From assembly GCF_001715195.1 (NCBI RefSeq), contig NZ_MDWE01000008.1, positions 1-60,771 on the forward strand: a stretch of 60,771 bases of DNA, read 5' to 3'. The position numbers and the translations under genes are program-made. Shown piece after piece: positions 1 to 60,771 of this stretch. The notes below the pieces were generated by a model, which was not told the origin of the DNA, searched no databases, and saw only the letters and a program-made list of their open reading frames with translations. Source of the DNA: Rhodohalobacter halophilus (GTDB taxonomy: Bacteria > Bacteroidota > Rhodothermia > Balneolales > Balneolaceae). Numbering within the stretch: the stretch's first letter is position 1; every line of letters starts with the position of its first letter.

Positions 1-424
1 ATCTTGGCCCGTTCCTCAAATGTTTCGTCAAGGTCGAGAAGTCCAATCACAGACCGGGTTGTGGTTTGAGCGAGCTGCACCGCCGCATATCGATAATTGG
101 TGATTCCATAACTGGCGTTAACGGGATCAACTACACTCAGATAAAGAACGCCATCCACTTCAACTTTCACATTATCCTTTGTGAAACACTCTTGAGGTTC
201 AACCTCAATGTCTCTTCACACAGATCCTGCTTGTATACCACCTTATCCACAAAAGGAATGAGTGCGTGAAATCCGGGGCCTAGCGTTTTGTGATAGTTTC
301 CGAGACGCTCTACGATGTGCGCATATTGGTTAGGTACCAGGCGCAATGCCTGTAAAAATTTGAATGTCAGATAGATCGCAAAAATCGCCAGTACAACCTG
401 GCTAATCATATTTAATGTACTCAT
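1..424 (-). pseudogene. SPFH (stomatin/prohibitin-like) paralog B, frameshifted and cut by window edge
   Basis: This is the second of two tandem SPFH membrane-scaffold genes. It starts with ATG at 424, has one N-terminal membrane segment (about residues 5-27), and then an SPFH start with the family-typical YAHIVERLGNYHKTLGPG stretch. Read straight, it ends at 167 after 85 codons. Near position 208 (coding-strand GAAGAGACATTGAGG) the frame slips. In the next frame the family sequence resumes with EVEPQECFTKDNVKVEVDG, then VNASYGITNYRYAAVQLAQT, and stays open to the window edge. A one-base loss (or two-base gain) explains this. The ATG overlaps the stop of paralog A as ATGA, so the two genes were translationally coupled. 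Members of this family form membrane ring or cage assemblies with NfeD partners. A real frameshift and a sequencing error cannot be separated here. Confidence 0.8.
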
Positions 425-1374
425 GATGTTGGCCCTTGTGGATTAGCTGATGAGGTTGAGTGACTGTTTTGGGTATGTTTCTTAAGTGTCCCAACCCCTT
501 CAAAAAAGATCTTCAAATTGGCAGTTTCCGTTGGCAGCACCGAAACATTGGTGTTCTTAATTATTTTGCCAAACTGATCGATATATTGCTCTACGAGCTT
601 GGTTTTAACTGCGATGTCTCCGCCCGGTTTTTCAATGGCCCTGGAAACCCGCCGGATACCATTGGCAGTAGCGGTTGCAACCAGTTCAATCTCTTTAGCG
701 CGTCCTTTTGCTTCGTTGATTCGTCGCTGTCTCTGAGCTTCAGAGATTAAAATCTGACTTTGCTGCTCTCCCTTTGATTCGTTAATTCGAGCCTCTCTGT
801 ACCCTTCAGAGTTCGTGATTTCAGCACGTTTTTCACGTTCAGCCTCCATCTGTTTCTCCATGGTGTCCACGATATCATTTGACGGGCTGATGTTCTTAAT
901 CTCGTAGCGCATCACTTTAATGCCCCAGGGATCTGCGGCTTTGTCAATTTCCTGAACAATATTCTCGTTCATCATGTCGCGCTCCGAAAACGTGTCATCG
1001 AGGGTAATTTTGCCGATTTCGCTCCGCATGGTGGTTTGCGCAAGATTCACGGCTGCAGCGATGTAATTGGATATCCCATAACTGGCGCGATACGCATCCA
1101 TCACCTTAATGTAGATGAGCCCGTCTACAGCTACTTCAATATTATCTTAGGTAATGCAGGTTTGGCTGGGTACATCAATCACCTGCTCACGCATCTCCTG
1201 CCGGTATGCGGCACGATCCACAAAAGGGATCATAAAATGAAACCCCGGAGATAGTGTCTTTTTATACTTTCCCAGGCGCTCCTGGATCACTTCTTCACGG
1301 AATTCCACAATGATGAAAAGGCGGGTTACAATCACAAAGAGGATTGCAAAAAATATGAGTAGTGCTGTCCACAT
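421..1374 (-). pseudogene. SPFH (stomatin/prohibitin-like) paralog A with in-frame stop
   Basis: This is an SPFH-family membrane protein with an N-terminal membrane helix (residues 3-24), then VEFREEVIQERLGKYKKTLSPG and FVDRAAYRQEMREQ. The frame meets TAA at 1147-1149 immediately after PSQTCIT. The family continues T-K-D-N at that point, and the next codons here read DNIEVAVDG in the same frame, so a lysine codon has become a stop. Downstream the frame stays open to 421 (YRASYGISNYIAAAVNLAQT, then the coiled-coil EAEREKRAEITNSEGYREA), with an internal ATG at 1104. A full-length product would be about 317 aa. The gene lies 2 bp after the NfeD gene and overlaps paralog B by 4 bp. It may be a pseudogene, a read-through gene, or a base-calling error. 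Confidence 0.8.
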
Positions 1375-1376
1375 AT

Positions 1377-1874
1377 TCAGTTTTTATTTCGTTTTTTATG
1401 TTGCTCTTTAGAGGGATCTTTTACGCCCAAGGGCTCAACAATCCAGGTTGTATTTTCGCGGTATTGGATTCGTGCTTTTTCGCCCGCTTTAATGGTACCG
1501 TCAAGAGATTTGGCTCTCCAGCTTACTCCATCAAGCCGAATTCTCCCGCTGTTATCCTCTTCATTGATCTCTTCAATAACTTCCACTATCTGATCCATCG
1601 CCTCATAATCTTCGTCTGCATACTTAAAATAGCTTTCGGGCTTTAAATATTTTTTGATGAACGGCCGAATGGCGATAGTTAGAACCACTGATAAGATCAA
1701 CCAAACGGCTACAGAAGATCCCACGCTCGAAAGCAGGCCAAAAAATCGAAGAACTCCCACGGTGAGACCGCTAAACCCTAAAAATAGAGCAACACCTCCG
1801 GGGAGTGCCATTTCAAGCAGCATCAGTAGAATACCACCGCCCAGAAATATCCAGGTTACTAGATCTGCATCCAT
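1377..1874 (-). CDS. NfeD-like membrane protein with OB-fold tail
   Basis: This 165-aa protein has an N-terminal membrane part of two to three helices (about residues 8-70, rich in L, G and V) and a C-terminal soluble domain (about 95-155). The soluble domain contains GRIRLDGVSWRAKSLDG, the NfeD OB-fold signature. NfeD-type proteins are encoded next to SPFH genes in many bacteria and are thought to help assemble or regulate SPFH membrane domains. Here the gene heads an NfeD-SPFH-SPFH operon with 2 bp to the next gene. It is intact even though both SPFH partners are disrupted. The tail is basic (EQHKKRNKN). It resembles the short YbbK/YuaF class and lacks the ClpP-like protease domain of long NfeD. 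Confidence 0.85.
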   Translation of the reverse strand: MDADLVTWIFLGGGILLMLLEMALPGGVALFLGFSGLTVGVLRFFGLLSSVGSSVAVWLILSVVLTIAIRPFIKKYLKPESYFKYADEDYEAMDQIVEVIEEINEEDNSGRIRLDGVSWRAKSLDGTIKAGEKARIQYRENTTWIVEPLGVKDPSKEQHKKRNKN

Positions 1875-2038
1875 ATCGTATATATAGATTGATGTTTTTT
1901 GATTAGGAAGGGATTTGTACGGTTAAAATCTACAAAGGTTATCCTGTAAATTGAGATCTGCTAAAGATCTTATATCTTTCACACTGTTTATTTAAGTAGA
2001 TAGTAACCTTACAAAGTCACCGGGTCTATACAGCTTTT

Positions 2039-2329
2039 TTATCCAAAAAACAGTTCGCTGTCCACCTCCTGTACCACGCGCCAGATCATGGTGCCGGAAT
2101 CAAAAACGAGGTGAAAATATCGCTCTTCTTTGGTCAAAACCACATAGTGGTAGTGATAGGCTTTGCCGACCCTTTCGCGATGCGTTTGGCGGATTTGCTT
2201 AATCCGGTGCTTCTCTCCGTTGCGAAGTTCAAACCGGTAGGGCGTAACTGCGTGAGGCAGATCGGGGGTGCGGAATCCCCGCATGACATTGAGTACATTA
2301 ATGGGCGGATATTTCTCTTCTTTGTTCAT
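2039..2329 (-). CDS. Conserved-looking 96-aa protein of unknown function in a DNA-damage cluster
   Basis: I do not recognise a characterised family with certainty. The 96-aa protein has no signal peptide or membrane helix. It is rich in basic and aromatic residues, with a distinctive HRERVGKAYHYHYVVLT centre and an acidic end (VVQEVDSELFFG). Its composition suggests a small compact beta-rich domain. It lies directly downstream, on the same strand, of the SRAP gene and two genes from DinB, which suggests a role with DNA repair or a translesion polymerase. That is inference from position only. The 71-bp gap before it contains a 9-bp inverted repeat. Confidence 0.6.
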   Translation of the reverse strand: MNKEEKYPPINVLNVMRGFRTPDLPHAVTPYRFELRNGEKHRIKQIRQTHRERVGKAYHYHYVVLTKEERYFHLVFDSGTMIWRVVQEVDSELFFG

Positions 2330-2371
2330 ACTGCTTCCTCTGAATTGTGGAGAAACAGTTTAAACATATAT

Positions 2372-2393
2372 CACACATATATCAATATGTGTG
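2372..2393. promoter_or_regulatory. 9-bp inverted repeat (possible operator) between SRAP and the 96-aa gene
   Basis: CACACATAT and ATATGTGTG are perfect inverted arms around ATCA. The left arm is preceded by a second CATATATCA copy. There is no T-run on either side, so it reads better as an operator than a terminator. The ATATGT hexamer recurs twice upstream of dinB (about 3194-3211). Confidence 0.35.
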
Positions 2394-2400
2394 CAGAATT

Positions 2401-3090
2401 TTATGAGAAAAGATCCCGGTAGGGGTTGATGAGCTGCTTTCCTGAATTTCTGGCACTGTTCACATCTTTGCCAACCCGGTAGAAAGAGATGTCATCATTT
2501 GGCCAGGGACGCAGCAGGTCTTTGAGGGAGTCTGTATCTGCGTTTTCCGGGTCCAGCCAGATATCCAGTTCTTCATCCAGCAGCATGGCCGGCATCCGGT
2601 CGTGAAGTTCAGAAATGGGTTTGTTGGCTTCGGTGGTGATAATGGTGAAACTTTTGATGGGAGCCTCACCCTCTCTCTGTGGCTTCCACTCCTCATAGAG
2701 CCCGGCAAAGTTCATCAAGTCGGATCGCTTTTGTGTAATGTAGTGAGGAATTTTTTCACCTCCGGCTTTCTTCCATTCATAAAATCCATTTGCCGGGATC
2801 ACACATCGTTTTGACTTGAAGGGTGAAGCATAAGACTTTTTCTGCTCCAATGATTCCGCCCTGGCATTAATCATCGAGTAGCCCGAGTCGATCTCTTTTG
2901 CCCAGAATGGAATCAGCCCCCAGCGATACTTGTCAATCTTTCGCTGATCTTCCCGCTGAACAATGACCGGCATATGCAGGCTCGGCGCCACATTGTAATT
3001 TTCTTCCACTGTGAATATCCCTTCCGGAGTTGCTCCGTATTTCTGCTGTAACTCCTGCAAGGTGGCTTTTAAAACGTAGCGTCCGCACAT
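2401..3090 (-). CDS. SOS response-associated peptidase (SRAP/YedK/HMCES family)
   Basis: This 229-aa protein begins MCGRYVLKAT. After removal of Met, Cys2 is the residue that forms a thiazolidine crosslink with abasic sites in single-stranded DNA. The other family residues are visible: N and E in NGFYEWKK (about 103-110), and the active-site His in ISELHDRMPAML (about residue 162). SRAP proteins shield abasic sites at replication forks. The gene is transcribed divergently from dinB across a 144-bp gap, which fits joint induction by DNA damage. The length is normal for the family. Confidence 0.95.
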   Translation of the reverse strand: MCGRYVLKATLQELQQKYGATPEGIFTVEENYNVAPSLHMPVIVQREDQRKIDKYRWGLIPFWAKEIDSGYSMINARAESLEQKKSYASPFKSKRCVIPANGFYEWKKAGGEKIPHYITQKRSDLMNFAGLYEEWKPQREGEAPIKSFTIITTEANKPISELHDRMPAMLLDEELDIWLDPENADTDSLKDLLRPWPNDDISFYRVGKDVNSARNSGKQLINPYRDLFS

Positions 3091-3234
3091 AGTGAGTGAT
3101 TTATATGTCAGTGGGGTTTATTGAATGGTAAAGATAGGGAGAATTTTGGCGCCTCGTTTGGCTTTGATGATAGCGGAATAACAACCATAAAAATATATGT
3201 ATGAAATATGTAAATAAACTTTTTATACTGTGGT
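3091..3234. promoter_or_regulatory. Divergent promoter region between SRAP and dinB
   Basis: This 144-bp gap must hold both promoters. The dinB-proximal half is AT-rich and holds two direct copies of ATATGT 5 bp apart (about 3194-3211). The same hexamer occurs in the inverted repeat at 2372-2393. I cannot assign a LexA site, because the box of this lineage is not known to me. Confidence 0.35.
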
Positions 3235-4563
3235 ATGGACCCGAAAAAGTATACCGATTATGATCTGGAACAGGATGTGCATCGCATAACGCTATACAGC
3301 ACGGTAGCGAAAGAGCATCAGCACATTTCCCGTAAAAAAAGATTATATCTGCATCTGGATATGAACTGTTTTTACGCACAGGTAGAACAGCAGGCGTATA
3401 ATCTCTACGGGTTACCGGTAGCGATGGGAGGCTGGCGTAAGCCGAACGGGGTGGCACGCGGCATTGTGGCTACAGCCAGTTACGAGGCGCGTTCGCTGGG
3501 AATAAAAACCGCCATGAGCGCATTTGAGGCATCACAAATTTGTCCATACCTGGTGTTTAAACAGATCGATTATGATAAGTACAAAGCGATCAGCCGGCAG
3601 CTGAAATCGATCCTCGACTCCTATTCACCGGAAGTGGAGAAGTACTCGATGGATGAGTACTTCATGGACATCACATTTTTGCTAAAAAAATCACGACATC
3701 AATTGGAAGGATATGCCCGGAAACTAAAAGAGGAAATTTATCGGAAGCTGGGATTGGTCTGTTCGGTGGGCATTGCAACCAGTAAAACCTATTCAAAACT
3801 GGCGTCAGATCTGCAGAAGCCAAAAGGGCTGTTCCTGATTCTCACACCGGATGATGCCGCCCAATATATCTACCCGCTCCCGATTGATGAAGTGTGGGGA
3901 ATTGGAAGGCGCCGCTATGAGCACCTGAAAAAGTACAACATCCACACCATTGCCGATACGGTTAAGCAAGGGAAGGTGCCGTTTCAGAAACTGTTTGGAG
4001 AGATGCAGGGGCAACTCTTTTGGGAAACGGTAGCCGGACGAGACAAAGCGCGGGTGCTGACCGATCAGGTTCATATTCCGGATGAAGTCAGTTACATGCA
4101 CACATTTTCGGACTGGACGGATAATCCCATTGAAGTGAAGGGCGAGATTGTCAAAGCCGTACGGAAAGTCTGCTACCGAATGCGTGGATATCAGCGAAAA
4201 GCAAGGCGCTGGGGTTGTCACATTCGCTACCAGGAAGCGCATTGGGATGGACATTCGTTTTCATTTACCACACCGGGGTTTACCAACCTGGACGACTATG
4301 TATTGGACGCATGCCTGACTGAAGCGATGCGAATTGTGAACAGTGCGCTGCAGAGAAATATCAAAATCAGGGGGATTGGCCTGCACACCATCGAAATGCA
4401 GCAGACCGAGCAGGGCGAACTATTTTTTCAGGAAGATAACGACCTGAAAGGGTTGACCCGGGCGGCCGACTGCCTGAATAACTGTTACGGACCCGATACA
4501 GTAGCAAAAGCGGCTATTCACGAAAGCGTAAAGGGGAAGACTCATTTTGTGAATCGGAGCTAA
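3235..4563 (+). CDS. dinB: Y-family DNA polymerase IV (DinB-like)
   Basis: This 442-aa translesion polymerase has catalytic motifs LHLDMNCFYAQVEQ (first metal-binding Asp, about residue 43), PVAMGGW, the ASYEARSLGIKTAM fingers motif, and KYSMDEYFMDIT with the Asp-Glu catalytic pair (about residues 139-140). It continues through SVGIATSKTYSKLASDLQKP and a helix-hairpin-helix-like IDEVWGIGRRRYEHL, to a little-finger domain. It is longer than Escherichia coli DinB (about 350 aa) and has an N-terminal extension of roughly 38 residues. No good Shine-Dalgarno precedes ATG 3235, so a slightly later start is possible. It is divergent from SRAP and presumably damage-inducible. The C-terminus shows no clear beta-clamp motif. 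Confidence 0.93.
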   Translation: MDPKKYTDYDLEQDVHRITLYSTVAKEHQHISRKKRLYLHLDMNCFYAQVEQQAYNLYGLPVAMGGWRKPNGVARGIVATASYEARSLGIKTAMSAFEASQICPYLVFKQIDYDKYKAISRQLKSILDSYSPEVEKYSMDEYFMDITFLLKKSRHQLEGYARKLKEEIYRKLGLVCSVGIATSKTYSKLASDLQKPKGLFLILTPDDAAQYIYPLPIDEVWGIGRRRYEHLKKYNIHTIADTVKQGKVPFQKLFGEMQGQLFWETVAGRDKARVLTDQVHIPDEVSYMHTFSDWTDNPIEVKGEIVKAVRKVCYRMRGYQRKARRWGCHIRYQEAHWDGHSFSFTTPGFTNLDDYVLDACLTEAMRIVNSALQRNIKIRGIGLHTIEMQQTEQGELFFQEDNDLKGLTRAADCLNNCYGPDTVAKAAIHESVKGKTHFVNRS

Positions 4564-4670
4564 CAGGTTGAACGGCGAAAAAATCGACGCTATGCCGGGC
4601 AAAAGACTCCTCATTTTTTCTTATTTTCAATCCGAAAATAGAGCAACTCATCAACTAAATCTGCCATACA

Positions 4671-5858
4671 ATGTATTCAAACCTGAAAGACGATCTGCGA
4701 GCGGAACTGGATCAAATCAAAAAAGATGGACTGTACAAAGAGGAGCGGGTGATTACCACGCCACAGGGTGCCGTCATCAAAACCACAAAAGGGGCTGAGG
4801 TGATCAACTTTTGTGCGAATAACTACCTGGGACTATCATCTCATCCACGGGTATTGGAAGCGGCAAAAAAGACGATTGATGAGTATGGTTATGGGATGTC
4901 TTCGGTTCGATTTATTTGCGGAACTCAGACGATTCACAAAGAGCTGGAAGCAAAAATATCTGAATTTTTAGGTACCGAGGATACCATTCTCTACGCAGCT
5001 GCATTTGATGCGAACGGTGGAGTTTTTGAGCCGCTTCTTGGCAAAGAGGATGCCATTATTTCTGATCAGCTGAATCACGCTTCTATCATTGATGGAGTTC
5101 GGTTGTGCAAAGCTCAGCGATATGTGTACAAGCATAACGACATGGCAGACCTGGAAGAGCAACTGAAAGCAGCTTCCGGAGCCCGAACAAAAATCATCGC
5201 CACAGACGGTGTTTTCTCCATGGATGGAACCATCGCCCAGCTTGATAAGATTTGTGATCTGGCGGATAAGTACGACGCTTTGGTAATGAGTGACGAATGC
5301 CACTCAACGGGATTTGTGGGTAAAACCGGCCGAGGTGTACACGAATACAGAGATGTGATGGGACGGGTGGATATCATTACAGGAACCTTAGGTAAGGCAC
5401 TTGGCGGGGCATCCGGTGGATTCACATCAGCACACAAAGAGATTGTGGATATGCTGCGACAGCGCTCACGTCCATACCTTTTTTCAAACACACTGGCTCC
5501 TGCTATTACCGGGGCATCCATTGAAGTGTTGAAGCTGTTGAGTGAAACAACAGAATTAAGAGATAAGCTGGAGGATAACACTACCTATTTTAGAAAAGCA
5601 ATGACCGATGCCGGTTTTGATATAAAACCCGGAAATCATCCCATTGTGCCGGTGATGCTGTATGATGCAAAAGTGTCGCAGGATTTTGCCGAAAAACTTC
5701 TGGAGAAGGGAATATATGTGATCGGATTCTACTACCCGGTTGTTCCAAAAGGAGAAGCCCGGATTCGCGTTCAGCTATCTGCGGTTCATGAAAAAGAGCA
5801 CCTTGATAAAGCGATCGAAGCATTTACAGAAGTGGGTAAGGAGCTTGGTGTGATATGA
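4671..5858 (+). CDS. kbl: Glycine C-acetyltransferase (2-amino-3-ketobutyrate CoA ligase)
   Basis: This 395-aa PLP enzyme of the alpha-oxoamine synthase family cleaves 2-amino-3-oxobutyrate with CoA to glycine and acetyl-CoA. Family landmarks are [13 protein letters not shown] (about 44-56), [43 protein letters not shown], and the PLP-binding lysine in [14 protein letters not shown] (Lys about 242). The length matches Escherichia coli Kbl. The next gene encodes the threonine dehydrogenase that produces its substrate, 92 bp downstream on the same strand, so the two form a threonine degradation unit. Confidence 0.95.
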
Positions 5859-5950
5859 TAAATAAGTAATGAATCTCAGAGTTCCCCTTCTGAGTTAAGG
5901 AGGGGAATGTTCTACCATAACTGAAATTGAGAATAATATAGACTGTAATA

Positions 5951-6907
5951 ATGAGCAGAGTATTAGTAACCGGTGCTTGCGGACAGCTGGGAAGTGAACT
6001 GACTACTGAACTGAGAAAAATTTATGGCACAGAGAATGTAATCGCGTCCGACATTCGTGAGGCCAATGATCAAATAAGTGAAGGTCCGTTCGAATATCTG
6101 GACGTGATGAATAAAGAGCGGATTGAAGAGATTATAGAAACGTATGATGTCTCCATTATTTATCATCTTGCTGCGTTGCTCTCAGCCAACGCCGAAAAAA
6201 ATATAGATCTGGCGTGGAAGCTTAATATGGATGGCTTACTCAATGTGCTGAAGATCGCAAAGGAAAAGAGTCTTGAGCGTATTTTCTGGCCGAGTTCAAT
6301 CGCTGTTTTTGGTCCGGATACTCCAAAAAAAGATACTCCTCAAAACACACCGACCAATCCAACCACGGTTTATGGTATTACGAAAGTTGCCGGAGAGCAG
6401 TGGTGTGCCTATTTCCACAATAAATTTGGCGTGGATGTTCGCAGCCTCCGATATCCGGGACTGATCGGCTACAAATCGATGCCGGGTGGAGGTACAACCG
6501 ATTATGCCGTGGATATTTATCACAAGGCCCTGGCCGGTGAAACCTTCTCCTGTTTTCTTGAAAAGGATGCCGCTCTCCCGATGATGTATATGAGTGATGC
6601 CGTAAAAGCGACAATTGATCTGATGCAGGCGTCCGAAGACCAGGTGAACGTGCGAACCAGTTACAATGTGTCAGCCATCAGTTTTACGCCGGAGGAGATT
6701 GCCAATTCCATCAAAAAACAAATTCCGGACTTTGAAATTGAATATGAACCGGACTACCGGCAAGAGATCGCCTCCTCCTGGCCGGATAGCATTGATGATT
6801 CGGCCGCCCGTTCCGACTGGGGATGGAAACACGAGTTCGATCTGGACAGGATGACAGCGGATATCCTCGAAAACCTACCTAAGATTATTGAAAAGGCAGA
6901 AAGATAA
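5951..6907 (+). CDS. L-threonine 3-dehydrogenase, SDR (epimerase-like) type
   Basis: This 318-aa short-chain dehydrogenase oxidises threonine to 2-amino-3-oxobutyrate with NAD. It has the Rossmann motif GACGQLG (residues 7-13), YHLAALLSANAEKN, WPSSIAVFGPDTP, the catalytic pair in VYGITKVAGE (Tyr about 141, Lys about 145), and LRYPGLIGYKSMPGGGTTDYA, a signature of this threonine dehydrogenase class. This class is unrelated to the zinc-dependent Tdh of Escherichia coli. Placement directly after kbl supports the assignment. The 92-bp spacer contains a short imperfect hairpin (TTCCCCTT / AAGGAGGGG), which might attenuate between the genes. Confidence 0.93.
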   Translation: MSRVLVTGACGQLGSELTTELRKIYGTENVIASDIREANDQISEGPFEYLDVMNKERIEEIIETYDVSIIYHLAALLSANAEKNIDLAWKLNMDGLLNVLKIAKEKSLERIFWPSSIAVFGPDTPKKDTPQNTPTNPTTVYGITKVAGEQWCAYFHNKFGVDVRSLRYPGLIGYKSMPGGGTTDYAVDIYHKALAGETFSCFLEKDAALPMMYMSDAVKATIDLMQASEDQVNVRTSYNVSAISFTPEEIANSIKKQIPDFEIEYEPDYRQEIASSWPDSIDDSAARSDWGWKHEFDLDRMTADILENLPKIIEKAER

Positions 6908-6908
6908 A

Positions 6909-7020
6909 ATTCTGCGAAACTCTGCGAGAAAAATAATCTGGCCAAAAATGGGAGCTATATTCTAAACGAAATTTGATGGTTCTCGCTGAGTGACGCAGAT
7001 GATCCGCGGAGTTGCGCAGA
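6909..7020. repeat. Dispersed palindromic repeat, full form with conserved core (copy 1)
   Basis: The left arm (about 6910-6930) has two CTGCGA units. The core at 6949-6973 reads GGGAGCTATATTCTAAACG and on. The right arm (6979-7020) holds CTCGCTGAG, GACGCAG, CCGCGGAG and TTGCGCAGAG units in the opposite sense. The same core and arms recur at 7728-7845, on the other side of the single gene between them. Confidence 0.8.
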
Positions 7021-7076
7021 GTATTCAATACCATTCATTTTTTTCGTGGCAACGTAAATCATATAATGTTTAGCTG

Positions 7077-7700
7077 ATGCCTATTGAACCTGAACAAATC
7101 ATCCTGATCATTGAAGCCACAGGCACCTTCGCCTTTGCGGTATCGGGTGCAACGGCGGCAATCCGCAGCCGGTTTGACCTGTTTGGAATATTTGTTCTGG
7201 CATTTGCAACGGCCATTGGCGGCGGTACGATCCGCGACGTGATGATCGGAAATCTCCCCGTAAACTGGCTCACCGATACACTGGCCATCACCTCGGTTAT
7301 TGCCGGATTTATCTTCACGCTTCTCATCTATCGGCGGATGAAAAAACTGGAGGGATGGCTCTTCGCCTTTGATGCGGCCGGACTCGGGCTTTTCACCGTT
7401 ATGGGAACACAAATTGGCCTGGAAGCGGGAATGAGTGTGGGTATCTCCATCGCACTCGGAACCATCACAGGCTGCTTCGGTGGGGTGCTTCGGGATGTGC
7501 TGGCCGGAGATAAACCGCTTATTTTTCAGGAGGAGATCTACGCCATGGCTGCAGTCACGGGCGGAATTATATTTACCTTGATTTTACACTTCTTTGATAC
7601 ACTTTTTGTCGCTCAGCTAACCGGAATCGTTGTCATCGTACTCATCCGGGTCATCGTGGTGCGTTATAAAGTGGGTTTGCCGAGGATGAATGTCGACTAA
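7077..7700 (+). CDS. TRIC-type cation channel family membrane protein (UPF0126/YadS-YicG-like)
   Basis: This 207-aa protein has about seven hydrophobic segments and two homologous halves, each with the family's Gly-rich motif: ATAIGGGTIRDVMIG (about 44-58) and GTITGCFGGVLRDVLAG (about 128-144). This internal repeat defines the bacterial trimeric intracellular cation channel (UPF0126) family. Eukaryotic TRIC proteins are potassium channels of the ER, and bacterial roles are less certain. It is a monocistronic gene bracketed by two copies of the same palindromic repeat. Its placement after threonine degradation genes gives no firm functional link. Confidence 0.88.
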   Translation: MPIEPEQIILIIEATGTFAFAVSGATAAIRSRFDLFGIFVLAFATAIGGGTIRDVMIGNLPVNWLTDTLAITSVIAGFIFTLLIYRRMKKLEGWLFAFDAAGLGLFTVMGTQIGLEAGMSVGISIALGTITGCFGGVLRDVLAGDKPLIFQEEIYAMAAVTGGIIFTLILHFFDTLFVAQLTGIVVIVLIRVIVVRYKVGLPRMNVD

Positions 7701-7727
7701 AATCTAACCTGGCAACACCCTGCCTCA

Positions 7728-7850
7728 GCGAACCTCTGCGCAAAACTCAGCGTTTCTCTGCGAGAAAGATGATGAGGCTTATTTTTTGGAGTTATATTCT
7801 AAACGAAAATTTTTGTCTCTCGCAGAGTTGCGCAGAAGTTCGCAGCGGTT
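7728..7850. repeat. Dispersed palindromic repeat, full form with conserved core (copy 2)
   Basis: The left arm has CTCAGCG, CTCTGCG, CTCAGCG and CTCTGCGAGAAA units spaced about 10 bp. The core at 7788-7812 is GGAGTTATATTCTAAACG and on. The right arm (7817-7846) starts CTCTCGCAGAG. It matches copy 1 in both arms and core, and lies in the convergent gap before the DNA glycosylase gene. Confidence 0.8.
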
Positions 7851-8795
7851 TTAACCACGCCCTTTCTTTTGGTTGATGACGTAGTTCAAAAACAGAAACT
7901 CAATGGCCGCTGCTTCATATCCTTTCCAGTTTTTGATCATTTTCAAGAATTGCTCCTCTGACGTATTTGAAGGATCGCCGCCATAGCTCATAATGATCCA
8001 TTTTCGCAGCCCTTTCTCCTCATCACTTTTCATGTTGCTTGGAAAAACTGCTTCGGTCGTTTCGCGGAAGAGCATCAGATCTTGTGCCGAGGTTGGCCCG
8101 ATTCCGCGAACTTTTGAGATTTTATCATAAAACTCCTGCGGATTAGCTTCTCTATCCAGATAATCCAAATCCACTTGACCGGCCAGGATATCCTGTGCGA
8201 GCCCAACCATATACTCACCTTTTCTAAGAGTCGGACCCATTTTTCGGATTTGAACCGGATCCGCTTTTGCTAGCTGAAAGGGACGTGGCCATGCGGGGAG
8301 AGTCTTGCCATGATGAGTTAAGTGAGTGCCGTAAGCCTCCCGAACCTTGAACGCCATCTTTTTGGCCGTAGGTTTATGAGCCATCTGCATCTGGATAATC
8401 CGGTTCATGATATCCTCGAGCAGTGTCCCGCGCGACATTCGTTTCAGACCGTAAAACTCTGTCAGCTTGGGACTAAGAATGGGATCATTTTCAGCCTGAT
8501 CATACAGAGGACGAAGATCAAGGTGGGTGCCTAAAATCCTGGCCAATGTTCGATTTGCCTGATTGATTTCTTCTTTATTCAAATTTTCATCGGACTCAAT
8601 ATGAAACTCCGGCTTTCCCGGATCTCCGTTGAAAAAGATTGTGGCAACAATATCTCTTTCAACCAGCGGTATCGGCCGGGTAAACCCCTCTTCAAAAATG
8701 GTTTCAGGGTCATGCTCGTGGTCAAAGTAATTTTCCACATCGAGACAGATGAACCAGTCGTGCGGGGGAATAGATTTAAGCGTCCAGGAAGACAT
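7851..8795 (-). CDS. HhH-GPD superfamily DNA glycosylase (AlkA-like)
   Basis: This 314-aa cytosolic base-excision repair enzyme fits the AlkA/3-methyladenine glycosylase pattern: an N-terminal domain with DWFICLDVENYFD, a helical core with LARILGTHLDLRPLY, and the helix-hairpin-helix KVRGIGPTSAQDLML (about residues 225-240). In classical members a catalytic Asp follows the hairpin in FPADD-like context. Here the equivalent stretch is VFPSNMKSDEEKGLRKW, so the Asp would be the one in SDEE, shifted by a few residues. It could be a divergent or substrate-shifted glycosylase. It is convergent with the TRIC gene and has its own promoter region on the right. Confidence 0.8.
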   Translation of the reverse strand: MSSWTLKSIPPHDWFICLDVENYFDHEHDPETIFEEGFTRPIPLVERDIVATIFFNGDPGKPEFHIESDENLNKEEINQANRTLARILGTHLDLRPLYDQAENDPILSPKLTEFYGLKRMSRGTLLEDIMNRIIQMQMAHKPTAKKMAFKVREAYGTHLTHHGKTLPAWPRPFQLAKADPVQIRKMGPTLRKGEYMVGLAQDILAGQVDLDYLDREANPQEFYDKISKVRGIGPTSAQDLMLFRETTEAVFPSNMKSDEEKGLRKWIIMSYGGDPSNTSEEQFLKMIKNWKGYEAAAIEFLFLNYVINQKKGRG

Positions 8796-8818
8796 AAAAT
8801 AGAGTGATTAAGGTGATA

Positions 8819-8835
8819 TTGATTTTGAAAATCAA
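8819..8835. promoter_or_regulatory. 17-bp perfect palindrome upstream of the glycosylase gene
   Basis: TTGATTTT and AAAATCAA are perfect arms around one G. It sits 24 bp before the glycosylase start and 137 bp before the DUF433 gene, a position suited to an operator. It could also be chance in AT-rich DNA. Confidence 0.3.
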
Positions 8836-8971
8836 ACTACAAAATGCTCGATAAACGTTCGGAAATATTTGTGAAATCACGAATCATAGATACAATTTGG
8901 CTTAAAATTTCTAAAATGATGGTTCGTTAACTATATTAATTGTACAGCATTTAATTTCTCATCATAGAATT

Positions 8972-9187
8972 ATGGCCCCAGGTAACAATCCAATAGAAAA
9001 GCGAAAGGATGTTCTCGGGGGTACTCCGGTATTTAAGAGTACCCGTGTTCCTGTAAGCACTTTTTTTGAGTATCTCGAATTAGGCCATACGATTAATGAT
9101 TTTTTGAACGATTTTCCAACGGTATCAAGAGAGCAAGCTATACAGGTACTTGAAAAATTCAAAGATCAACTGCTTCAGCCACAATGA
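8972..9187 (+). CDS. DUF433-family small protein (putative antitoxin)
   Basis: This 71-aa protein has the DUF433 layout: a beta strand with LGGTPVFKSTRVPVSTFFEYLE, then a helical part ending VSREQAIQVLEKFKDQLL. The GTPV-x3-RVPV pattern is the family hallmark. DUF433 proteins are commonly encoded upstream of DUF5615 PIN-like proteins and are treated as VapB-type antitoxins on that basis. Its stop overlaps the next start by ATGA, which indicates translational coupling. Confidence 0.85.
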   Translation: MAPGNNPIEKRKDVLGGTPVFKSTRVPVSTFFEYLELGHTINDFLNDFPTVSREQAIQVLEKFKDQLLQPQ

Positions 9188-9516
9188 TTAAGGTTTTATT
9201 GGATGAATGCCTTCCAAAAAAATTGATCTACCGAATCAGGGAATTAGATGAGAATTTTATTGTGAAAACAACTCCGGATATGGGTTGGGCAGGCCTTACA
9301 AATGGAGAATTACTGGCAATATCAGAAAATAAGTTTGACGTGTTCATAACCAGTGATACGAATTTAAGTTTTCAACAGCCTATTCTTTCTACCACAATGC
9401 AGGTTATACTGATGAAAGCTCAAACGAATACGTATGACGATTTGCTGCCTTTGGTTAAAAAATTGCATTCTCTCATTAAAGACCATCAACCCGGTAAATT
9501 TATTAAAGTAGAATAA
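9184..9516 (+). CDS. DUF5615 PIN-like protein (putative toxin)
   Basis: This 110-aa PIN-like protein begins IKVLLDECLPKKL, where the Asp-Glu pair is the expected first acidic cluster. A second cluster lies in FDVFITSDTNLSF (about residues 58-70), where the Asp residues correspond to the PIN active site. DUF5615 proteins are compact PIN-fold relatives, usually paired with DUF433, and are thought to act as RNases in toxin-antitoxin loci. Nuclease activity here is inferred from the fold only. It is coupled by a 4-bp overlap to the DUF433 gene. Confidence 0.85.
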   Translation: MIKVLLDECLPKKLIYRIRELDENFIVKTTPDMGWAGLTNGELLAISENKFDVFITSDTNLSFQQPILSTTMQVILMKAQTNTYDDLLPLVKKLHSLIKDHQPGKFIKVE

Positions 9517-9610
9517 AAGGGAGAGTTTTTGATGGCTGACCTAGGGTATTATTAGTTGATATAACTCCTAAATTCGGTTTGGCATAAAAGAGACAACTTA
9601 TAATTATCGG

Positions 9611-9618
9611 TATTTTTG
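9611..9618 (+). promoter_or_regulatory. TAnnTTTG-type -7 box upstream of the S9 peptidase gene
   Basis: TATTTTTG lies 60 bp before the preferred ATG at 9679 and matches the Bacteroidota -7 consensus TAnnTTTG. I see no -33 TTTG at the usual distance. It supports placing the start downstream of this site, not at the in-frame TTG at 9616. Confidence 0.3.
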
Positions 9619-9678
9619 CCTTTACCGATTTCTTATGGTTATTTCCGAGTATCTAAATATCAACCTCACTCTGAAAAA

Positions 9679-11658
9679 ATGGCTCAACTACGTTACTTCC
9701 TTTTGACCACAATCATTTTCGCCTTAACCGGAATTCAATCCATCTATTCTCAAACCGTCATCGAAAGCTGGACGCCCGAAGCAATGGTTGACCAACCGGT
9801 TGTGGGGCCTCCCGCTATTTCACCGGACGGGTCGATGATTGCCTACACCATTCGTGAAACGAAAATGGAGGGTGAAGAGTCCGAATTTCTAACACACATC
9901 TGGGTTGCATCCGCTGACGGCTCTATGAACCGTCAATTCACCAGGGGCGATCAATCCGTGTCAAATCCACAGTTCTCACCGGATGGCCGGTTTCTATCAT
10001 TTACGTCGCGCCGAAACGGAGAGAATCAGGTTTACCGGATGCATTTGAATGGAGGTGAAGCGGAGCAGATCACTCATGCAGAAAATGGAGTTGGCAGCTA
10101 TGCCTGGTCGCCCGATGGAAACAAAGTGGCCTATACGATGAGAGATTCGGAATCGGAAGAGGAGAAAGAGCGTGCCCGTGAAAAACGTGATGTTACCGTG
10201 GTGGATACTAATTTTAAATTCTCCAGAATTTACGTTCAAACGGTTGGTGAAGATGATGCAAAAGCTCTTTACGCAGATGACGCTCACACTTCATCATTTG
10301 ACTGGTCCCCGGATGGCTCAACAATTGTATTTGCCCATCAGCCAACTCCAAAAATTGATGACCGCTATAAGATGGATATCTCGACGGTGCCGGCCGACAG
10401 CGGGGCGGTTACGACACTTGTCGATTGGGAAGGAACGGACAGCTCTCCCCGTTACACACCGGACGGAAATTTCATCGTATTTACCTCTCATGGCAACGAG
10501 TTGGAGGCGATTGGATTACAGGATCTTTATGTGCTTGATTTAGAGAGTGGAGATATTCGTGATTTACCGCATACCTATGACAGAAATGCGAGTATTGTTG
10601 GGTTTGATACGAATGGACGGTTACTGATTCAGGAGCCCAGAAAAACAGTTTCGGCACTTTACAGGGTTTCACTTAACGGAGGTGATCCAACGTTGCTGAC
10701 AGAAGAGGACGGGATTTATCGAGGTTTTGCGGTCAGTAATGATGGCAGTCATGTAGTTTTTAACTATCAAAACTCAGATCAGCCGGCTGAGGTTTATATG
10801 AGTGAATTGGATCAATTTTCAAAGCAGCAAGTGTCTGCATTGCATGATGAATCTGAATTCCCTGAAATGGGTAAGACCGAGCTGCTCACCTGGACATCTG
10901 ATGATGGAATGGAGATCGAAGGACTGCTGACCTATCCGGTTGGTTACGAGGAGGGTGATCGGGTGCCGTTAATTCTGATGGTTCATGGCGGGCCGGCCGG
11001 TGTCTATTCTCAAACCTGGACAGGCGCGGGCAGTATCTATGCGATTCAATATTTTGCTGAAAAAGGATATGCACTTCTGCGACCGAATCCGCGAGGCAGT
11101 ACCGGGTATGGTAAGGAATTCAGGTATGCGAACTTCCAGGACTGGGGCTTTGGTGATTATGAAGACCTCATGACAGGTGTCGATAAAGTAATTGAGATGG
11201 GTGTTGCCGACCCCAACCGCTTGGCTGAGATGGGATGGAGTTACGGCGGTTATATGACTTCGTGGATTGTTACACAAACAGACCGGTTCAAGGCTGTGAG
11301 TATGGGTGCAGGCTTGTCGAACCTGGTGAGCATGGTTGGAACAACGGATATTCCCGGCTATTTGCTGGGCCACATGGGTGGTCCGTACTGGAATGGCAAT
11401 ATGGAAACGTATGAGCGCCACTCGGCTGTCTATTATATGGACAATGTTGAGACGCCGACTCAGATTATTCATGGCTCGAATGATATGCGGGTGCCGCTAG
11501 GCCAGGGGCAGGAATTTTACTGGGCACTTCAGGAAAAGGGAGTAGATACAGAGATGATTCTGCTGCCACGAACCGGACATGGCCCTACAGAGCCCAAGCT
11601 AATTGCCGAAGTATCAACCCGAATTCTCGAGTGGTTTGATAAATATATTGAGCGGTAG
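9679..11658 (+). CDS. Exported S9 family (prolyl oligopeptidase/acylaminoacyl-type) serine peptidase
   Basis: I start this gene at ATG 9679 (659 aa) because it opens a clean signal peptide (MAQLRYFLLTTIIFALTG, cleavage near SIYSQ). An in-frame TTG at 9616 would add 21 residues before it. Residues about 40-400 hold WD40/TolB-like propeller repeats (ISPDGSMIAY, FSPDGRFLSF, WSPDGNKVAY). The C-terminal alpha/beta-hydrolase carries the triad: Ser in GWSYGGYMTSW (about 520), Asp in HGSNDMRVP (about 601) and His in RTGHGP (about 633). It should cleave short peptides in the periplasm or outside the cell. A strong 13-bp hairpin follows the gene. Confidence 0.93.
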   Translation: MAQLRYFLLTTIIFALTGIQSIYSQTVIESWTPEAMVDQPVVGPPAISPDGSMIAYTIRETKMEGEESEFLTHIWVASADGSMNRQFTRGDQSVSNPQFSPDGRFLSFTSRRNGENQVYRMHLNGGEAEQITHAENGVGSYAWSPDGNKVAYTMRDSESEEEKERAREKRDVTVVDTNFKFSRIYVQTVGEDDAKALYADDAHTSSFDWSPDGSTIVFAHQPTPKIDDRYKMDISTVPADSGAVTTLVDWEGTDSSPRYTPDGNFIVFTSHGNELEAIGLQDLYVLDLESGDIRDLPHTYDRNASIVGFDTNGRLLIQEPRKTVSALYRVSLNGGDPTLLTEEDGIYRGFAVSNDGSHVVFNYQNSDQPAEVYMSELDQFSKQQVSALHDESEFPEMGKTELLTWTSDDGMEIEGLLTYPVGYEEGDRVPLILMVHGGPAGVYSQTWTGAGSIYAIQYFAEKGYALLRPNPRGSTGYGKEFRYANFQDWGFGDYEDLMTGVDKVIEMGVADPNRLAEMGWSYGGYMTSWIVTQTDRFKAVSMGAGLSNLVSMVGTTDIPGYLLGHMGGPYWNGNMETYERHSAVYYMDNVETPTQIIHGSNDMRVPLGQGQEFYWALQEKGVDTEMILLPRTGHGPTEPKLIAEVSTRILEWFDKYIER

Positions 11659-11667
11659 AAGGAAAAA

Positions 11668-11696
11668 CCGTCAGACCGCTCCAAGCGGTCTGACGG
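11668..11696 (+). terminator. Strong hairpin after the S9 peptidase gene
   Basis: CCGTCAGACCGCT and its exact complement form a 13-bp stem with a 3-base CCA loop, starting 10 bp after the stop codon. No T-run follows, so it may be a processing or stability hairpin, not a complete intrinsic terminator. Confidence 0.6.
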
Positions 11697-11740
11697 ATTG
11701 AGTAAGCTACTCAAGAAAATCAGCTAAAAAAAGAATGATG

Positions 11741-11787
11741 CTCTCTCGCAGAACCCCGCAGATTAGACGCGGAGTTGCGCAGATTTA
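11741..11787. repeat. Dispersed palindromic repeat, right-arm half copy
   Basis: CTCTCTCGCAGAA, CCCGCAG, GACGCGGAG and TTGCGCAGA units match the right arm of the copy at 6909-7020. No left arm or core is present. It lies between the S9 and M20 genes. Confidence 0.65.
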
Positions 11788-11821
11788 TTAAAGTATTAAT
11801 CGAAACAATAAACCTATCCAC

Positions 11822-13138
11822 ATGAAAAAGATCGTATTAACTCTATATCTGATTTTGAGTTTGGTGTTCATCTCAAATTCAGTTCAAGCTCAATCAGAAA
11901 ATACTTTCAACTGGCAGGAGTATATCGACAATCAAACCGAAGAGCTCCACGAGAAAGTTGTAGAATGGAGGCGGCATTTCCATCAATATCCGGAATTGTC
12001 GAACCGTGAATTTGAAACCGCTGAGAGAGTTGCTGAGCATTTGCAATCTCTTGGAATTGAGGTGGAAACTGAAGTGGCTCACACCGGCGTGGTTGGAATT
12101 TTAAAGGGCGGGAAACCCGGTCCCGTTGTCGGTTTACGGGCTGATATGGATGCACTTCCCGTCAAAGAACGGGTGGATATTCCGTTTGCTTCGGAAGCTG
12201 TATCAGAGTATATGGGTGAGCAGGTTCCGGTGATGCACGCCTGCGGGCATGACACTCATATTGCAATGCTGATGGGCGTTGCAGAGATGCTGGTTCAAGT
12301 GAAAGATGAAATACCGGGTACGGTTAAATTTATCTTTCAGCCTGCCGAAGAGGGTACACCACCCGGCGAAGAGGGCGGTGCGGAGCTGATGGTAAAAGAG
12401 GGTGTTCTTGAAAACCCCGATGTGGATGTTGTTTTTGGCCTCCATATCAATTCGCAGACTCCGGTCGGCCACATCCGGTATCGTCCGGGCGGTATCATGG
12501 CGGCATCCAACCGATTTACGATCGACATCAAGGGGAAACAGACACACGGTGCACGTCCATGGGAAGGTGTGGATCCGGTTGTGACGGCAGCACAGATCGT
12601 GAATGGACTGCAGACGATTGTAAGCCGGAGAACTGAACTTACAAAAGAGGCGGCTGTGATTACGGTTGGCATTATGAGAGCCGGCGTTCGAAATAACATC
12701 ATCCCGGAAGAGGCTTACCTGGAGGGAACCATTCGTACACTGGACACGGATATGAAAGAGAAACTGTTTGAGCAGATGCATCAAACTGTAGAGAATATTG
12801 CGGCGAGTATGGGAGCTGAGGCAACGTTGAATATTAATTCGGGTTACCCGGTAACTTATAACGATCCGGACCTGACTTCTGAGATGGCACCTACGCTGGA
12901 GAGAGTGGCGGGTTTGGATCAAACACACGTAGTAAATGCAATTACCGGAGCGGAGGACTTCTCGTTTTTTCAGCAGAAAATTCCGGGACTCTATTTCTTT
13001 ATCGGTGGAATGCCACCGGATATGGACCCTTCGGATGCAGCTCCTCACCACACTCCGGATTTCTACCTGGATGAAGAGGGAATGAAAACCGGGGTTCGCG
13101 CCTTGGCCAATCTGACGATCGATTATATGATGAAATAG
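11822..13138 (+). CDS. Exported M20 family amidohydrolase (peptidase/deacylase)
   Basis: This 438-aa protein has a signal peptide (cleavage near VQAQ, residues 21-24), so it acts outside the cytoplasm. M20 metal-binding motifs are present: WRRHFHQYPELS, GLRADMDALPV, MHACGHDTHIAMLMG, PAEEG, and the late GAEDFSFFQ. This subgroup includes N-acyl-amino-acid amidohydrolases, aminoacylases and hippurate hydrolases, which release free amino acids from acylated forms. A cytosolic paralog is encoded at 17218-18432. The gene is bracketed by two copies of the palindromic repeat family (11741-11787 and 13139-13241). Confidence 0.92.
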   Translation: MKKIVLTLYLILSLVFISNSVQAQSENTFNWQEYIDNQTEELHEKVVEWRRHFHQYPELSNREFETAERVAEHLQSLGIEVETEVAHTGVVGILKGGKPGPVVGLRADMDALPVKERVDIPFASEAVSEYMGEQVPVMHACGHDTHIAMLMGVAEMLVQVKDEIPGTVKFIFQPAEEGTPPGEEGGAELMVKEGVLENPDVDVVFGLHINSQTPVGHIRYRPGGIMAASNRFTIDIKGKQTHGARPWEGVDPVVTAAQIVNGLQTIVSRRTELTKEAAVITVGIMRAGVRNNIIPEEAYLEGTIRTLDTDMKEKLFEQMHQTVENIAASMGAEATLNINSGYPVTYNDPDLTSEMAPTLERVAGLDQTHVVNAITGAEDFSFFQQKIPGLYFFIGGMPPDMDPSDAAPHHTPDFYLDEEGMKTGVRALANLTIDYMMK

Positions 13139-13241
13139 AAAACTCAGCGTGAATCTGCGTAAACTTCAGCGATCATCTGCGAGAAAAAGACCATGGTTCT
13201 CGCAGAGTCACGCTGATGAAACGCGGAGTTTCGCTGAGGAA
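13139..13241. repeat. Dispersed palindromic repeat, short-loop form
   Basis: Two roughly 44-base arms are near-perfect inverse copies (CTCAGCG.., TCTGCGT.., TTCAGCG.., TCTGCGAGAA) around a loop of about 10 bases (AAAGACCATGG). It has the same units as the copies at 6909 and 7728 but lacks the TTCTAAACG core. Starting right after the M20 stop codon, it would form a very long RNA hairpin. Confidence 0.75.
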
Positions 13242-13333
13242 GTCATCCGGAAAATTTGATACGTTCCTCTACTGTTTTCAAAGAGAATTGGTATTATCTT
13301 ATCAGAAATCAAACAGATGAGCCAGTCCATTTT

Positions 13334-16261
13334 ATGAAAACAGTAAGCACCCTATTTCTGTTGTTGATCGTTTTTACGGCAGATCTCTCAGCCCAAGGCT
13401 TCAACTCGCTGAACGGGCGGAATCATCCCTACTTGAACTGGCAAGTGGCAGAGACAGAGCATTTCAAAATTATCTATCCTGATCGGATCGGTGAAATAAT
13501 TTCACAGGCCGCAGCGGTAGCCGAAGAGAGTTACAGTGCACTCTCTTCCAATCTTGAGGTCGAGTTTTCAAAGAAAATTCCGATCTATCTTTCTGATGAG
13601 GACGAAATTGTAAACGGATTCGCCAACCCGATTGGGAAAGGGTACACCGCAATATGGGTCAATCTGAACGACTATGCCGATACATGGACCGGAAGCGAAA
13701 AATGGCTTCGAAAAGTGATTGCTCACGAGCTGGGACACATCTTTCACTTTAAAGCAGTCTGGTCTGATTTTGGGCTGCTGAATTATCTGATTGCTGATCC
13801 ACTTCCCCGGCACTGGACGGAGGGACTGGCACAGTATCAAACCGAATATTGGGACTCCCAGCGAGGAGACAGGTGGCTCAGAAAAGCCATTTTTGATAGC
13901 CGCCCGGGTTTTAATGACGGCCAATCGATTGAGAATGGAAGGCTTCTATACGCTGTCGGAAACTCTCAGCTTCGATATTTTACCGAGACGTATGGCGACA
14001 GTTCACTGGTGAATTTGCTGTCTCACCGTGACAAAGCCCTGGGCCTGGAATACCACGATTTCAACAGCGCGTTTGATGAGATTGTGGACGGCGGGTATCG
14101 TTCTTTCTATGAGGAGTGGCGAAAGCATATGAACATTTACTACAACTCTCTTGCATCGCAAATGGAGCGTACCGATTCACTGGGTACGGACAAAATCTCC
14201 CTTCCCGGCCAGTTCTATTTTGATATGGCGGTGAGTCCGGACGGTTCTCAGCTTGCGGTACTCTCCCTTCAATCACTGGCTCGCCCGGTTCGGTATCTAC
14301 ATATTGTTGAGAATGATTCAACCCGCAGCAGCCGGAAAGTGACCGAGGGATCCATCAACTCAGATCTATCATGGAGTTCGGATGGATCAGCAATCTATTA
14401 TTCGCGAACCGTTCGGGGAGAAAGATCCTCCCTTTTGAATGATGTTTACAGACTCGAGGTAGAGTCAGGAAAGGAAGAACGACTTACCCACAGCCGGAGG
14501 GCGAAATATCCCACACCGGGTCCCCTTGAGGACACTATTGCATACATCGTGAATGAAAACGGTACCGGGAACCTGTTTCAGCTCGATTTAGTAACGGGCG
14601 AGGAGAATCGAATCACAAATTATCGGGGAGATATTCAGGTTATCCATCCGGTTTGGGTACGAACCAAACAGGCGTGGCTGATTCACAAATTTGATGAAAT
14701 GGGGAATCGGCTGATGGTTTTAGTAGACCCGCTTTCGGGGAGGGAGACGGTGATAGATCATGGGGACGTTGACAATCGGCGGTTTGTGCTTAATCCGGCC
14801 GGTAATAAGGTTGCGTTTACATCACTCAGGGATGAAGTTCCCAACGTGTTTCTATACGATTTTGAAACCGAAACCGAGCAGCGTGTTACCAATCTGTTTA
14901 CGGGTGGTGAAGCCTACGGCTGGTTTACCCTGCAGGATTCACTTCAGTCTGAAAAGCTAATTGTAAAAGCGAGCGAGAGTAAGCGAAGTGATCAGATCTA
15001 TTTTGTGGATGCAAACAGATCGTACTATTCGGGAGACTATGAGTTGAATCCTGCTTATGCAAGCTGGCGTGACAAGCAAGCGCCAAATTGGATTCCATCA
15101 TCGGTTGAGCCCAATCAAGCACTCATTCAGGACAGGTACGACTATCAACCGCTGAAAAATATCAAACATGCTGCCACCATTGTATTACCATATTACGGTG
15201 ATTCTGAAAACTGGGGACTTTTTGGTACTGTCGGATTTACAGAACCGCTTGGGAAACATTTGATAGCGACAACAGGGAATCTTTCATTTGGGAATCCAGA
15301 TCACTCCTATGGGATATTGAGCTATATCAACAATCAGCTGTATCCCACTATTTCTACGTCGATTTATAAGACACCGGGCAACGCCTATTTTTACGGTGAT
15401 ACGTTCCTGGTTGAGGAACTGATTGGCGGTGATATTACTGTGAATCTGCCGGTGGATGCTTTTGAAGCGCCCTACCAAAACGGAAGCGTTTATGCCAGGC
15501 TGCGGCATGTACTGGTTCGCCCGTTCGATCGGGATGCTTTTTCCGATTCATTTCTAACACCGGTTCCCGAACGAGCCAGACAATCGGATCTGACGATTGG
15601 CTTTCAGATAAAAAAGCAGAGGCCGTGGCGAAATAATGTGATTCACCCGCTGGATGGCTGGGGGGTGCGTGGCCTGCTAACCGGCGCAGAAAAAATGTTG
15701 GGCTCTGACGTGCGTTTTGCCACAGCAGATTTGAGTGCATACTCAGTGTTTCCATCGATCGGATTGCAACGATTTTATGTGTATGGCCGGTATCAGCAGC
15801 AATGGGGATCTCCATTGCCACAGGATTTTATTGGATTCTCAAGATTGGATAACATCCATCTGAACCTGCCCGGTGAGGTTCCGCTGGATCTGTTCAATCA
15901 GGCTGAAAGAGTTCGCGGCTACCGGAGTTTTATTGCGGGAAATCGTGTAGCATTTGGAAGCATAGAATATCGAGTTCCGTTTCTGCCATCACTGAACACA
16001 ACGATTCTGGGTTTGATTGATTTGGGATCAACTTCCGTCTCACTCTTTACCGATGCAGGCGTGGTTTGGAACGCCAGGTTTGAAGATGGATCAACAGGAA
16101 ATGAGGAGAGATGGGGTGCAGGAGCAGAGTTAAAAAATTCACTCAATTTTGGAGGCATTCGAATTGCACATGCAATCGGTATTGCACAGCCGACGAAGGA
16201 GCTGTTCACAGATGCCGACTACGATCTCTACTATCGGGTAAGAGCAACGGTTCCTTTTTGA
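13334..16261 (+). CDS. Exported HELGH metallopeptidase-like / beta-propeller / BamA-like barrel protein
   Basis: The start is placed at ATG 13334 (975 aa), giving a clear signal peptide (MKTVSTLFLLLIVFTADLSA). A TTG at 13256 in the same frame would add 26 unlikely residues. The N-terminal part has a gluzincin-type site HELGH (about 131-135) with a downstream Glu in WTEGLAQYQ, which fits the peptidase MA-like group. The middle holds TolB/PD40-type repeats (SPDGSQLAVL, SSDGSAIYYS, NPAGNKVAF). The last third (about 620-975) looks like a surface-antigen/BamA-type barrel (SIEYRVPF, FTDAGVVWN, terminal VRATVPF with C-terminal Phe). It is probably anchored in the outer membrane with the zinc site in the periplasm. 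The substrate is unknown. Confidence 0.82.
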   Translation: MKTVSTLFLLLIVFTADLSAQGFNSLNGRNHPYLNWQVAETEHFKIIYPDRIGEIISQAAAVAEESYSALSSNLEVEFSKKIPIYLSDEDEIVNGFANPIGKGYTAIWVNLNDYADTWTGSEKWLRKVIAHELGHIFHFKAVWSDFGLLNYLIADPLPRHWTEGLAQYQTEYWDSQRGDRWLRKAIFDSRPGFNDGQSIENGRLLYAVGNSQLRYFTETYGDSSLVNLLSHRDKALGLEYHDFNSAFDEIVDGGYRSFYEEWRKHMNIYYNSLASQMERTDSLGTDKISLPGQFYFDMAVSPDGSQLAVLSLQSLARPVRYLHIVENDSTRSSRKVTEGSINSDLSWSSDGSAIYYSRTVRGERSSLLNDVYRLEVESGKEERLTHSRRAKYPTPGPLEDTIAYIVNENGTGNLFQLDLVTGEENRITNYRGDIQVIHPVWVRTKQAWLIHKFDEMGNRLMVLVDPLSGRETVIDHGDVDNRRFVLNPAGNKVAFTSLRDEVPNVFLYDFETETEQRVTNLFTGGEAYGWFTLQDSLQSEKLIVKASESKRSDQIYFVDANRSYYSGDYELNPAYASWRDKQAPNWIPSSVEPNQALIQDRYDYQPLKNIKHAATIVLPYYGDSENWGLFGTVGFTEPLGKHLIATTGNLSFGNPDHSYGILSYINNQLYPTISTSIYKTPGNAYFYGDTFLVEELIGGDITVNLPVDAFEAPYQNGSVYARLRHVLVRPFDRDAFSDSFLTPVPERARQSDLTIGFQIKKQRPWRNNVIHPLDGWGVRGLLTGAEKMLGSDVRFATADLSAYSVFPSIGLQRFYVYGRYQQQWGSPLPQDFIGFSRLDNIHLNLPGEVPLDLFNQAERVRGYRSFIAGNRVAFGSIEYRVPFLPSLNTTILGLIDLGSTSVSLFTDAGVVWNARFEDGSTGNEERWGAGAELKNSLNFGGIRIAHAIGIAQPTKELFTDADYDLYYRVRATVPF

Positions 16262-16277
16262 TTAGATGTGAGAAGTG

Positions 16278-16330
16278 AGTCTTGAGTCATGAGAAAAATC
16301 CTCAAGTCTCATGACTCATATCTCAAGACT
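16278..16330. terminator. Nested hairpin between convergent genes (shared terminator)
   Basis: The inner stem is GAGTCATGAGA with its exact complement TCTCATGACTC (16284-16294 / 16307-16317). The outer stem is AGTCTTGAG / CTCAAGACT (16278-16286 / 16322-16330). It lies between the two stop codons of convergent genes. The repeating TCTTGAG/TCATGAG heptamers suggest a second small repeat family. Confidence 0.55.
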
Positions 16331-16334
16331 AATG

Positions 16335-17114
16335 CTAAATCCCCCTTCTCAATCCGCGTTCGGTGAATCTCCAATCTTCAATGGAGGTGTTGATCTCCCT
16401 GTCACTCCAGGTGATTTCTGTTTTTCGGTCTTCACGCAGATCGTACATTGTCATTTTGGCTGGGCTCCAGAGCTGATCCGTGATCTGCTCCAGATTTTCA
16501 GCTTCCAGTCTTTTGATCTGCTCACCTTCGTTATTGAAATAGTGAATTTTCTGAAGCGCGTATTTCTCTTTCAAAATTTCAAACTCTACATACGCATATT
16601 GGTCAGATCCCGGTTTTGAAGCCCGGACAAGATAGTACTCATCATGCTCTTCCAGCCACTCGAATTCATAGTCGTCCGGATCCTGATCTCCAAGATCTTC
16701 ATACGTAAAATCACTTCCCATAAAGCGGTCACCTCGTTCAGCTGACCCAATAGTTTGTATTCTTCCGACCGACGGTAGAAAAAGACGTTGATCTGTATTT
16801 CCACCTTCACGAACGGTTAAAAATCCTGTTCCCCTTACGTTGCCGGGATCAGAAAAAATGATCAGGCTTTTATTATCATCACCATCCACCACGTTCCAGG
16901 ACTGCATGGTTCTGGATCGGGTACGCCCACGCGGATCGGTAATCACCATCTCCATCCGTGCTGTTTCAGACTCTATGGAATTTCTGCGGTCATCCACCTC
17001 TTCAAAAATAGATCGGGCCTGTTCTTCGTCGGTGATTCTCTCCTGGGCTGAGAGATGATCGGTGAGTGTAAAGAGGAGCACTCCGGCAATTAAAAAAGTA
17101 AGTTTTTTCATCAT
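16335..17114 (-). CDS. Outer membrane lipoprotein-sorting (LolA-like) protein
   Basis: This 259-aa exported protein has a signal peptide (MKKLTFLIAGVLLFTLTD, cleavage near LSAQ). The rest is the LolA-like fold used by the outer membrane lipoprotein-sorting group: alternating strands with MEMVITDPRGRTRSR, FLTVREGG, RLFLPSVGRIQTIGS, GSDFTYEDLGD and KAYALQKI-like edges. Relatives of this type are often encoded with RND-family MMPL exporters or sterol/lipid carriers. None is adjacent here. It probably binds a lipid or lipoprotein in the periplasm. The exact cargo is unknown. The second Met (17111) is an equally possible start. Confidence 0.82.
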   Translation of the reverse strand: MMKKLTFLIAGVLLFTLTDHLSAQERITDEEQARSIFEEVDDRRNSIESETARMEMVITDPRGRTRSRTMQSWNVVDGDDNKSLIIFSDPGNVRGTGFLTVREGGNTDQRLFLPSVGRIQTIGSAERGDRFMGSDFTYEDLGDQDPDDYEFEWLEEHDEYYLVRASKPGSDQYAYVEFEILKEKYALQKIHYFNNEGEQIKRLEAENLEQITDQLWSPAKMTMYDLREDRKTEITWSDREINTSIEDWRFTERGLRRGI

Positions 17115-17202
17115 ATTTATTCTGTTTTCCTGAAAAACACTTCGGGATTTTCAAACGTTCGACATAGAAAAATCATACGATAAAAATGGATATCAGAATG
17201 GC

Positions 17203-17210
17203 TATATTTG
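17203..17210 (+). promoter_or_regulatory. TAnnTTTG-type box just upstream of the cytosolic M20 gene
   Basis: TATATTTG ends 7 bp before ATG 17218. If it is a real -7 box, the mRNA would be nearly leaderless from 17218, or translation would start at ATG 17245. Confidence 0.25.
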
Positions 17211-17217
17211 AGCGAGT

Positions 17218-18432
17218 ATGTCTATTGAATTGAATGAAAAGATCATGTCAGATTTATCGAGTCAACTAAAGAAGAAAGCCGAGGAATATTTTGATTACAT
17301 GGTTTCGGTGCGCCGCCATCTTCACAAGAATCCCGAAGTAAGTTATAAGGAGTACGACACCACCGAATTTATTTTGAATGAGCTGAAACAGATGGGAATA
17401 GAAACTCATCGGCCGCTGGAGACAGGATGTATTGGAGTTATTGAAGGAAAGCCGGCAGATCGGGTGATTGCCCTCCGTGCCGACATCGATGCGCTTGCCA
17501 TGGATGAAGATGGTGAGGCGAAGCATGAGTTTAAATCTGTAAGGCCCGGTGCGGCTCACTGCTGCGGACATGATGCACACACCGCCAACATGTTGGGTGC
17601 AGCCAAAATATTGATGGATTTGAAAGATCATATTTCGGGAAAGGTTGTTCTGATATTTCAACCCGGAGAGGAGAAGCTTCCCGGCGGAGGACGATTGATG
17701 ATGGAGTCCGGATTTCTGCAGAAACAGGGAGTTCAGAAAGTGTTTGGCCTTCATATGAATCCAAATTACGAAGTAGGAAAAATCGCCACCAAAACGGGCC
17801 CGCTGATGGCGCGACCGGATGAAGTTGAGATCGAAATTTATGGGAAAGGCGGACACGCGGCTTCCCCTCACGAAACCATCGACCCGATCGTGCTGGCCGC
17901 TCAGGTTATTACCCAGTTTCAAACCATTGTGAGCCGAAACATTAATCCAACCGAGCCAGCAGTTGTGACCATAGGAAAAATTAATGCGGGTTCAACCTAT
18001 AATGTGATACCGGAAAAAGTGAAGATGCTGGGTACCGTTCGCACATTTTCGCGGGATACCGCCATGCTCATCAAGGCAAGAATGGAGGCGATTCTGAAGG
18101 GTGTTGTAGAGGGAGCCGGCGGCAGGTTTGATTTTCGTTTTAATGAGGGATATCCGGCAATAGATAATGAAGAAACCTGTACACAAAAAGTGATGGAGAC
18201 GGCAAAAGAGCTGTTTGGTGAGGATCAGCTAATTGAGCTGGATACACCGATTATGGGCGGTGAGGATTTTGCATTCTACCAGCAGGAGTTTCCGGGTGCA
18301 TTCTACTTTTTGGGGTCCCGAAGTGAAGAGGCAGATTCCGGCTGGAGCTGGCATCATCCCAAATATAATATCGATGAGCGGGCTTTTTTGACCGGTGCCG
18401 CTTTAATGGCCGGACTTGCATTAAAAGAGTGA
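17218..18432 (+). CDS. Cytosolic M20 family amidohydrolase
   Basis: This 404-aa protein has no signal peptide, which separates it from the paralog at 11822-13138. M20 motifs are VRRHLHKNPEVSYKE, ALRADIDALAMDE, HCCGHDAHTANMLG, FQPGEEKLPGGGRLMM and MGGEDFAFYQ. It is likely an amidohydrolase/aminoacylase that removes acyl groups from amino acids or short peptides. It is first in a tight cluster with a WbuC-like cupin (4-bp gap) and a FAD oxidoreductase (4-bp overlap). A start at ATG 17245 (MSDLSSQ) is also possible. Confidence 0.92.
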   Translation: MSIELNEKIMSDLSSQLKKKAEEYFDYMVSVRRHLHKNPEVSYKEYDTTEFILNELKQMGIETHRPLETGCIGVIEGKPADRVIALRADIDALAMDEDGEAKHEFKSVRPGAAHCCGHDAHTANMLGAAKILMDLKDHISGKVVLIFQPGEEKLPGGGRLMMESGFLQKQGVQKVFGLHMNPNYEVGKIATKTGPLMARPDEVEIEIYGKGGHAASPHETIDPIVLAAQVITQFQTIVSRNINPTEPAVVTIGKINAGSTYNVIPEKVKMLGTVRTFSRDTAMLIKARMEAILKGVVEGAGGRFDFRFNEGYPAIDNEETCTQKVMETAKELFGEDQLIELDTPIMGGEDFAFYQQEFPGAFYFLGSRSEEADSGWSWHHPKYNIDERAFLTGAALMAGLALKE

Positions 18433-18436
18433 ATCG

Positions 18437-18931
18437 ATGAAGCTCGCATTTGATAATCCTGTTGGCCATTATTTTCAACTCTCTGAGAGTCAGATTGAAG
18501 AGGGATTGGAGGCATCTCGGAAAAGCCCGAGAAAGCGGATGATTCTGCCAATCCACCGCCGGCAGGAAGCGGAAGTGCAGCGGTTGATCAACTTCCTTCA
18601 GCCCGGGACCTATATTCGTCCGCACCGGCATCCGCTCGCTCACGCAACGGAAACGATCGTGATTATGAAAGGTTTGATCCGGTTTTATACGTTGGATGAA
18701 TCAGGTAATATTCTGACAGACAATCTTCTAAAATCGTCATCAATACCTGCTGTGATAGATATCGAACCGAACACCTGGCATACATTCATTGTACTTGAAA
18801 AGGATACCATTCTGTTTGAGTGTAAAAAAGGCCCGTACAATGCAAAAACGGATAAAGAGTTTGCGCAATGGTCAGCCGACGAATCTGATCCAAATGCAAT
18901 TGAAAAACTGAAAAACCATCTGAATCTATGA
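18437..18931 (+). CDS. WbuC-type cupin-fold protein
   Basis: This 164-aa protein fits the WbuC family: a helical N-terminus (SRKSPRKRMILPIHRR), then a single cupin with LQPGTYIRPHRHPLAHATETIVIMKG (metal-type His residues at about 56 and 58) and the second motif DIEPNTWHTFIVL. WbuC was named from an O-antigen cluster, but members occur widely without glycan genes and their reaction is not settled. Here it sits between an amidohydrolase and a FAD oxidoreductase with coupled starts, so a small-molecule or sensory role in amino-acid metabolism is possible. That is inference only. Confidence 0.82.
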   Translation: MKLAFDNPVGHYFQLSESQIEEGLEASRKSPRKRMILPIHRRQEAEVQRLINFLQPGTYIRPHRHPLAHATETIVIMKGLIRFYTLDESGNILTDNLLKSSSIPAVIDIEPNTWHTFIVLEKDTILFECKKGPYNAKTDKEFAQWSADESDPNAIEKLKNHLNL

Positions 18932-20025
18932 AACGAGAATTTTCATTCTGGGAACGGGAAGAGTGGCTGAAATCGCCGGATCTGCTGGTGATCGGTGCCG
19001 GAATTGTGGGAGCATCAGCGGCGCTTTTTTATAAAGAGAAATATCCCGATCACGATGTAATTGTAGTGGATAAAGGATTTGCTCCGGAAGGCGCCAGTAC
19101 CCGAAATGCAGGATTTGCCTGTATTGGATCCGTTTCGGAACACCTGGCCGATTTGGAGATTGCCGGAGAAGAGACCGTTATGGGCCGAATTGAGCGCAGG
19201 TGGAACGGATTAAAAAAACTGAAATCAACTATGGGAGAAGAGGCGATCGGTTACGAATCGGTGGGCGGTCACGAGATTTTTACCGATGATCAGCTTTTTG
19301 AAGAGTGCCGCGATAAAATGGACTGGCTCAATCAAAAAATGGAAGTGGCTATTGGAGAAGCCGATGTCTATTCGGTGAAAGAGTTTGAAGGGTATCCGGC
19401 CATTTTTAACCGGCTGGAAGGTGCGATCAACAGCGGTTTGCTGATGAGATCCCTTCATCAAAAACTGGCTGAAGCGGGTGTGAGGGTTCTATGGAACAGT
19501 AAGGTCTCTTCAGTTGAAACAAAACGTGTGGAGTTTGAGGAGGGTGTGGCATTGACACCTCAGAAGATTTTATCGGCGGTGAACGGATTTACATCAAATC
19601 TGATCAAAAAACCGATCCAGCCGGCGCGGGGGTTTGTATTTGTAACCGAACTGATCAAGGATTTGAAATGGCGGGGTACGTTTCATCACGATCGTGGGTA
19701 CGTCTATTTCCGGAATGTGGGTGATCGACTGCTGCTTGGCGGGGCGAGAAATTTGGCAAAGGATGAGGAGACAACGAATCAGTTTGGTGTGAATCCAAAG
19801 ATCAAAGAGTATCTATACGGTTTTGCAAATGACGTACTCAAATTGCCTTCTGACTGGAAGGTTGATATAGAGTGGAGTGGCATTATGGGAATGACGGAAA
19901 ATAAAGAGCCAATTCTGGAGCAAATTGAACCGGGCCTTTTTGTGGCTGCCGGATTAAGCGGGATGGGAATTGCCGTGGGGATGGAGGTTGCCTCACAGGC
20001 TGTAAATATGATAGAAATGGATTGA
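18928..20025 (+). CDS. FAD-dependent oxidoreductase (DAO family)
   Basis: This 365-aa protein has the dinucleotide-binding motif LLVIGAGIVGASAALFYKE (residues 20-38), an acidic strand end VVDKG, and GASTRNAGFACIG, typical of amino-acid or sarcosine oxidase-like DAO enzymes. The C-terminal GLFVAAGLSGMGIAVGMEVA is the second FAD-contact region. These flavoenzymes oxidise secondary or D-amino acids. The gene overlaps the cupin gene by 4 bp, so the proteins are probably made together. Substrate unknown. The length is normal for the family. Confidence 0.88.
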   Translation: MKREFSFWEREEWLKSPDLLVIGAGIVGASAALFYKEKYPDHDVIVVDKGFAPEGASTRNAGFACIGSVSEHLADLEIAGEETVMGRIERRWNGLKKLKSTMGEEAIGYESVGGHEIFTDDQLFEECRDKMDWLNQKMEVAIGEADVYSVKEFEGYPAIFNRLEGAINSGLLMRSLHQKLAEAGVRVLWNSKVSSVETKRVEFEEGVALTPQKILSAVNGFTSNLIKKPIQPARGFVFVTELIKDLKWRGTFHHDRGYVYFRNVGDRLLLGGARNLAKDEETTNQFGVNPKIKEYLYGFANDVLKLPSDWKVDIEWSGIMGMTENKEPILEQIEPGLFVAAGLSGMGIAVGMEVASQAVNMIEMD

Positions 20026-20106
20026 AATAGGCTACTGAAAAAGAGTTTCTCTCATTTCAAGGTGGGAATTTAGGGGAGCTTTACCTTGCTTAGTAAAAGC
20101 ATTTAA

Positions 20107-20751
20107 TTACTCCTCATTCAAAAACTTCTGATAAAGCTCCAGCAGTTCACTCATCATCATGGCCGTAGCTCCCCAAAGGGGCACCCGGTGGATATCCCAA
20201 AAAGGTACCACTAACTTGCGGTCTTGAAGCTCCCAGATTTCACGCTTTAGATACTGGTCTTTTAAAAGCTGATCCAGTTGTACAAATATGATCTCCTCAA
20301 CCTCATTGGGATTTCGTGTCAACTCCGGTTTAGATTCCAAAAAACCAACAAATGGACTGATCCGGTTGTTACTTCTGTCGAGGTAAAGCGGGCTGATGTT
20401 GCCGGCTATATTAACCGTTGTTGGTTCTATTCCAATTTCCTCTTGAGATTCTCTCAGCGCGGTTTCAACCGGTGTCTCATTCACTTCAGAACGACCACCG
20501 GGAAAGCTGATCTGTCCGGCATGACGAATCGAGTCGGTTCTGAGTGTTAAAATTACCTGTAATTCTTCGTCCTGATCGGGAAAGAGAGGAACAAGTACAC
20601 TGCTTGGATGGCCCAGGTTGTGGTCTGCCTCCCGGCGCATTGGTTTTCCGTTCACCGGGGAAGGGCACATTCTCTTCTGCGCGCTCCATCCGGGTAAAGA
20701 CGACTGGGATAACTCTTTTAAATATGAAAAAAAGGGGTGTGTAGACATCAA
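20107..20751 (-). CDS. Nudix hydrolase, CoA pyrophosphatase-like (NudL/YeaB group)
   Basis: The Nudix box is complete in this 214-aa protein: G-x5-E-x7-RE-S-QE-EIGI around GGRSEVNETPVETALRESQE (about residues 95-118). It is preceded by ILTLRTDSIRHAGQISFPGG. The HAGQISFPGG stretch immediately before the box is characteristic of the CoA pyrophosphatase (YeaB/NudL) group. These enzymes hydrolyse CoA or acyl-CoA to phosphopantetheine and 3',5'-ADP. An unusual CPSPVNGKP segment near residue 28 precedes the fold. Convergent with the DAO gene. Confidence 0.9.
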   Translation of the reverse strand: MMSTHPFFSYLKELSQSSLPGWSAQKRMCPSPVNGKPMRREADHNLGHPSSVLVPLFPDQDEELQVILTLRTDSIRHAGQISFPGGRSEVNETPVETALRESQEEIGIEPTTVNIAGNISPLYLDRSNNRISPFVGFLESKPELTRNPNEVEEIIFVQLDQLLKDQYLKREIWELQDRKLVVPFWDIHRVPLWGATAMMMSELLELYQKFLNEE

Positions 20752-21072
20752 AAAAATATTCTTAACTGAGAGTTAAAATACAGGGAACCATGCTCAAGTT
20801 CTACAATAATTGTTTAACGTTGAATTTTATATTTAACTGATGTTCGAAGAGAAACCGATTCACCTGAAATTTTTTAAACTGCTTATGTGATTGAGTTTAA
20901 AGAATTACTCAAAGGCACGAAGGTGTGTCGGCATGTGAGGGTATTTACAATTTGAAACAATAGTTATGCTTTGTTAATGTAGTTGGAACCGAAAAATGAC
21001 GGTACCGATAATAGCTCATTATCCAAGAAAAAAACGTCATGAGTCATTAACCAAATCAAACAAAACAAACCT
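20752..21072. other. 321-bp divergent intergenic region
   Basis: This AT-rich gap between the Nudix gene (leftward) and the subtilase gene (rightward) must hold both promoters. TACAATTTG (about 20946) and TATGCTTTG (about 20968) are near but inexact TAnnTTTG boxes. I see no ORF, tRNA or strong hairpin. Confidence 0.4.
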
Positions 21073-22302
21073 ATGAGTAGACAGATTAAATGGACATTTG
21101 CAATTGCCGTATTGCTGATCGGGATGATCGGGTATGGTTGTAATGATGTAGCGAATATTGAACCGGATGAGCCGGAAGAGGAAGCTCTCGTAGCAGGCTC
21201 CATCATTGAGGGCAGTTATATTGTGGTAATGAAACCCGATGAGTCAGAGCTTGAGGTGAAAGGAAAAGCTTATATTGAAAATTTCCGTAACTCTATTTTA
21301 TCGGATGCACAAGTTTCCGGTGATCGAGTAATTTCAATGTACTCAAATGCACTGTACGGGTTTTCTGCAACATTAAGTGATGTTCAACTTTCCCTGCTTA
21401 AAAATGATGAGAGAGTCTCTTATGTAGAGAAGGACAAAGTTGTAACACTGGCACCTCCATGTGGAACTCCAAATGGCGGACCATGTGATGACGACCCCGA
21501 TGATGGAGGTGGTGATGATGGAAGTGGCGGTGATGCCGAAGCAATTGTACCTTGGGGAATTGATCGAGTTGGCGGTGCCGTTACATATTCCGGAAGTGCA
21601 GTTTCATGGGTAATTGATACCGGTATTCAACTGGATCACCCAGATCTGAATGTAGATGCTAACCGAGGCTTTACAGCTTTTTCAAGCGGACCGGACGGAA
21701 GAGATGCAGGAGATAGAAATGGTCATGGAACACACGTTGCCGGTACAATTGGCGGCTACAATGGAATTCTTGGAGTTGCTTCAGGAGTTGTTCAGGTTCC
21801 GGTAAAAGTTCTCGACCGACGTGGTAGTGGTTCAATTTCCGGAGTGATTGCCGGTGTAGACTATGTTGCCGCAAATGCCTCTTCTGGTGATGTTGCCAAC
21901 ATGAGTTTGGGTGGCGGTGCTTCTCAGGCATTGGATGATGCTGTTGTAAATGCGGCCAACCAAGGAATCCTGTTCTCCGTGGCTGCAGGAAATAGCAGTA
22001 CATGGGCTGAAAACTCATCACCTGCCAGAGTTGAGCATCCAAATGTGTGGACTATTGCAGCTACAGATTCAAACGATAACTTTGCTTCATTTTCAAATTA
22101 TGGGCCACCCACAAGTCATGCTGCACCCGGTGTAAGTATTCAGTCTACCTGGAATGATGGCGGTTACAACACCATTAGCGGTACATCTATGGCCGCTCCG
22201 CATGTGGCAGGTATACTGTTGGTTAACAATGGTAATGTGAATTCAGACGGACAGTCATCAACGGCTCCTGATGGTGTACGTTATCCGATTGCCGCACAGT
22301 AA
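21073..22302 (+). CDS. Exported subtilisin-like (S8) serine protease with I9 propeptide
   Basis: This 409-aa secreted protease has a hydrophobic N-terminus ending IGYGC at residue 23, possibly a relaxed lipoprotein signal. An inhibitor I9-type propeptide (about 45-125, GSYIVVMKPDE to VSYVEKDKVV) follows, then a Gly/Asp-rich linker (about 135-155). The catalytic domain holds the triad: Asp in WVIDTGIQ, His in GHGTHVAG and Ser in SGTSMAAPH. The propeptide acts as chaperone and inhibitor until cleaved. There is no C-terminal sorting domain, and the protein ends soon after the catalytic Ser region. The acidic linker could bind calcium. A textbook terminator follows. Confidence 0.94.
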   Translation: MSRQIKWTFAIAVLLIGMIGYGCNDVANIEPDEPEEEALVAGSIIEGSYIVVMKPDESELEVKGKAYIENFRNSILSDAQVSGDRVISMYSNALYGFSATLSDVQLSLLKNDERVSYVEKDKVVTLAPPCGTPNGGPCDDDPDDGGGDDGSGGDAEAIVPWGIDRVGGAVTYSGSAVSWVIDTGIQLDHPDLNVDANRGFTAFSSGPDGRDAGDRNGHGTHVAGTIGGYNGILGVASGVVQVPVKVLDRRGSGSISGVIAGVDYVAANASSGDVANMSLGGGASQALDDAVVNAANQGILFSVAAGNSSTWAENSSPARVEHPNVWTIAATDSNDNFASFSNYGPPTSHAAPGVSIQSTWNDGGYNTISGTSMAAPHVAGILLVNNGNVNSDGQSSTAPDGVRYPIAAQ

Positions 22303-22343
22303 TGTTTAGTAAACGTGTGACTTATATTGACAGATAAGGTAAG

Positions 22344-22378
22344 CGCCCGGTTGAGAAATCAATCGGGCGTTTTTTTTT
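22344..22378 (+). terminator. Intrinsic terminator of the subtilase gene
   Basis: The stem is CGCCCGGTTGA / TCAATCGGGCG, with 10 Watson-Crick pairs plus one G-U, a 4-base loop GAAA, and then nine T (22370-22378). It starts 41 bp after the stop codon. Confidence 0.93.
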
Positions 22379-22394
22379 ATGGGCAGTATTATCA

Positions 22395-22439
22395 AATCTG
22401 CGTAACTCCGCAGTTCATCTGCACTTTTCTGCGAGAACC
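22395..22439. repeat. Dispersed palindromic repeat, left-arm half copy
   Basis: AATCTGCGTAACTCCGCAG, TTCATCTGC and TTTTCTGCGAGAACC units match the left arm of the copy at 13139-13241. The inverse arm is missing. It lies between a terminator and the end of the next leftward gene. Confidence 0.6.
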
Positions 22440-22450
22440 AATTTGTAATC

Positions 22451-23083
22451 TTACTTTTGAATTCTGAGACGAGGTATAAAGCGCGGAACGTTCTTTTGAT
22501 ATTGAACATAGCTCTCCCCGAATCGCTGGATTAGATTCTTCTCTTCAAAGTAGGACCCGATCCAGAAGTAGAGAGCAAAGATGAGGATGGAATAGAGAAG
22601 ATTTGCCGTCATGATAGGAGAGCAGACCAGAACCAACATCGCAAATGTATACATCGGGTGGCGCATATATCTATAGAGGCCCTTGGTAACCAGCCTGCCG
22701 CGCTGTGGTTCATCCAGATAGTTTGGCAGTTCTCCTTTACGAATATTTATGAGAACCTGTTTGATGCCAAGAAATACCATTCCGTTCTGGGTAAAAATCG
22801 ATTTTAAAAAGAGCCATACAAAGACAGCCTGAAGCGTCAGCAGCAGGTAAAAGGGAATACCGCTTAATTGATAAAGAATTTGGTCTTGCGGCAAGTTAAT
22901 CCACAAAAACCCGATCATGACAAGGGAGGTCAAGTTGTAAAGAGCCCGATACCATGCTTTTAGTTTCGGTGACAGCTTAAAGATTTTGGTTTTAAATGAG
23001 TGAGATGCAGTCAGACTGTGCATAACGGCAAATGCCAGAAATACGAGGGTGGGAATCAAATAGTCGGTTAAAAGGTTTGCCAC
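22451..23083 (-). CDS. Isoprenylcysteine carboxyl methyltransferase / NnrU-like integral membrane protein
   Basis: This 210-aa protein has about five membrane helices. It carries the signature of membrane methyltransferases of the ICMT/PEMT type: GLYRYMRHPMYTFAMLVLV (Arg-His-Pro, about residues 137-155), followed by the C-terminal EEKNLIQRFGESYVQYQ and VPRFIPR. This RHPxY plus EE motif binds S-adenosylmethionine in the family. The substrate cannot be read from sequence. Prenyl or lipid groups are likely. Divergent from the pfkB gene. Confidence 0.82.
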   Translation of the reverse strand: MANLLTDYLIPTLVFLAFAVMHSLTASHSFKTKIFKLSPKLKAWYRALYNLTSLVMIGFLWINLPQDQILYQLSGIPFYLLLTLQAVFVWLFLKSIFTQNGMVFLGIKQVLINIRKGELPNYLDEPQRGRLVTKGLYRYMRHPMYTFAMLVLVCSPIMTANLLYSILIFALYFWIGSYFEEKNLIQRFGESYVQYQKNVPRFIPRLRIQK

Positions 23084-23201
23084 GTTGCTGAACGGATGTT
23101 GGATTTGAAATTAATCGGGATGGAACGCAACAAAAGGGTAATGAATTTGCTATTTTCCATGCGTTAAAATGACGAATTAATCAGAATTAAAGAAAACATC
23201 T

Positions 23202-24119
23202 ATGTCTCTTCTTGTAGTCGGCTCTGTGGCTTACGACAGTATTGAAACTCCATTCGGTAAAACAGATCGTATATTGGGCGGTTCCGCCACCTACATATCC
23301 CTCGCTGCCTCCTATTTCGCAAAAAAAATCAACCTTGTCGGTGTTGTGGGGAAGGATTTTGCCGACGAAGATATTGAACTATTAAAGAGCAAAGATGTGG
23401 ATCTGGAAGGTCTTCAGGTAGATGATAGTGGAAATACTTTTTTCTGGAAAGGAAAATATCACTACGATCTGAACAATCGGGATACACTGGATACCCAGTT
23501 GAATGTGTTTGAACATTTTGATCCGATTATTCCCGATGCATACCGAGATTCAAAGTTTGTTGCACTGGGTAATATTGAGCCAAGCCTTCAGGAGAAAGTA
23601 TTGGATCAGGTGAGTAAACCTGATCTGGTGGTGATGGATACGATGAATTTCTGGATTGAAGGCACTCCGGATGCGCTGAAGAGTACATTGAAACGGGTGG
23701 ATCTTCTTGTGATCAATGATTCGGAAGCGCGAGAACTTGCGAATGAACCGAACCTGATTAAAGCAGCGGACAAAGTTCGGAATATGGGGCCGGATTCACT
23801 GATCATCAAAAAAGGGGAGCATGGCGCGCTGCTGTTTACAGGCGATGAGATTTTCTCAGCACCCGCTTATCCTGTAATTGATATTTTCGATCCTACCGGT
23901 GCAGGCGATACATTTCTTGGCGGACTGCTGGGGTGGTTGTCTTATACAGATGACCTGACTCCAACTAACATGCGAAAAGCAGTAATTTTTGGTTCCGTGA
24001 TGGCCAGTTTTTGTGTGGAAAAATTTGGGCCGGAACGCTTGAAAGATCTGAATGAAAAGCAGATTTATGATCGCTACCGGGAATTCAGAGAGCTGAGCCA
24101 GATTCCGGAAGTGGAGTAA
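23202..24119 (+). CDS. PfkB family sugar/nucleoside kinase
   Basis: This 305-aa ribokinase-fold enzyme has the N-terminal motif ILGGSATYISLAAS (about 26-39) and the C-terminal ATP/anion-hole signature DIFDPTGAGDTFLGGLLG, with the catalytic Asp in GAGD (about residue 234). PfkB kinases phosphorylate sugars or nucleosides, including ribose, adenosine and inosine. The next gene, 6 bp downstream, is the house-cleaning nucleotide pyrophosphatase rdgB, which favours a nucleoside or ribose substrate over fructose phosphate. That is inference. Confidence 0.9.
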   Translation: MSLLVVGSVAYDSIETPFGKTDRILGGSATYISLAASYFAKKINLVGVVGKDFADEDIELLKSKDVDLEGLQVDDSGNTFFWKGKYHYDLNNRDTLDTQLNVFEHFDPIIPDAYRDSKFVALGNIEPSLQEKVLDQVSKPDLVVMDTMNFWIEGTPDALKSTLKRVDLLVINDSEARELANEPNLIKAADKVRNMGPDSLIIKKGEHGALLFTGDEIFSAPAYPVIDIFDPTGAGDTFLGGLLGWLSYTDDLTPTNMRKAVIFGSVMASFCVEKFGPERLKDLNEKQIYDRYREFRELSQIPEVE

Positions 24120-24125
24120 CAAACG

Positions 24126-24716
24126 ATGAAAAATCGACCGAAAATAATCTTTCTGGCATCAGGAAATCCTCATAAGATTGAGGAACTTCGCCAGGTTTTA
24201 ACACCGCTGAATATAGAACTAAAGTCCACAATGGATGTGGATGAACCATTGGATGTTGTTGAAGATCAGCCCGATCTTCAGGGAAATGCCTTAAAAAAAG
24301 CGAAGGCCTGGCACGACAAAACCGGGCTTCCGTCCATTTCTGATGATACAGGCCTGGAAGTGGATGCCCTTGGCGGAGAGCCGGGTGTTTATTCTGCACG
24401 ATATGCGGGGGATAATCCTACCTACGAAGATAATGTAAACAAGCTCCTGGCTGAGATGAAGGGGAAGCCGAACCGCTCAGCTCAATTTCGTACAGTAATC
24501 GCATTTGTCGATGGTTCAGATCAATATTTCTTTGAAGGTATTTGTCGTGGCATAATCATTAATGAGAAAAGAGGAGAGAAAGGATTTGGCTACGATCCGG
24601 TTTTTGTGCCCGAGAGATATGAAAAAACCTTTGCCGAGTTGAGCTCAGAAGAGAAAAACAAAATCAGCCACCGCGGAAGAGCCGTCCAAAAATTCATCGA
24701 GTTCCTGAAAAAATAA
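24126..24716 (+). CDS. rdgB: Non-canonical purine NTP pyrophosphatase (RdgB/HAM1)
   Basis: This 196-aa enzyme hydrolyses ITP, dITP and XTP to monophosphates and keeps deaminated purines out of DNA and RNA. Family landmarks are FLASGNPHKIEELRQVL (residues 10-26), PSISDDTGLEVDALGGEPG (about 68-86), VYSARYAGD, GEKGFGYDPVFVPE and KNKISHRGRA. The length is standard. It starts 6 bp after the pfkB stop, so the two are co-transcribed. The ATG is preceded by AACAAACG with no strong Shine-Dalgarno. Confidence 0.95.
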   Translation: MKNRPKIIFLASGNPHKIEELRQVLTPLNIELKSTMDVDEPLDVVEDQPDLQGNALKKAKAWHDKTGLPSISDDTGLEVDALGGEPGVYSARYAGDNPTYEDNVNKLLAEMKGKPNRSAQFRTVIAFVDGSDQYFFEGICRGIIINEKRGEKGFGYDPVFVPERYEKTFAELSSEEKNKISHRGRAVQKFIEFLKK

Positions 24717-24720
24717 AAAG

Positions 24721-24736
24721 TTCACCGCAGAGACGC
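24721..24736. repeat. Left inverted end of the GxxExxY cassette
   Basis: TTCACCGCAGAGACGC is the exact reverse complement of GCGTCTCTGCGGTGAA at 25227-25242. It begins 4 bp after the rdgB stop codon. Confidence 0.75.
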
Positions 24737-24756
24737 AGGGGATGTAATAGGGTTGA

Positions 24757-25137
24757 TCACTTTAAATTATTGACTATCCGCTTAATGCCATATTTAAGTC
24801 TGGCTGAGTTAAAGTTCAGGAGGTAACCAAGCTTACAGTCAGTTAATTTTAGATAAGTGATTAACTGAGCTGTATGAATATTTAATAGGCCTTCTACAGA
24901 TTTGATTTCAATAATCACTTTGTTCTCTACGATAAGGTCCAGTCTATATGCGCAGTCAATTTCAGTTTCTTTATATTTGATAGGCAGTTGAACCTCTGAA
25001 AGTAAACTTAAACCTCTTTTCTTTAATTCGTACAGTAAGCACTTTTGATATGTAGACTCCAAAAGACCCGGGCCTAACTGTGTATGCACTTCATAAGCTG
25101 AACTTACAATGTGAGTACCAATTTTATTTTCGTGCAT
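24757..25137 (-). CDS. GxxExxY family protein (PD-(D/E)XK-like)
   Basis: The motif G-L-L-E-S-T-Y that names the family occurs in LGPGLLESTYQKCLLYEL. A nuclease-like LDLIVENKVIIEIKSVEGL follows, where the Asp, the E-I-K pair and the later HTAQLITYLKL fit a PD-(D/E)XK fold. I start at ATG 25137 (126 aa), the family's usual length. An in-frame ATG at 25185 would add 16 residues. Family members are small, common in Bacteroidota, and of unknown function. The gene faces against its neighbours and is flanked by 16-bp perfect inverted repeats, which suggests a mobile or once-mobile unit. Confidence 0.85.
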   Translation of the reverse strand: MHENKIGTHIVSSAYEVHTQLGPGLLESTYQKCLLYELKKRGLSLLSEVQLPIKYKETEIDCAYRLDLIVENKVIIEIKSVEGLLNIHTAQLITYLKLTDCKLGYLLNFNSARLKYGIKRIVNNLK

Positions 25138-25211
25138 GTCTCTCGAAATTATTTTGAATAATGACCACTTTCTCATAAGAGACATTTATTTCACAATCCT
25201 TACAAAAAATA

Positions 25212-25242
25212 TTCACCGCGTCCTCAGCGTCTCTGCGGTGAA
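25212..25242. repeat. Right inverted end of the GxxExxY cassette, itself palindromic
   Basis: It begins TTCACCGCG and ends GCGGTGAA, so it is a small palindrome on its own. Its last 16 bases are the exact reverse complement of 24721-24736. CTCAGCG and TCTCTGCG units link it to the dispersed repeat family. Confidence 0.75.
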
Positions 25243-25303
25243 ATCTTTTTGAATCCATTCACTAAATTCCTTTCTTTTACAGGTTCATAAACTAATTGGA
25301 TTC

Positions 25304-26845
25304 ATGGGATTTACTCTGCTCGACGGCGTTATTATTGTTCTCTACCTGGTGGCGGTTGCCGTGTTTGGCATCTGGTCGGCAGGTACACAAAAATCTTCCA
25401 CTGATTATTTTCTGGGCGGACGAGAAATGCCATGGTGGGCTATTCTTTTCTCAGTTGTCGCTACAGAAACCAGTACCCTCACCTTTATCAGTATTCCGGC
25501 CGTAGCTTACGGTGGGAACCTGTTATTCTTGCAGCTCACTATCGGTTACATTCTCGGCCGTATTATCGTTGCCATTTGGTTTCTTCCGTCCTACGTGAAA
25601 GGTGAAATGACCACTGCTTACCAGTTCCTGGAGAAACGATTTGGTTCCGGAATGCGAAAAGCAGCCAGTTCAACCTTTATCGTAACCCGGCTTCTGGCTG
25701 ATGGTGTACGACTCTTTGCAACGGCCATTCCCCTGGCCATTATTTTCCGGTTTGCCGGTGTGTTTGACGCATGGGGTGACGGATCGATCTATCTCCTTGC
25801 CATCTCAGTCATTGCAGTTATTACGTTGATTTATACTTTCCTGGGTGGAATCAAAGCGGTCATCTGGATGGATGTGGTGCAGATGGTCGTGTATATTGGC
25901 GGAGCACTCTTTGCACTGATGCTGATGCTGAGCAAGATCGATACGGGATTTGCCGAATCTCTGTCAATACTGAGTGCTGAAGGAAAACTCACGATACTCA
26001 ACTTTGGCGGCGGACTTTCCATTCAGGAGTTTTTAGCCGATCCCTATGTATTCTGGGTTGCCGTATTTGGCGGGGCGGTGTTCTCCATTGCATCACACGG
26101 TACGGATCAACTCATTGTACAGCGACTGCTTGCCACCGGCAATCTCAAATCGAGCCAGAAAGCATTGGTTTGGAGTGGAATTGTAGCAGCAGCGCAGTTC
26201 GGGCTGTTTCTGTTTATCGGACTGATGCTCTACATCTTTTATAGCGGAGCTGATATTGCAGAACTTGGTTTGAGAACTACCGATGAGATCTTTGCCAAGT
26301 TTATTGTGGATCAAATGCCTGTGGGTGTAGCCGGCCTTATTATAGCGTCGCTTTTTGCAGCGGCTATGAGTAGCCTCAGCTCTTCACTGAATGCACTTGC
26401 CTCATCCACAACGTATGATATAATTAAGCCAATTTTTGGCAGTGAATGGGATCAGGAGCGGGAGCTCTGGATGTCAAGAATGACAACGATTGGATGGGGT
26501 GTCATACTAACCGGCTCAGCATTTCTGTTTACATGGCTGCAGCTCTCCGGAGATGAACAGCCTGCAATTGTAGAGCTGGGGCTGGGCATCGCCTCATATA
26601 CGTATGGCGGCCTGCTTGGAATCTTTATGCTCGGCCGTCTCTTCCCTCACCCGGATAAAACAGATGCGATGATTGGTTTTTTTACCGGTCTGATCTCCCT
26701 GTTGTTTATGGTGGAAGGGGCTCTTCAACAATTTCTACCCGGTGAGCCTCTTACAATCGCCTGGCCACTCTACACACTGGTTGGCGGAGTGATTGTAATT
26801 GCAGTAGCCAATGCTTCATTTTATGTACGAAAATGGATCAGATGA
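25304..26845 (+). CDS. Sodium:solute symporter (SSS family)
   Basis: This 513-aa inner membrane transporter has about 13 hydrophobic helices. Family features are STDYFLGGREMPWWAILFS near the N-terminus, VATETSTLTFISIP, TYTFLGGIKAVIWMD-like helix 5 (residues about 175-195) and ASLFAAAMSSLSSSLNALAS, which carries the sodium-site serines (about 350-370). SSS proteins import sugars, amino acids, proline, pantothenate or sialic acid with sodium. Without neighbours of clear pathway the substrate stays open. Transcribed alone. Confidence 0.92.
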   Translation: MGFTLLDGVIIVLYLVAVAVFGIWSAGTQKSSTDYFLGGREMPWWAILFSVVATETSTLTFISIPAVAYGGNLLFLQLTIGYILGRIIVAIWFLPSYVKGEMTTAYQFLEKRFGSGMRKAASSTFIVTRLLADGVRLFATAIPLAIIFRFAGVFDAWGDGSIYLLAISVIAVITLIYTFLGGIKAVIWMDVVQMVVYIGGALFALMLMLSKIDTGFAESLSILSAEGKLTILNFGGGLSIQEFLADPYVFWVAVFGGAVFSIASHGTDQLIVQRLLATGNLKSSQKALVWSGIVAAAQFGLFLFIGLMLYIFYSGADIAELGLRTTDEIFAKFIVDQMPVGVAGLIIASLFAAAMSSLSSSLNALASSTTYDIIKPIFGSEWDQERELWMSRMTTIGWGVILTGSAFLFTWLQLSGDEQPAIVELGLGIASYTYGGLLGIFMLGRLFPHPDKTDAMIGFFTGLISLLFMVEGALQQFLPGEPLTIAWPLYTLVGGVIVIAVANASFYVRKWIR

Positions 26846-26885
26846 TAAATTGATCACTCAAATCTCCCGTTTAAATTCTAAATAA

Positions 26886-28475
26886 CTAAGACAAAGAGAT
26901 ATATTTCACATTCTGAATTCCGTCCAGTTTACAGATCTCTTTAAACTCATCATTGGTAAGCTGTTTATCTACAATAACCGCTGTGATGGCATGAGTTCCC
27001 TTACCGGCCCGGCCAAGGCTCAACGCCCCGATGTTGATATTTTTAGCTGCAAGTGAACTAGCCACTGAGGCGAGCATACCCGGTTTATCCTGGTTCTGAT
27101 ACATCAGAATATCACCCTCCAGGCGGAGTTCGATACCATAGCCGTCAATTTCCACAATCCGGTAATCTTTTGGCCCAAATACAGCCGCGGAGATCTTTTT
27201 GTAGGGAGCATCCTCACCCAGTTCAATAGACACCAGATCCTTATACATCTTTCCATTACTGCTGGTTGTTTCACTGATCTTCATCCCGCGCTCTTCGGCA
27301 TAGTGCCGCGCATTGATTAGGTTTACAGATTCAGAAACATATTCGGAAAGCATTCCTTTCAAAATTCCATCCGTCAAGATATCGGCAAACTTTACACAGT
27401 CGCCGGTATATTCGAATGAAAACTTATTGCTGTTGTCCGGCATGATCTGACCGGTCACTTTCCCGAGTTTTTCGGCCAATTCAACATAGGGCTGAACTTC
27501 CTTATTTGTGAGCAACGAGATCGATTTACCGTTCAGGCTGCCCTTGTAATTTTTGTTCTCCAAAGCGTCGGAAATCTGGCTGGCAATTTGGACGGCAACT
27601 TTTTCCTGAGCCTCTTCTGTAGAAGCCCCAAGATGAGGTGTACAGATTACGGCCGGATGTTCCAGGATTTTATAGAGGTCGGCTGTTGGGGGTTCGGATG
27701 AGTAGACGTCCAGGGCTACACCGGCAATGGCTCCACTTTCAATCAGTTTTGGAAGATCTTCTTCCTTGTAAATTCCACCTCTTGCACAGTTAACCAGTCT
27801 CATTCCATTTTTGATTTTATCCGAGCTTTCAAGCGAAATCATTCCGCGTGTTTTATCGGTCAGCGGAGTGTGAACCGTCAGGTAATCTACCGTGGATAAA
27901 AGCTCATCAAGGTCAAGAAGCTGCACTCCGATCGAACTCGCATGGTCTTCTGTGGTAAATGGATCGTAGGCGTAAACATCCACTCCAAAAGCTTTCATTC
28001 GGGTGGCCACTTCTGAGCCGATCTTGCCCAGCCCTACAATGCCCAGTTTTTTCCCGTGAACTTCAGTGCCCATAAAGCTTTTACGATCCCATCCACCGTC
28101 TTTGACTCGAGCGACAGACTGAGGAATATTTCTGGAGAGGGCGAGAATCATTCCACAAGTATGCTCAGCAGTTGAGATGGTGTTCCCATCCGGAGTGTTC
28201 ATCACCAGAATACCTTTTGCCGTGGCCGCAGGGATGTCGATGTTATCCACGCCAACACCGGCCCGGCCGATGACTTTTAGCTTATCTGCGTGTTTAAGAA
28301 GCTCTTTTGTGATAGTCGTGCCGCTTCGCAATACAACGGCATCGTACTTTCCAATCTCATTTTTTAGCTCGTTGTCTGAGAGTTTTTCGGGAATGTGGGT
28401 TTCAACTCCTCTCTCTTTGAATATTTCTGCACAGGATGGATCAACATTGTCTAATAGTAAAGCTTTGTAGGGCAT
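26886..28475 (-). CDS. serA: D-3-phosphoglycerate dehydrogenase (long form with ACT domain)
   Basis: This 529-aa first enzyme of serine biosynthesis oxidises 3-phosphoglycerate with NAD. The Rossmann motif lies in GIVGLGKIGSEVATRMKAFG (about 146-165). Catalytic Arg and His are in NCARGGIYKEEDLP and PHLGASTEEAQ. An ASB-type domain spans about 320-445. The C-terminal ACT domain (MYQNQDKPGMLASVASSLAA) provides serine feedback control in this class. It is the last gene of purF-engB-serA, 11 bp after engB. Serine gives glycine and one-carbon units for purines, which fits co-expression with purF. Confidence 0.96.
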   Translation of the reverse strand: MPYKALLLDNVDPSCAEIFKERGVETHIPEKLSDNELKNEIGKYDAVVLRSGTTITKELLKHADKLKVIGRAGVGVDNIDIPAATAKGILVMNTPDGNTISTAEHTCGMILALSRNIPQSVARVKDGGWDRKSFMGTEVHGKKLGIVGLGKIGSEVATRMKAFGVDVYAYDPFTTEDHASSIGVQLLDLDELLSTVDYLTVHTPLTDKTRGMISLESSDKIKNGMRLVNCARGGIYKEEDLPKLIESGAIAGVALDVYSSEPPTADLYKILEHPAVICTPHLGASTEEAQEKVAVQIASQISDALENKNYKGSLNGKSISLLTNKEVQPYVELAEKLGKVTGQIMPDNSNKFSFEYTGDCVKFADILTDGILKGMLSEYVSESVNLINARHYAEERGMKISETTSSNGKMYKDLVSIELGEDAPYKKISAAVFGPKDYRIVEIDGYGIELRLEGDILMYQNQDKPGMLASVASSLAAKNINIGALSLGRAGKGTHAITAVIVDKQLTNDEFKEICKLDGIQNVKYISLS

Positions 28476-28486
28476 GAGAACTCTGT

Positions 28487-29089
28487 TTATTCGTTAAGGT
28501 CGTAATCTTTGAATTCAGTTATCAGTGATTGAATCTCTTGAACTCCTTTTCCGGTATCACCCGAACAGGGAATAACGGGGACTTCTATATTCATTTTTGA
28601 GAGAACATCATTCACTTTTTTTTCGGATTGAGTCAGTTTGTTTTTAGACAGTTTATCTGCTTTGGTGAGAAGCACAGCAAACGGTTTCTGTTTGCTGGCC
28701 ATCCAATAGAAAAACTCCTGATCGAGGCCGGTTGGATTATGACGGCTGTCAACGAGATGAAAAATGAGTTTCAGCGGTTTTCTCATCAGAAGGTACTGTT
28801 TGATGTCTCGCCCCCAGCGATCGCGCTCTTTTTTAGGGACTTTGGCGAAACCAAATCCGGGCAGATCAACAATATAGATCTCATCATCAATCTTGTAGTA
28901 GTTCATCTGCTGTGTTTTTCCCGGCGTGTTACTTGTGCGGGCCAGCTTTTTCTGATTGGTGATTTTATTAATCAACGTAGACTTGCCAACATTTGAGCGT
29001 CCGGCAAAACAGAACTCAGGCAGAGACTCTTCCGGGCACTCTTTGATGGATGGCGCACTGGTGATGAACTCTGCTTTTCTGAAATTCAT
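28487..29089 (-). CDS. engB: Ribosome biogenesis GTPase EngB/YsxC
   Basis: I place the start at ATG 29089 (MNFRKAEFITSAPS, 200 aa). An in-frame codon at 29158 would add 23 residues inside purF. G-motifs: G1 GRSNVGKSTLIN, G3 DLPGFGFAKV, G4 LLTKADKLS, G5 IPCSG. EngB is needed for assembly of the large ribosomal subunit. The ATG shares its A with the last A of the purF stop codon (TAATG), so translation is coupled. Confidence 0.95.
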   Translation of the reverse strand: MNFRKAEFITSAPSIKECPEESLPEFCFAGRSNVGKSTLINKITNQKKLARTSNTPGKTQQMNYYKIDDEIYIVDLPGFGFAKVPKKERDRWGRDIKQYLLMRKPLKLIFHLVDSRHNPTGLDQEFFYWMASKQKPFAVLLTKADKLSKNKLTQSEKKVNDVLSKMNIEVPVIPCSGDTGKGVQEIQSLITEFKDYDLNE

Positions 29090-30621
29090 TAAACAATCTC
29101 GTTCTCTTCTTTTTCTACGCCAAAATCGACCGGTACCGGGTAATTGCCGGTAAAGCAAGCTGTACAGTAGTCGTGCTCGGAGTCGTTAGCTTCCTTCACG
29201 GCTTCTACTAATCCATCAGCAGAGAGATATCTTAAGCTGTCTACTCCAATCTCTTTGGCAATAGCGTCAACATCGCGGTTAAACTTGTTTGCAATCAGTT
29301 CTTCGGGGCTTGGAAAGTCCATTCCGTAAAAGCAGGGATGGGTGATTGGAGGAGAACTAACCAGGAAGTGAATTTCCAATGGATTCGCATCACGGATCAT
29401 GTCCACCAGGTAGCGGGATGTGGTTCCCCGAACCACGGAGTCGTCTACAATAATGACGGGGCGTCCTTCAATCACTCCTTTTACCGTATTGAATTTCGTT
29501 CGAACTTTCTGCTCACGCGATTTTTGACCGGGTGAGATAAACGTCCGGCCAACATAGTGGTTACGGATCAGCCCAATGTCGTATTTACAATCCAATCCCG
29601 CCTTTTGATTTTCGTGAGCGTACCCGATAGCTGCCGTGTTGCTTGAGTCGGGAACCGAAATCACAATAGGTCGGCGATCTTCCGGGCTCGACTTTATCAC
29701 TTCATTTAAGGGATGCTCTTTGGCAAGCTGTTTTCCAAGATTTCGGCGGATTTTGTCGACCATCTCGCCAAAAATTTTACTGTCCGGCCGGGAGAAGTAG
29801 ACATACTCAAAAATACATTGACTGCTTTTAGTGCCGGATTTTGGCTCAAGATAGAGCGATTTCGGCTGTTGATTCTTTTTTGCTTCCCGGTCGATGATAA
29901 CAACCTCGCCCGGCTCAACATCGCGGATATACTCTGCGCCAATAATATCAAATGCACAGGTTTCGCTGGCTACGGTATATGCTCCGTCAATTTTTCCAAG
30001 AGCAAGCGGGCGAAAACCGTTGGGATCGCGTACGGCAATCAGTTTGTCATCTGTCAAAATCACCAAGCAGTAAGCCCCTTCAATTTGCCGGAGGGCATCC
30101 ATGATCTGGTCCATCTGATCCTCTTCTCTGCTGTGAGAAATCAAATGGAGGATCAGTTCGGTGTCGGACGTACTTTGAAACAGAACACCCTCATCCCTGA
30201 ATCTCTCGCGCAATGTTCGTGCATTTGAGAGGTTACCGTTATGGCCGATCGCCAGATTGCCCTTGCGATAATGAACTCGAAAGGGCTGAATGTTTGCCGG
30301 ATTTTTGGACGATCCACTTGTTGAATAGCGGTTATGGCCAATTGCCGAGCGACCTTTCAGCTCGCGTTGAAAGATCTTTGAGTCATCAAAAACGGAAAGC
30401 ACAAGGCCAAAATCCTTGTGCATCGGCATGATGTGCCGATCTTTCTTATCATCAAAGTAGGTTGTTACAATTCCGGCCGATTCCTGTCCGCGATGTTGCA
30501 ATGCGTGAAGGCCATAGTAGGTGAGGAGCGCAGCGTCTTCGTGGTCGTGAATGCCGAAAATGCCGCAGTAGTCATGAGGTTTATCGATCATGCCTGGGGT
30601 TGAGTAATCAGGGGTTATCAT
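29089..30621 (-). CDS. purF: Amidophosphoribosyltransferase
   Basis: This 510-aa enzyme makes phosphoribosylamine from PRPP and glutamine, the first committed step of purine synthesis. The N-terminal glutamine amidotransferase has its Cys in DYCGIFGIHDHEDA (residue 19) after a propeptide, then LQHRGQESAGI, IGHNRYSTSG and NGNLSNA. The PRPP motif is IIVDDSVVRGTTSRYLVDMI. Cysteines in QCIFEYVYF, HPCFYGMD and YCTACFTG match the iron-sulfur type PurF of Bacillus, so a [4Fe-4S] cluster is expected. First gene of purF-engB-serA. Confidence 0.96.
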   Translation of the reverse strand: MITPDYSTPGMIDKPHDYCGIFGIHDHEDAALLTYYGLHALQHRGQESAGIVTTYFDDKKDRHIMPMHKDFGLVLSVFDDSKIFQRELKGRSAIGHNRYSTSGSSKNPANIQPFRVHYRKGNLAIGHNGNLSNARTLRERFRDEGVLFQSTSDTELILHLISHSREEDQMDQIMDALRQIEGAYCLVILTDDKLIAVRDPNGFRPLALGKIDGAYTVASETCAFDIIGAEYIRDVEPGEVVIIDREAKKNQQPKSLYLEPKSGTKSSQCIFEYVYFSRPDSKIFGEMVDKIRRNLGKQLAKEHPLNEVIKSSPEDRRPIVISVPDSSNTAAIGYAHENQKAGLDCKYDIGLIRNHYVGRTFISPGQKSREQKVRTKFNTVKGVIEGRPVIIVDDSVVRGTTSRYLVDMIRDANPLEIHFLVSSPPITHPCFYGMDFPSPEELIANKFNRDVDAIAKEIGVDSLRYLSADGLVEAVKEANDSEHDYCTACFTGNYPVPVDFGVEKEENEIV

Positions 30622-30713
30622 GAATTTAAAAGATAGGCAAAAGCGTTGTAAATAACAGATGAAAAAGGGAGATGACAGATACGTTTTTCTTTTCAGATTC
30701 GTATACTACACCT

Positions 30714-31172
30714 ATGGAAAAATCTACATTCATACCCATTCTTAAAATCGTCTTCAGAGTCATTTTAGGCGTTTTGTTGCTAATTGCCGGCTATCTGAAA
30801 GTTCAGGATAATACAGCCCTGTTTGAATCAATTGCCTACATCACGTGGATTCCACTGTTTCTGAAGTCGGCCATTATAGACACACTTCCCTGGATTGAGA
30901 TTTTAGTTGGTGGATTGCTGGTTTTTAATCTGTTGGGTAGGGTAGTCAAGCCGGCCGCACTGATGATTTATTTCAGCTTTTTTATTTTTGCAATCTACGG
31001 ACTCGGAGCCGGAATCGAGGGTGATTGCGGATGTTTCGGAGATCCGGAAAGCGGATCTATCCTTGCCACTCTACTGGGAAGTGAATTTGGCTGGAAAATG
31101 GTTATTCGAAACGGCCTGTTCCTAACCATGGCTGCCGCCCTTTTTATACCGGCTGACAAGAGAACGGACTAA
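30714..31172 (+). CDS. MauE/DoxX-like membrane protein
   Basis: This 152-aa protein (from ATG 30714) has four membrane helices and the motif GDCGCFGD (about residues 104-111), with a vicinal CGC pair typical of MauE-type DoxX relatives implicated in redox or disulfide chemistry at the membrane. An earlier ATG at 30672 adds 14 polar residues and has GGGAG directly against it, too close for a normal Shine-Dalgarno, so I prefer the later start. No thioredoxin-like partner is adjacent. Its stop abuts the convergent MscS gene with no spacer. Confidence 0.8.
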   Translation: MEKSTFIPILKIVFRVILGVLLLIAGYLKVQDNTALFESIAYITWIPLFLKSAIIDTLPWIEILVGGLLVFNLLGRVVKPAALMIYFSFFIFAIYGLGAGIEGDCGCFGDPESGSILATLLGSEFGWKMVIRNGLFLTMAAALFIPADKRTD

Positions 31173-32069
31173 CTATTTTTTACCGCTTACATTTACGTTA
31201 ACCGGCCGCATGTCGATAGCGGTTGTCATGTCTGAGCTGAAGGTAAATCCATTTTCGATGAGCGCCTTACGGGCTTGTTCCATTGCACGGGTCCGGACCA
31301 CCCCCAGGCTCAACTCCTGATCTTTGGCACTGATCCAGAAAAACGCCTGAATGTCTACAAATGAGGGATCAAATCCTTTTATTGAGGTTGATGGAGCCGG
31401 CTTTTTTAAAACTCCTTTCGTTTCAGAAATAGTCTTTAGAATAATATTCAGTGCCTTCTCTACGTCATCGTTGTAATCAATTCCAACAGTGAAATTACCC
31501 CTGCGAAGCCCATCGAGAGTGTAATTGCGAAGCGGCTTGGTGAAGAGCTGGGCGCTGGGTACAAACACATCGCTTCCGTCGGGCGTACGAATGTGTGTTT
31601 GACGAAGCTGAATACTTTTTACCCTCCCGGTAATGTTCTCCGTTTCTATGACGTCATCGGTGTTAAACGGACGGCTGAAAGCCAGGAAAAAGCCTGCAAG
31701 AAAGTTTTCACCGATATCCTTGAAAGCAAAGCCAAGCATTACGGCTGTGAGACCGCCACCGGCAACCAGGCTGGCTGCCAATGTGCTGTAGCCGATTAGG
31801 TTAAGGAAAATGATGAACGCAATAAAAATTCCGACTCCGGAGGTCAGTTTCCGAAAAAATTCGTGGTAGGTAACCGGCATATCGGTACGTTTCAAAATTC
31901 GAACGACAATGCTGGCTACAACTCGTCCGATGAGATAGATGATAAGCGCAATGGCAATTGCGATGGTCAGCCGGGGTAAAAACTCAATAAACTGGTCTAT
32001 TTCAAGTAAAAATGAATCGATGAGAGATTCCAGCATGCCTGATTGATTAGGTTCGATTTTATTGGCCAA
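31173..32069 (-). CDS. Small-conductance mechanosensitive channel (MscS family)
   Basis: This 298-aa inner membrane channel has three N-terminal helices, the pore-lining TM3 with alternating Gly/Ala (SLVAGGGLTAVMLGFAFKDI), then the beta domain with FLAFSRPFNTDDVIE and VKSIQLRQTHIRTPDGSDVFVP. The C-terminal alpha/beta domain follows (VGIDYNDDVEKAL). It should open on hypo-osmotic shock, relevant to a salt-adapted cell. Length is close to Escherichia coli MscS (286 aa). It probably has its own promoter in the gap at 32070-32264. Confidence 0.93.
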   Translation of the reverse strand: MANKIEPNQSGMLESLIDSFLLEIDQFIEFLPRLTIAIAIALIIYLIGRVVASIVVRILKRTDMPVTYHEFFRKLTSGVGIFIAFIIFLNLIGYSTLAASLVAGGGLTAVMLGFAFKDIGENFLAGFFLAFSRPFNTDDVIETENITGRVKSIQLRQTHIRTPDGSDVFVPSAQLFTKPLRNYTLDGLRRGNFTVGIDYNDDVEKALNIILKTISETKGVLKKPAPSTSIKGFDPSFVDIQAFFWISAKDQELSLGVVRTRAMEQARKALIENGFTFSSDMTTAIDMRPVNVNVSGKK

Positions 32070-32200
32070 AATCTGAAACAGCTCACAAAAAACCTAATGA
32101 CTGATTTTCCCGGATCGCTGAAATGTACCTCAGGGATGAACTCCACGATTATTGAGATTATCTTTCCAAAATTTGTATAAAGGCTAAAGCATGATAGCAC

Positions 32201-32236
32201 AAAAAATAAGCCTCTGCCTGAAATCAGACAGAGGCT
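32201..32236 (-). terminator. Intrinsic terminator of the DegQ-type protease gene
   Basis: On the minus strand, a 13-bp stem (one mismatch) pairs AGCCTCTGTCTGA with TCAGGCAGAGGCT. It is followed by TTATTTTTT, corresponding to plus-strand A-run 32201-32206. It starts 28 bp after the protease stop. Confidence 0.88.
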
Positions 32237-32264
32237 CAACCTTAACCATTAACATAAACCAAAA

Positions 32265-33743
32265 TTATAACTCGAACGCCACGAAAATGTTTCGGCCCTG
32301 GCGATTCACTCTCAATAGTGCCACTTCATTTCCTTCATCAATCAAGGCTTGTACAGCGCCGTAAAATTCATCGGGTTGTGTTACCGATGTGCCGGCTACC
32401 TGTGAAATGACATCTCCTCTGCGTAAACCTTGTGAGTAGGCACCGCTAGATTCATTTATTTCACTGACGACCACACCAAAAGCCTGTGACTGAAGGTTCA
32501 GCTGCCGGCGGATGTTATCTGTCAACTCTACTACGGTAAACCCGAGCTGTTCTCTGAGTTCTTCACGATCTGAACTGCTCATCTCTTCAGCAATCTGTTC
32601 TGTATCAAGCTCACCAAGCTTAACGGTGAATTTTTTAGTTTCGCCATCACGAAATACCGTGATATCCACTTCAGTGCCGGGCTGTGAATTGGCAATGGTT
32701 ACCCGGAAATCATAAAAATCGCGCACACGCTGGCCGTTCAGTTCAACAACCACGTCTCCTTCCTGAAGTCCTGCTTTTGCAGCCGGCCCATCTTCCACAA
32801 CATCACCTATCACAAATCCGCGAGGATTTTCCATTCCAAGTGCTCTTGCCATGGTTCGGTCCACTTCACCGCCTAACGAAATTCCAAGATAACCGCGTGC
32901 AACTCGTCCGTCTGTGATCAGTGCTTCCATCACATTCCGGGCCATGTTGATCGGGATGGCAAAACCAAGCCCCTGATTACCGCCGCTTCGGCTGGCAATG
33001 GCGGTGTTAATTCCAATCAGTTCACCATCCACATTAATGAGCGGTCCGCCGGAATTTCCGGGGTTTATCGCTGCATCGGTCTGGATATAGTTTTCAAAAT
33101 CATTAAGGCGAAGTCCGGAACGGCCGCTTGCGCTTACAATTCCCATGGATACCGAGTGTGCAAACTGGTTACCCAGCGGACTGCCAATTGCCAGAACCAT
33201 CTCTCCAACCCGTAATTCATCACTGTCTCCCAATGGAATTGCACTGAGATTGTTATGATCAATTTTAAGGACGGCAATGTCGCTTGCGGGGTCTGTACCG
33301 ATAATTTCGGCATCCAGTTCATCACCGTTGTAAAGCGTGATTTTAATCTTGTCCGCATTGTCAATCACGTGGTTATTGGTAATGATATAACCATCTTCCG
33401 ACACAATTACACCCGAGCCGAGACCCTGACGCTGAAATTCCCTCTCCTGGTCAAACCTCGGGTCGTCAAAAAAGAATGAAAAAGGGGAGCGCTGTCGCTG
33501 ACGCACAGTTTGTGTAGTGTTGATGGTTACAACTGTGGGATTGGTTCGCTCTGCGATATCAACAATTGCGCTGTTAAAATCTCTCAGACTGTTTGAGGAT
33601 TGACCGGCAGTAGGCGTTGTTGTCTTAAATTCAGGAAGCTCATTGGACTCTGATCTCTGATCCGGATCATTCCCGATGTTTAAACCGATGAGGAAAAATG
33701 CCACAGCTACCGCGGCAATAATGCCTTTTGTTATTCTGTCCAT
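32265..33743 (-). CDS. Do/DegQ-type periplasmic serine protease with two PDZ domains
   Basis: This 492-aa protein has an N-terminal hydrophobic signal or anchor (IIAAVAVAFFLIGLNIG), then a trypsin-like domain with the triad His in IITNNHVID, Asp in DIAVLKI and Ser in NPGNSGGPL. Two PDZ domains follow: the first begins RGYLGISLG with GPAAKAGLQEGDVV, and the second has GAYSQGLRRGDVI. It should degrade or refold misfolded envelope proteins. It lies near hsp20, which is transcribed in the same direction upstream but has its own terminator. Full length for the family. Confidence 0.95.
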   Translation of the reverse strand: MDRITKGIIAAVAVAFFLIGLNIGNDPDQRSESNELPEFKTTTPTAGQSSNSLRDFNSAIVDIAERTNPTVVTINTTQTVRQRQRSPFSFFFDDPRFDQEREFQRQGLGSGVIVSEDGYIITNNHVIDNADKIKITLYNGDELDAEIIGTDPASDIAVLKIDHNNLSAIPLGDSDELRVGEMVLAIGSPLGNQFAHSVSMGIVSASGRSGLRLNDFENYIQTDAAINPGNSGGPLINVDGELIGINTAIASRSGGNQGLGFAIPINMARNVMEALITDGRVARGYLGISLGGEVDRTMARALGMENPRGFVIGDVVEDGPAAKAGLQEGDVVVELNGQRVRDFYDFRVTIANSQPGTEVDITVFRDGETKKFTVKLGELDTEQIAEEMSSSDREELREQLGFTVVELTDNIRRQLNLQSQAFGVVVSEINESSGAYSQGLRRGDVISQVAGTSVTQPDEFYGAVQALIDEGNEVALLRVNRQGRNIFVAFEL

Positions 33744-33904
33744 AAAATTTATCTGTTATGTTTTAATTTGGCGGGCAGCCATCATTCATCCTGATAAACT
33801 GCTTTTCCGCAACCCATTGTTACATTTTTCTGCTGATTATCCGACAAATTTGATGTCAGCAAAACCGCAGATTTTCTAACATGTTGACGGCCTAATTTAT
33901 TGCA

Positions 33905-33942
33905 CAAAAAATGCCGGAGACACTTGTCAAAGGATCTCCGGC
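33905..33942 (-). terminator. Intrinsic terminator of hsp20
   Basis: Minus-strand stem GCCGGAGA / TCTCCGGC (8 bp, positions 33935-33942 and 33913-33920), then ATTTTTTG from the plus-strand A-run at 33905-33911. It lies 57 bp after the hsp20 stop. Confidence 0.85.
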
Positions 33943-33998
33943 GCTAACTAACCTGCTCTCTTAGGGGACATATGAGAACAGCTCTTACTACTAACTAC

Positions 33999-34427
33999 TT
34001 ATTTAATTTTAATCTGTTTTTTCATCTTCTCTTCGCTCTTGTCGATGGTGATATTTAAGATTCCATCTTTGTACGAAGCGTTGATGCTGTCATCGTTTAC
34101 ATCATCAGGAAGCTGGAAGGATCGGGTGAATGTTCCGTAATGGCTTTCCACTCTGTGGTAGGTCTTGCCATCTTCCTCTTTTTCAAATTTTCGCTCTCCG
34201 CTGATTGTCAGTCGACCTTTTTCCAGATCAATCTGGATTTCGTCTTTCTTCATACCGGGAAGAGTTACATCTATAACGTATTGTTTCTCGGTTTCTGATA
34301 TATCAATTTTAGGAGCGAACGAATTTTGTCGGTTTACGACTGCATCATTGAAAATTTCATCCATAATGTCTGAAAAACGTTTGCCAAAAACATCTGTTCC
34401 AGGTTGGGAATATCTTACAAGTGCCAT
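33999..34427 (-). CDS. Small heat-shock protein (Hsp20/alpha-crystallin)
   Basis: This 142-aa ATP-independent holdase has the alpha-crystallin domain: KIDISETEKQYVIDVTLPGM (about 46-65), LEKGRLTISGERKFE, YHRVESHYGTFTRSFQLP and the A-x-x-x-G-x-L motif in ASYKDGILNITI. The start is decided by a perfect GGAGG five bases upstream of ATG 34427. A TTG at 34439 in the same frame would overlap that site. It prevents aggregation of unfolding proteins and would hand clients to DnaJ/ClpB, both encoded later in this window. Confidence 0.95.
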   Translation of the reverse strand: MALVRYSQPGTDVFGKRFSDIMDEIFNDAVVNRQNSFAPKIDISETEKQYVIDVTLPGMKKDEIQIDLEKGRLTISGERKFEKEEDGKTYHRVESHYGTFTRSFQLPDDVNDDSINASYKDGILNITIDKSEEKMKKQIKIK

Positions 34428-34845
34428 AATGACCTCCAATTTTTAAGTTTGTGTTGTAAATCTTTTAGTTCAATTGTTCACTTATAAACGTTGCAACTGA
34501 AGTGCCAACCCATCTATTCATGTCAATTCTGACAGATTCGTAAGAGTTACTATGAAGTAGTTTCAGGACGGATGATCTGCCCGTGACCGGCTGTCATTCC
34601 TGAAAAGACAGACTGTCTTTGAGCCACTGCAATTCTGACTGACCTTCAGTATTTATTCAAGTTTTAGATATTATACCCAGGATCGACCTGCCATCTGTCG
34701 CAGGCTTTCAGCCTGATTTGGATCCGGACTATTTCTTGATGATCTTGGGTCTGTGACCCAAGTTGGGTTTTTTAAGGCTTTCAGCCTTTGTATTTTTTGC
34801 GAACGAATTGTTACCGATACCAATTTTAAATTCTCACTGTTGAAT
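34428..34845. other. 418-bp gap with a cluster of small palindromes
   Basis: Between hsp20 (leftward) and the GH31 gene (rightward) I see no ORF of substance but several hairpins: TTTCAGGA / TCCTGAAA (34561-34568 / 34598-34605), AAAGACAG-A-CTGTCTTT (34604-34620), CAGGCT-TTC-AGCCTG (34701-34715), CTTGGGTC-TGT-GACCCAAG (34744-34762) and AAGGCT-TTC-AGCCTT (34774-34788). CAATTCTGAC occurs twice. Confidence 0.6.
34744..34773 (+). terminator. Terminator-like hairpin upstream of the GH31 gene
   Basis: An 8-bp perfect stem CTTGGGTC / GACCCAAG, then TTGGG and six T (34768-34773). No gene on the plus strand ends before it for over 6 kb, so it may be part of a repeat, or an attenuator for the GH31 gene 73 bp downstream. 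Confidence 0.4.
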
Positions 34846-37236
34846 ATGTTCAACGTTCGATTTTTTCCCCTTTTCGCTGTTCTTTTACTCCTCCCCGGAT
34901 TGATTCCCGTCACTGCCCAGGAATCGGAAACATTCCACTACAATGTTACGGATGATCATTTTCGGCTTGAACTGGATCGAGGAGTTTATGAAATCTCATT
35001 CTACTCACCCGAAGTTGCAGAGGTGATATTCTATGAGCATGATTATACAGAATATGCCCCATCGCATGCAGTAGTGTTGGACAAGAATTTTACTTCTTTC
35101 GATGTGGATGACAGCGGTAATGATGTTGCACTGCTAACCGAAGGGCTTCACATTTTCATCGAAAGGCCCTCCGGGAAAATATCGTTTTACTACAATGGGA
35201 AAAAACTGATTGAAGAGCGAAATGGATTTCAATCTTCGGATGAAGGATTTGAAGTGGATTTCAACATCACAGAAACGGAAATTTTAATGGGTGGAGGTGC
35301 CCGGGCTTTGGGGATGGACCGGCGCGGTCATCGCCTTCAGCTTTACAATCGTGCTCACTACGGATACGAAACCCGATCTGAATTGATGAACTACACCATC
35401 CCGATGGTTCTTTCATCCAAAATGTACGCCATCCACTTTGATAATCCCACCGTCGGTTGGCTCGACCTAGATAGTCAGTTTAACAACGTGCTCTCATTCG
35501 AGGCAATTTCCGGACGACAAAGCTACCAGGTTATTGCCGGGAATCGCTGGGAAGAGATTGTTGAAAATTACACACGGCTGACCGGATTTCAGCCACTTCC
35601 ACCGCGCTGGGCACTGGGGAATTTTTCAAGCCGTTTTGGGTATCGGTCACAGGAGGAAGTTCTCGAAACGGCAAGGACGTTCCGGAATGAGAATGTACCG
35701 CTCGACGCTATCATCCTAGACCTCTATTGGTTTGGCAAGGAGGTAAAAGGAACCATGGGCAATCTTGCTTTCGACCGAGACTCCTTTCCTGAACCTGAAC
35801 AGATGATCGATCAACTGGAAGAGATGGATGTCAAAACCGTGCTAATCACCGAGCCGTTTGTTCTCACCACATCCGATCGATGGGATGAAGCTGTTGAAAA
35901 TAATGTACTGGCAACTGACTCTCTCGGCAACCCCGCTACCTACGACTTCTTTTTTGGGAACACAGGCCTGATCGATGTTTTTAAACCGGAAGCACGCAAT
36001 TGGTTCTGGAATATCTATCAGGAGTTGATTGAGATGGGAGTTCACGGTTGGTGGGGCGATCTGGGCGAGCCGGAGGTTCATCCTGATTGGGTTCAGCACG
36101 AAACCGGCAGCGCCAACGAAGTTCATAACATTTACGGCCACGAATGGGCAAAGCTTGTTCACGAGGGGTATAGAGAAAACTATCCCGATGTTCGTCCATT
36201 CAATTTGATGCGTGCCGGGTATTCGGGATCACAACGATTTGGGTTGATTCCATGGTCGGGTGATGTGAATCGTACCTGGGGCGGGCTTCAATCACAACCG
36301 GAGATTTCTCTTCAAATGGGTCTGCAGGGCTTGGCATACATGCACTCCGATTTAGGAGGTTTTGCCGGAGATCTGGTGGATGATGAAAAATATGTCCGGT
36401 GGCTTCAATATGGTGTTTTTCAGCCAATTTACCGTCCACATGCGCAGGAGAACGTTCCCTCTGAGCCGGTTTTCAGAAGCGAAAAAGCGCTGGATCTCTC
36501 ACGCAAAGCGATTGAGCTGCGATACAGGCTGATGCCCTACATCTACACCCTTGCATTTGAAAATTCCACCACCGGAATGCCGCTAATGCGGCCTCTCTTT
36601 TTTGAAGAGCCGGATAACCACGAAATCTATAAAGTGGCCGGAACCTATCTCTTTGGAGATGACATACTGGTTTCACCGGTTATGGAACCCGGTAAGAAAA
36701 AACAGACGGTATGGTTTCCGGGAAAATCCAACTGGTTCGATTTTAACTCAGGTGAAAAGTTTGAAGGCGGCAGTAAGACGGAAGTAGAGGTTGCAGAAGA
36801 AACTATCCCTACGTTTGTAAGGGGGGGGACGATCATCCCGATGATAGAATTGGTGCAATCTACTGAAGACTATTCAGTAGAAACGCTCAAGCTACTTCAA
36901 TTTCACGACCGTACCGTTCCGTACTACACAACATCCATTTACCATGATGACGGCTCAACCTATGACGCTTATAAAAAAGGGAAGTATGAAATGCTTCATA
37001 TCTCTTCATCCAATCGGGAGGGAAAATCAGTCTTAAAGTTTATGGCGGAGGTTGGGGGAAACTTTGAGTCAGAGACGGAGCGAATTCACCTGGAATTGAG
37101 AAATGTAAAACGATCGATCAAGAGTGTCCGGTATGACGCGGAGCCCGTGGATTATAGGCTAAGTGGTGATTCTTTAAAAATTGATTCGATCTACCTTACA
37201 AATTCTCGGCATACTCTAACTATTGAGTGGGAATAA
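34846..37236 (+). CDS. Exported glycoside hydrolase family 31 (alpha-glucosidase/xylosidase type)
   Basis: The start at ATG 34846 (796 aa) gives a signal peptide (MFNVRFFPLFAVLLLLPGL, cleavage near TAQ). An upstream in-frame GTG/ATG-poor extension is rejected. The N-terminal beta domain is followed by the TIM barrel. The nucleophile Asp lies in WWGDLGEPE (about residue 404) and the acid/base Asp in WSGDVNRTW (about 472). YIYTLAFENSTTGMPLMRPLFFE and the C-terminal beta domains complete the family layout. It removes terminal alpha-linked glucose or xylose from oligosaccharides in the periplasm or outside. No SusCD pair is adjacent. Confidence 0.92.
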   Translation: MFNVRFFPLFAVLLLLPGLIPVTAQESETFHYNVTDDHFRLELDRGVYEISFYSPEVAEVIFYEHDYTEYAPSHAVVLDKNFTSFDVDDSGNDVALLTEGLHIFIERPSGKISFYYNGKKLIEERNGFQSSDEGFEVDFNITETEILMGGGARALGMDRRGHRLQLYNRAHYGYETRSELMNYTIPMVLSSKMYAIHFDNPTVGWLDLDSQFNNVLSFEAISGRQSYQVIAGNRWEEIVENYTRLTGFQPLPPRWALGNFSSRFGYRSQEEVLETARTFRNENVPLDAIILDLYWFGKEVKGTMGNLAFDRDSFPEPEQMIDQLEEMDVKTVLITEPFVLTTSDRWDEAVENNVLATDSLGNPATYDFFFGNTGLIDVFKPEARNWFWNIYQELIEMGVHGWWGDLGEPEVHPDWVQHETGSANEVHNIYGHEWAKLVHEGYRENYPDVRPFNLMRAGYSGSQRFGLIPWSGDVNRTWGGLQSQPEISLQMGLQGLAYMHSDLGGFAGDLVDDEKYVRWLQYGVFQPIYRPHAQENVPSEPVFRSEKALDLSRKAIELRYRLMPYIYTLAFENSTTGMPLMRPLFFEEPDNHEIYKVAGTYLFGDDILVSPVMEPGKKKQTVWFPGKSNWFDFNSGEKFEGGSKTEVEVAEETIPTFVRGGTIIPMIELVQSTEDYSVETLKLLQFHDRTVPYYTTSIYHDDGSTYDAYKKGKYEMLHISSSNREGKSVLKFMAEVGGNFESETERIHLELRNVKRSIKSVRYDAEPVDYRLSGDSLKIDSIYLTNSRHTLTIEWE

Positions 37237-37267
37237 AAAAGCAGCCCGGCTCCCCATCCGAAAATCT

Positions 37268-37287
37268 AAAGAGCTGTATGCTCTTTT
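37268..37287 (+). terminator. Short hairpin after the GH31 gene
   Basis: AAAGAGC / GCTCTTT (7 bp) with loop TGTAT and a short T-run (37284-37287), 32 bp after the GH31 stop. Confidence 0.45.
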
Positions 37288-37467
37288 ATCATTATCAGAG
37301 AGATCAATTCTTTGGTTAAATTATTGATCGGATGTACCTGTTACTCAATCGGGTCTTTTTAAAGACATTCCAAACATTGATCATACCCGGCTTTCTGTCC
37401 GTTGTAGGTCAGCGGTAATGAGCCACAAAGCACTGTGACTCGAAGGTATACGAAGTCGTCAACAAAA

Positions 37468-37506
37468 AAAGGCAGCACTCAAACCTCTCGGTCAAATGCT
37501 GCCTTT
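37468..37506 (-). terminator. Terminator of the DAHP synthase gene
   Basis: AAAGGCAGCA and TGCTGCCTTT form a 10-bp stem with a 19-base loop. On the minus strand it is followed by a T-run from the plus-strand A-run at 37464-37470. It lies 30 bp beyond the stop codon. Confidence 0.75.
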
Positions 37507-37535
37507 AAAATAGTTTGTAATTTGAAATCAAAAAT

Positions 37536-38936
37536 TTACGATCTGTAGCTCTTATTCCACTCCCTGGCTACAAGAAATGCCATTTCGAGGCTCTGTTCGT
37601 AGTTCAATCGAGGATCACAGTAGGTTTCGTAGTTGGTGCCCAATCCGGCTTCATTCAGCCCGTTTGCTCCGCCCACGCATTCGGTTACGTTATCCCCGGT
37701 GAGCTCCAGGTGAACACCGCCCAGATAGCTGCCTTCCGCGCGATGAACGGCAAACGTCTCCTTAATTTCATCCAGGATATCATCAAACCGGCGGGTTTTT
37801 ACGTTGTTCTCGGTTGCGAACGTATTCCCGTGCATCGGGTCGCAGCTCCACACGACCGGGTGACCGGCTTTCTTCACCGCTTTGATATACCTCGGCAAAT
37901 GCTCCTTCACTTCATCCACACCCATCCGGGAGATCAACACAATTTTTCCGGCCTCGTGATTTGGATTGAGCTTGTCCATAATTTCGATCGTCTCATCCAC
38001 ATCAAACGGAGGGCCCACCTTAATTCCAATCGGATTTTCAATCCCGCGCAGATACTCCACGTGAGCTCCGTCAATCTGCTTGGTTCGGTTACCAAGCCAT
38101 ACCATGTGCCCGCTCAGATTGAACCACCCCGCTTTTCTCGGCACCTGACGTGTCTGGGCTGAATCGTAATAGAGATTCAGCGCTTCGTGCGAGGTGTAAA
38201 TATCCACCTTATGCAGCGTACTGAACGTGTTGGGCGTGATGGTTTCCATAAAGTTGATCGCCTTATGAATCGAGTTCACCATCGCTTCGTAGTCTTTGTA
38301 ATACTCGTTATTCTGCATAAAATCGAGCTCCCACTGTTCGGGATGCTGCAGATCGGCAAAGCCTTCATCAGCCAGCGCGCGAAGGAAGTTGAGCGTCAGG
38401 GCTGATTTTTCATATCCTTTAATCAGGCGCTGCGGATCGGGAGTCCGGGCCTCTTTATTCGGCTCAAAACTGTTGATCAGGTCGCCGCGGTAGTTGAGCA
38501 TCTCTACGCCGTCAATCGTTTCGGAATCTTTGGACCGCGGTTTGGCGTACTGACCTGCAATTCGTCCCACCCGCAAAATTGGTGTTCCCATTTCGTGCAC
38601 CAGGATAAAACTCATCTGGAGCATCACCTTCAGCATGTTCACAATCTTGGGAGCCGTGCAGGCATCAAACGTCTCGGCACAATCACCTCCCCACAGCAGA
38701 AATCCTTCACCCCGCGATACGTTCGCCAGTTTGGTTTTGAGCGCCTCGATCTCCCACGAGGTAATAAGCGGGGGCAAACTTCTAAGTTCCCGGTATGCAT
38801 TCTCCAACTCTTCTGAATTGGGATAGGGCGGCAGCTGCTCAATCGGTTTGGAATTCCAGGAAAGCGGACTCCATCCGTTTTCATTCGGTTTCAGTTCGAT
38901 GTTGAGCGGATTTGCAGTTTTGGGGTCGGTTGTCAT
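37536..38936 (-). CDS. 3-deoxy-7-phosphoheptulonate synthase, class II (plant/actinobacterial type)
   Basis: This 466-aa first enzyme of the shikimate pathway condenses phosphoenolpyruvate and erythrose 4-phosphate. Class II landmarks are GWSPLSWNSKPIEQLPPYP at the N-terminus, LLWGGDCAETFDACTAPKI with the metal-binding Cys (about residue 86), RVGRIAGQYAKPRS, VWSCDPMHGNTFATENNVKT and HLELTGDNVTECVGG. The class is unrelated in sequence to the class I AroF/G/H enzymes of Escherichia coli. It is transcribed alone with a terminator 30 bp downstream. No aromatic biosynthesis gene is adjacent. Confidence 0.95.
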   Translation of the reverse strand: MTTDPKTANPLNIELKPNENGWSPLSWNSKPIEQLPPYPNSEELENAYRELRSLPPLITSWEIEALKTKLANVSRGEGFLLWGGDCAETFDACTAPKIVNMLKVMLQMSFILVHEMGTPILRVGRIAGQYAKPRSKDSETIDGVEMLNYRGDLINSFEPNKEARTPDPQRLIKGYEKSALTLNFLRALADEGFADLQHPEQWELDFMQNNEYYKDYEAMVNSIHKAINFMETITPNTFSTLHKVDIYTSHEALNLYYDSAQTRQVPRKAGWFNLSGHMVWLGNRTKQIDGAHVEYLRGIENPIGIKVGPPFDVDETIEIMDKLNPNHEAGKIVLISRMGVDEVKEHLPRYIKAVKKAGHPVVWSCDPMHGNTFATENNVKTRRFDDILDEIKETFAVHRAEGSYLGGVHLELTGDNVTECVGGANGLNEAGLGTNYETYCDPRLNYEQSLEMAFLVAREWNKSYRS

Positions 38937-39091
38937 TGAGTGAACATACTTGAGATTTCAAAAAGAACTCTAAAAATAAGGGGAATTCTGCGTAAAGCCT
39001 ATTTTTTTGCTTCTGCTCAAATCTTAACAAACCCCGAATGTGATTCGTTTTTTATTTGTTTGATCCGTATGCCTTTCCGTTAAACGTTTCG

Positions 39092-39099
39092 TATTTTTG
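39092..39099 (+). promoter_or_regulatory. TAnnTTTG-type -7 box upstream of uvrA
   Basis: TATTTTTG lies 40 bp before the uvrA start and matches the Bacteroidota -7 consensus. No -33 TTTG at standard spacing. Confidence 0.3.
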
Positions 39100-39139
39100 A
39101 CGGTTGCCTAATTGAATTCTGAATACAGTCAGTACACTT

Positions 39140-41980
39140 TTGAAAAATAACATCATCATCCGCGGAGCGCGCGAACACAATCTCAAAAATTTCGACATCG
39201 ACATTCCCCGGGAGCAGCTCGTGGTTTTCACCGGTCTGTCGGGATCGGGTAAATCCTCCCTCGCCTTCGATACGATTTATGCGGAAGGACAACGACGGTT
39301 TATGGAGTCGCTATCCGCCTACGCGCGTCAGTTTCTCGGCATGATGGAGCGTCCCGAAGTGGATTTTATCGACGGGCTCTCCCCTGTAATCTCCATCGAT
39401 CAGAAAACAACCAACCGCAATCCGCGCTCAACGGTTGGGACCGTTACAGAAATCTATGACTTCTTGCGTCTTCTTTACGCCCGTATCGGTGTACCCTACT
39501 CCTACATCTCAGGCAACAAGATGGAGAAGCAGACATCCGACCAGATTGTACAGGCAATTATGGAACTGCCCAAGGGAACGAAAGCGTACTGCATGGCACC
39601 CGTGGTTCGCGGACGAAAAGGACACTACCGAGAGCTGTTTGAACAGATGCAGAAACAGGGATTTGTAAAAGCCCGCGTGGACGGTGAGCTGATTGACCTG
39701 GAAGGAGAGATCAAGCTGGATCGCTATAAAACACACAATGTGGAAGTTGTGGTGGATCGGTTTGTGATCTCACCAAAGAGCGAAAAACGAATATCCGATA
39801 GCGTTCACATGGCGCTGGAAATGGCCGATGGCAACCTTATTCTCGGTGTACAGGAAGATGGTGAAATTACCGATAAAGTTTTTTCAAAGCATCTTTACGA
39901 CCCTGAAAGCGGTCTCTCTTACGAAGATCCCGCGCCAAATTTATTCTCATTCAACTCTCCATATGGAGCCTGCAAAGCGTGTAACGGACTTGGCTACCGG
40001 TATGATGTGAGTCGTGAGCTCGTCATTCCAAATCCGGAGCAGACCATCGCCGAGGGAGCCATTCGATTCCTCGGAGAACCACGTGATATTTTTGTATTCA
40101 AACAGCTACAAGCAGTCCTGGATTCAGTAGAACTTGATTTCCACACACCAATCAAAAACTTCCCTGAAGAAGCGCTCGACCTGCTTTTTGAAGGGGGCAG
40201 AGATCAGAAATTTAATGTGAGCTACGATTTTAAAAACAGCAATGTAACCTACAAACACTCTTATGCCGGTTTGAGGTCGATCATTCGGGACCAATATGAA
40301 GACAGCAAGTCGAATAAGCAGAGAGACAAAGCCAAGGCGTACCTCTCCAAAATTGACTGCCCGGAGTGCGGCGGCGGACGACTCAACAAAGAGGCTCTAT
40401 CATACAAAATTGACGGGTTTGGCATTCAGGATCTGGTCAATCAGGACATCCGAAAACTGAGACTAACAGTTGGAAACCTGAAGCTGACTGAACGCCAGCG
40501 AAAAATTGGCCAACAGGTTTTAAAAGAGGTCATCGACCGGATCGATTTTCTATTGAATGTAGGACTCGATTACCTGACGCTAAACCGTGAAGCTCAAACT
40601 TTGAGTGGCGGAGAAGCGCAGCGAATCCGGCTTGCCACACAGATTGGTACACAGCTGGTCGGGGTTCTCTACATTCTGGACGAACCGAGTATTGGATTGC
40701 ATCAGCGGGATAACATTAAACTGATCAAGTCTCTGGAAACGCTGCGCGATTTGGGTAACAGCGTTATTGTGGTGGAGCACGACCGGGAAACCATTGAACA
40801 TGCCGACTATGTAGTTGATTTGGGCCCGGGTGCCGGAACCGAAGGCGGGCACATCGTTACGCAGGGTAAGCCCGACGAGCTCGATCCCAAAGCGATGACC
40901 ACCAAATTTCTCCGGGACGAAGAGGTGATTCCCTATCCCGAAAAACGGAGGAAGGGTAGCGGTAAATCACTATCCATTCATAAAGCTCGCGGCCATAACC
41001 TGAAAAATGTAGATCTCAGCATTCCGCTTGGAAAATTTATCTGTGTAACCGGTGTGAGCGGAAGCGGTAAAAGCTCACTGATCAATCAAACACTGGTTCC
41101 GATTCTATCCAACGAATTTTATAACTCAAAGTCTGTTCCCCTTCCTTACGATCACATTGAAGGTTTGAAAAATGTAGACAAGGTGATTTCGATCGATCAA
41201 AGTCCGATTGGCCGAACTCCGCGATCCAACCCCGGAACGTATACCAAGGTGTTTGATCAAATTCGATCACTCTTCGCTGAGCTGCCAGAGTCTAAAATCC
41301 GCGGTTACGATCAGGGACGCTTCTCTTTTAATGTAAAGGGCGGCCGATGCGAAGCGTGCCGGGGAGATGGTGTTCGAAAGATTGAGATGAATTTCCTACC
41401 TGATATCTACGTGGATTGCGAAACCTGCAACGGCAAACGCTACAATCGCGAAACGCTTGAAATTCACTACAAAGGCAAAAACATTTCCGATGTGTTGCAA
41501 ATGCCGATCAGCGAAGCTGAGGAGTTTTTTGATTCGGTTCCGTCCATCAAACGAAAACTGGAGACGCTGAACTCTGTCGGGCTTGGATATTTAACACTTG
41601 GCCAGTCGAGTACCACACTCAGTGGCGGGGAAGCTCAGCGAATCAAACTATCTCGCGAATTATCAAAAATCGGTACCGGCGACACGATCTACATTATGGA
41701 TGAACCGACTACCGGCCTCCACTTTCAGGACGTGAGAATGCTGGTAAATGTGATCCAGAAACTGGTGGAAAAGGGAAATACCGTTATCGTGATTGAACAC
41801 AACCTGGATCTGATCAAAGCGGCCGACTGGATCATTGATCTCGGACCGGAAGGCGGCGAAGGTGGCGGAGAAATAATTGCCGAAGGCACACCGGAGGAGA
41901 TTGCACAGGTTGAGGAGAGCTTTACAGGGACATTTTTAAAGCAGGAGTTTGAGAGAGCAAAACCAACGGTGGGAAGTTAG
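39140..41980 (+). CDS. uvrA: Excinuclease ABC subunit A
   Basis: This 946-aa damage-recognition ATPase belongs to UvrABC nucleotide excision repair. Walker A motifs are [20 protein letters not shown] (about residues 29-48) and [15 protein letters not shown] (about 634-648). Both signature motifs (LSGGEAQRI) are present. Zinc-finger cysteines are in [20 protein letters not shown] and the late CEACRGDG / CETCNG pair. The start is TTG 39140, giving [16 protein letters not shown]. An in-frame stop at 39113 leaves no upstream ATG. Length is normal. uvrB and uvrC are not in the window. Confidence 0.96.
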
Positions 41981-42082
41981 CAGCTAAGAGTATTTCGGTT
42001 TTCCGCCCGTGGAGTAGTATCTGCGTTTTCCTCAAAAATTAATTTGTCAACCGCGTGCCTACTGCCTATTTTTGACAGTCTG

Positions 42083-42640
42083 ATGAAAAAGCGGTTTACA
42101 CATATTATTCGTACCACAGTCATCTCTTTTTTGATGACCGGACTGTTGGCACATTTGGTGGTCCCGTTTACGAGTCATGCTCAAAAAACGGCTTTCACAC
42201 AGTGGCTCAACCAAAATGTAGCCTCAACCGGTGAAGATTCTGAAAATGAACTCCGCAGTGCGATTCTCAAATTGCCTGAGCAGGTTTCCGATTTTAGAGT
42301 TTTGGTTGAACAGGCGTCTCATCTGATCTCCAGTAACAAAGAGGATTTTCGCCTAAACCGTTCACTCCCCGAAGACAGCAGTGATCAGGTTACATCGTGG
42401 CTGGTTGGCCAATGGAATCTTTTTCAGCAGCAGCAAACCGGAACGGATGCTCTGCTGCCTGAAACTCCTGTTCCATCCCAAAAATGGATAACATCCAATA
42501 GTTTGTGTAAGCTGTTTGCAGCCGTTCAGGGGAATTTGAATACTTTTCATGATTTTGAATCAAATTTCAACTACACCTACTTTTCTCCCCGGTTTTCTAT
42601 TCAGCCACTGATTAGCGGTATCAGTATTAACGCGCCGTAG
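42083..42640 (+). CDS. Exported protein of unknown function
   Basis: I do not recognise the family. The 185-aa protein (from ATG 42083) has a signal peptide (MKKRFTHIIRTTVISFLMTG, cleavage near SHAQ). The mature part is Gln- and Ser-rich without repeats or cysteine pairs (one Cys in SNSLCKLF). WLVGQWNLFQQQQ is a notable stretch. It lies between uvrA and secD on the same strand, 117 bp before the secD start. An earlier ATG at 42044 would add 13 residues before the basic n-region and is less likely. Confidence 0.7.
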   Translation: MKKRFTHIIRTTVISFLMTGLLAHLVVPFTSHAQKTAFTQWLNQNVASTGEDSENELRSAILKLPEQVSDFRVLVEQASHLISSNKEDFRLNRSLPEDSSDQVTSWLVGQWNLFQQQQTGTDALLPETPVPSQKWITSNSLCKLFAAVQGNLNTFHDFESNFNYTYFSPRFSIQPLISGISINAP

Positions 42641-42757
42641 ATTTTTCTGCCTGGGTCGGAGCGGTTTAACCGTTTGCCAGCCTGCTATCCTATCTTTTTA
42701 AAAACTGCCCTATTCAGGGTGTTCGATTATCAATCACAAAACTTGAACGAATCATAT

Positions 42758-44563
42758 ATGAAAGGTCAAAACAACGGGTTTAAAATCGGTTCCATCGTTG
42801 TCTTTTTAGGACTGACGCTCTGGTACCTATTCCCAACTTTACAATGGAATTTAGAACAGCGCCATATGGCCGATATGACTGAATCAGAAAGGATTCAGTA
42901 TCAGACCGAAAATCTTGAGAAGTTGAACAGACTTCAAGAGAAATCTCTCTCCCTCGGTCTTGACTTGCAGGGCGGGATGTATGTAACGCTGGAAATTGAG
43001 ACTCCACAACTGGTATTTGAACTTGCAGGTGACTTTGCAGATCAGAATTTGAGGGAAATAATTGACGTAGCCGCTGAGCGTGCTTTCGAGCAGCGAACAG
43101 ACTTTATCGACGAGTTTGTCAATGAGTTTGAGTCGCGCGATCCCGATGCGATGCTAAGTCGTTACTATCGGTCAGATGCTCAAAACATCACCCGTAGATC
43201 AACGAATGCTGAAATTACCGAGTACTTGAAAAATCAGCGGGATGAAGCGGTAACCCGCGCCATGGAGATTATCCGTTCTCGTATTGATCGTTTTGGTGTG
43301 ACTGAACCGGGTATTCTTCAGCAGGGTACCAACCGGATTGTAGTTGAGCTTCCGGGTGTAGACGACGAAGAGCGTGTACGTGATCTTCTGCGGGGAACAG
43401 CGCGTTTGGAATTCAGAATGGTAGCTGAACCCGACGAGATCAATGCTGCAAAACAGCAGGTTGTTAACTATTTCCAGGAAAATCAGGAAGAACTTGAGGA
43501 GCTTGGCGAAGATAATTTGTTAGAAATTTTCAACCCAAATGGACGGAACCAGTACGTGTTTGGATATGCTGCCGCTCCGGATACTTCCACAGTTAATACT
43601 CTCCTAAAGAAAGAGGAGGTACAGCGACTCATTCCGCGAAACATGTCACTTATGTGGGGGGCTCAGCCATTTGCTACCGATAGCGGTCTGGAACTATTTG
43701 AGCTGATCGCCGTGCGAAGCCAGATCGAACTGACCGGTGATGTGATTGATGAAGCTCGTGTAGCTTTCGATCCAACCACCAACGCAGCCGAGGTGTCCAT
43801 GACCATGAACTCTGAGGGTGCTCGCCGATGGGCGCGAATTACAGGAGCCAATATCGGCCGTCCTGTTGCTATTGCACTTGATGGATTTGTCGTGTCCTAC
43901 CCAACCGTTCAAAATGCGATTAATAACGGGCGTTCTTCTATTACCGGAATTGGAGGCGTTCAGGAAGCGGAAGATTTGGTAAACATTCTGCTCTCGGGTG
44001 CCCTGCCTGCACCGCTCGATATTGTTGAGGAACGAACCGTAGGAGCGTCGCTGGGTGAGGCTTCGATTAAAGCCGGTCTCTACTCAACGCTCTTTGGGCT
44101 CACCGTGGTAGCTCTGTTTATGATTGTTTATTACCGAACCGGAGGTGCCATTGCAGACATCGCACTCATCCTGAATATCATCTTTATCCTCGGGATTTTG
44201 GCAGCCTTCCAAGCCACGTTAACCTTGCCCGGTATGGCCGGTATTGTATTGACGATTGGTATGGCGGTAGATGCCAACGTACTGATATTTGATAGAATTC
44301 GTGAAGAGATGCGAGGAGGTAAAACGCTCAGGGCTGCTATTGATAACGGGTACTCTAACGCCATGAGCGCTATTGTTGATGCGAACGTAACCACATTCTT
44401 TGTAGCAATTATCCTCTACAGTTTTGGAGTAGGGCCGATTAAGGGATTTGCCGTAACACTGATGGCAGGTATTGTAGCCTCTCTCTTTAGTGCGATTGTG
44501 ATTACACGTGTGATTGTGGATTACCTGACACGCGATAAAACAGCAACCGTCAATTTCGGTTAA
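42758..44563 (+). CDS. secD: Protein translocase subunit SecD
   Basis: The start at ATG 42758 (601 aa, MKGQNNGFKIGSIVV) places the first membrane helix at residues 8-28. A longer frame from 42674 has no support. Landmarks are SLGLDLQGGMYVTLEIE (about 66-82), the periplasmic head with RSRIDRFGVTEPGILQQG and RIVVELPGVDD, and the C-terminal RND-like helices with TLPGMAGIVLTIGMAVDANVLIFDRIREE. SecD and SecF use the proton gradient to pull proteins out of SecYEG. secF follows 42 bp downstream. Separate SecD and SecF differ from the SecDF fusion usual in Bacteroidota. Confidence 0.96.
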   Translation: MKGQNNGFKIGSIVVFLGLTLWYLFPTLQWNLEQRHMADMTESERIQYQTENLEKLNRLQEKSLSLGLDLQGGMYVTLEIETPQLVFELAGDFADQNLREIIDVAAERAFEQRTDFIDEFVNEFESRDPDAMLSRYYRSDAQNITRRSTNAEITEYLKNQRDEAVTRAMEIIRSRIDRFGVTEPGILQQGTNRIVVELPGVDDEERVRDLLRGTARLEFRMVAEPDEINAAKQQVVNYFQENQEELEELGEDNLLEIFNPNGRNQYVFGYAAAPDTSTVNTLLKKEEVQRLIPRNMSLMWGAQPFATDSGLELFELIAVRSQIELTGDVIDEARVAFDPTTNAAEVSMTMNSEGARRWARITGANIGRPVAIALDGFVVSYPTVQNAINNGRSSITGIGGVQEAEDLVNILLSGALPAPLDIVEERTVGASLGEASIKAGLYSTLFGLTVVALFMIVYYRTGGAIADIALILNIIFILGILAAFQATLTLPGMAGIVLTIGMAVDANVLIFDRIREEMRGGKTLRAAIDNGYSNAMSAIVDANVTTFFVAIILYSFGVGPIKGFAVTLMAGIVASLFSAIVITRVIVDYLTRDKTATVNFG

Positions 44564-44605
44564 TCACTCACGAATTTAAACAGTTTAAAAAATAGGTAAT
44601 ACATT

Positions 44606-45535
44606 ATGAGATGGTTTGAAACACCAAGTTTCGATTTTATACGAGGACAGAAGATCGCGTATCTATTTTCAGGTACGATGATCGTGATATCCATTGTGGC
44701 CATTTTCGGCCTGGGACTGAATTATGGAATTGACTTCCGGGGCGGAAAAGAGTTCGTTTTTGAGTTCGATCAGCCTGTGGATGTTGTAGAGTTAAGGGCA
44801 GAACTGACTGAGCCGCTGGGCACCGGAAATGCACCGGAGATTAAACTCTTTGGTTCCGATCGTGAAATTCTGCTTCGAACAGATGCGGAAGGGGAGATTG
44901 ATGTAGTTCGGGAAACCATCATGAGCACATTTGCTCAGCTATATCCCGACGCCACCGTAACTGTGGAGAAAACCGACCTTGTAGGCCCACGATTTGCTGA
45001 AGACCTTCGCCAGGGCGCACTCTACTCCATTATCTTTGCGTTGGCGGTCGTGTTCATTTACATTTTTATCCGGTTTAAAGGGTGGTATTTCTCAGCCGGC
45101 GCGATTGCCGCACTGGCCCACGATGTGCTGATTGTACTCGGGGTTTTTACACTGATGGCCGAATTTGCTCCGTTTGATATGAGTATCGATCAGACAATTA
45201 TCGCAGCTTTTTTGACTATTGTCGGTTATTCGCTGAATGATACCGTAGTAGTATTTGATCGTATCCGCGAAAACTCTATTATATATAAGACAATGGCGTT
45301 TAAGGATATGGTCAACAAAAGCCTGAACGACACATTGAGCCGAACTGTAATCACTTCGGTTACTACCTTGTTTGTAGTAACTGTGCTGTTTATATTCGGC
45401 GGAGAGGTGCTTAAAGGTTTCGCATTTGCGCTCGTACTTGGCGTAATTTTAGGGACTTACAGTTCACTCTTTGTTGCCAGCTCGCTTGTTTTAGAGCTTC
45501 AGAAACGAGCCATGAAGGCAAAGGCAAAATCTTGA
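44606..45535 (+). CDS. secF: Protein translocase subunit SecF
   Basis: This 309-aa protein has six helices. NYGIDFRGGKEFVFEFD (about 35-51) is the SecF beta-head motif. IIAAFLTIVGYSLNDTVVVFDRIREN (about 190-215) is the conserved helix with the proton-relay Asp. The N-terminus MRWFETPSFDFIRGQKIAYL is typical. Downstream partner of SecD. Confidence 0.96.
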   Translation: MRWFETPSFDFIRGQKIAYLFSGTMIVISIVAIFGLGLNYGIDFRGGKEFVFEFDQPVDVVELRAELTEPLGTGNAPEIKLFGSDREILLRTDAEGEIDVVRETIMSTFAQLYPDATVTVEKTDLVGPRFAEDLRQGALYSIIFALAVVFIYIFIRFKGWYFSAGAIAALAHDVLIVLGVFTLMAEFAPFDMSIDQTIIAAFLTIVGYSLNDTVVVFDRIRENSIIYKTMAFKDMVNKSLNDTLSRTVITSVTTLFVVTVLFIFGGEVLKGFAFALVLGVILGTYSSLFVASSLVLELQKRAMKAKAKS

Positions 45536-45566
45536 TTGTTAACTAACAAACTAATGGGTAAGTGAT

Positions 45567-47257
<1,691 letters not shown>

Positions 47258-47268
47258 GTCTGTTGTTG

Positions 47269-48375
47269 ATGAGCACTAAGAACTCATTTTGGGCTCAGTA
47301 CCACGTCAAGGCATCCGGCCGGGCTGATGCTGAGTCTAAAGCTGAGATGATCGCCATTGAACAATCCGTTGAGATGCCTCCTGAGGTTGTACCGGACTCA
47401 GCGAAGGGCAACATCGCTTACGTCACTGAACTTGAGCAGGTGAACGCTGATATCTGGTCAGCGACCATCACCTTCAAGACGGCTCTTTTTGATTCAGATA
47501 TTACACAGTTTCTGAATATCCTTTTTGGCAATATCTCGCTCCAACCCTGGTGCAGTTTGGTAGATGTAGATACCGATGTAATCAGTCAAACATTTCAGGG
47601 GCCTTCATTTGGGATTGAGGGTGTAAGAGAGCTTTTGGGCATTTCGAACCGGGCACTCAGCTGTGCCGTAATTAAGCCGATTGGCACATCCAGCAGAGAG
47701 CTTGCGACAATGGCCGAGCAATTTACATGTGGCGGTATTGATATTATAAAGGACGATCATGGGTTAACCAATCAACGATCCGCTCCATTCAAAGAGAGGG
47801 TTCAATTCTGTCTTCGGGCTGTTCGGGCAGGTGAACAAATCTCCGGAAAAAAGTCGCTCTACTTCCCAAATATTACAACATCTCCTCTTAAAATCGCCGA
47901 CAACTACAAGCTCGCTTCCGACTTAGGTGCTGATGGCGTATTGATTGCTCCTCAGCTAATCGGGCCGGAAACGGTTCATGAACTTGCAAGCTTGGGAGGC
48001 CTTCCGATCATGGTTCATCCTGCATTTAGCGGTTCCGTACTTAAAACGCAGGGTGGAATCTCTCCAATTCTTTATTTTGGAAAACTCATGCGAGCGTTGG
48101 GATCAGATATTTCCATCTATCCAAATGCAGGCGGAAGATTCTCATTTTCAAGAGATCTTTGTAAATCAATAAACAGCACCTGCCGATCAAAATTGGGTAA
48201 TCTTCAATCCACCTTCCCGGCACCCGGCGGGGGTGTTCGTTTGGATACAATAGCTGAGTTGGTTCGGGATTATGGTGTGGATACACTTTTTTTAATTGGC
48301 GGGAGTTTGTACAAACAGGGAGATTTACGTGATGCTGCCCAAGAATTTCAAAAAGCGTTAGATAGCCATGAGTGA
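47269..48375 (+). CDS. RuBisCO-like protein (form IV)
   Basis: I start at ATG 47269 (368 aa, MSTKNSFWAQYHV), following two in-frame TTG codons. The RuBisCO large-subunit fold is visible: an N-terminal domain, then the barrel with CAVIKPIGTSS (Lys of the TIKP motif, about residue 137), GGIDIIKDDHGL (Lys-Asp-Asp, about 159-162), IMVHPAFSGS (His) and terminal FPAPGGGVRLD and LFLIGGSLY phosphate-loop glycines. The carboxylating KDDE is KDDH here, and the loop-6 Lys region is replaced by NAGGRFSFSR, so it is not a CO2-fixing enzyme. An overlapping cupin gene follows, as in the methylthioadenosine-isoprenoid shunt of Rhodospirillum rubrum. Alternatives are DK-MTP-1-P enolase (MtnW) or a C4/C5 sugar-acid RLP. 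Confidence 0.9.
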   Translation: MSTKNSFWAQYHVKASGRADAESKAEMIAIEQSVEMPPEVVPDSAKGNIAYVTELEQVNADIWSATITFKTALFDSDITQFLNILFGNISLQPWCSLVDVDTDVISQTFQGPSFGIEGVRELLGISNRALSCAVIKPIGTSSRELATMAEQFTCGGIDIIKDDHGLTNQRSAPFKERVQFCLRAVRAGEQISGKKSLYFPNITTSPLKIADNYKLASDLGADGVLIAPQLIGPETVHELASLGGLPIMVHPAFSGSVLKTQGGISPILYFGKLMRALGSDISIYPNAGGRFSFSRDLCKSINSTCRSKLGNLQSTFPAPGGGVRLDTIAELVRDYGVDTLFLIGGSLYKQGDLRDAAQEFQKALDSHE

Positions 48376-48820
48376 TCGGTCAAAAGTGATTAAAGCCACA
48401 CCGGACGGATGGGAATCTATATCCAGACGTGAATACAAGACGGAAAAAACAAATTTTAAATCTGTTTCACGGTATTCACTTTTAACCGACGACTATCCGG
48501 ATCTGAACTTTCACACCCGATATTTTGAAATTGAGCCCGGAGGCTACTCATCTCTGGAGATGCATCGACATCCTCACAGCGTTGTAATTTTAAAGGGAGC
48601 TGGCTCTGTAGTATTAGACAACGAAATCAAACAGGTTCAAGAACACGATGTGATCTTTATTTCACCCAATACCATTCATCAGTTTTTAGCTGATACGGAC
48701 CGGGAATTAGGTTTTCTATGTACAGTTGATAGATACCGGGATAAACCGGTCATTCCGGATGACACTGAGATATCCAATAGAATAACTGACAAAAAAGTTT
48801 TGAAGAAAATCAGAAAATAA
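48368..48820 (+). CDS. Cupin-domain protein coupled to the RuBisCO-like protein
   Basis: This 150-aa single cupin overlaps the RLP gene by 8 bp. Metal-binding motif 1 is GGYSSLEMHRHPHSVVILKG (His residues at about 58, 60 and 62, with the usual Glu absent). Motif 2 is ISPNTIHQFLADT (His about 96). The preceding FHTRYFEIEPGG is typical of this subgroup. In Rhodospirillum rubrum a cupin acts after the RLP as 1-methylthioxylulose 5-phosphate methylsulfurylase and gives 1-deoxyxylulose 5-phosphate and methanethiol. The same role here is inferred from gene pairing and needs testing. Confidence 0.85.
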   Translation: MSDRSKVIKATPDGWESISRREYKTEKTNFKSVSRYSLLTDDYPDLNFHTRYFEIEPGGYSSLEMHRHPHSVVILKGAGSVVLDNEIKQVQEHDVIFISPNTIHQFLADTDRELGFLCTVDRYRDKPVIPDDTEISNRITDKKVLKKIRK

Positions 48821-48870
48821 CCTTGAAAAGGTCCCTCCGACAATCGTATATTTACTGCTCTTGAAAAATC

Positions 48871-48937
48871 GGGAGTAGCTCAGTGGTAGAGCATCCCGAC
48901 GCCTCGGGACCAATGTTGGGGGCGCGAGGTTCATTGA
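48871..48937 (+). pseudogene. tRNA remnant 1 (degenerate, carries TCCCGA hairpin)
   Basis: GGGAGTAGCTCAGTGGTAGA copies the 5' end and D-arm of the intact tRNA-Gly 95 bp downstream. The anticodon stem is replaced by TCCCGA-CGCC-TCGGGA (48894-48909). A CCAATGTTGGGG piece and a broken T-arm follow, and there is no 3' acceptor strand. It cannot fold as a tRNA. Confidence 0.75.
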
Positions 48938-48965
48938 TTTACTGAATTTTAAACACCAAATACCA

Positions 48966-49037
48966 GCGGGAATAGCTCAGTGGTAGAGCACAACCTTGCC
49001 AAGGTTGGGGTCGCGGGTTCAAATCCCGTTTCCCGCT
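48966..49037 (+). tRNA. tRNA-Gly (GCC anticodon)
   Basis: Acceptor GCGGGAA (48966-48972) pairs with TTCCCGC (49030-49036), with discriminator T at 49037. D-arm GCTC-AGTGGTA-GAGC. Anticodon stem CAACC / GGTTG with loop TTGCCAA, anticodon GCC. T-arm GCGGG-TTCAAAT-CCCGT (one G-U). CCA is not encoded. 72 nt. Lies 145 bp after the RLP-cupin operon. Confidence 0.95.
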
Positions 49038-49047
49038 CACTTATTAA

Positions 49048-49081
49048 GGCTCAATTTGTTCATCCAGATTGAGCCTTTTTT
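49048..49081 (+). terminator. Intrinsic terminator of tRNA-Gly
   Basis: GGCTCAAT / ATTGAGCC (49048-49055 / 49068-49075) with a 12-base loop and six T (49076-49081). It lies 10 bp past the tRNA and 23 bp before the GIY-YIG start. Confidence 0.9.
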
Positions 49082-49104
49082 ATTTATGCCTCAATTCAAG
49101 AGAT

Positions 49105-49371
49105 ATGTTCTATACCTACATTTTATATAGTCTGTCAAAGGACGGGTATTATATCGGATACACATCTTCAACTCCTCAAGATCGATTAAACCGACACAAC
49201 AACGGCATGACTCACTCCACTAAATCAGGAATTCCCTGGACAATTGTTTTCTCCAAATCTTTTGATGATAAATCAGACGCATTCAGGTTCGAAAACCTCA
49301 TAAAAAGACAGAAAAGCCGGAAATTTCTTGAACGACTGATAAACTCAGACGAAAATGAATGTAATTTTTAG
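49105..49371 (+). CDS. Small GIY-YIG nuclease domain protein
   Basis: This 88-aa protein (ATG 49105) is a stand-alone GIY-YIG domain: FYTYILYSLS for the GIY strand, then GYYIGYTSSTPQDRLNRHNNG with the YIG triplet, catalytic-type Arg (about 29) and His (about 32), and FRFENLIKRQKSRKFLERLI with the metal-binding Glu (about 65). Such proteins relate to the UvrC nuclease and to homing endonucleases. Their cellular role is mostly unknown. Its stop codon TAG (49369-49371) is the TAG of a tRNA D-arm remnant. A damaged second copy follows at 49506. An in-frame start at 49069 lies in the tRNA terminator and is rejected. Confidence 0.9.
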   Translation: MFYTYILYSLSKDGYYIGYTSSTPQDRLNRHNNGMTHSTKSGIPWTIVFSKSFDDKSDAFRFENLIKRQKSRKFLERLINSDENECNF

Positions 49372-49443
49372 CTCAGCGGAAGAGCATCCCGACGACTCGG
49401 TACCAAGGTTGGGGGCGTCCCGAGCAATTCGGGATTTCCCGCT
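49369..49443 (+). pseudogene. tRNA remnant 2 fused to the end of the GIY-YIG gene
   Basis: TAGCTCAGCGGAAGAGCA matches the D-arm of tRNA-Gly, and TTTCCCGCT (49435-49443) matches its 3' acceptor. Between them the anticodon stem and T-arm each hold a TCCCGA hairpin (49387-49402 with one mismatch, and 49418-49434). The 5' acceptor strand is missing, so it cannot be functional. Confidence 0.75.
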
Positions 49444-49447
49444 CATT

Positions 49448-49480
49448 AAAAAGCTCAAAACAATGTTTTGGGCTTTTTTT
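49448..49480 (+). terminator. Terminator after tRNA remnant 2
   Basis: AAAAAGCTCAAAAC / GTTTTGGGCTTTTT (one mismatch), loop AAT, with T-run 49474-49480. It has the same place and style as the terminator after the intact tRNA, which supports duplication of a tRNA-terminator-nuclease unit. Confidence 0.8.
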
Positions 49481-49505
49481 GTTTGAGTATCTAAACTCAG
49501 TTGAG

Positions 49506-49788
49506 ATGTATTTCACCTATATAATCTTCAGCTCGTTGCCAGATCAGTACATATAGAGGTTATACTGCGGCAACACCTCAGGGCCGGTTGGACCGGCATA
49601 ATAATGGAATGACTCGCTCAACGAAATCGGGAATTCCGTGGGAAATTGTCTTTTTTAAATCTTTTGAGAATAAGTCTGGTCCCATCAAGTTTGAGAACTT
49701 TATCAAGAATCAAAAGAGCCGTGAGTTTCTTGGGCGACTTGTGAACTCAGGGGTTAACGAATGTAATAAATTGACACGCGTATTATAA
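49506..49788 (+). pseudogene. Second GIY-YIG copy, broken by a 4-bp insertion
   Basis: ATG 49506 opens MYFTYIIFSSLPDQYI, matching the first copy, then meets TAG. Removing TAGA at 49554-49557 restores Y-I-G-Y-T and an open frame through PQGRLDRHNNGMTRSTKSG and EFLGRLVNSGVNECN to the stop at 49788. The insertion therefore sits inside the YIG motif. Similarity to copy 1 extends over nearly the full length. Confidence 0.85.
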
Positions 49789-49891
49789 ATGTTGACCGGA
49801 AGGGTGTTGATCTATTTTCATTATGCGATACGCAGATCGTCCATTCCGTCAGTTTGTACTGCCAATACAGCAATGAGGAGGGCAGTGGCAT

Positions 49892-49899
49892 TACTTTTG
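49892..49899 (+). promoter_or_regulatory. TAnnTTTG-type -7 box upstream of dnaJ/cbpA
   Basis: TACTTTTG lies 39 bp before the ATG at 49939 and matches the Bacteroidota -7 consensus. The -33 element is not obvious. Confidence 0.3.
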
Positions 49900-49938
49900 C
49901 AATTATGAGTAGTAAAATATGGATATGATCAACTGATT

Positions 49939-50925
49939 ATGGACTATAAAGATTACTACAAGACGCTGGGCGTATCCCGTGACGCTACACAGGAGGAGAT
50001 TAAGAAAAAGTACCGGAAGATGGCTGCAAAGTTTCATCCTGATAAGAATCCGGGAAATAAGCGCGCCGAAGAAAAGTTTAAGGAGATTGGTGAAGCGTAT
50101 GAGGTATTGAAAGACCCGGAGAAGAGAAAACTGTATGATCAGGTTGGTTCTGATTGGAAGAAATATCAGCAAGCCGGTGCCGGTGCCGATGACTTCAATT
50201 GGCAGCAGTATGCAGGTCAGGGCGGCGGCAGGCAACGAACCAATATAAATATGGAGGACCTTTTTGGCGGCGGACAACATTCTTCAGGAGCCGGCAGTCC
50301 ATTCTCCAGTTTTTTTGAAACCCTATTCGGCGGCGGCCAGTTTGGGGGGAACGGAGGAGATCCGTTTGGAAGACAAACATCACAAACGTACTCCGGTGCA
50401 CGATCCAGGCGCCAAAGCCGGGTAGCGGATACAGAGGCTCAAATCAATGTGGATCTTGCGGATGTGATTCGGGGTGTTGAAAAACAGCTTCGTATCGGCT
50501 CGGAGAAGATGAAGGTTAAGATTCCGGCCGGTATTGAGGATGGAAAACGCCTTAAGCTGAAGGGTAAAGGTAAGCCCGGACACGGTGGTGTGAAGGGAGA
50601 TCTTTATCTGAAGATTAATATTAATGAACCGGACGGGTATGAACGGAAAGGGAAAGACATTATTCAAACCGTCGAGGTACCGGTTTATCAGGCCGCACTC
50701 GGTGGGGAGTTAACGGTGCAAACATTGGATGGAAAAGTGAAATTGAATATTCCACCGGAAACTCAGAATGGCAGCATGTTTCGACTGGCAGGAAGAGGCT
50801 TGCCAGAGTTTAATAATCCGGGTAAACGAGGAAACTACTTTATTAAAATCTCCCTCCGGATTCCTGAAAAATTGAGCTCAGAAGAGAAAAAACTCTATAA
50901 AAAACTCTCAGAGCTTCGGTCATAA
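49939..50925 (+). CDS. DnaJ-class co-chaperone (CbpA-like)
   Basis: This 328-aa protein has a J domain (residues 3-68, [20 protein letters not shown], with HPD in FHPDKNPG), a Gly/Phe/Gln-rich linker (about 85-150), then two beta-barrel substrate-binding domains ([39 protein letters not shown]). It lacks the cysteine zinc-finger repeats of DnaJ proper, so it is of the CbpA (type II) class. It stimulates DnaK ATPase and delivers unfolded clients. A -7-like box lies 39 bp upstream. ClpB, its functional partner, is 2.5 kb away. Confidence 0.93.
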
Positions 50926-50996
50926 TTTTGCGTTAGTCAGTTCGAATAAATGGTGATATTTTACTGTATCACACCAACGATTAAAAATCTATTTAG

Positions 50997-51785
50997 ATGA
51001 ATATCTTAACACTTTTTTTCGCACTTCTCATCATATCACCTTTTGAGGTAGATACTCATAACAATGAAAAATGGGGGCAAATCGGGCATTATGTGACCGG
51101 TGAAGTGGCTGATGCTTACCTTCAGGACGATGTTAGAGAGCGTGTATATGAAATACTGGATGGCAGAAGCATGGCGCTATCATCGGTTTGGATGGATGAT
51201 ATTCGATCGGACAGTGAGTACGACTACACGAGGACCTGGCATTGGGCTACAATCCCGGATGGAAAGACCTACGAAGAGGCTGAGCAGGATGAGGGAGGCG
51301 ATATTATCTGGGCTCTCGAAACATTAATTGAGGAGCTGAAGCAGGGAGGGTTGACTGAAAAAGAGGAGAGAGATAAACTCAGAATGGTCATGCACATGAT
51401 TGGCGATATCCATCAGCCGCTTCATGTGGGAACAGGTGAGGATATGGGTGGTAATCAGGTGCGTCTTCAGTGGATGGGGAACGACTCAAACTTGCACAGG
51501 GTGTGGGACAGTGACATTATTAATTCTCTTCAGATGAGTTACACAGAAATTGCCTGGGAAATTGATTACATCTCTGAAGAAGAGGTTGAAGAACTGCAAA
51601 GCGCTACGGTTAGAGACTGGGCATACGAATCGATGAGTATGCGCGATCGTGTTTATAATTTGCCGGATAACATGAGAATCGGTTACGAATACCGATATGT
51701 AAACCGTGATGCTATTTTTGACCAGCTTTTAAAAGCCGGAATTCGAATGGCCGGAGTGCTCAATGAAATTTACGGTGAACGGTAG
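50997..51785 (+). CDS. Exported S1/P1-type nuclease
   Basis: This 262-aa protein starts with a short hydrophobic signal (MNILTLFFALLIISPF). The mature protein begins near KWGQIGH, where Trp and His are the first zinc ligands of S1/P1 nucleases. Further zinc ligands are in WMDDIR, WHWATIP, HMIGDIHQPLHVG, DMGGNQ and LHRVWD. S1/P1 enzymes are zinc-dependent nucleases/3'-nucleotidases that cut single-stranded nucleic acids, here outside the cytoplasm, probably to gain phosphate or nucleosides. Convergent with the macro domain gene with 3 bp between. Confidence 0.92.
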   Translation: MNILTLFFALLIISPFEVDTHNNEKWGQIGHYVTGEVADAYLQDDVRERVYEILDGRSMALSSVWMDDIRSDSEYDYTRTWHWATIPDGKTYEEAEQDEGGDIIWALETLIEELKQGGLTEKEERDKLRMVMHMIGDIHQPLHVGTGEDMGGNQVRLQWMGNDSNLHRVWDSDIINSLQMSYTEIAWEIDYISEEEVEELQSATVRDWAYESMSMRDRVYNLPDNMRIGYEYRYVNRDAIFDQLLKAGIRMAGVLNEIYGER

Positions 51786-51788
51786 TTT

Positions 51789-52316
51789 TTAATACTCTTT
51801 GAATACCTGCAGGTGGAGGTTATAGTCTGCAGCAGAATAGAGAACAAATCGTATATATTTTACATGATTCAGCTCAGCGGCCTTTTCTTTAACTGCTGAA
51901 AAAGCAACCTGAGCTGCTTCTTTCATTGGATAACCGAATGCCCCTGTTGAAAGTGCCGGAAATACAATCGACTCAATCTTATTCTCTTCGGCTACCTGTA
52001 ACGCATTCTGATAACATTTTTTAAGCAACTCCTCCTCAGGTTTATCTTTGCCATAAACAGGACCAAGGCAGTGGACAACATACTTATTGGGCAGGTTTGG
52101 TGCTTCTGTAATGACGGCTTCTCCCGGTTTAATAGGCGCGAGCGGGCGGGTTAACTCCTCCAGCTCAGGATCTCCTTTCCCATGTATGGCACCGGCTACA
52201 CCACCTCCCGACTTGAGTTGGGCATTTGCAGCATTCACAATTGCATCACAATCGGGCTGGTCAGATATGTCGCCGGTCATCAGTTCGACCATCACTTCAT
52301 TAAACTCTACATGCAT
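51789..52316 (-). CDS. Macro domain protein (O-acetyl-ADP-ribose deacetylase-like)
   Basis: This 175-aa single macro domain (YmdB/MacroD-like) has ADP-ribose-binding motifs VELMTGDIS and IVNAANAQLKSGGGVAGAIH (residues 25-44), KYVVHCLGPVYG, and FPALSTGAFGYPMKEAA (about 118-134), the phosphate-binding loop. Such proteins remove O-acetyl-ADP-ribose or mono-ADP-ribose modifications. The NAAN and GGGVA motifs are intact, so hydrolase activity is likely. No ADP-ribosyltransferase is adjacent. Confidence 0.92.
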   Translation of the reverse strand: MHVEFNEVMVELMTGDISDQPDCDAIVNAANAQLKSGGGVAGAIHGKGDPELEELTRPLAPIKPGEAVITEAPNLPNKYVVHCLGPVYGKDKPEEELLKKCYQNALQVAEENKIESIVFPALSTGAFGYPMKEAAQVAFSAVKEKAAELNHVKYIRFVLYSAADYNLHLQVFKEY

Positions 52317-52385
52317 AACGGCTTTATTAGATTCTTTGCAGGTATTTCATTCCCTTAACATACAGGTTAAAGAAGGAGCTGCAAA

Positions 52386-52487
52386 ATGAATTTCGCTCTC
52401 AATTTCCCGAGTTGTCCGATGTCAAAACGACAAAACAGGCAGCCCGAAAAGCGTTTACATTATCGATATAACAGAATTTTTATATGA
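52386..52487 (+). CDS. Candidate 33-aa basic peptide (small ORF)
   Basis: ATG 52386 lies 7 bp after AGAAGGAG, one of the best Shine-Dalgarno sites in the window. The peptide is short, basic and polar (MNFALNFPSCPMSKRQNRQP, then Lys/Arg/Tyr-rich), with no membrane helix. A terminator-like hairpin follows 29 bp after the stop. Nothing shows that it is translated. It could equally be part of a small RNA. Confidence 0.25.
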   Translation: MNFALNFPSCPMSKRQNRQPEKRLHYRYNRIFI

Positions 52488-52516
52488 TTAATTGTCAGCT
52501 AAGCAGAAAAAATATC

Positions 52517-52560
52517 AAAAAGCGCTTCCCATTGATGGTGGAAAATGTAAGGGCTTTTTT
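52517..52560 (+). terminator. Terminator-like hairpin for an orphan plus-strand transcript
   Basis: AAAAAGCGCTT / AAGGGCTTTTT (one mismatch) with a 21-base loop, and T-run 52555-52560. No annotated plus-strand gene ends before it within 730 bp, which suggests a short transcript starting near 52360. Confidence 0.5.
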
Positions 52561-52778
52561 ATTGCAAAAAAGTTAAGTGTGATTAGTCTAAAAAATGATT
52601 ACAAAATTGCACATGAAACCAACCTAAACTTTAGAAACGCTTTCATGTAAAAATGTCATATAAAATGATTGAAGATGTTTAATGCGGATGGCACATCCAC
52701 TTGAAGTGCTATTGAGAACGAAACTATCTTTTGAGTCAATCAAACATTCAAGTAAGTAAACGTAAGAACTCAAGTGTT

Positions 52779-53222
52779 ATGAAGAATTCAATCCATATAA
52801 TTTTCATTATTTCTCTGTTCATTTTATCAATTACAACAGAGGCTTTCTCTCAAGACGTTCAGAGCTACACTATAAGTGAATCTCAAACCGAACGCCTGGA
52901 AGAGGGTTTGATTTATGGGCTTTCATCGGATGTTTCCGGTGTAGTGGAGTCAGCGCTATTTAATATGATCAGCTACAAAGTTGAGTATCCAGAATTTTCT
53001 TCGGATAAAGTTATAGCAACTGCCGCAGCCATTGCTGAAGATCATCCATCAGAAAGAGTGCAAAAGAAAGCTCAACTGGCTGTGGATTATTACACCCATC
53101 CCGACAACTTTCCACAGAGTGAGGTTCTAATCGCTGAACTGGATTATACGAACCAGGATCGTATTTTCGATTTTCTGCAACGAGGAGTGAACTCCGGACA
53201 GTTTACATCCACACAAGAGTAA
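52779..53222 (+). CDS. Small exported alpha-helical protein of unknown function
   Basis: This 147-aa protein (ATG 52779) has a signal peptide (MKNSIHIIFIISLFILSITT, cleavage near AFSQ). The mature part looks alpha-helical (LEEGLIYGLSSDVSGVVESA, VIATAAAIAEDHPSERVQKK) and may form HEAT-like helical pairs. I do not recognise a named family. It has its own terminator 30 bp downstream and stands alone before clpB. An upstream TTG at 52731 is a weaker start. Confidence 0.75.
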   Translation: MKNSIHIIFIISLFILSITTEAFSQDVQSYTISESQTERLEEGLIYGLSSDVSGVVESALFNMISYKVEYPEFSSDKVIATAAAIAEDHPSERVQKKAQLAVDYYTHPDNFPQSEVLIAELDYTNQDRIFDFLQRGVNSGQFTSTQE

Positions 53223-53251
53223 CTGTTTAAAATTGAATTGAGGGTTAATGG

Positions 53252-53290
53252 AAACCGTTTGTCATAGAGCAATATGGCAGACGGTTTTTT
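53252..53290 (+). terminator. Terminator after the small exported protein
   Basis: AAACCGT / ACGGTTT (7 bp core, extended by a TTGTC / GGCAG partial pairing) with T-run 53285-53290. It starts 30 bp after the stop. Confidence 0.7.
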
Positions 53291-53412
53291 GTATTGGATG
53301 CAATTGAGGCAGTGTCATAGAGTAATACTCTGCCAAATAGAGAATCTGTTGCACAGGTTGTCGGGTGCACTGCAATTCCGACAGGTTCGGCCTACAGGGT
53401 ACGGTTTTAGCT

Positions 53413-53440
53413 TCTGTATCAATAAATCTGTATCAATAAA
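53413..53440. repeat. Perfect tandem 14-bp duplication upstream of clpB
   Basis: TCTGTATCAATAAA occurs twice without a gap (53413-53426, 53427-53440), 26 bp before the clpB start. It may be a binding-site array or a recent slippage event. Confidence 0.8.
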
Positions 53441-53465
53441 AAAGAAATTATAAACAGGAGCTAAA

Positions 53466-56102
53466 ATGAATTTCAATAAGTTTACGATTAAGGCACAAGA
53501 GGCTGTACAGGCGGCACTTGAGCTGGCTCAAAATGCTAACCACCAGGCTGTGGAGCCGGCACATATTCTAAAAGCGCTGTTAAGTGATTCGGAAAATGTG
53601 ACGATTCAGATACTGAAAAAGATCGGCGTCAATGTTTCGTCGCTGTTGGATCAGTTGGAGGAAAAGATTAAATCCTTTCCGGTTGTGAAAGGGGCATCCG
53701 TTTCCGGTCAGTATCTGTCGAACAACACGAAGGCAATGTTTGACAAGGCTCAAAGTGAGGCTACAGAGCTTGGAGATGAGTATATCAGTTCCGAGCATAT
53801 TCTGCTTGGGATGATGGGTGCATCATCCGAAACAAGCTCACTGCTGAAGGATCAGGGGGTGAAGAAAGACCAGGTACTCCAGGTTTTGAAGGATGTGCGA
53901 GGAAGCCAGACAGTGGATGATCCAAATGCGGAGAGTCGCTACCAGGCGCTGAAAAAGTATGCCCGAAACCTGAATGAGCTGGCAGAGAAAAATAAGCTGG
54001 ATCCGGTTATCGGGCGAGATCAGGAGATTCGCCGTGTGATGCAGATACTCTCACGCCGAACCAAGAACAATCCCGTTCTGATTGGTGAGCCAGGCGTGGG
54101 TAAAACGGCCATTGCCGAAGGATTGGCGCTGCGAATTGTACGCGGAGACGTACCCGAAGGGTTGAAATCAAAACAGATTGTGGCACTTGATATGGGTGCA
54201 TTGGTGGCCGGGACCAAGTTCCGCGGTGAATTTGAGGAGCGCCTCAAGGCCGTGGTGAAAGAGGTGATGGATTCCGATGGGGAGATTATCCTCTTTATTG
54301 ATGAGATCCATACACTCGTGGGTGCCGGCGCAACGGAAGGATCGATGGATGCGGCCAATATTTTGAAACCGTCGCTGGCCCGTGGCGAGCTGCATGCGAT
54401 CGGTGCTACTACGTTGACCGAATACAGAAAATATATTGAGAAAGACAAGGCGCTCGAACGGCGACTGCAAACGGTCTTTGTGGGAGAGCCATCGATTGAA
54501 GATACAGTATCGATTTTGCGCGGGCTTCAGGAGAGATATGAGGTTCACCATGGAGTGCGGATTACAGACGCGGCTATTGTAGCCGCCGCAGAATTATCTC
54601 ATCGGTATATTGCGGATCGATTTTTACCGGACAAGGCCATTGACCTGATTGATGAAGCCGCTTCACGACTGAGATTACAGATCGATTCAATGCCTGAAGA
54701 GCTCGACAGCATTGAACGCCAGATTCGGCAGCTTGAGATTGAGCGGGAAGCCCTGAAGCGTGAAAATGATGACGCGAAACTGAAAGCAAATGAAAAAGAA
54801 CTCGCTGACCTGGAAGAGAAACGGAAATCAATGCGGGCACAGTGGGATCACGAAAAAGGGCTGATCCAGAAAACCCGTGAATTGAAGCAGGCGATCGAAA
54901 CGGCTCGCAATCAGGCCGATAAAGCGGAACGCGAAGGTCAGTATGAAAAGGTAGCTGAACTGCGCTACGGGACCATTACACAGCTTGAGAAAGATCTTGA
55001 AGAGACGAAAGCCAAACTGGATGATGTTCAGGAAGGCAGATCTTTGCTGAAAGAGCAGGTTGAAGCTGAAGAGATTGCAGATATTGTGAGCCGATGGACC
55101 GGAATTCCGGTCAACAAGATGTTATCCAGCGAGCGTCAAAAATTGCTCAAGTTGGAAGATGAACTCCATAAGCGGGTGATTGGCCAGGATCAGGCTATCG
55201 AGGCGGTCTCTGATGCAGTAAGGCGATCAAGAGCCGGCCTGCAGGATGAGAACCGACCGATCGGGTCGTTTATGTTCCTGGGATCCACCGGTGTGGGTAA
55301 GACGGAACTGGCAAGATCACTGGCTGATTTCCTCTTTAATGATGAGGACGCCATGATTCGGATCGACATGAGTGAATATATGGAGAAACACAGCGTGAGC
55401 CGGCTGATCGGTGCCCCTCCCGGATATGTCGGATATGATGAGGGTGGCCAGTTAACCGAAGCGGTTCGACGAAAGCCCTATTCTGTTGTATTGCTTGACG
55501 AGATCGAAAAAGCTCATCCCGATGCCTTTAACATACTGCTGCAGGTTCTGGATGATGGCCGACTAACAGACAACAAAGGCGTAACGGTCGATTTTACCAA
55601 TACGATTGTGATTATGACCAGCAACATCGGGTCCCATTTAATTTCAGAGCGGATTGAGAAGAGCGGAGGCGAAATGGATGATGCCACCTACAGAGAACTT
55701 CAGGACAAACTCTTTGAACAGCTGAAGAAAACCATACGTCCTGAGTTCTTGAACCGTATTGATGATGTGGTTGTATTCCATCCGCTCGATCAGCGACATA
55801 TCCGGCAGATTGTGGATATACAGTTGCAGCGTGTTGAGAAGATGCTAACCAAGAACAAGGTATCACTATCAGTGAGTGATAAGGTGAAAGACTGGCTGGC
55901 CGCTCGAGGATACGATCCGGTTTACGGAGCCCGACCGCTGAAGCGTGTTATTCAAACTCAGATTGTCAATCAGCTTGCCAAACAGTTGATTCAGCGAGAG
56001 GATGATAGCGAAGGCATTGAGTTTGAGGCTACTGTCAGCAAAGATGGAAGCAAACTTGAATTTGCCGAAGTGTACAACGATGCCGAAGCATGGGCTGATT
56101 AA
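53466..56102 (+). CDS. clpB: Disaggregase ClpB
   Basis: This 878-aa Hsp100 hexameric ATPase has an N domain (1-145), NBD1 with Walker A GEPGVGKT (about 207-214) and Walker [10 protein letters not shown], a coiled-coil middle domain (about 405-525, Lys/Glu-rich) that contacts DnaK, and NBD2 with Walker A GSTGVGKT (about 605-612) and sensor motifs. It has no ClpP-binding IGL/F loop, so it is a disaggregase, not a protease partner. The start has AGGAG 5 bp upstream. It works with DnaK and the CbpA-like protein encoded 2.5 kb upstream. A strong terminator follows. Confidence 0.97.
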
Positions 56103-56150
56103 AATTACCCCGGCAGACCGCTCCGTACGTCGGAAAATTAAATTCAATAA

Positions 56151-56189
56151 AAAAACCTCCAAGGTTTTCGAAATCTTGGAGGTTTTTTT
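56151..56189 (+). terminator. Intrinsic terminator of clpB
   Basis: AAAAACCTCCAAG / CTTGGAGGTTTTT is a 13-bp stem (56151-56163 / 56175-56187) with a T-run to 56189. It is nearly identical to the hairpin at 57692-57728 on the other side of the two small genes. Confidence 0.93.
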
Positions 56190-56263
56190 ATGGCTTACAC
56201 ATTGAAGTTAGATAATCACTCTGATGTGAAGAATTCCCTTGTTTAAATTGAATCTAAACAAGA

Positions 56264-56271
56264 GGGGGGGG
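56264..56271. promoter_or_regulatory. Eight-G homopolymer upstream of the small peptide gene
   Basis: Eight consecutive G lie 57 bp before ATG 56329, just after a CTTGTTTA / TAAACAAG inverted repeat (56238-56245 / 56255-56262). A tract this long in AT-rich DNA is a candidate slip site in a promoter region. Confidence 0.5.
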
Positions 56272-56328
56272 TACTTTGGTGGAGCCATTTGGGGTATTTA
56301 TGAGAAACATAAATCAAATCAATAGGTT

Positions 56329-56556
56329 ATGAAAATAATAGAAAAAGTCTTACTAATAACTGTTTTAGTAGTTGGAGTTAATTTAGCAGATAGTGATCCA
56401 GATCTCCAAGATTGCGCAGATTTGACAAATAATTGTGTAGCAACAGCAGACGAACAATATGAAAATGGAAATTACTCCGAAGCACAGTGGCATATGTTTG
56501 TCGATAGTATTTGCCCAAATGCCGGGATGCAATGTGCTGTAGAAATAATGGATTAA
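56329..56556 (+). CDS. Small exported peptide with four cysteines, paired with a beta-propeller gene
   Basis: This 75-aa precursor has a signal-type N-terminus (MKIIEKVLLITVLVVGVNLA) followed by an acidic mature part of about 55 residues with four cysteines (DLQDCADLTNNC and SICPNAGMQC). This is reminiscent of the small NVEALA-type peptides of Bacteroidota encoded next to 6-bladed beta-propeller proteins. The actual NVEALA motif is absent, so I claim only the pairing. The gene is AT-rich compared with clpB and lies 65 bp before the propeller gene. Function unknown. A peptide precursor or signal is a possibility. Confidence 0.7.
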   Translation: MKIIEKVLLITVLVVGVNLADSDPDLQDCADLTNNCVATADEQYENGNYSEAQWHMFVDSICPNAGMQCAVEIMD

Positions 56557-56621
56557 TATTAATTACAAATTTGCATCAATACTGCCATTTAAGTGGCAGT
56601 ATTTAATTTTTATATTAAGAT

Positions 56622-57593
56622 ATGAATCAGCTGTTATTTATTTGTATTTCATTATTCTTCTTGGTTCAAACAGACTATAAAATTGGTGATGAAATAAGTA
56701 AACCAGAGTTAAACGGTACTTCATTCTATGATATACGTGATTTTAAAATAGAAGATGAAAAAATCTACATCGCGGATTTCAGAGGGCTGAACGTATACGC
56801 TTTTAATTTGAGTGGAGAATTGATTGGAAAAAGTGGAGGAGAAGGACGAGGACCAGGCGAATTCGTTCATGGACCAAGAATTATCACTCCAGCTGAAGAC
56901 AGAGTTTATGCAATTGGAATGATGCCGTTCTTTTATGTTTACGATAGTTCGCTTACCTACTTGAAGCATGAGTATTTTATTAATAACCCAATAAATTCAT
57001 ACGACATGCATTTCTGGGATAATAAATTGTTCATTGCATTGACTCAATTTTATGAAGAAGAGCTCATCGTATACGATTTAGAAAAGGGTTCCCAGGAAAG
57101 TGTCTTTCTGGATTTTGAATTGCAGCCGGGTTTATTGGCTGAGTATAATATGTTTTCTATTGGATCATACTGGTTGTTTGCCTGGAACTATCAAAATAAG
57201 TTTCGTTTATATGATAAACACTTCAACCTAAAACGAGAATTTTCAATTGATGGAATACCAAAAATTGCGGATGGGATTAATAACGAACTCCGAATGATTC
57301 CAAATGAGGCAACATCACATCGACAGAAGGTTTACAGTTTAGGTACTTTTATGCCAATGGGTACTTTTTTTCGAGGTTTTGTTGTGCTCAGTGAGGATCA
57401 TTTTTTGGTTCAGCTAGGAACACAAACCGGTGGCTCTAATCTTGCAAAGATTTTGGATGTTAGTGGCAATGTGGTACAGGAAATTACTTTGCCACAAAGA
57501 GGTAAGGTTCTAGGATATTCACAATCCGAAGGAGCTCTTTACATGCTCAATCAAGAAGAGACAAACGTTGTTGCTTATGAGTTTTATGAGTAA
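56622..57593 (+). CDS. Exported 6-bladed beta-propeller protein
   Basis: This 323-aa protein has a short signal-like N-terminus (MNQLLFICISLFFLVQT). The body has NHL/6-bladed propeller strands, including the hallmark KSGGEGRGPGEFVHGP (about residues 69-84), IYIADFRGLNVYAFN and VLSEDHFLVQLG. This family (6-bladed beta-propeller of Bacteroidota) is often found beside small secreted peptides, as here. Ligand and role are not known. Base composition is AT-rich like the preceding peptide gene and unlike clpB and the TonB gene, which suggests joint acquisition. It may bind or process the neighbouring peptide. Confidence 0.82.
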   Translation: MNQLLFICISLFFLVQTDYKIGDEISKPELNGTSFYDIRDFKIEDEKIYIADFRGLNVYAFNLSGELIGKSGGEGRGPGEFVHGPRIITPAEDRVYAIGMMPFFYVYDSSLTYLKHEYFINNPINSYDMHFWDNKLFIALTQFYEEELIVYDLEKGSQESVFLDFELQPGLLAEYNMFSIGSYWLFAWNYQNKFRLYDKHFNLKREFSIDGIPKIADGINNELRMIPNEATSHRQKVYSLGTFMPMGTFFRGFVVLSEDHFLVQLGTQTGGSNLAKILDVSGNVVQEITLPQRGKVLGYSQSEGALYMLNQEETNVVAYEFYE

Positions 57594-57691
57594 TTGAATC
57601 TAGTGGATACAGGCTTGTCGAAGCCGATGGAAAGTGAACATTTTACCCGTCTGCCCGCACAAAGCGTCCTGACGGGAATTTGTTCCAATAA

Positions 57692-57728
57692 AAAACCCTC
57701 CAAGAGTTTCGAATTCTTGGAGGGTTTT
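57692..57728. terminator. Bidirectional terminator between the propeller and TonB receptor genes
   Basis: AAAACCCTCCAAGA / TCTTGGAGGGTTTT is a perfect 14-bp stem with a 9-base loop and T-runs on both strands. It closes two convergent genes. The sequence is close to the clpB terminator, including the preceding AATAAAAAACC context. Confidence 0.92.
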
Positions 57729-57752
57729 GTGTTCTAAAGTTAGTTTGAACGG

Positions 57753-60506
57753 TTAGATACTCACCCGAATTCTGGAGTAAACATATCGCCCTTCAAACCC
57801 GGAGGGTGAAAAACCGGAATACTGAAAGATTCCATTAAAGCTGTTCCCCTGGAATGTTTTGTCCGGGTAAACATCAAAGATGTTGTTTCCTCCCAACGCG
57901 ATAGCAACGTTTTCGCTGATATTGTAGGTGAACTCAAGGTCCGTTGTAAAGACATTTCCATACACCTGATCCTCATCCGGGTTCGATCGCAAGACTTCAA
58001 TTTCTCCGTACCGAACACCGCGCAGCATCAGCGACCAGTTATCACGTGAGTAGTTGGCCATAAAATTGATGTTGCTGCTCGGCTGGCCTACCTCAAACCG
58101 CCCGATTTCAACTCGCCCGAAGAGCGGAACATCGGTTAAGCCTTCCAGTTCTGCCGGGGTGTCAATCTCATCCTTGTTGGTAATTTCGGTTTCATTGAAG
58201 TTCATTCCGAGTGTGAAGCGCAGTGTAGAGTTGTCTGCAAGATTAAATCCATATCTTGCAATCACATCTAAACCCTGTGTCTCAGTATCCACCGCGTTTG
58301 TGAAGTAGCGGCCACCGGTTGCGTTAATTCCCTGGTTTTGCAGAAAATCGGCAAGGTCTTGACCGGTGAAATTCTCCGTAAACACTACACGGTCATCAAT
58401 GGTGATGCGATACACGTCGGCAGTTAATGAGAAATTACCACGCTCAAATGTGGCACCTGCACTCAGGTTGACTGATGTTTCCGCATCGAGTGACTCCGCC
58501 CCAAGCGCCTGTGCAGCAGCAGAATTAACGGGGAAAGTACCAACCTCGAACGGAGTGCCATCGATAAAGACGGTAGCGATAGAGGTGAAGTATGACTGAG
58601 CAAGGGATGGAGCACGGAATCCGGTACTCGCTGCACCACGTACGGCCAATCCTTCGGTAATTTCAAACCGGGTTGAAATCTTACCTGTCAGAGTATTTCC
58701 AAAATCACTGTAGCTTTCGAATCTGCCTGCAACGCCCAATGTCCATGGGTCGGTGATATCTGTTTCAAAATCGGCATAAGCTGCGATACTGTATCGGTCT
58801 TCATTCTGTTCGTTGCGAGGAGAGAATCCAGGGAATACCTGTGCTCCCGGTGCAGCTCCGTTGCCGCCATCGGCATACGATTCGGCTTCACCGCGAATGA
58901 TTCTGTAGAGTTCATAGCGGAATTCACCCCCCAAAGCAATACTCAGCGGTTGTGCGGTTCCAATATCAGCTGTTCTCACAAAATCGAGATTGGTTGTTGC
59001 CTGATCAAACGCAAGCGTGCCGGCTTTAAAGGTGGTTGGACTTCCAACGCCGATTGATGTGTTTACTGAGTTTGTTACTCCGTACTCAATAGAGTTGTGT
59101 CCGTAAACCTGGCTGAAATCATAGCTCCAGTCACCGGTTCGTCCTTTTATTCCAGCTGAAAATGAACCGTCATAAACGTTTGAGGTAATCAGGGGTAGGA
59201 AGCCATCCGGATAGTATTCCGGCACGTTCCTGGCATCCAGTGCCCGGCGATAAAAGCCGCCGGATTCTCCTTCTCTGAAACTCATGCCGCCAAATGCATA
59301 GAGTTCAACATCGGGTGCTACTTCCATGCTGCCGCTAAAAAAACCACTCACGTCCAGAAGTTCACTTGAGCCGTAACGATGATTAAATCGGTCAAATGTC
59401 TGCTCTCGAGGATCGGGATCTCCGTTTATTTCCGGATAGTTAGGGCGTGGATCCAAACCGGCCCGGCTCGATTTGCCACGATCTCGATATTGACCGGCTA
59501 CATATAAACTTCCGTTGTTTGGCAGTTCAAAACCATAACCCAAATGCAGGTTTACAGTCTTTCCGTCATAATGCCATACATCTTCTTGTCCGGGATAGTA
59601 GGGGGAAGACAGAAAATCTGCGTTTGAACCTCCATCTGGAAGAGCTTCTCCTGAAGCATACCCGCGCTCTTCCTGTGTAAGGTTTTGTCCGTAGGAAAAA
59701 GATGCGTCAAAACCTGTCGACTCTTTCAGGATGATATTAATCACTCCGGCAATAGCATCCGATCCGTACTGGGCAGCAGCCCCATCTCGTAATACTTCAA
59801 TTCTCTCAATCATATTTACGGGGATGGCATTAAGGTCAACCCCTGTGGAACCACGACCAACCGATCCGTTTACGTGAAGAATGGAGCTGGTGTGGCGTCG
59901 CTTACCGTTAACAAGTACCAATGTTTGATCGGGTCCTAGCCCTCTTAAAGTGGCTGGCCGAACGTGGTCAGTTCCATCTGTGATAGATGATTCGGGAGAG
60001 TTAAAGGAGGGAACCAAAGCCCGAATGACTGCAGTGGTTTGTGTAAATCCTGTTGCCTGAACCTCTGCTGCACTGATTACATCTACCGGAACGGGCGATT
60101 GTGTTATTGTCCTGCCTTGCCGGCGCGTACCAAGAACTACGACTTCATCACCGCCAACAGTTGCTAATTCAAGCGTAATATTTACAGTCACTGTTTCACC
60201 TGAAGAAATTGTGATATCCTGTCGGTAGGTCTGATAACCTAAAAAACTTACCTGAAGGGTGTAGTCACCGGCAGATGCACTAATCGAATATTCACCGTTC
60301 GGATTTGTTGAAGTACCGATATTTTCACCGACTAAAACAACATTGGCACCCGGTAACGGATTATTGTCAGTGTCAGAAACGACTCCCTCAACGGTTCCTC
60401 GTTGTGCAAATGATTGAGCTGCTGTAAAGATCAACATCAGCATCATCCAACCCGCCATCTTAGAGATGGTACGATATATTTTGTATTGTATGAGCGTTGA
60501 TATCAT
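57753..60506 (-). CDS. TonB-dependent outer membrane receptor with carboxypeptidase-regulatory-like domain
   Basis: From ATG 60506 the protein is 917 aa, and an upstream in-frame ATG at 60557 would add 17. It has a signal peptide ending AQSFAQ. A CarboxypepD_reg-like domain (about 36-115) has VEGVVSDTDNNPLPGANVVL and VSFLGYQTY. The plug (about 120-250) has RGLGPDQTLVLVNGKRRH, MIERIEVLRDGAAAQYGSDA and IAGVINIILK. A 22-strand-type barrel follows, ending RYVYSRIRVSI. It imports a siderophore, cobalamin or another large ligand with TonB energy. No SusD or ABC importer is adjacent, so the ligand is unknown. Confidence 0.94.
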   Translation of the reverse strand: MISTLIQYKIYRTISKMAGWMMLMLIFTAAQSFAQRGTVEGVVSDTDNNPLPGANVVLVGENIGTSTNPNGEYSISASAGDYTLQVSFLGYQTYRQDITISSGETVTVNITLELATVGGDEVVVLGTRRQGRTITQSPVPVDVISAAEVQATGFTQTTAVIRALVPSFNSPESSITDGTDHVRPATLRGLGPDQTLVLVNGKRRHTSSILHVNGSVGRGSTGVDLNAIPVNMIERIEVLRDGAAAQYGSDAIAGVINIILKESTGFDASFSYGQNLTQEERGYASGEALPDGGSNADFLSSPYYPGQEDVWHYDGKTVNLHLGYGFELPNNGSLYVAGQYRDRGKSSRAGLDPRPNYPEINGDPDPREQTFDRFNHRYGSSELLDVSGFFSGSMEVAPDVELYAFGGMSFREGESGGFYRRALDARNVPEYYPDGFLPLITSNVYDGSFSAGIKGRTGDWSYDFSQVYGHNSIEYGVTNSVNTSIGVGSPTTFKAGTLAFDQATTNLDFVRTADIGTAQPLSIALGGEFRYELYRIIRGEAESYADGGNGAAPGAQVFPGFSPRNEQNEDRYSIAAYADFETDITDPWTLGVAGRFESYSDFGNTLTGKISTRFEITEGLAVRGAASTGFRAPSLAQSYFTSIATVFIDGTPFEVGTFPVNSAAAQALGAESLDAETSVNLSAGATFERGNFSLTADVYRITIDDRVVFTENFTGQDLADFLQNQGINATGGRYFTNAVDTETQGLDVIARYGFNLADNSTLRFTLGMNFNETEITNKDEIDTPAELEGLTDVPLFGRVEIGRFEVGQPSSNINFMANYSRDNWSLMLRGVRYGEIEVLRSNPDEDQVYGNVFTTDLEFTYNISENVAIALGGNNIFDVYPDKTFQGNSFNGIFQYSGFSPSGFEGRYVYSRIRVSI

Positions 60507-60650
60507 ATGACTTGAGATTTGATTGCGATTTATTACTGAAGAGATCTTAAAGAGCATAGATGGGTCTATACTGTTTAGGTCTTACTTCATTTTTATAGAC
60601 TACAGTTTTTTCCACCCCGTGCAGTCTATATTTTTAAATAAAATCACAAC

Positions 60651-60658
60651 CAAAGATA
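60651..60658 (-). promoter_or_regulatory. TAnnTTTG-type -7 box upstream of the TonB receptor gene
   Basis: On the minus strand TATCTTTG matches the Bacteroidota -7 consensus, 145 bp before ATG 60506. A -33 TTTG is not at the expected distance. Confidence 0.3.
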
Positions 60659-60771
60659 AATCGTTCAATCAGGAAAAGTCGTTCGGTTAATAAGATTAGT
60701 CTGGAGGAGCGTTTTGAAAAGAAATGTACTGAGAGGAGTTTCTAATTGAAGATGTGGAATATGTGCAAAAA

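Follow-up and report, generated by a model that had tools for sequence, protein, structure and literature searches.

The gene for a form IV RuBisCO-like protein (RLP) and the cupin gene that overlaps it in Rhodohalobacter halophilus likely encode the two-enzyme core of a shunt from methylthioadenosine (MTA) to isoprenoids. A known shunt would thus probably occur in a further phylum, Balneolota, with a probable change of thiol. The pair lies in the window, which here means the whole stretch of 60,771 nucleotides that was analysed (contig NZ_MDWE01000008.1). The features discussed below are as follows:

45940..45967, + strand: terminator-like hairpin between a STAS-domain gene and purA (matched to a consensus only; the region has 9 sites of this kind where 6.6 are expected)
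45980..47257, + strand: purA (adenylosuccinate synthetase), ending 11 bp before the RLP gene
47269..48375, + strand: RLP gene of the DeepYkr type, 368 aa (ATG at 47269, TGA at 48373-48375), proposed 5-methylthioribulose-1-phosphate 1,3-isomerase
47530..47532, + strand: RLP N88, a Lys in three MtnW references
47749..47760, + strand: RLP K161-D162-D163-H164; in place of H164, the residue table shows Glu for MtnW and RuBisCO
48368..48820, + strand: single-domain cupin gene, 150 aa (ATG at 48368, stop at 48820), proposed 1-methylthioxylulose-5-phosphate methylsulfurylase
48563..48577, + strand: cupin H66, H68 and H70 (HxHxH), conserved, which together with H104 would form the likely metal site
48719..48721, + strand: cupin C118, a Cys invariant in the alignment, proposed nucleophile accepting the methylthio group

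Along the proposed route, MTA would first give methylthioribose 1-phosphate (a step for which searches of the genome yielded no canonical mtnP, mtnN or mtnK), and MtnA, encoded elsewhere in the genome, would convert this to 5-methylthioribulose 1-phosphate. The RLP would then shift the carbonyl to yield 1-methylthioxylulose 5-phosphate. The cupin would remove the methylthio group through C118, leaving 1-deoxyxylulose 5-phosphate (DXP) as input to isoprenoid synthesis. A low-molecular-weight thiol, probably bacillithiol, would then act as the reductant and set methanethiol free for methionine. What the analysis establishes is gene identities, families, co-occurrence and residue conservation; both conversions, the choice of thiol and what becomes of the methanethiol are inferred.

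Judged by its sequence, its diagnostic residues and its place in the tree, the window RLP is a companion of Rhodopseudomonas palustris RLP1 and stands apart from MtnW and the sugar-acid RLPs. Its translation contains the three motifs CAVIKPIG, GGIDIIKDDHGL and FPAPGGGV, and it matches the Pfam family RuBisCO_large with 69.6 bits (cut-off 30.1), being the sole RuBisCO-family match in a search of the whole source genome. Named relatives are mostly from Balneolaceae and Balneolales. The top solved relative by sequence is 3qfw, the R. palustris RLP1, with 225 bits, compared with 149 for the best MtnW; identity is 36% to 3qfw over 343 columns and 29-31% to MtnW. The AlphaFold model (mean pLDDT 91.5) also finds 3qfw as its best fold match (TM 0.88/0.92), and the MtnW entries follow at ranks 3-9 with TM 0.86-0.89/0.79-0.84. 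The predicted fold therefore hardly tells RLP1 from MtnW, and residues discriminate better.

Could the RLP be an MtnW, that is, the DK-MTP-1-phosphate enolase of classical methionine salvage? Six NCBIfam models match the protein, every one below its own cut-off, and the top scorer is indeed the MtnW model PRK09549. Its score, however, is 197.5 bits against a cut-off of 409, and a second MtnW model, TIGR03332, gives 153.5 against 513.6. The residues differ as well. K161-D162-D163-H164 occupy what we take to be the positions of the carbamylated Lys and the metal ligands of RuBisCO. N88, H164, N286 and R290 are identical in 3qfw and in eight RLPs of other loci, and the three MtnW references carry K, E, S and S instead, so the Lys and Glu of MtnW are replaced by N88 and H164; conservation of H164 in scanned loci is partly by construction, because the scan pattern IKDDHG[LI][AT] includes the His. 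Altogether, eight diagnostic residues match 3qfw (N88, K136, K161, D163, H164, H250, N286 and R290). Furthermore, ARD (mtnD) has no match in the source genome, and across the 128 genomes surveyed below no ARD match spans the full profile. With the MtnW rows also forming a separate clade, this assignment was rejected, and we regard it as very unlikely.

The phylogeny that the first-pass annotation had proposed as a check bears out its view of an RLP of the type found in Rhodospirillum rubrum and R. palustris (DeepYkr). In a tree of 24 rows, where 3qfw represents RLP1 and the R. rubrum RLP sequence is not included, one clade of 17 rows unites the window RLP and 3qfw with 15 others at support of 100/99, and the three MtnW rows lie outside as its sister. 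A quick 87-row tree recovered the same clade (SH-aLRT 99), into which 3qfw, the window RLP and every one of 71 loci fall; these 71 are the members of a set of 80 loci, described below, with an RLP frame of >=300 aa in the main cluster, and 9 were left out. AU tests that placed the window RLP with MtnW, the sugar-acid RLPs or the Chlorobium RLP all reject the placement. They are weak evidence, since the constraints also split the window row from a 62% identical neighbour, and we therefore rely on the 100/99 branch.

A sugar-acid enzyme of the OiaX or Burkholderia type would share the RuBisCO fold, and the OiaX model of NCBIfam does match the RLP with 65 bits. The cut-off of that model is 700, though, and identity is only about 25% both to 3nwr, the Burkholderia sugar-acid RLP, and to a second RLP in genome G016, which has a kinase-like gene (by eye) as its neighbour; these sequences are also distant in the tree. 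The assignment was rejected and seems to us extremely improbable. The second RLP itself (L186, G016:C11) belongs, with 393 bits, to the 3nwr type of Burkholderia, and the gene that it adjoins resembles a four-carbon sugar-acid kinase.

The partner gene fits the same picture. The cupin matches Pfam Cupin_2 with 38.4 bits (cut-off 27.2), and at E<=1e-20 only three distinct solved sequences match it, namely 3ibm, 3kgz and Rru_A2000 (3jzv). A fold search with the predicted model (pLDDT 89.2) also ranks these three proteins first: 3kgz with TM 0.88/0.91, 3jzv with 0.80/0.81 and 3ibm with about 0.73/0.75 at an rmsd of 10. As had been proposed from the first reading, the cupin is thus of the Rru_A2000 type by its nearest solved relatives and its fold matches. 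C118, H66, H68, H70 and H104 are invariant in the window cupin and 14 relatives of the order. Among the cupins that flank an RLP in the best 80 of 550 scanned loci, the four His are present in 53 of 53 and C118 in all 52 that could be read at this position. In the R. rubrum enzyme, an active-site Cys takes the methylthio group.

Cupins are functionally diverse, and the window cupin has weak matches to models of ureidoglycine aminohydrolase and mannose-6-phosphate isomerase; other phyla, moreover, carry a split transketolase in its place beside the RLP. One may therefore read it as a sugar-phosphate isomerase or a regulator, with the RLP product going to another enzyme. Yet Rru_A2000 and its kin are nearest both by sequence and by fold, C118 and the His set are kept, and the cupin co-occurs almost perfectly with the RLP, so that we hold this reading to be decidedly unlikely.

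The coordinates, translations and Pfam matches agree with the first-pass annotation on an RLP with three motifs, a single-domain cupin and an 8-bp overlap. Its word "fused" does not hold: the end of the RLP gene overlaps the start of the cupin gene by 8 nt (48368-48375, + strand), and the two genes are otherwise separate. The overlap suggests translational coupling, and the same 8 nt recur in 7 of 41 measured RLP-cupin neighbour pairs. Directly upstream of the RLP gene, purA was found in 17 of 18 fetched neighbourhoods, the remaining one being a contig end. Four further genomes have an engB-like or serA-like neighbour (by eye) next to the RLP, with the cupin at a distance of 5 to 12 kb. Upstream of purA in the window are secD and secF (read from the sequence) and the STAS-domain gene. 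Given the hairpin between the STAS gene and purA, purA, RLP and cupin possibly form one transcription unit; a promoter scan of the region gave nothing useful.

Downstream of the cupin, between 48870 and 49767, a tRNA-Gly gene (48966-49038) is flanked by two tRNA-like stretches of 49 nt (48876-48924 and 49369-49417) that are 90% alike. Near it lies a GIY-YIG nuclease gene (49069-49371), and a second copy, 70% alike, occupies 49552-49767. The whole stretch is perhaps a small mobile element using tRNA-Gly.

To quantify co-occurrence we used 128 genomes of the order, which are related to each other and in part incomplete. The RLP was found in 73 and the cupin in 69, with both in 68; five genomes have the RLP without the cupin and one has the cupin without the RLP. 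Since both frames are conserved and co-occur in 68 of 128 genomes, the pair is not a product of chance. The gene for MtnA follows the RLP as well. At E<=0.001, mtnA matches were present in 94 of 128 genomes (87 over the cut-off), namely in 71 of the 73 RLP genomes versus 23 of the 55 without RLP. Over the cut-off, mtnA was found in 65 of the 73 RLP genomes, the rest having fragments or none. Counted by genus, it occurred in 24 of 24 RLP genera versus 6 of 15 other genera. Fisher values computed for these co-occurrences overstate them, because the genomes are related and partly incomplete. Points that speak against the shunt include the 23 genomes with mtnA and no RLP, those RLP loci described below that have neither a cupin nor a transketolase, and the identity of the window cupin to Rru_A2000, which is 39% (48 of 122 columns) and so below the >45% at which PMC5893883 listed homologues.

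The remaining steps of the pathway were searched in the source genome. Its mtnA gene (C37:30203-31192, 451.6 bits, cut-off 279) lies away from the RLP-cupin locus and one gene from a cysteine-synthase-like gene. No match was detected there for mtnD, one of the genes (mtnB-mtnE) whose absence the first-pass annotation had proposed to check. Across the 128 genomes, 16 had weak ARD matches, 5 of them past the 27-bit cut-off on short stretches. ARD belongs to a cupin-fold family, and we therefore took these partial matches as other cupins. The MTA phosphorylase mtnP was over its cut-off in 0 of 128 genomes (weaker PNP-like matches occurred in 128 of 128), MtnK likewise in 0 of 128 (17 had weak matches), and MtnN had no match in the source genome, with 22 of the 128 genomes matching and 2 over the cut-off. 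The first-pass annotation had asked for mtnA and mtnP in the genome and had named the lack of mtnA/mtnP as grounds against the shunt; mtnA is there, and mtnP is not among the genes recognised.

A generic purine nucleoside phosphorylase (PNP) may stand in for mtnP. The source genome has only three PNP_UDP_1 members, two PNPs and an AMP nucleosidase. The 276-aa PNP (G000:C28) was considered for this role on account of its TD, which reads TN in the 264-aa PNP; but TD is also found in the solved PNPs 4lna and 4m1e, and the 276-aa protein passes the inosine/guanosine model (303.1 vs 293.35). At the other end of the route, the source genome contains a Dxs gene, which would make the shunt a secondary source of DXP. 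Elsewhere in the order, two loci (L071 and L072, from G018 and G043) show transporter genes followed by genes for an MTAP-like phosphorylase and an MtnK-like kinase, which may together serve the salvage of a nucleoside or sugar. A Chloroflexota RLP locus carries a phosphorylase (L180:7142-7933) that exceeds the cut-off of the methylthioinosine phosphorylase model (239 vs 223), a hint of a route by way of a deaminase.

MtnP passed its cut-off in none of the 128 genomes, which leaves room for a feed other than MTA. In another candidate reading, the main substrate would be the 5-deoxy analogue. Radical SAM enzymes would supply 5'-deoxyadenosine, which would be carried to 5-deoxyribulose 1-phosphate via MtnA and from there directly to DXP by the RLP, the cupin serving only a methylthio branch or having another role. 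By structure, 1,3-isomerisation of 5-deoxyribulose 1-phosphate should indeed yield DXP, and PMC6079011 describes a salvage of 5-deoxyribose that proceeds through phosphorylation, isomerisation and aldol cleavage. Against this, the cupin would be idle in 68 of 73 RLP genomes, and the excerpt of PMC5893883 reports R. palustris RLP1 as active on the methylthio compound, a 1,3-isomerase in vivo as judged from deletions and metabolites. We consider the deoxy substrate unlikely and retain the methylthio shunt as the preferred reading.

Which thiol would serve the cupin? BshC was found in 119 of 128 genomes, including the source genome (492 bits, cut-off 265.8). GSH-S_ATP (PF02955) matched 114 of 128 genomes and also the B. 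subtilis control, so that this family is unspecific as a test for glutathione synthetase. Five genomes (G029, G057, G063, G064 and G075) score 177-231 bits and the others 81 bits or less; four of the five, all but G029, carry the RLP. In the source genome the sole GSH-S_ATP match is RimK by NCBIfam, with 375.7 bits (cut-off 331) compared with 77 for the glutathione synthase model (cut-off 299). As BshC is present and the only glutathione-synthetase-like match is RimK, bacillithiol is probably the reductant of the cupin in this genome. This fits the earlier suggestion that a thiol other than glutathione would be needed. In the parts of these papers available to us, PMC4334135 reports that a glutathione-methylthiol adduct forms in vivo, and PMC6302742 suggests other thiols for the reaction, bacillithiol in Firmicutes.

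Loci around mtnA in other genera carry genes of thiol metabolism. Of 12 mtnA loci, 9 have a neighbouring gene for gamma-glutamyltransferase, which is a glutathione-linked enzyme, and 6 have one for a YtxJ-like bacilliredoxin (by likeness; the families were checked in L034 only). The loci concerned are L032, L034, L035, L036, L037, L038, L039, L040 and L043, and the arrangement also occurs in genomes without RLP. One genome, G022 (L035), has an O-acetylhomoserine-sulfhydrylase-like gene near mtnA (by eye). With a YtxJ-type protein and a gamma-glutamyltransferase beside mtnA, both thiols leave traces in the order. In view of the gamma-glutamyltransferase and of the five genomes with a strong glutathione-synthetase-like match, glutathione may serve some members.

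How far does the RLP spread beyond the order? We scanned genome contigs with two patterns, IKDDHG[LI][AT] and P[IV][MI][AV]HP[AS]FS, and obtained at least 550 relatives, which may include other RLP types because the second pattern also fits Geobacillus MtnW. The analysis covered the 80 best of them. A number of the 80 lie in genomes that also belong to the 128-genome survey, so the two sets of counts are not additive, and the RLPs of L124 and L061 are identical. Among the best 80 of 550, the RLP is flanked by a cupin in 53, by a split transketolase in 14, by neither in 13 (in some of which the contig ends) and by both in 0. The 41 of these 80 that are not labelled Balneolota or Bacteroidota comprise 16 with cupin, 14 with transketolase, 11 with neither and 0 with both; one of the 16, L151, is without a phylum label and groups among Balneolota in the 87-row tree.

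The split transketolase lies upstream of the RLP in L152, L175, L154, L131, L146, L165, L174, L177, L178, L180, L181, L182, L184 and L185. Both halves were matched in 13 of the 14; the contig of L181 begins inside the C half. In Clostridium ljungdahlii, a transporter gene (by eye) is followed by mtnK (432.6 bits, cut-off 275), then by mtnA (by likeness), the N half and the C half of the transketolase, and the RLP, and in C. drakei, too, the split transketolase and the RLP stand in one run with mtnK and mtnA. Such a run strengthens the case for an RLP acting on the product of MtnA. Since the cupin and transketolase neighbourhoods exclude each other among these loci, we tentatively propose that the DeepYkr RLP could be a hub whose product, 1-methylthioxylulose 5-phosphate, would be opened by either of two unrelated enzymes, by the thiol-dependent cupin (on bacillithiol in Balneolota) or, in Clostridia and several other phyla, by a split transketolase that would give glyceraldehyde 3-phosphate and methanethiol in a phosphoketolase-like manner. 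This is a possibility that we hold with some doubt. Among the papers listed by searches of the open-licence literature, none was seen to describe the arrangement of RLP and split transketolase.

That literature also yielded nothing on Balneolaeota and methionine salvage, and no description of the shunt in this lineage, as the first-pass annotation had supposed. In the portions available, PMC6146748 links Balneola and RLP only through a reference, and PMC9560492 matches RuBisCO-like and Balneola. Of 181 genomes without Dxs, 5 contained both genes according to PMC10663253. In PMC5893883, the combination of RLP, cupin, mtnP and mtnA is listed for at least 25 species (13 proteobacteria, 9 Firmicutes and 2 Deinococcus). 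The 53 cupin loci among the best 80 of 550 suggest that the RLP-cupin pair is commoner than these "at least 25 species", for which mtnP and mtnA were also required. Oxygen-independent methionine salvage, shown in two purple bacteria, would thereby extend to a phylum where most RLP genomes carry cupin and mtnA, and the use of bacillithiol by the cupin becomes a testable question.

Compared with known systems, the locus is closest to the MTA-isoprenoid shunt of R. rubrum (RLP Rru_A1998, cupin Rru_A2000), sharing a DeepYkr RLP with a cupin, mtnA, and no mtnD found. It differs in that no canonical mtnP was found, BshC is present and GshB is not recognisable, the RLP and cupin genes overlap and follow purA, and the phylum is Balneolota. 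R. palustris supplies the top solved relative of the RLP by sequence and fold (RLP1, 3qfw), with the same diagnostic residues, and a cupin (3kgz) that is the top fold match and the second by sequence; unlike the source genome, it has mtnP and a second RLP according to the excerpt of PMC5893883, and RLP identity is 36%. The MtnW of Bacillus and Geobacillus shares the RuBisCO fold and forms the sister clade, but the window RLP falls below the MtnW model cut-offs, differs at the Lys and Glu positions and has no mtnD match in its genome. The sugar-acid RLPs (OiaX and Burkholderia 3nwr) likewise share the fold, but they are distant in the tree and have other neighbours, and the window RLP scores far below the cut-off.
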